Origin: a bacterium
GTDB taxonomy: Bacteria > JAMOTN01
NCBI GenBank assembly: GCA_027062325.1
Contig: JAMOTN010000076.1
Span: 1-16,593, forward strand
Reading direction: 5' to 3'
Length of the DNA stretch: 16,593 nucleotides
Notes under the pieces: generated by a model
Database searches by the model: none
What the model saw: the letters and a program-made list of their open reading frames with translations, nothing else
Told to the model about the DNA's origin: nothing
In this document: positions 1-16,593 of the stretch, one piece after another
Layout of the letters: every line of letters begins with the position of its first letter
Numbering within the stretch: position 1 is the stretch's first letter
Program-made: the position numbers and the translations under genes

Positions 1-422
1 CGCTTTTTCCCCATAACGCTGGGGCAGTGGTTCGTTTAGCTTCTGTTGTTGGAGCTCAAGTTTGGTTTGTTGGGAAGGTTGCTTTTTCCCTGGGGGATAG
101 GGCTTTTAAGAGGGGGGCATTGGATTATTGGAAATATGTTGATATAAGGTTTGTTGAAAATTTTGATTTTTTGGAAAAAAGTGCTTTATCTGAAGTTGCT
201 TTCTTTTCTGCTAAGGCTTCTCAAAGTTGGAATGATGTTGATTGGAAAAAGTTAAGATGGCTCGTATTTGGAAACGAAGTTTACGGGTTGCCTGAAGTTA
301 TGCACAGAAAGTATCAGGAGCGTTTCATAAAACTTCCAATGTTGACAACTGCTAGATGTTTAAACTTGGCTACAAGTGTAAGTGCTGCTGTGTATCGTTG
401 GGTGTATGAGATGGGGTATTGA
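1..422 (+). CDS. trmL: tRNA (cytidine/uridine-2'-O-)-methyltransferase, TrmL/SpoU family (5' end outside window)
   Basis: Partial gene. The reading frame is open from the window edge (codons from base 3), and the first visible residues, PHNAGAVVRLA, match the N-terminal PxNxGxxxR motif of TrmL, so the true start lies upstream and the GTG at 27 is not the start. The C-terminal SpoU/SPOUT knot motifs are present: LVFGNEVYGLP (SAM-binding motif 2) and RCLNLATSVSAAVY (motif 3), ending in YRWVYEM. TrmL methylates the 2'-O of the wobble base 34 in leucine tRNAs in the cytoplasm, using S-adenosylmethionine. The gene stops 30 bp before the convergent prepilin operon. The family call is firm; TrmL versus another short SpoU member is likely but not proven. 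Confidence 0.88.
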   Translation, partial: LFPHNAGAVVRLASVVGAQVWFVGKVAFSLGDRAFKRGALDYWKYVDIRFVENFDFLEKSALSEVAFFSAKASQSWNDVDWKKLRWLVFGNEVYGLPEVMHRKYQERFIKLPMLTTARCLNLATSVSAAVYRWVYEMGY

Positions 423-452
423 TGAATTGTAATTCACCATTATTATTCCCCA

Positions 453-1175
453 TTATTTTTGAAAGTCTTCATAAGGTGGAACTGTCCCGGGGGAATCGTT
501 CCAGCCGGGATCCTCTTCTGCACCGTTTATGTTGCGCGAGCTGTATAAAAACACTGTTTCATAAGTTGTTCCGTCTTGTAGTGCTGCGTTGACATATACC
601 AATACATATGTTTTTCCAGTTACACCGTATTGGTCCTGCATATCAGTTGTGAGTAATGCAAATTTAACACTGCCATCTTTTATTTTCAAAATGGGTCGCT
701 CTCCAACGATCTTGTAATCTGCATTTGGATCCCATGGTCCTTTCCAAACACCTCTAAAAAGAGTGTGAGTTTCTTCGTCCCATCGGTATATTATTTTTTT
801 AAATGGAGGATATTTATTTATACCGGGTGCATACTTGTCAAAACGCGCAAATCTTAGTGTTTTAAACAAAACGTACTTTCCCTCAGGTGTTGGTGGATAT
901 GGATCTGACAAGATGAATGGTGGAGTGATAAGATCCATAATTACAGCTTCTCTTATGTCTTTTCTGAGGTAAGAATTGAGGACACGGAACATTTGACGTG
1001 CCAAAGTTGAGGTTGTCACTTTGTAGGTTATTCGTTTTCCCGTAAAAAATATGCGCATGAGTACTGTGAATACTATGCCGAGAATAAACAGAGTTACTAT
1101 GACTTCAACAAGAGTGAAGGATTTTTTGCTTATTCTTTTGAGAAAATTTTGAGAATCTTTGCTTGGCTGCTTCAT
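453..1175 (-). CDS. Type IV pilin-like/pseudopilin protein (last gene of pilin operon)
   Basis: A 240-residue secreted protein with a class III (prepilin) signal: a 19-residue basic leader ending KKS, then FTLVEVIVTLFILGIVF with Glu at +5 and about 20 hydrophobic residues, then a soluble domain rich in beta-forming and aromatic residues. The prepilin peptidase would cut before Phe20, although the -1 residue is Ser rather than Gly. The ATG at 1175 is preferred over the in-frame ATG at 1187 because GGAGGGAG lies just upstream of it. Size and sequence suggest a minor (pseudo)pilin of the GspJ/PilW kind, but the class is not certain. It is the fifth gene of the minus-strand operon, 23 bp after the previous gene, and converges on trmL. 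Confidence 0.82.
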   Translation of the reverse strand: MKQPSKDSQNFLKRISKKSFTLVEVIVTLFILGIVFTVLMRIFFTGKRITYKVTTSTLARQMFRVLNSYLRKDIREAVIMDLITPPFILSDPYPPTPEGKYVLFKTLRFARFDKYAPGINKYPPFKKIIYRWDEETHTLFRGVWKGPWDPNADYKIVGERPILKIKDGSVKFALLTTDMQDQYGVTGKTYVLVYVNAALQDGTTYETVFLYSSRNINGAEEDPGWNDSPGTVPPYEDFQK

Positions 1176-1198
1176 ATCTCCCTCCATCGTTTTATTTG

Positions 1199-1792
1199 TT
1201 ACTGAAAAGCTGGTGGATTTTTATTTTCTACGAGTGTTATAAGTCTGAAGGTTGGTTTTTTTCCACGCCTCAATTTGTTCACCCATTTTACTTTGACAGT
1301 TATGCGAAAGAGTGATGGTTGTTTTTGTACACCACAGGGAGTTAGGTATGCTTTTGGTTTTCCAAGGGCTTCAATAATAAGGGTTCTTTTGAATCGATTT
1401 ATTGCAGAAGGAGTTGGAAGATCTTGGAATGTGTGAATTAACATAGTTTGTATATCTTCTTCAGAAAGTTCTGCTTTATCTTTGTCTCCAAATTTTGACA
1501 TTATTCCAAGGAGGGAGTTATAGTACTTTTTACCTTCAATTTTACAGCCGTTTTCTGGATAGTATCCGGTGGGTTTACCTTTCATTAATTCTATTAAAGA
1601 AGCAGCCATTTCTGTTGCAGTGGCTACGTCTATTGCTTTTATGGAGGCAGTTTGACTTGTTCTGAATAAGTGAATGATAGGTAGGATAATGAAGCTCAGA
1701 ATAGCTATTCCAATGAGCATCTCAAGAATTGTTACTGCTTTTTTTTGAGAGGTTAGATTACTTTCTATTTGCACTTTTTCCTTAAAGCGCAT
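1199..1792 (-). CDS. Type IV pilin-like/pseudopilin protein
   Basis: A 197-residue protein with a 19-residue polar leader (ending SQKKA), then VTILEMLIGIAILSFIILPI with Glu at +5, and a hydrophobic segment to about residue 43. Both the cleavage context (Ala at -1, Val at +1) and the long leader are unusual for a prepilin. The rest is a soluble domain with no motif I recognise, containing two Cys (about residues 83 and 153). The hydrophobic part resembles PilV/GspI minor pilins. The start overlaps the upstream gene by 28 bp and has no clear Shine-Dalgarno, so translation is probably coupled to the upstream gene. Confidence 0.8.
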   Translation of the reverse strand: MRFKEKVQIESNLTSQKKAVTILEMLIGIAILSFIILPIIHLFRTSQTASIKAIDVATATEMAASLIELMKGKPTGYYPENGCKIEGKKYYNSLLGIMSKFGDKDKAELSEEDIQTMLIHTFQDLPTPSAINRFKRTLIIEALGKPKAYLTPCGVQKQPSLFRITVKVKWVNKLRRGKKPTFRLITLVENKNPPAFQ

Positions 1793-2445
1793 CCGAATGA
1801 GTACACCTCAACTTTTTTACCTGTAGATATTACAAAATTGAACTTTACAAATGATACATTTTCTAGAGTTGCATAATTAGGATATAAAAAGTTCTTGTAG
1901 TTATTAAAATTACCTTTTACAACGTCCAGCGGATTGTAACCGGGGGCCAAGAGCTCAATGTTTGTATGGTACATTGTGGTACCAATATTTATCGAGGATA
2001 AGAGACCAACTACACGGAGTGGATACTTTGCGGATTCTGCAAAGCCTAAGAGTTTTGTAGTTGGGGCGGTGTCAATATCGGATTTGCTTTTAGCTTTAGC
2101 GAGTAGTAGATTAGCGGCTTTGATCTCGTTGCTTGAAGTGTCTAAATTTTTAATGAGAGTAATCTTGTACCATTTTGTAATTCCGTTGCGAGTTACTGGA
2201 AAGATTAGAGTGGTTAAATCTTTTGTATCCTCAAATTTTGATATGTAATCAGCTTCTTTTAAAGGTATAGAAATTTCTATGAAGGCGCGACGGAGACTTT
2301 GTAGAATTTTACCTCGCTCTTCAAGTTTTCTGCCGCGTCCCATAAAGCTTGAGAAGAAGTTGAATATCATTATTGAAACTATTCCCATGACAGCAATTGT
2401 TATTATAAGTTCAGCAAGAGTAAATGCTCTTCTTTTCCCAATCAT
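1765..2445 (-). CDS. Type IV pilin-like/pseudopilin protein
   Basis: A 226-residue protein with a very short leader (MIGKRRA) followed by FTLAELIITIAVMGIVSIMI, a textbook prepilin N-terminus except for Ala at -1. The Glu at +5 needed for methylation and assembly is present. The C-terminal domain is soluble, ends in a Cys-containing tail (FGCALRKKCK), and looks like a GspJ/PilW-type minor pilin. The ATG is preceded by GGGGGAC at a suitable distance. It is the third gene of the operon, 22 bp after the previous one, with its end overlapping the next gene's start. Confidence 0.84.
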   Translation of the reverse strand: MIGKRRAFTLAELIITIAVMGIVSIMIFNFFSSFMGRGRKLEERGKILQSLRRAFIEISIPLKEADYISKFEDTKDLTTLIFPVTRNGITKWYKITLIKNLDTSSNEIKAANLLLAKAKSKSDIDTAPTTKLLGFAESAKYPLRVVGLLSSINIGTTMYHTNIELLAPGYNPLDVVKGNFNNYKNFLYPNYATLENVSFVKFNFVISTGKKVEVYSFGCALRKKCK

Positions 2446-2467
2446 CTTGACTTTTGTCCCCCAATCT

Positions 2468-3025
2468 TCAAGGATTGCTATTTTGAAAGTTCAACTTAGG
2501 ATAAGTTTTGCGGGTGATAATTGTGAATGTTCGAAAACTTTTTTTTCTTCTTGTTGCTTTGTCGAACCAAGTTATCATGATTCCAAGTTGGATCCGGTCT
2601 GTGTACTTGAAAAAAGTCTGATAAACTTGAACCAGATAATTTATGTCGTTTTTGTATGCAGTTGGGATTGAAAAATTTTCGTCCAAATCTGGTATTGGAT
2701 AGAAAGCAAATTGTATTAATACGTTATACGATTTCATGCCGGGAGTAGTCAGGTCAAACTTTTCTTCAACAAGTTTATATTTGGTTCCAACTTGGTTCTC
2801 TTTTAGAAGTTTGAGTAAAGAATTGTATCCTGCTCCTCTGAAAGCTTCAGAAACCATAGAAGAAAAAAGAGCAGCTTTTAGATAATCCTCAGTTTTAACG
2901 GAAGTAAAGTTGAGTTGATGAAATATCATAAACACGGGAATGACCACTATTCCTAGAAAGGCAAGGGCAATTATAACTTCAAGTATGGAAAAAGAGTTTA
3001 ACTTTCTACGGAGAATTTTAAGCAT
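2468..3025 (-). CDS. Type IV pilin-like/pseudopilin protein
   Basis: A 185-residue protein with an 11-residue basic leader (MLKILRRKLNS), then FSILEVIIALAFLGIVVIPV with Glu at +5, which fits prepilin peptidase processing with Ser at -1. The Pro within the hydrophobic helix (IVVIPVF) recalls PilV/GspI-type minor pilins. The rest is a soluble domain rich in aromatic and basic residues, without a motif I recognise. The ATG follows a GGGGGC ribosome site. It is the second gene of the operon, 29 bp after the membrane-anchored helical protein. Confidence 0.82.
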   Translation of the reverse strand: MLKILRRKLNSFSILEVIIALAFLGIVVIPVFMIFHQLNFTSVKTEDYLKAALFSSMVSEAFRGAGYNSLLKLLKENQVGTKYKLVEEKFDLTTPGMKSYNVLIQFAFYPIPDLDENFSIPTAYKNDINYLVQVYQTFFKYTDRIQLGIMITWFDKATRRKKSFRTFTIITRKTYPKLNFQNSNP

Positions 3026-3054
3026 AACAACAAGCCCCCAATTAAAATTGTTGA

Positions 3055-3678
3055 TTATCTCTTTAATTCTAATTTTAATTTGCTTGCCATGTTTTTGTAC
3101 ATTCGACGTTGCTTCATATTCTTCGCATACTTTGCAAGGAGAGAATAGTATTTATAAGCAACCACTTTAGCTTTTCTTTCTTCTCCCAATTCTTTATAGG
3201 ATATTACGAGTAGCTTTAGAATCTCGATTAATTCTTCTTTTGGAATAGAGCGCTGTTCAAGTAGTAACTTTCTAAGCTTTGAGACTGCTATGTAGTATTT
3301 TCCTTTATCTACTAAAGATTTTGCTTCAGAGATTTTGGAATTGAGGTATTTTTTAAAGCGTGAGCGATTTGATTTTTTAAACTTCTGCTCTAGTTCTTCC
3401 ATGCGACGAATCTCGTATTTTTTTATTGCAGCTATGAATGAAGTTGTGGCGTTTACTTTGACGCTTTTGAACTTAGAAGGAGTTGGGGCAAGTAGTGGGA
3501 TGCCAGCGAGAGTTTTAAAACTACTTTTTTTCGACTTTATGACAGGAACTATTACGCGAGTTTGTGATGCAGGTTCTTTTCTTGGAGTGAGTAATTGTGA
3601 TGATGAGTTAAAAAACCATAAAAATGTTGCTAAAAAAAGGATAGCTGCTGCAATTATCATAAAATCTTTTTTCTCCAT
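3055..3678 (-). CDS. Single-pass membrane protein with C-terminal helical (TPR-like) domain, first gene of pilin operon
   Basis: Not recognised as a named family. The 207-residue product has a transmembrane helix at about residues 7-24, a basic and Pro/Ser-rich stretch to about residue 75, a highly charged probable coiled coil at about 85-125 (RRMEELEQKFKKSNRSRF), and paired amphipathic helices at about 113-200 (KGKYYIAVSKLRKLLL, YKELGEERKAKVVAYKYY) that look like tetratricopeptide units. The ATG at 3678 is chosen over the in-frame TTG at 3702 because GGGTGGGA lies upstream of it. As leader of a pilin-like operon it may be an accessory or assembly protein placed across the inner membrane; this is inferred from position only. 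Confidence 0.72.
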   Translation of the reverse strand: MEKKDFMIIAAAILFLATFLWFFNSSSQLLTPRKEPASQTRVIVPVIKSKKSSFKTLAGIPLLAPTPSKFKSVKVNATTSFIAAIKKYEIRRMEELEQKFKKSNRSRFKKYLNSKISEAKSLVDKGKYYIAVSKLRKLLLEQRSIPKEELIEILKLLVISYKELGEERKAKVVAYKYYSLLAKYAKNMKQRRMYKNMASKLKLELKR

Positions 3679-3704
3679 ATAATCAAATCCCACCCTAAAC
3701 AATT

Positions 3705-3742
3705 TTGGCTAAATTTTCTGGCTGTGCTAAAATAATTATACA
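3705..3742 (+). promoter_or_regulatory. Promoter of the AddB-like gene, predicting a leaderless transcript
   Basis: TTGGCT (3705-3710) and TAAAAT (3728-3733) are separated by 17 bp, a good sigma-A-type match. A start point about 7-8 bases downstream falls at about 3740-3742, on or beside the ATG at 3742, and no Shine-Dalgarno is present. On the other strand a TATAAT (3740-3735) may serve the pilin operon, so this is probably a compact divergent promoter. Confidence 0.5.
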
Positions 3743-5997
3743 TGATAAGGCTTAAAGTAGTTCCAACGGAGATTCAAGCACGCTGGTTCAGATTAAAAAA
3801 GGGAATAGCTGCTTTAAGATTTGATGAGGTTCTATCTTCTTACCTTGCAACTTCTAGTCCGAATGAGGATGTAGTTGATGTTGTTTCCAACGAAGTTTTT
3901 TATCTTTTTCTTTCTGTACTACTTGGTTTCAACTATCTTACGGTTAAGAAGCTATATCTGGCCTATCTAGAAAGTTTAGAAGCTGATAATAATTTATTTG
4001 TTCCCGGTGAGGAGAGGTTATTTGAAATTTTGGAGTTTATTGAGGATGAGTTATCTAAGGCGGGGCTTTATACTCGAAAAAAGTTGATAGAAAAATTAAC
4101 AATTGGAAAATTTGGAAGTCTTGAGTTTTTCACTGGGTTTGAGTACGAGAAGTTTTTCAGACCGTATCGGTATGAGAGAAGATTCTTGGAAAAACTAGGG
4201 GTTTTAAAGCCTGAGTTTAAGGTTGAATTTTATCAAAATGTGAATAAAGCTAAGATATTAGAGTTTTCAAATTCTGCATTTTGTAAGCTTATTGATAGAT
4301 ACTCTGATAAAAGGGTATGTGTGGTTTGCGAGTCTCAAGATGAGTTATTTGCTTTGTGGAGTGCTGCCAGAGTAGCAGTAGAAGTTGAGAATAATAAAGA
4401 TGTTTCAGAGAGTTTGAAGTCAGCCAACTTTGATATATGGTTTGATGTTCCTGATTATGCATCGGCTTTGGTTTACAAGCTACTAGAGATAGCACGTGGA
4501 ATAAATGTGAGAGGATATTTGAAGGATTTTGAAATTTTGAGTTTGAAGGTGGATAAGGATAATCTGCATGATATTCTGACAAGGTTTAAGGATTTCGATT
4601 TAAAATTTGAAAGTTCAACTTTTTTGGAAGAAAAAGGGATTGACCTGTTTGAAAAAAGAAGTAAGGAATTTTTAAAGTTTGCTGCGGAGTTTATGGGAAG
4701 TTTGAGCACAGAGGAGGTAATTGTGGAAAAGTTTGAAAAAGGTTTGGCAAGTTTGAGTGTTTTAATGAGAAAGTTTATCTCAATTTTAAGGCGACTTTTA
4801 ATGAGTAGTGGTTGGCAAAAAATTTTAGATGAGGTCAAAGAAGGAATTGAAGTTAAAAGAAATGAAGTAGATGTCCTTGCTTTGATGAGCCAGCATTTTA
4901 AGAGTAAGACGTTAAAGAGAGCTAAAATACCAACAGGAGATAAATGGTGGTTATTTGTTACTATGCCTGAAGTTGTTAATGTGGACGATGTTGATGTGTT
5001 TGTCTGGGTTAAGCCGAAGGTAGATGTTGATTGGGAACGGCAGTTATTTGCGGCTTCCTACATGAGTCAAAATGCAGATGAGTTTGTAGTATTAACCGAG
5101 AATTATGTACCGGTTTTTCTTTGGAATTTTGGAAGAGAAAAAGATTGGGAGAATTATTCCTTGAATTTGAAAGGTCAGAGGTTGAGAGGTGTGGGTGGGG
5201 TTTCGCATGCTGTGTCAGCGCTGCCTAAAGGATATAAAAGTTGTGTGTTTGCAAACTGGTTGAGCTCCGTAGTTTCGGTAGAAGGTATGTGGGAGTTTAA
5301 AGATACGTATGAACCTGATGAAATAGGGACATATGTCCATAAATTTTTCGAGATGGTGAATAAAGATATTGTGAAACTCCAAGAGAGCGGAGAAATAGGA
5401 GCGTTCTTTAACAATTTTGATAGCTTATGGCAGACTTGGAGAGAGCAGTTTGTAATGGAGACAGGAATAGATTTTGAATGGGAAGTTTGGAGTGCTTTGA
5501 GGCGGTGGGTAGAGAAGTTTGACAAATTTGATAGGATACTTCATGTTGAGGAGGAAAGAGTGGTTAACTTGGCTAAGGTTGCTGAATATTTTGGGGAAAG
5601 TAAAGATGGGTTGGAAAAGTTGGTTGTGAAGATAAGGGTCGACAGGGTTGTGGAAAAAGAGGTAACTTATAGAAGAAAAAACTTAGGGAAGATGATAGTG
5701 GTTCAGGATTACAAATTACGAGTTAGTGATGAGTATTTTCCACAGTTGTTAGTTTACACTTATGCTTTTGAAACTGATGTCTTCGAATTGATAAATGTGC
5801 AAAAGATCTTGGATAGGCGTTTCAGCGATGTTTATAAGCGCTCATTTGTGTCAAAGTTGATGGAGAATGAAAAATTTCAAGCGTTTAAAAAGGCAATGTT
5901 TGATATGTTGCGTTATCAGAAATACGATACTTTGACACTTCTTGGAGAAGAGCCGGATTGCGCTAGGTGTGCCTACCGGTTTTATTGTTGGGATTAA
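3742..5997 (+). CDS. AddB-like PD-(D/E)XK nuclease with four-Cys (Fe-S type) cluster
   Basis: A 751-residue protein. Its C-terminal third carries the RecB/AddB nuclease motifs in order: Cys501 (SCVFANW), His533 (GTYVHKFFE), Asp634 (KIRVDRVV), Asp656 and Lys658 (VVQDYKLR), a QLLVYTYA motif, and C740-x2-C743-x5-C749 at the extreme end. The split pattern of one distant Cys plus three terminal Cys is that of AddB and Cas4, which bind a 4Fe-4S cluster. The N-terminal 500 residues are weakly conserved and helical with no Walker A motif, so they probably form an inactive helicase-like scaffold as in AddB. It is much shorter than typical AddB (about 1100-1200 residues), and no addA is in the window. 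Its likely job is double-strand break end processing with a partner encoded elsewhere. There is no ribosome binding site before the ATG. Confidence 0.75.
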   Translation: MIRLKVVPTEIQARWFRLKKGIAALRFDEVLSSYLATSSPNEDVVDVVSNEVFYLFLSVLLGFNYLTVKKLYLAYLESLEADNNLFVPGEERLFEILEFIEDELSKAGLYTRKKLIEKLTIGKFGSLEFFTGFEYEKFFRPYRYERRFLEKLGVLKPEFKVEFYQNVNKAKILEFSNSAFCKLIDRYSDKRVCVVCESQDELFALWSAARVAVEVENNKDVSESLKSANFDIWFDVPDYASALVYKLLEIARGINVRGYLKDFEILSLKVDKDNLHDILTRFKDFDLKFESSTFLEEKGIDLFEKRSKEFLKFAAEFMGSLSTEEVIVEKFEKGLASLSVLMRKFISILRRLLMSSGWQKILDEVKEGIEVKRNEVDVLALMSQHFKSKTLKRAKIPTGDKWWLFVTMPEVVNVDDVDVFVWVKPKVDVDWERQLFAASYMSQNADEFVVLTENYVPVFLWNFGREKDWENYSLNLKGQRLRGVGGVSHAVSALPKGYKSCVFANWLSSVVSVEGMWEFKDTYEPDEIGTYVHKFFEMVNKDIVKLQESGEIGAFFNNFDSLWQTWREQFVMETGIDFEWEVWSALRRWVEKFDKFDRILHVEEERVVNLAKVAEYFGESKDGLEKLVVKIRVDRVVEKEVTYRRKNLGKMIVVQDYKLRVSDEYFPQLLVYTYAFETDVFELINVQKILDRRFSDVYKRSFVSKLMENEKFQAFKKAMFDMLRYQKYDTLTLLGEEPDCARCAYRFYCWD

Positions 5998-6009
5998 AGG
6001 TCAATTTCC

Positions 6010-7065
6010 TCACTTGACTTTTCTTAGTTCATTTGGTTTTACAACACCTTTTTCTGTGACTATGGCAGTGATAAGCTCTGCAGGAGTAACATCAAATGCT
6101 GGATGGCGTGCCAAACTTTCAGATGGTGCTATTTGAATGCGTTCTCCGGCGATTTTTACGAACTTAACTTCTTCTTGACTTCTTTCTTCTATTGGAATGC
6201 TATCTCCATTTGGGCAGGAAAAATCTATACTGGTTGTTGGAGCCACAATTAAAAATGGAACCGAAAAATGTTTGGCAACTATGGATAATTGGAATGTACC
6301 TATTTTATTTGCAGTGTCACCGTTGTTTGCGATCCTATCGGCCCCAACTAAAATTGCATCAACATCTTTCATAAAAAATGCTGCCATATTGTCTGTTATA
6401 ACGTAATGCTTTATTTCCTCTTTTAGAAGTTCCCATGCCGTAAGACGAGCACCTTGCAAATATGGGCGTGTTTCATCTGCTAAAACCACGAATTCTTTTC
6501 CCATTTGAGTAAGCATTTTATGAAGCGTTCTGATAACGCCAAGAGCTGTTCCCCAACCACCTGTGGCTAGCGCACCTGTGTTGCAGTGAGTAAGAACAGT
6601 TATCGTTTTTTTGCCTAAACTTCCGGTGCTTTTCCAGTGTTTGATTAACCAATTTGCGCCGTTTTCTGCGATGCGTAAATTCATTTCATAATCTTCAAGG
6701 TGTATGCGTTTTGCAAGTTCTAGTTGTGCCTCAAAACTCCACTCTGTTTCGGCGCAGCGTTCAAGAGCCCAGAATAGATTAACAGCTGTTGGGCGAGTTT
6801 TGGCAAACATATCGCGAGCTTTTTCAAAGCTCATACCTTCGCGGGCGGCTTGAGCCATGCCGTAGGCTGCGGTTATGCCGATTGCAGGGGCTCCCCTAAC
6901 AATCATGTCTTTTATTGCCCGCGCACTGTCTTGAGATGTTTTACAGGTTATCCATTCTTCTTTTATGGGAAGCTCAAGCTGATTTATTAGCTCGAGTGCT
7001 GCTATTTTTTCATTCCAGTATATTGGTGTGAAAAAGTTTCCAAGATGGTTTTTAAACTTCTCCAT
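6010..7065 (-). CDS. mtnA: S-methyl-5-thioribose-1-phosphate isomerase
   Basis: A full-length, 351-residue member of the MtnA/eIF2B-like family. It converts 5-methylthioribose-1-phosphate to 5-methylthioribulose-1-phosphate in the methionine salvage pathway; members also act on 5-deoxyribose-1-phosphate. Visible motifs are MIVRGAPAIGITAAYG (about residues 54-69), VLTHCNTGALAT with the catalytic Cys161, ADETRPYLQGARLTAWEL (about 196-213), and GADRIANNGDTANKIGTF with the catalytic Asp243. The ATG is preceded by AAGGAGGAG. The start lies 64 bp inside tilS, so the two genes are probably translationally coupled. It is the last gene of the HD-tilS-mtnA operon and sits near the microcompartment genes; no other methionine salvage gene (mtnK, mtnN, mtnB) is in the window. 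Confidence 0.93.
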   Translation of the reverse strand: MEKFKNHLGNFFTPIYWNEKIAALELINQLELPIKEEWITCKTSQDSARAIKDMIVRGAPAIGITAAYGMAQAAREGMSFEKARDMFAKTRPTAVNLFWALERCAETEWSFEAQLELAKRIHLEDYEMNLRIAENGANWLIKHWKSTGSLGKKTITVLTHCNTGALATGGWGTALGVIRTLHKMLTQMGKEFVVLADETRPYLQGARLTAWELLKEEIKHYVITDNMAAFFMKDVDAILVGADRIANNGDTANKIGTFQLSIVAKHFSVPFLIVAPTTSIDFSCPNGDSIPIEERSQEEVKFVKIAGERIQIAPSESLARHPAFDVTPAELITAIVTEKGVVKPNELRKVK

Positions 7066-8204
7066 AGCCTACTCCTCCTTGGGTTAAAGGTGAATTTTGA
7101 TGGATGATGCTTCCATTCACTTTTTATAATTTGCCATAAATTTTTGCTGTTTTGTAGGGGGGCTAAGGTTATAGGGGCTAGCTTAGGTAGTGAGAGATGA
7201 AGAGTTGTTTTGTTTTTTTCAATTTTTACGAAAGATATGATGCTTATAGGGAGTGTGATTTGAATGTAAGTAGGTTTGATAAAGGCTGAGATTGAACCTT
7301 TGGATATTTTGGAAATTTTTAAAGAGGTGCAGCTTGTTGCTTCTTCCAGTTGTTGTGAGTTGAGTTGAATACCAAGTTTTTTTAAAGTGAAGAAAAGAAG
7401 AGGCTTTGAAAATGGAGGAAGACTTTTTATAACTATGGTAGTTGAGTCTATATAGGGAATCAGAGACACTTCCTCTATCTCTTCGATTTTATCTTCAGTT
7501 TCCCAGTTGGCTTTGCAGAAGAAAAATAACTGACGTTGAAATTTTGGGTTGATATCTTTTAACCTTGGAAATATTTCAAGTCGTATTAAATTTCGCTTAG
7601 AGGTTGCAGGATCTAAGTTGGTTTTATCTGTGTTGAAAGGTAGTGATAGTAGGTTGCAGTATTCCTCAAGTTCTGGTTTTGTAGCAAAGAGAAGAGGCTT
7701 TTCTACATTGAGTCCAAATACCTGCGATGAAGGTTTTATGCCAACTAGGGAAAAGGGAGAAGAGCCCCTCAGTAGTTGAAAAAAAGCAGTTTCGGCGACA
7801 TCATCTGCATTGTGCGCTGTGAGAATTGAGGAAGTGTTGAAATGCGAAGCAACTTCTTTCAGAAGTCTATAGCGTTCTCTACGTGCCTCTTCTTCATTAC
7901 GGGGGGAATAAAGAAGCCTTTTGATAATGAGTGGGACTCCCAACGATTTTGTAAAATCTTGAGCCAACTTTTCCTCCTCAAAGCTCTCTTGGCGTATGAG
8001 GTGATTTACGTAGCATGCAATTAACTTAATTTTAAAACGCGCTTGCCATTTTGAAAGCAGATGAAGAAGAGCCGTTGAATCGGGTCCAGTTGAGTATGCA
8101 ACTACGTAAATTGAGTTTTTAAGTAGATTGAATTGTGAGCTGAATTTGAACAGTCCATCTGTTAAACGTTTAATAATTTTGCTACGATTTTTGTGCGACT
8201 TCAT
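7002..8204 (-). CDS. tilS: tRNA(Ile)-lysidine synthetase
   Basis: A 400-residue protein of the PP-loop ATPase family. TilS attaches lysine to C34 of the CAU-anticodon isoleucine tRNA, an essential step in reading AUA. Evidence: the PP-loop VVAYSTGPDSTALLHLL (about residues 34-50), TAHNADDVAETAFFQLLRG, and the substrate region SKRNLIRLEIFPRLKDINP. The PP-loop reads STGPDS instead of the usual SGGxDS, with Thr39 replacing the second Gly. The ATG at 8204 sits just after the stop of the HD gene and gives the usual N-terminal length; an in-frame GTG at 8222 is the alternative. The 3' end runs 64 bp into mtnA. Confidence 0.92.
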   Translation of the reverse strand: MKSHKNRSKIIKRLTDGLFKFSSQFNLLKNSIYVVAYSTGPDSTALLHLLSKWQARFKIKLIACYVNHLIRQESFEEEKLAQDFTKSLGVPLIIKRLLYSPRNEEEARRERYRLLKEVASHFNTSSILTAHNADDVAETAFFQLLRGSSPFSLVGIKPSSQVFGLNVEKPLLFATKPELEEYCNLLSLPFNTDKTNLDPATSKRNLIRLEIFPRLKDINPKFQRQLFFFCKANWETEDKIEEIEEVSLIPYIDSTTIVIKSLPPFSKPLLFFTLKKLGIQLNSQQLEEATSCTSLKISKISKGSISAFIKPTYIQITLPISIISFVKIEKNKTTLHLSLPKLAPITLAPLQNSKNLWQIIKSEWKHHPSKFTFNPRRSRLWRSLKTILETFSHQYTGMKK

Positions 8205-8208
8205 ATTA

Positions 8209-8841
8209 CTAAAAAAGCTCACTCCAATGTGGTTCTTTTAATCTCCACCACATATTTTCTGTGTTTTTCATAGCTTCCAGAGATAGCTCTAAAAATTCTT
8301 CAAGATTTATACCAAGCTCTTCAATTCTTTTGATCTGTTCTCGATTAGCACCTGCAGCGAAACGTTTTTCTTTGAAGCGTTTTTTAAGGGAAGACAGCTT
8401 TAAATCTTGTATTGATTTGGAAGGTAAAATTAAAAAAGCTGCAACTACCAAACCAGTTACTGGATCAGCGGAATAGAGGGCACGTGGTAGTATGTCATTA
8501 TTTTTTCCATAAGGATGATCAGCTATTGCTTGGCAAATAATAGAAGGAAAGCCAGCCTTTTCAAGTTCGGAAGCGGCTAATGTGCCATGATATTTCTCAG
8601 TTGGATCCCAGGGAATATCTATGTCGTGCATAAGACCTGCAATGAACCAATTTTTTTTATTTTCCGGAGATAGTCTGGCTGCTAAATCTTTCATGACGCA
8701 ACCTGTTGCTATGCTGTGTACTAAAAGCTTGGAGTTGTCCTTGAAATTTTCAAATACGAATTTGTAGCAGTTGATCAGATTTTTTTCAATATCATCTGTC
8801 CATTTTGGAAGTGTTGTGGGAATGTTTGGAAAATTTTGCAT
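8209..8841 (-). CDS. HD-domain phosphohydrolase (function unknown)
   Basis: A 210-residue cytoplasmic protein with an HD metal-dependent phosphohydrolase core. Candidate metal ligands are His42 (LVHSIATG), His72-Asp73 (AGLMHDID), His85 or His109 (IADHPYG) and Asp126 (SADPVTG). This pattern matches HDIG/HD hydrolases that act on nucleotides or related phosphoesters, but the substrate cannot be read from the sequence. The C-terminal 60 residues are charged and helical. The ATG is preceded by AAAGGAGGT. It is the first gene of an operon with tilS and mtnA; the tilS ATG follows its stop within a few bases. Confidence 0.85.
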   Translation of the reverse strand: MQNFPNIPTTLPKWTDDIEKNLINCYKFVFENFKDNSKLLVHSIATGCVMKDLAARLSPENKKNWFIAGLMHDIDIPWDPTEKYHGTLAASELEKAGFPSIICQAIADHPYGKNNDILPRALYSADPVTGLVVAAFLILPSKSIQDLKLSSLKKRFKEKRFAAGANREQIKRIEELGINLEEFLELSLEAMKNTENMWWRLKEPHWSELF

Positions 8842-8887
8842 ATCTTATACCTCCTTTGAACTTGAAAGACGCAGTATTTTCATTTAC

Positions 8888-8916
8888 AGTATAATAAAAG
8901 TGTTACCATAGGTGAA
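8888..8916 (-). promoter_or_regulatory. Possible promoter of the HD-tilS-mtnA operon
   Basis: On the minus strand TTCACC (8916-8911) and TATACT (8893-8888) are spaced by 17 bp. The -10 overlaps the -10 of the divergent BMC shell gene, so the two operons may compete for polymerase. The support is moderate, as the -35 matches only four of six consensus bases. Confidence 0.3.
8890..8895 (+). promoter_or_regulatory. -10 box of the BMC shell gene
   Basis: A perfect TATAAT lies 57 bp before the shell gene ATG. No good -35 sits at 16-18 bp; a TTGAAA at 8862-8867 is 22 bp away. An activator or a loose -35 is therefore possible. Confidence 0.4.
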
Positions 8917-8951
8917 CGACAACTTTTATTACCTTGGGGAGGGTGAAGAAG

Positions 8952-9254
8952 ATGGCAAGAAAAGCTCTGGGAATGATTGAAACAAAAGGACTCGTTGCGT
9001 TGATTGAAGCTGCTGATGCTATGGTAAAGGCAGCAAACGTTAAGCTTGTGGGATACAAGACAATTGGTGGTGGATATGTAACTGCTTTGGTGAGAGGAGA
9101 TGTTGCGGCGGTTAAGGCAGCTACTGATGCGGGAGCGGCAGCTGCCCAAAGGATTGGAGAGCTCGTTGCAGTTCACGTTATACCAAGGCCTCATGAGAAT
9201 TTGGAGGATGTATTTCCAATAGGGAAGAGTGAAGAGCTTGAGGATGAGTTTTAA
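8952..9254 (+). CDS. Bacterial microcompartment shell protein, BMC-H (hexamer) type
   Basis: A 100-residue protein that is essentially one BMC domain (residues 3-86). It opens with [20 protein letters not shown], contains the pore-loop region [16 protein letters not shown] (central Gly39-41) and the helix [19 protein letters not shown], and ends with [15 protein letters not shown]. It is closely like PduA/EutM/CcmK, which form hexamers that tile the flat facets of the protein shell and let small metabolites through the central pore. The ATG at 8952 is chosen over the TTG at 8934 because GGGGAGGGTG lies before it and the BMC domain starts there. It has its own -10 box and a strong terminator right after it, so it is probably transcribed alone and at high level. 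Confidence 0.95.
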
Positions 9255-9276
9255 TTAGAAAAAAGCTTTTAATAAA

Positions 9277-9308
9277 GGGGGCAGGTCGCCAGTGCCTGCC
9301 CTTTTTTC
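9277..9308 (+). terminator. Rho-independent terminator after the BMC-H gene
   Basis: A stem GGGCAGG (9279-9285) and CCTGCCC (9295-9301) with a nine-base loop is followed directly by six T (9302-9307). It separates the hexamer gene from the vertex and dehydrogenase genes, though read-through is possible. Confidence 0.88.
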
Positions 9309-9332
9309 GTTAAAAAGAAAGTGGGTAAGCTT

Positions 9333-9338
9333 TATAAT
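9333..9338 (+). promoter_or_regulatory. -10 box before the EutN/CcmL-like gene
   Basis: A perfect TATAAT lies 23 bp before the ATG, downstream of the terminator; the -35 (near 9310, TTAAAA) is poor. Together with the terminator it suggests separate transcription of the second half of the locus. Confidence 0.4.
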
Positions 9339-9360
9339 TCCTTTTTGAGGGGAATGAGGT

Positions 9361-9684
9361 ATGAAAATAGGTAAAGTGGTTGGAAATGTTGTTGCTACTC
9401 GTAAAGATGAGAGATTGAGGGGATTGAAGCTGCTTTTGGTTCAAACTTATAAAATTGACAAAAAAAGTGGGGAAAGTGCGACTTTAAAAGAAACTTCGGA
9501 TTATGTAGTGGCAATTGATACGGTGGAGGCTGGAGCTGGTGAGATTGTGCTTCTTGTTTCTGGAAGTAGTGCACGGCAGACAGATAAAACCAATGGAAAG
9601 CCTGTGGATGCGGCAGTTATAGGAATTTTGGAAGAGGTTAAGTTTTTAGATGGAGATAGAATAATGCTTACAGATCTTTATTGA
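9361..9684 (+). CDS. Microcompartment vertex protein, EutN/CcmL (BMC-P) family
   Basis: A 107-residue protein of the EutN/CcmL/PduN family (Pfam EutN_CcmL), whose pentamers close the twelve vertices of the microcompartment. Family features are the start MKIGKVVGNVVATRKDERL, LKLLLVQ, the central YVVAIDTVEAGAGEIVLLVSGSSAR and the late VDAAVIGILE before a short C-terminal strand. Length and order are those of a complete single-domain member. The ATG follows GAGGGGAATGAGG. Neighbours are the BMC-H gene, behind a terminator, and the aldehyde dehydrogenase 139 bp downstream, with which it may be co-transcribed. Confidence 0.93.
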   Translation: MKIGKVVGNVVATRKDERLRGLKLLLVQTYKIDKKSGESATLKETSDYVVAIDTVEAGAGEIVLLVSGSSARQTDKTNGKPVDAAVIGILEEVKFLDGDRIMLTDLY

Positions 9685-9823
9685 TGTATGGTTCTTGGTT
9701 TGATGTGTGGTAATTTTTAGAGTGGATTTGGGATTCGAGGAAGTTTAGTTTAAGTTGAGATGAGTAGTGAACTGTTGGGGACGTGTGTTGTTGGGGTAGG
9801 ATGGCGTTAAGGAGGCGATAGAG
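9685..9823 (+). other. C-depleted intergenic spacer before the aldehyde dehydrogenase gene
   Basis: This 139-base stretch is unusually long for this locus and contains only 6 C on the plus strand, being made of G, T and A. It holds no convincing ORF, terminator or promoter that I can support. It ends in the ribosome binding site AAGGAGG (9809-9815) of the next gene. Confidence 0.4.
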
Positions 9824-11218
9824 ATGAGTATAAATCTTACTGAGGATAGAATAGACAGCATGGTAAAAGAGGTATTAAAACGTCTTGCTGGGACAGCGCC
9901 TTCCTTTAGTTCTGGGCCCATATTTTCAGATGTGGATAGTGCGGTAGCAGCTGCGAGGCTTGCATTTGAAGAACTTAGAAAGTTGTCTCTTGAGAAGAGG
10001 CGTGAAATTATTGCTGCAATGAGGCGAGCAGCAGCAGAGCATGTCGAGGAGTTTGCAACGATGGCTGTTAAAGAAACGGGATTAGGACGTGCTGATCATA
10101 AGGTAAAAAAGAACATTCTTGCTATTACTAAAACTCCCGGAGTGGAAGATTTAAAATCAGAGGTTTATACAGGAGATCATGGAATGAAATTAGTTGAGCT
10201 TGCTCCGTGGGGAGTTATTGCTTCCATAACGCCATCCACAAATCCAACAGAGACCATAATTAACAATGCTATTGGTATGATAGCGGCGGGGAACAGCGTT
10301 GTTTTTCATCCACACCCGGGGGCGAGGGAGGTTACAAATTACTGCATTCGTGTTCTGCACAATGCAATGATAGAGGTTGGCGCACCTCGTAATTTGATAG
10401 CTAGTGTTGAAAGCCCGACCATTGAGAGTGCTCAACAGCTTATGAATCACAAGGATGTTGATCTTTTAGTTGTTACGGGTGGACCTGCTGTTGTTGCCGC
10501 AGCAATGAAATCGGGGAAGCGTGTGATTGCAGCAGGTCCTGGTAATCCTCCGGTGGTGGTGGATGAGACAGCAGACATAAGGAAAGCTGCCTCGGACATT
10601 GTAGCCGGTGCAAGCCTTGATAACAACATAGTTTGTGTAGATGAGAAGGAAATAATTGCAGTTGATAAAATTGCCGATTCTCTCAAAAAATTCCTGATAG
10701 AAGCGGGAGCTTTTGAAATTCCAGAAAATAAGATTGATGAGCTTGCACGTCTTGTTTTGACTTCTGATGGGCATCCTAACCGTGCTTGGGTGGGAAAAGA
10801 TCCAGAGAAGTTTTTAGAAGCGATAGGTGTAAAAGCTCCGTATAAACCAGAAATTTTAATATGTGAAGTTCCTGCAAACCACCTGTTTGTGATGGAAGAA
10901 TTGTTGATGCCTGTTATTCCACTTGTGCGTGTGCGCGATTTTGAAGAGGCATTGCAGCTTGCAATTGAAGCTGAGGGTGGACGTAAGCACTCTGCAGTTA
11001 TGCACTCACTCAACGTTGCACGACTTCACGAAATGGCTGTTCGTATGAATACGACTATCTTTACCAAGAATGCTCCGAGCACTGCAGGACTTGGATACGG
11101 TGGAGAGGGACCAACAACGTTTACCATAGGCACTACAACCGGTGAAGGAATCACCACAGCCCGCACCTTCACTCGCCAGCGCCACTGCGTTCTGGTTGAC
11201 TATTTCAGGATTGTGTGA
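9824..11218 (+). CDS. CoA-acylating aldehyde dehydrogenase, EutE/PduP type, with N-terminal encapsulation-type helix
   Basis: A 464-residue enzyme that oxidises an aldehyde (acetaldehyde or propionaldehyde in known members) with NAD and CoA to acyl-CoA inside a microcompartment. Evidence: an amphipathic N-terminal segment INLTEDRIDSMVKEVLKRL followed by a Ser/Pro linker, as in encapsulation peptides; a helical region then VELAPWGVIASITPSTNPTE (nucleotide-binding start); VVFHPHPGARE; AAGPGNPPVVVDE; the catalytic Cys271 in SLDNNIVC; and the C-terminal TIGTTTGEGITTARTFTRQR typical of EutE/PduP. Length matches the family. A strong AAGGAGG precedes the ATG. It is the only enzyme of the microcompartment locus in view; the true substrate cannot be read. 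Confidence 0.94.
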   Translation: MSINLTEDRIDSMVKEVLKRLAGTAPSFSSGPIFSDVDSAVAAARLAFEELRKLSLEKRREIIAAMRRAAAEHVEEFATMAVKETGLGRADHKVKKNILAITKTPGVEDLKSEVYTGDHGMKLVELAPWGVIASITPSTNPTETIINNAIGMIAAGNSVVFHPHPGAREVTNYCIRVLHNAMIEVGAPRNLIASVESPTIESAQQLMNHKDVDLLVVTGGPAVVAAAMKSGKRVIAAGPGNPPVVVDETADIRKAASDIVAGASLDNNIVCVDEKEIIAVDKIADSLKKFLIEAGAFEIPENKIDELARLVLTSDGHPNRAWVGKDPEKFLEAIGVKAPYKPEILICEVPANHLFVMEELLMPVIPLVRVRDFEEALQLAIEAEGGRKHSAVMHSLNVARLHEMAVRMNTTIFTKNAPSTAGLGYGGEGPTTFTIGTTTGEGITTARTFTRQRHCVLVDYFRIV

Positions 11219-11257
11219 AGGGGGAAGACCGACTGTTAGCAAGGAAGATAGAGAGTT

Positions 11258-11283
11258 AGTGGGTTAATCGTGGTCAATCCACT
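11258..11283. other. Imperfect inverted repeat at the convergent gene end
   Basis: AGTGGGTT (11258-11265) pairs with AATCCACT (11276-11283) with one G-T wobble and a ten-base loop. It overlaps the stop codon of the lipoprotein gene and lies 40 bp after the dehydrogenase stop. No T-tract follows on either strand, so it is not a canonical terminator, but it may serve as a 3' end structure. Confidence 0.3.
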
Positions 11284-13675
11284 CAAATTTGAATTTTGCG
11301 ATAAAATTTGCGTTGCCGTTAAGAAGGTTGTCAATTGAGACGTCTTCAAGTGGAGTAGCCAGATTTTTGTTGCCAAATTTTTCAGGCCAAAGAACGAAAA
11401 CTTTGTCGCCGGTAATCAATTCTATTCCAAAGCACCACATTGCTGTAGTGTAGAGAGTATCGTCTCCACCGTTTGATCCGCCTAGGTCGATGCCACCAGC
11501 ATACGTCCAGCTTACGTTTCCTGAATTGTCTATGTAGTATGGAAAAGGATAATGACTGAGTTTTTGATACCAGGCACGGCTGTTGTTGTAGTCCCAAGGA
11601 AAAAACATCGTTATTTGTAGCCAACGTTTGTTATAACGGGTGTAATTTGATGTAGAAATAAAGTATTTTTCTGCTCCAACTATTTTTAGCATGGTATACG
11701 AGGGAAGGAGGCGTCCTGTTATTCCTGTGCTAAAAGAGATTGTTGGATTAGTGGTAGTTAGAATTGTATCTACTTCTGATAGGGAATTTTCTTTGTAGGC
11801 AAGCTTTAACCAACTGCTTTCATAGGGAGGTGTGTAAACTGTTACGGAGTTTTGATAAACTTCAAAACTTATGTCTCCTTCCCCAGCATAAGACACACAA
11901 AAGATTTTGTCTACAGTTGAATCTCCTGTGTCTTCCTGTTGCAAATCGTAACTCAAAAACCATGCAACTTTGACTTTGAATCTGGCTTCATTTTTTTGCA
12001 ACTCTTCAGGAAGAGTCAGATTTAGTGCTAACCTGTTTCTTCCTATATAAGAACTGTCTGATGTTACCGAAGCTGTAGCCGTCATAAGGATGTAGTTGTC
12101 CCCTTTTTCCTCCATTGAATATTCCTTGTCCCAGGATAAATGTGAATATCCATCAACACACGCAAGGGATTGTCCGCTACTTAGGGGAACAGAGTAGTTG
12201 AAGTCTGTTGCTATGTAGGGAATAAAGTTGTCTAAATCTCTTACGTCACATCTCCACAAGTACTCCTTAGTGCTAGTTGTAATTTTTCCTGAAACTTCAA
12301 ACCAATCGCAGTTGTTCCAGCCTATGGTTCCCCCTGTATCCCCCCAATCAAAGTTTTCCCAATCCTCTACACTAACCCAATTAATGCCGTTGAAGTTCAG
12401 CTTTTCTCCTTCAAATGCCAGCAACTTTGCAATTTTTCCAAGGTAGATAATTGCCTTTATTTCAGAAAACTCACCTCCTCGTTCATTTGTAACCTCAAAA
12501 CTACTTACTTTATAGGTAGGAATTACGCTTGAAACTCCCCTTACAGAAATTGAAGGGGTAATAGAAGTTTTTATCCCTTCTGCTGAGCTTTCCCTTGAAA
12601 CTTGTAAATTAAGGGTTAAAGTTATGTTTTTTTCAGGAGGAAGTTCTGCTCCCCATGAAAACCAAGCCTTGTTTAGGATACCTTTAACTCCGTAAGTTAT
12701 AAAAATATTTTCTGTAGTTACCCCTTCGCCAGAAACTTTTAGATTTATCTCAATTGTGGAAAGCCATGGGTTTACATTTTCATCCAGATATGGAAGCTCG
12801 TAGTTTTCCTCGGTTAAAGAAGTGGGCAAGCCTTCAAAAGAGGTCAATCTTTTTCCTATGAAGTTGTGGGGAAACTTTCCAATTTGTGTGAGAGTGTTTG
12901 CTGTTAATTCTTCTTTGGCTTTAACGCTTCCAAATGAATATGAGAAGAATGCGTTTTCAACGGAAATGCTTATTGAATTACTGTTTTGTTTTGAGAGTTC
13001 ATTTTGTGAAGAATTGGAATTTTCCATTGCATCTAGGGTTACTAAAAGTTTTTTGATATTTTGGTTTGCATTTGAGGGTAAATTACCTGATGCTACCTGT
13101 TCAAGTTTTAACAAGAAATCTTTTTCGGGTAAATTTTGAAGTCCTAATTTTTCCTTAAAAGAAATGATGAGTTTTTCAATGTCTATGTTGGTGAGGTTAG
13201 TGAAAGAGTTGTACTCAATCCCCAATTTGCGAAGGTTACTTTTTGCCATTTCTTTTCCTAATGTAATTTTTTCCATTGGTAAGTTTCCTTTTGAATTTTT
13301 AAAAGCCAAAAACGAATCTATTACAGAGGAAACATAATGAGAAAATGGAGTGACTTTTATATCCAGCAAGTGATTAGTTATTTCAGATTGAGTAGCGTAG
13401 TACTTCATTGTAGCCCCATTTTTAGATGCTTCTATTATGTAGTAATTGCAGGTTGGTAAACTTACAATGAATTCTTTAGAATGAGATGTAAATTTTGCAG
13501 AGTAAGTTTGTTTTCCTTCAAAATCAAATCCTTTTATGGAGACTTCATAACTACTCCAAACTTCATCTATTGCTTTGAGCTTCAGAATAATTGCATCTTC
13601 ATCAGAACAACCAATTAAGAAATATAAGAAAAATGTGAGTATCAACACTAATAGTGGAAGTGGATATCTGTACAT
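11264..13675 (-). CDS. Large surface lipoprotein of unknown function
   Basis: An 803-residue protein with a lipoprotein signal peptide: a positive start (MYRYP), a hydrophobic core and the lipobox FLIGC with Cys23 as lipidation site, so it is exported and anchored to a membrane. Residues about 30-108 look like beta strands (an Ig-like or carboxypeptidase-regulatory-like fold is possible), 110-210 are helical (FSHYVSSVIDSFLAF), 218-236 form a Ser/Asn/Gln-rich linker, and the remaining 560 residues are strand-rich with many Trp, Tyr and Asn, ending near GGIDLGGSNGGDD and EWIDHD. I recognise no catalytic motif. GAGGGGGAG precedes the ATG. It is divergent from the CARF-HEPN gene and probably monocistronic. 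Confidence 0.78.
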   Translation of the reverse strand: MYRYPLPLLVLILTFFLYFLIGCSDEDAIILKLKAIDEVWSSYEVSIKGFDFEGKQTYSAKFTSHSKEFIVSLPTCNYYIIEASKNGATMKYYATQSEITNHLLDIKVTPFSHYVSSVIDSFLAFKNSKGNLPMEKITLGKEMAKSNLRKLGIEYNSFTNLTNIDIEKLIISFKEKLGLQNLPEKDFLLKLEQVASGNLPSNANQNIKKLLVTLDAMENSNSSQNELSKQNSNSISISVENAFFSYSFGSVKAKEELTANTLTQIGKFPHNFIGKRLTSFEGLPTSLTEENYELPYLDENVNPWLSTIEINLKVSGEGVTTENIFITYGVKGILNKAWFSWGAELPPEKNITLTLNLQVSRESSAEGIKTSITPSISVRGVSSVIPTYKVSSFEVTNERGGEFSEIKAIIYLGKIAKLLAFEGEKLNFNGINWVSVEDWENFDWGDTGGTIGWNNCDWFEVSGKITTSTKEYLWRCDVRDLDNFIPYIATDFNYSVPLSSGQSLACVDGYSHLSWDKEYSMEEKGDNYILMTATASVTSDSSYIGRNRLALNLTLPEELQKNEARFKVKVAWFLSYDLQQEDTGDSTVDKIFCVSYAGEGDISFEVYQNSVTVYTPPYESSWLKLAYKENSLSEVDTILTTTNPTISFSTGITGRLLPSYTMLKIVGAEKYFISTSNYTRYNKRWLQITMFFPWDYNNSRAWYQKLSHYPFPYYIDNSGNVSWTYAGGIDLGGSNGGDDTLYTTAMWCFGIELITGDKVFVLWPEKFGNKNLATPLEDVSIDNLLNGNANFIAKFKFEWIDHD

Positions 13676-13798
13676 TTCAACTCCCCCTCTTGAATTAGTT
13701 ATTACTCCTTATTTATTTTTCGGATATATCGTTAAAAGTTTTAAGTAGATCGAGAGGTTATTTCTCAAAAGAACAAGTTAAGGTGATGAGAGTCGTTG

Positions 13799-13807
13799 TG
13801 TTATAAT
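13799..13807 (+). promoter_or_regulatory. Extended -10 promoter of the CARF-HEPN gene
   Basis: TGTTATAAT combines a perfect TATAAT (13802-13807) with the upstream TG of an extended -10 element, which makes up for a weak -35 (TTAAGG at 13778). The start would be near 13814, giving a leader of about 25 bases with an AGAGGTGG ribosome site. Confidence 0.5.
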
Positions 13808-13838
13808 CCTTACTGAGAAAAGTAAAAAAGAGGTGGTA

Positions 13839-15365
13839 ATGGTGAAAATTTTAATAAGGAACTTTGGAAGAAATAATAAACCAACGTTTCATAGATGGGT
13901 TAATTCGGAAAAAACAGATGAAGAGAAAAAGTATCCGTGGGAACCTTTGGTAGAAAAAATAAAGCCGGATTTAATCTTTGCATTTGGCACTTCAGAGACT
14001 GATTGGGAAGTTCTTGAAGAAAGTGTAAAAAGAGTTGGATATTTTGTGGAAGATGAAAAGGAAAAGACAGAGGATGGATTTAAACGAATACTTTTTAAAA
14101 GGGTTTTTGATATACCTGGGTTGCCTAAGGAGTACGAGAGGGTTTTTGTTGAAACTTTCTCTTACATGTTAAACAAGATAAGTGAATTTGAGAAATCATT
14201 GCAGTCTCAGGGTTCTAAGAGGGTAAAAATAGAATTTCATTTGGATTTGACGGGAGGGTTAAGGCAAATTACCACTGTTGTTTTGACTGTGGTAGAGAGT
14301 TTAGTAAATGTTTTGGAGGTTTTTATACCGAATTGTGAAGTAGAAACATTTCATTACTATACTTATCAAGAAGATGTAAAAAGAACGCTGAGAAAGCCAA
14401 ATAAAAGTGATAAAAGTAAAAAGGTTTTGGAAGATGAGGAGATAAGTATCGCGTGCTTTTTTAAAAAACTGCGTGATTCCTTCAAAATTTTGGGAAAAGC
14501 CACATTGAATATTTGGCGTGGAGTTAGGAAGAAAAAATTAGAGGCTGATGAAGTGGGGAATTATGAGGAATGGGGGGATGAAAGCTTTGGAGTTTCTGCT
14601 CCTTCAAAGGAAAAAGAGGAAAACCAAACTTTCACAAGCGTAATATTTACCATAGAGAGTTTGCAGGATTTTTTGGATTTTACGCACCAGGTTTTGATTT
14701 TAAGAAGACATTGGCTCTTTACGTTTAAGAGAGCTACTTTGAAAAAAATGTTCAGAGATGAGAGAATTGCTAAGAAATTTGATAATGCAGTGAGAGAGTT
14801 AGAAAGACTTCTAGTTGGAGCAAGTGTGGGAGATGAAGTAGAAAATCTAGAAAAAATTTCATTTTATTTGGCTGAATGTTTGGAGGAAGTTGGTAATGCT
14901 GCGCCCCCTCTTGCACTTTTAAAGTTGAGGATTTTGAAAAAGATGGTTGACAGCATTTTAAATGAAGTTGAGGATAGAAAGAAAATAAGGGGGGAAATTT
15001 TACTGTATAGAAATGATATAAAGGGTATTGAGAAATTTGCCCAAAAGCTTTACTTCATAGAAAAATTGTATTTATCAGGAAGAGCGGCAATAGCTTTGGT
15101 AAAGTTTACGGCTGCTTTGGAAATTTTGCTTAAAGAAAATGGTTGTTACAATGAAAAGGCTGAAAATAATAAGTATTGGAATTATCCCAAAGTTTACAGA
15201 TTGATAGAAAGAATAGGTCTTGATAAAAACTTGTATCATAGTTTAAGGAATGCTAGAAATAGTTTAGCCCATGATGATGAGAATCCGGCCAAGGTGGTTA
15301 ATTTGAATATGATATTTGAACTTTTGGATGAAGCCATTACTAAACTTAAGAAGGTGTTTTATTGA
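13839..15365 (+). CDS. CARF-HEPN ribonuclease, Csx1/TM1812 (DxTHG) type, CRISPR type III ancillary
   Basis: A 508-residue protein. The N-terminal domain fits a CARF sensor: the start VKILIRNFGRNN, DLIFAFGTSETDW (about residues 44-56), and HLDLTGGLRQIT (134-145), which corresponds to the DxTHG motif that binds cyclic oligoadenylate but reads DLTGG. A charged linker region (about 180-265, with NKSDKSKK and SKEKEENQ) joins a helical part ending in a HEPN nuclease motif RNARNSLAH, where Arg473 and His478 form the Rx4H catalytic signature. Such proteins are RNases switched on by the second messenger of type III Cas10. No Cas10, Csm/Cmr or array is in the window. The ATG at 13839 is chosen for spacing to AGAGGTGG; a GTG at 13833 is possible. 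Confidence 0.82.
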   Translation: MVKILIRNFGRNNKPTFHRWVNSEKTDEEKKYPWEPLVEKIKPDLIFAFGTSETDWEVLEESVKRVGYFVEDEKEKTEDGFKRILFKRVFDIPGLPKEYERVFVETFSYMLNKISEFEKSLQSQGSKRVKIEFHLDLTGGLRQITTVVLTVVESLVNVLEVFIPNCEVETFHYYTYQEDVKRTLRKPNKSDKSKKVLEDEEISIACFFKKLRDSFKILGKATLNIWRGVRKKKLEADEVGNYEEWGDESFGVSAPSKEKEENQTFTSVIFTIESLQDFLDFTHQVLILRRHWLFTFKRATLKKMFRDERIAKKFDNAVRELERLLVGASVGDEVENLEKISFYLAECLEEVGNAAPPLALLKLRILKKMVDSILNEVEDRKKIRGEILLYRNDIKGIEKFAQKLYFIEKLYLSGRAAIALVKFTAALEILLKENGCYNEKAENNKYWNYPKVYRLIERIGLDKNLYHSLRNARNSLAHDDENPAKVVNLNMIFELLDEAITKLKKVFY

Positions 15366-15598
15366 ATTTGAATAAAGTTTTTATTTGAAATTTAATTGAT
15401 GAGTCCCATGATAACAATGATTACTATTCAAAGTTCTAGGACTATGAAGATAACGATACACTTAGAAAATATGTACTGTGGGATAATGCTAGAAAAGAGT
15501 AGGCTAGAAAAAAGTAGGGAAAGCAAGGTGGAAAATTTTAAAAGTTGAGTTTAAATTGCTAAGCACTGTTCAAAATCCTGTGAAAAGTGGAAGAAAAT
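15366..15598. other. Intergenic stretch with a 15-bp tandem repeat and no supported gene
   Basis: No gene longer than about 50 codons is supported. A 49-codon ATG ORF (15399-15548) lacks a ribosome site and has an odd composition. Another frame reads open over KVEFKLLSTVQNPVKSGRKYD (to about 15603) just before the next ORF, as if it were a broken upstream part. Within it GCTAGAAAAGAGTAG (15488-15502) is repeated with one change at 15503-15517. Confidence 0.4.
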
Positions 15599-15865
15599 AT
15601 GATTAAACCCTTTAATAGGGGGGAATGGGGAATTCTTATTGAGGATAAAAATAGGGAGAACCAAAACTGGAAACCTGTTTTATGGGAAGAGGGTGGAAGA
15701 TTCAAATATTATGGTTCTTCTAGAGTCATTACTACTGAGATGAGGGAACCATCGAAGGCATGTTATATAAAGACAAGAGGAACTATTGCTAATGAAGTTC
15801 ACACTTTGAGAAGTGTAAAGGTGAAATTTTATGTGAGAGAACTTCCTGCGGCTAACTGTGGCTAA
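15599..15865 (+). CDS. Unidentified short ORF, probably the intact front part of a decaying gene
   Basis: An 88-residue product from the ATG at 15599 (the in-frame GTG at 15587 is the alternative; GTGGAAG lies before the ATG). It looks like real protein: mixed hydrophobic and charged residues with Trp and Tyr (NRGEWGILIEDKN, WKPVLWEEGGRFKYYG, HTLRSVKVKFYVRE). I recognise no family. The last residues (LPAANCG) break the pattern, and a neighbouring frame continues with protein-like sequence, so a frameshift near 15840 is likely. It lies 230 bp after the CARF-HEPN gene on the same strand, so a link to it is possible but unproven. Confidence 0.45.
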   Translation: MIKPFNRGEWGILIEDKNRENQNWKPVLWEEGGRFKYYGSSRVITTEMREPSKACYIKTRGTIANEVHTLRSVKVKFYVRELPAANCG

Positions 15866-16049
15866 AGTAGAAGTTGGAGTTTATCAAATAAAGAAAATTG
15901 AAGATGATCATGCAGAACTGGAATTAATTGGTTCGTATAGAAATGAGGAGTAGAATTTACTACCAGCAATGTTTTTAAAAGAGGCAATCAAAGCCGCAGT
16001 AGAAAAGGCAGTCATGTATAATTGCAGAGGTGTTTTTAGGTGGAATTGA
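15842..16049 (+). pseudogene. Out-of-frame continuation of the preceding ORF, with an in-frame stop
   Basis: In the next frame the sequence reads FLRLTVAKVEVGVYQIKKI then DDHAELELIGSYRNEE to a TAG at 15951-15953, then on in the same frame as NLLPAMFLKEAIKAAVEKAV to a TGA at 16047-16049. No start codon with a ribosome site opens this frame. The simplest reading is one gene carrying a frameshift near 15840 and a nonsense change. Two unrelated small genes are the alternative. Confidence 0.4.
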
Positions 16050-16198
16050 AGAAATTTAAAGTATTGAGAGGTCAGTTACGTAGAAAATTAATAAGAAAAA
16101 AGCCAAATTTTAACTGGACTTTAGGAGGAGCATTGAGAATTGCATATTTCGAGGGGCGGCATCTTGAAAGAGAGCAAGGAACAAGGGGAATAGTATAA
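16046..16198 (+). CDS. Very small basic ORF, unidentified
   Basis: A 50-residue ORF from a TTG that overlaps the preceding TGA (TTGA). It is strongly basic in its first half (VLRGQLRRKLIRKK), then NFNWTLGGALRIAYFEG and REQGTRGIV. The stop-start overlap hints at coupling with the degraded frame before it, but the start is weak and I recognise no family. It may be the tail of the same decayed gene. Confidence 0.25.
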   Translation: MKKFKVLRGQLRRKLIRKKPNFNWTLGGALRIAYFEGRHLEREQGTRGIV

Positions 16199-16360
16199 TA
16201 ATTAAAATTTCAGAGAAGTTTTCATGAGAGGTTTCTTGGAGAAGATGAAGAAGATTATTGTTTTTATAATTTTTTATAATTTTGTTTCTTGTTGATAATT
16301 TCCGGTTTAAGATAATGTTGTGAAATTTTGTAGGTTAGGTTGATCATCTTAGGGGATAGA

Positions 16361-16366
16361 TATAAT
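16361..16366 (+). promoter_or_regulatory. -10 box upstream of a potentially structured RNA
   Basis: A perfect TATAAT follows TTGATC (16340-16345) at a short 15-bp spacing, or GGTTGA at 17 bp. No gene with a ribosome site begins downstream on this strand before the window end, so if it is active it would make a short non-coding transcript from about 16373. Confidence 0.35.
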
Positions 16367-16370
16367 TACC

Positions 16371-16510
16371 TTTGCGTTTTTTTGTAAGTGGTGTGTACTC
16401 CACTAGGGCAAATATGGTAAAGAAAAGCGTTTAGCCAGGAGCTGTGGAGGGGCTTAGTGTTTGAGATCTCTTGCCCTTTTAACCAGCGAGGAATCTGGGT
16501 AGTGTGCAAA
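16371..16510 (+). ncRNA. Candidate structured RNA of about 140 bases (class unknown)
   Basis: Possible pairings seen by eye: outer TTTGC (16371-16375) with GCAAA (16506-16510); hairpin AGTGG (16387-16391) with CCACT (16400-16404); a long-range AGGGCAA (16405-16411) with TTGCCCT (16471-16477); and hairpin CCAG (16483-16486) with CTGG (16495-16498). An alternative CACTA (16401-16405) with TAGTG (16455-16459) would exclude two of these. No known motif of 6S, SRP RNA, tmRNA, RNase P or a common riboswitch is visible. It could equally be the 3' untranslated region of the minus-strand gene at the edge. Confidence 0.3.
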
Positions 16511-16517
16511 TGTGAAT

Positions 16518-16593
16518 TTAAATTTTATTGTCTGTGATGATAAAAACATGTTTTCCCTTATCCGTTAGTAAGTGTTCGGCAATGAAACCAAAA
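16518..16593 (-). CDS. 3' end of an unidentified minus-strand gene (5' part outside window)
   Basis: From the window edge the minus strand reads FGFIAEHLLTDKGKHVFIIT then DNKI and a TAA at 16520-16518. It is open for all 24 codons and has a natural composition, so this is probably the true C-terminus of a gene running leftward into the window. Too little is visible to name it. It converges on the candidate RNA. Confidence 0.5.
   Translation of the reverse strand, partial: FGFIAEHLLTDKGKHVFIITDNKI

Follow-up and report, generated by a model that had tools for sequence, protein, structure and literature searches.

The window, a stretch of 16,593 bases, corresponds to one entire contig (C76) of a bacterial genome assembled into 81 contigs (1.65 Mb, completeness 84%). 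Near its end lies an intact open reading frame on the plus strand that encodes a predicted CARF-HEPN ribonuclease of 508 amino acids, followed by a CRISPR repeat. The features of this region are as follows.

13839-15365, plus strand: gene of the CARF-HEPN protein, stop included (open reading frame call; start region 13830-13842 read directly)
13839-14369, plus strand: CARF-type sensor domain, residues 1-177 (PADLOC, profile against shuffles, hhalign and motifs)
13983-14006, plus strand: GTS loop FGTSETDW, from residue 49 (sequence read-out)
14244-14264, plus strand: CARF ligand motif DLTGGLR, residues 136-142 (alignment to Csx1-family motifs of the DITHGFR type)
14370-14630, plus strand: charged central insert, about residues 178-264 (alignment and composition; inferred extent)
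15012-15362, plus strand: HEPN domain, about residues 392-508 (HEPN structures at Z 7-8 with a low-confidence model, PDLC01825, DUF4145 at E 0.12)
15255-15272, plus strand: HEPN catalytic motif RNSLAH (Rx4H), residues 473-478 (sequence read-out)
16560-16588, plus strand: CRISPR repeat, 29 nt (identity to a nine-repeat array on contig C29)

The ATG at 13839 is directly preceded by the purine-rich stretch GAGGTGG, consistent with its use as the start, and the alternative GTG at 13833 would bring the range of protein lengths to 508-510 residues. The codon-position composition of the gene resembles that of the adjacent genes, and the protein is without a match above the cut-offs of Pfam and NCBIfam. 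A short open reading frame of 92 residues (15587-15865) lies between the gene and the repeat; it resembles, below threshold, the N-terminal domain of AspBHI (E 0.031) and may be the remnant of a gene. Elsewhere on the contig, consecutive microcompartment genes at 8934-11218 encode a BMC shell protein, an EutN/CcmL vertex protein and an aldehyde dehydrogenase, and 3742-5997 encodes a 751-residue, possibly AddB-like protein with a PD-(D/E)XK nuclease domain at its C-terminus.

CRISPR repeat at the contig end

A sequence-only reading of this DNA had described the gene as an orphan with no array within view, a description that does not survive inspection of the final 34 bases of the contig, which include the repeat ATCCGTTAGTAAGTGTTCGGCAATGAAAC (16560-16588), with an expected number of chance matches of zero. 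The repeat lies 1.2 kb downstream of the gene, and the contig stops 5 nt past it. Its 28-nt core has exactly nine further copies in the genome, all of them in a terminal array of contig C29, where cas1 and two cas2 genes adjoin the array. The repeat on C29 measures 35 nt, of which the outermost 6 nt differ in the C76 copy; terminal repeats of arrays often differ. As C76 and C29 are the sole carriers of the repeat in this genome and their ends are compatibly oriented, the two ends probably flank one array. The orphan look of the gene is due to a contig break inside the CRISPR array just downstream. The genome contains cas1 and cas2, an array, and a pair of cas10 genes whose products carry GGDD motifs, which also speaks against the stand-alone RNase that had been proposed. 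More generally, contig breaks at CRISPR arrays can give ordinary effectors the appearance of orphans.

The C29 region has further features of its own. Beside cas1 (L017, 4937-10845) lie five open reading frames of 223-473 residues without any Pfam match, a possible unrecognised CRISPR-linked set. Within the array (L017, 13584-13751) one interval measures 140 nt instead of the usual 72 or so: it lacks a copy of the repeat and contains a 36-nt sequence twice, at a distance of 70 nt. For one spacer of the array an exact match was sought in IMG/VR and not found.

Predicted sensor and nuclease domains, and the insert

The CARF-like N-terminus and the DLTGG sensor motif noticed earlier were both borne out. 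The PADLOC Csx1/Csm6 model matches residues 13-158 (E 1.5e-5), a Csx1-family profile made from family proteins collected in other genomes scores the protein at 26.2 bits where the highest-scoring of 1000 shuffles reaches 10.3, and hhalign against 12 Csx1-family members aligns residues 1-232 with 91% probability (E 9e-7). Homology of the N-terminus to the CARF domain of the Csx1/Csm6 family is thus well supported at the level of sequence comparison. The ligand motif D-x-T-x-[GAS]-[FL]-R is present as DLTGGLR, in which the arginine is retained and the canonical DxTHG histidine at motif position 4 is absent, replaced by glycine at residue 139. Relatives carry DITHAFR, DITHGFR, DITHSFR, DVTHGLR, DITNGLR, DVTQGFR or DITGGLR, so that position 4 is mostly histidine, with one case each of glutamine, asparagine and glycine. 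The glycine form, DITGGLR, occurs in the closest relative, and by this alignment the DLTGG motif appears unusual, not unique. In Synechocystis Csx1 the histidine of this motif matters for cA4 activation: H117D nearly abolishes activation, and the changes H117D and R120A in this motif cut activity to barely measurable levels (PMC9676260). The corresponding histidines of SisCsx1 (H155) and ToCsm6 (H132) are located at the ligand, while residues tied to messenger cleavage are frequently not conserved (PMC6754442). Loss of the histidine would likely result either in a protein that does not cleave its own messenger or in altered affinity for it.

The unusual length and charged linker that had been remarked on were confirmed by measurement. 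DLTGG and RNSLAH are 337 residues apart, compared with 163-286 in the relatives measured. In a weak alignment the family's next conserved stretch falls at residues 269-290, which places the extra sequence at about residues 178-264. This insert of about 87 residues consists to 44% of K, R, D and E. A frameshift or non-coding origin of the insert was rejected, as its codon-position composition and GC are like those of the remainder of the gene.

At the C-terminus, the complete Rx4H motif reported earlier is indeed present near the end of the protein as RNSLAH (of the R-X4-6-H type), which aligns with RNDxxH of the Csx1/Csm6 family. The PADLOC CARF2--CARF_HEPN model PDLC01825 matches residues 436-487 (E 2.5e-4), and a DUF4145 match to the region is weak (E 0.12). 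The score of the HEPN region was reached by no plain shuffle, but by 38 of 2000 shuffles that preserved the motif; at the level of sequence, the HEPN region outside the motif adds no significant signal. Single-sequence AlphaFold models were of low confidence, with a mean pLDDT of 42.6 for the full-length protein and 54.3 for the C-terminal part, and the N-terminus, modelled as helical, was excluded from use. A Foldseek search of the low-confidence full-length model against 350,542 PDB chains returned as its best match 8y7f (probability 0.99, E 0.036), a Marinitoga Csx1-Crn2 structure without the CARF domain. In the fold comparison of the same low-confidence model, the rows covering residues 392-508 alone were mostly HEPN proteins at Z 7-8, a score commonplace among helical bundles. 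A fold search with the C-terminal fragment model alone gave mainly generic helical bundles, and Csx1 was not among the matches listed. The motif and these weak fold matches together suggest a HEPN domain, with the modelled fold supportive of the assignment, not proof of it. Taken with the CARF homology, the motifs support the earlier identification of the protein as a putative CARF-HEPN ribonuclease.

A close relative was not found in any of the collections searched. Among the CARF domains found, the nearest is that of a 713-residue CARF2--CARF_HEPN_CARF protein (PDLC01841) of another genome, G308 (L050, 12656-14794), with about 30% identity across the CARF region. The surrounding region of G308 (10003-16996) encodes three large tandem CARF proteins, one of them fused to a Csx20-like domain. 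Relatives of the CARF-HEPN protein were not found in 385 other genomes, in plasmids and phages by tblastn, in IMG/VR, or, with peptide patterns, in 84,980 species genomes; such patterns reach close relatives only, so that a negative there carries little weight. Scans with the 713-residue protein were also without matches, and a PDB sequence search with the CARF-HEPN protein as single query gave none. One hit in a further genome (G359, L009) proved on inspection to be a UDP-glucose-dehydrogenase-like protein and was taken as chance. Type III effectors in poorly sampled phyla can diverge past the curated cut-offs of NCBIfam and Pfam.

Candidate type III partners and proposed mechanism

That no Cas10 accompanies the gene is correct for its contig, on which no cas protein-coding gene was found, and incorrect for the genome. 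The sequence-only reading had itself proposed a genome search for a Cas10 with a GGDD cyclase motif, and two were found, on contigs C49 and C25, both with the motif intact in their translations. On C49 the protein carries an HD domain as well, and the operon is interrupted by the contig end. The C25 protein is without an HD domain and is grouped with Csm2-, Csm3- and Csm4-like genes and a possible Cas6; this locus (L006, 7346-15636) consists of two divergently transcribed halves and has two csm3-like genes. Adjoining the C25 operon is a gene for a DUF1874 protein (PF08960, E 2.6e-13). DUF1874 is the Crn2/AcrIII-1 family of ring nucleases; enzymes of this kind break down cA4 and are found together with cA4 effectors, Csx1 among them (PMC12409355; PMC7293037). 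The C25 protein of this family is the sole ring nuclease seen in the genome and is of the cA4 type; alternatively, the gene could be a captured viral anti-CRISPR. A second Csx1/Csm6-type effector was not found in the genome with the Csx1/Csm6 model, for which matches were listed to E 1; the only other match, on contig C46, lies, on inspection, in a TPR-like protein. Cyclase loci without an effector tend to be found in genomes that have several type III loci (PMC11229360). That study suggested signalling between loci, with which the combination seen here is consistent: an HD-less cyclase locus without a visible nuclease effector, and an effector encoded elsewhere.

We propose, with a probability of about 0.77, that the protein serves type III CRISPR immunity as a deeply diverged effector of the Csx1/Csm6 type, putatively a ribonuclease activated by cyclic oligoadenylate, most likely cA4, and acting partly in trans. 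We infer the biochemical steps, the identity of the messenger and the service in trans to loci on other contigs. On recognition of foreign RNA by a type III complex, the GGDD palm of Cas10 would synthesise cyclic oligoadenylate, most likely cA4, which would bind the CARF domain of a protein dimer; movement of the CARF domain would then align the two HEPN RNSLAH sites for non-specific RNA cutting, until the response is ended by the DUF1874 ring nuclease, which would degrade the messenger. Against this model stand the glycine in place of the DxTHG histidine, the weakness of the HEPN domain by sequence, the low-confidence models, and the location of the Cas10 genes on other contigs while C76 has only the CRISPR repeat before it ends.

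The same glycine, found where a ligand-binding histidine is expected, opens the possibility that the DLTGG pocket and the insert adapt a type III CARF-HEPN ribonuclease to a messenger other than cA4, such as cA3, cA5, cA6 or another Cas10 product. The DITGGLR relative in its multi-CARF cluster indicates that the glycine form is maintained elsewhere, and related Csm6-2 proteins use cA6 (PMC11229360) and cA5 (PMC13187428). We nevertheless consider this unlikely, given the cA4 type of the one ring nuclease seen in the genome and the natural variation of position 4 within the family (H, G, N, Q). A more elaborate version, which we regard as doubtful, is a lineage-specific effector whose glycine-for-histidine pocket reads a non-cA4 messenger, whose 87-residue insert adds a function (e.g., RNA binding or oligomer formation), and which serves the two type III loci in trans. 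Should the DLTGG pocket prove to bind a ring of another size, that would shed light on what determines CARF specificity.

The lack of cas protein-coding genes on C76, together with the resemblance of the HEPN region in the fold comparison to HEPN toxins of HEPN-MNT pairs, would suit a stand-alone defence or toxin ribonuclease uncoupled from CRISPR signalling; this appears very unlikely in view of the repeat on the same contig, the two Cas10 cyclases, the CARF domains of the family, which are known cyclic-oligoadenylate sensors, and the adjacent genes, among which an antitoxin-like partner was not found. Decay of an effector that has lost sensing and cutting could be read from the lost histidine, the strong divergence and the searches in which a close homologue was not found, but the full-length reading frame, the otherwise intact signature motifs and a codon-position composition like that of adjacent genes make it extremely improbable.

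Comparison with known systems

The proposed type III effector shares with Csx1/Csm6-type ribonucleases (PDLC01032, the CARF2--CARF_HEPN models and the Marinitoga Csx1-Crn2 structures 8y75 and 8y7f) an N-terminal CARF domain with a GT-type loop and the motif DxTxG[FL]R, a C-terminal HEPN domain (here predicted) with RNxxxH, and a host genome with a GGDD Cas10. It departs from them in its histidine-free DLTGGLR, in the charged insert of about 87 residues that follows the CARF domain, and in an overall similarity that is barely detectable. The PDLC01841 protein of G308 has the nearest CARF domain, with DITGGLR in its first unit, but combines two CARF-HEPN units per chain, is without a comparable insert and lies within a cluster of three CARF proteins. 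The fused Csm6-2 (CARF-HEPN-CARF-HEPN; PMC11229360) follows the same CARF-HEPN ribonuclease logic, whereas the protein described here, with one CARF domain and one HEPN motif in 508 residues, would need to dimerise. Its kind is already known, and what is distinctive about it is its divergence, its motif variant and its insert.
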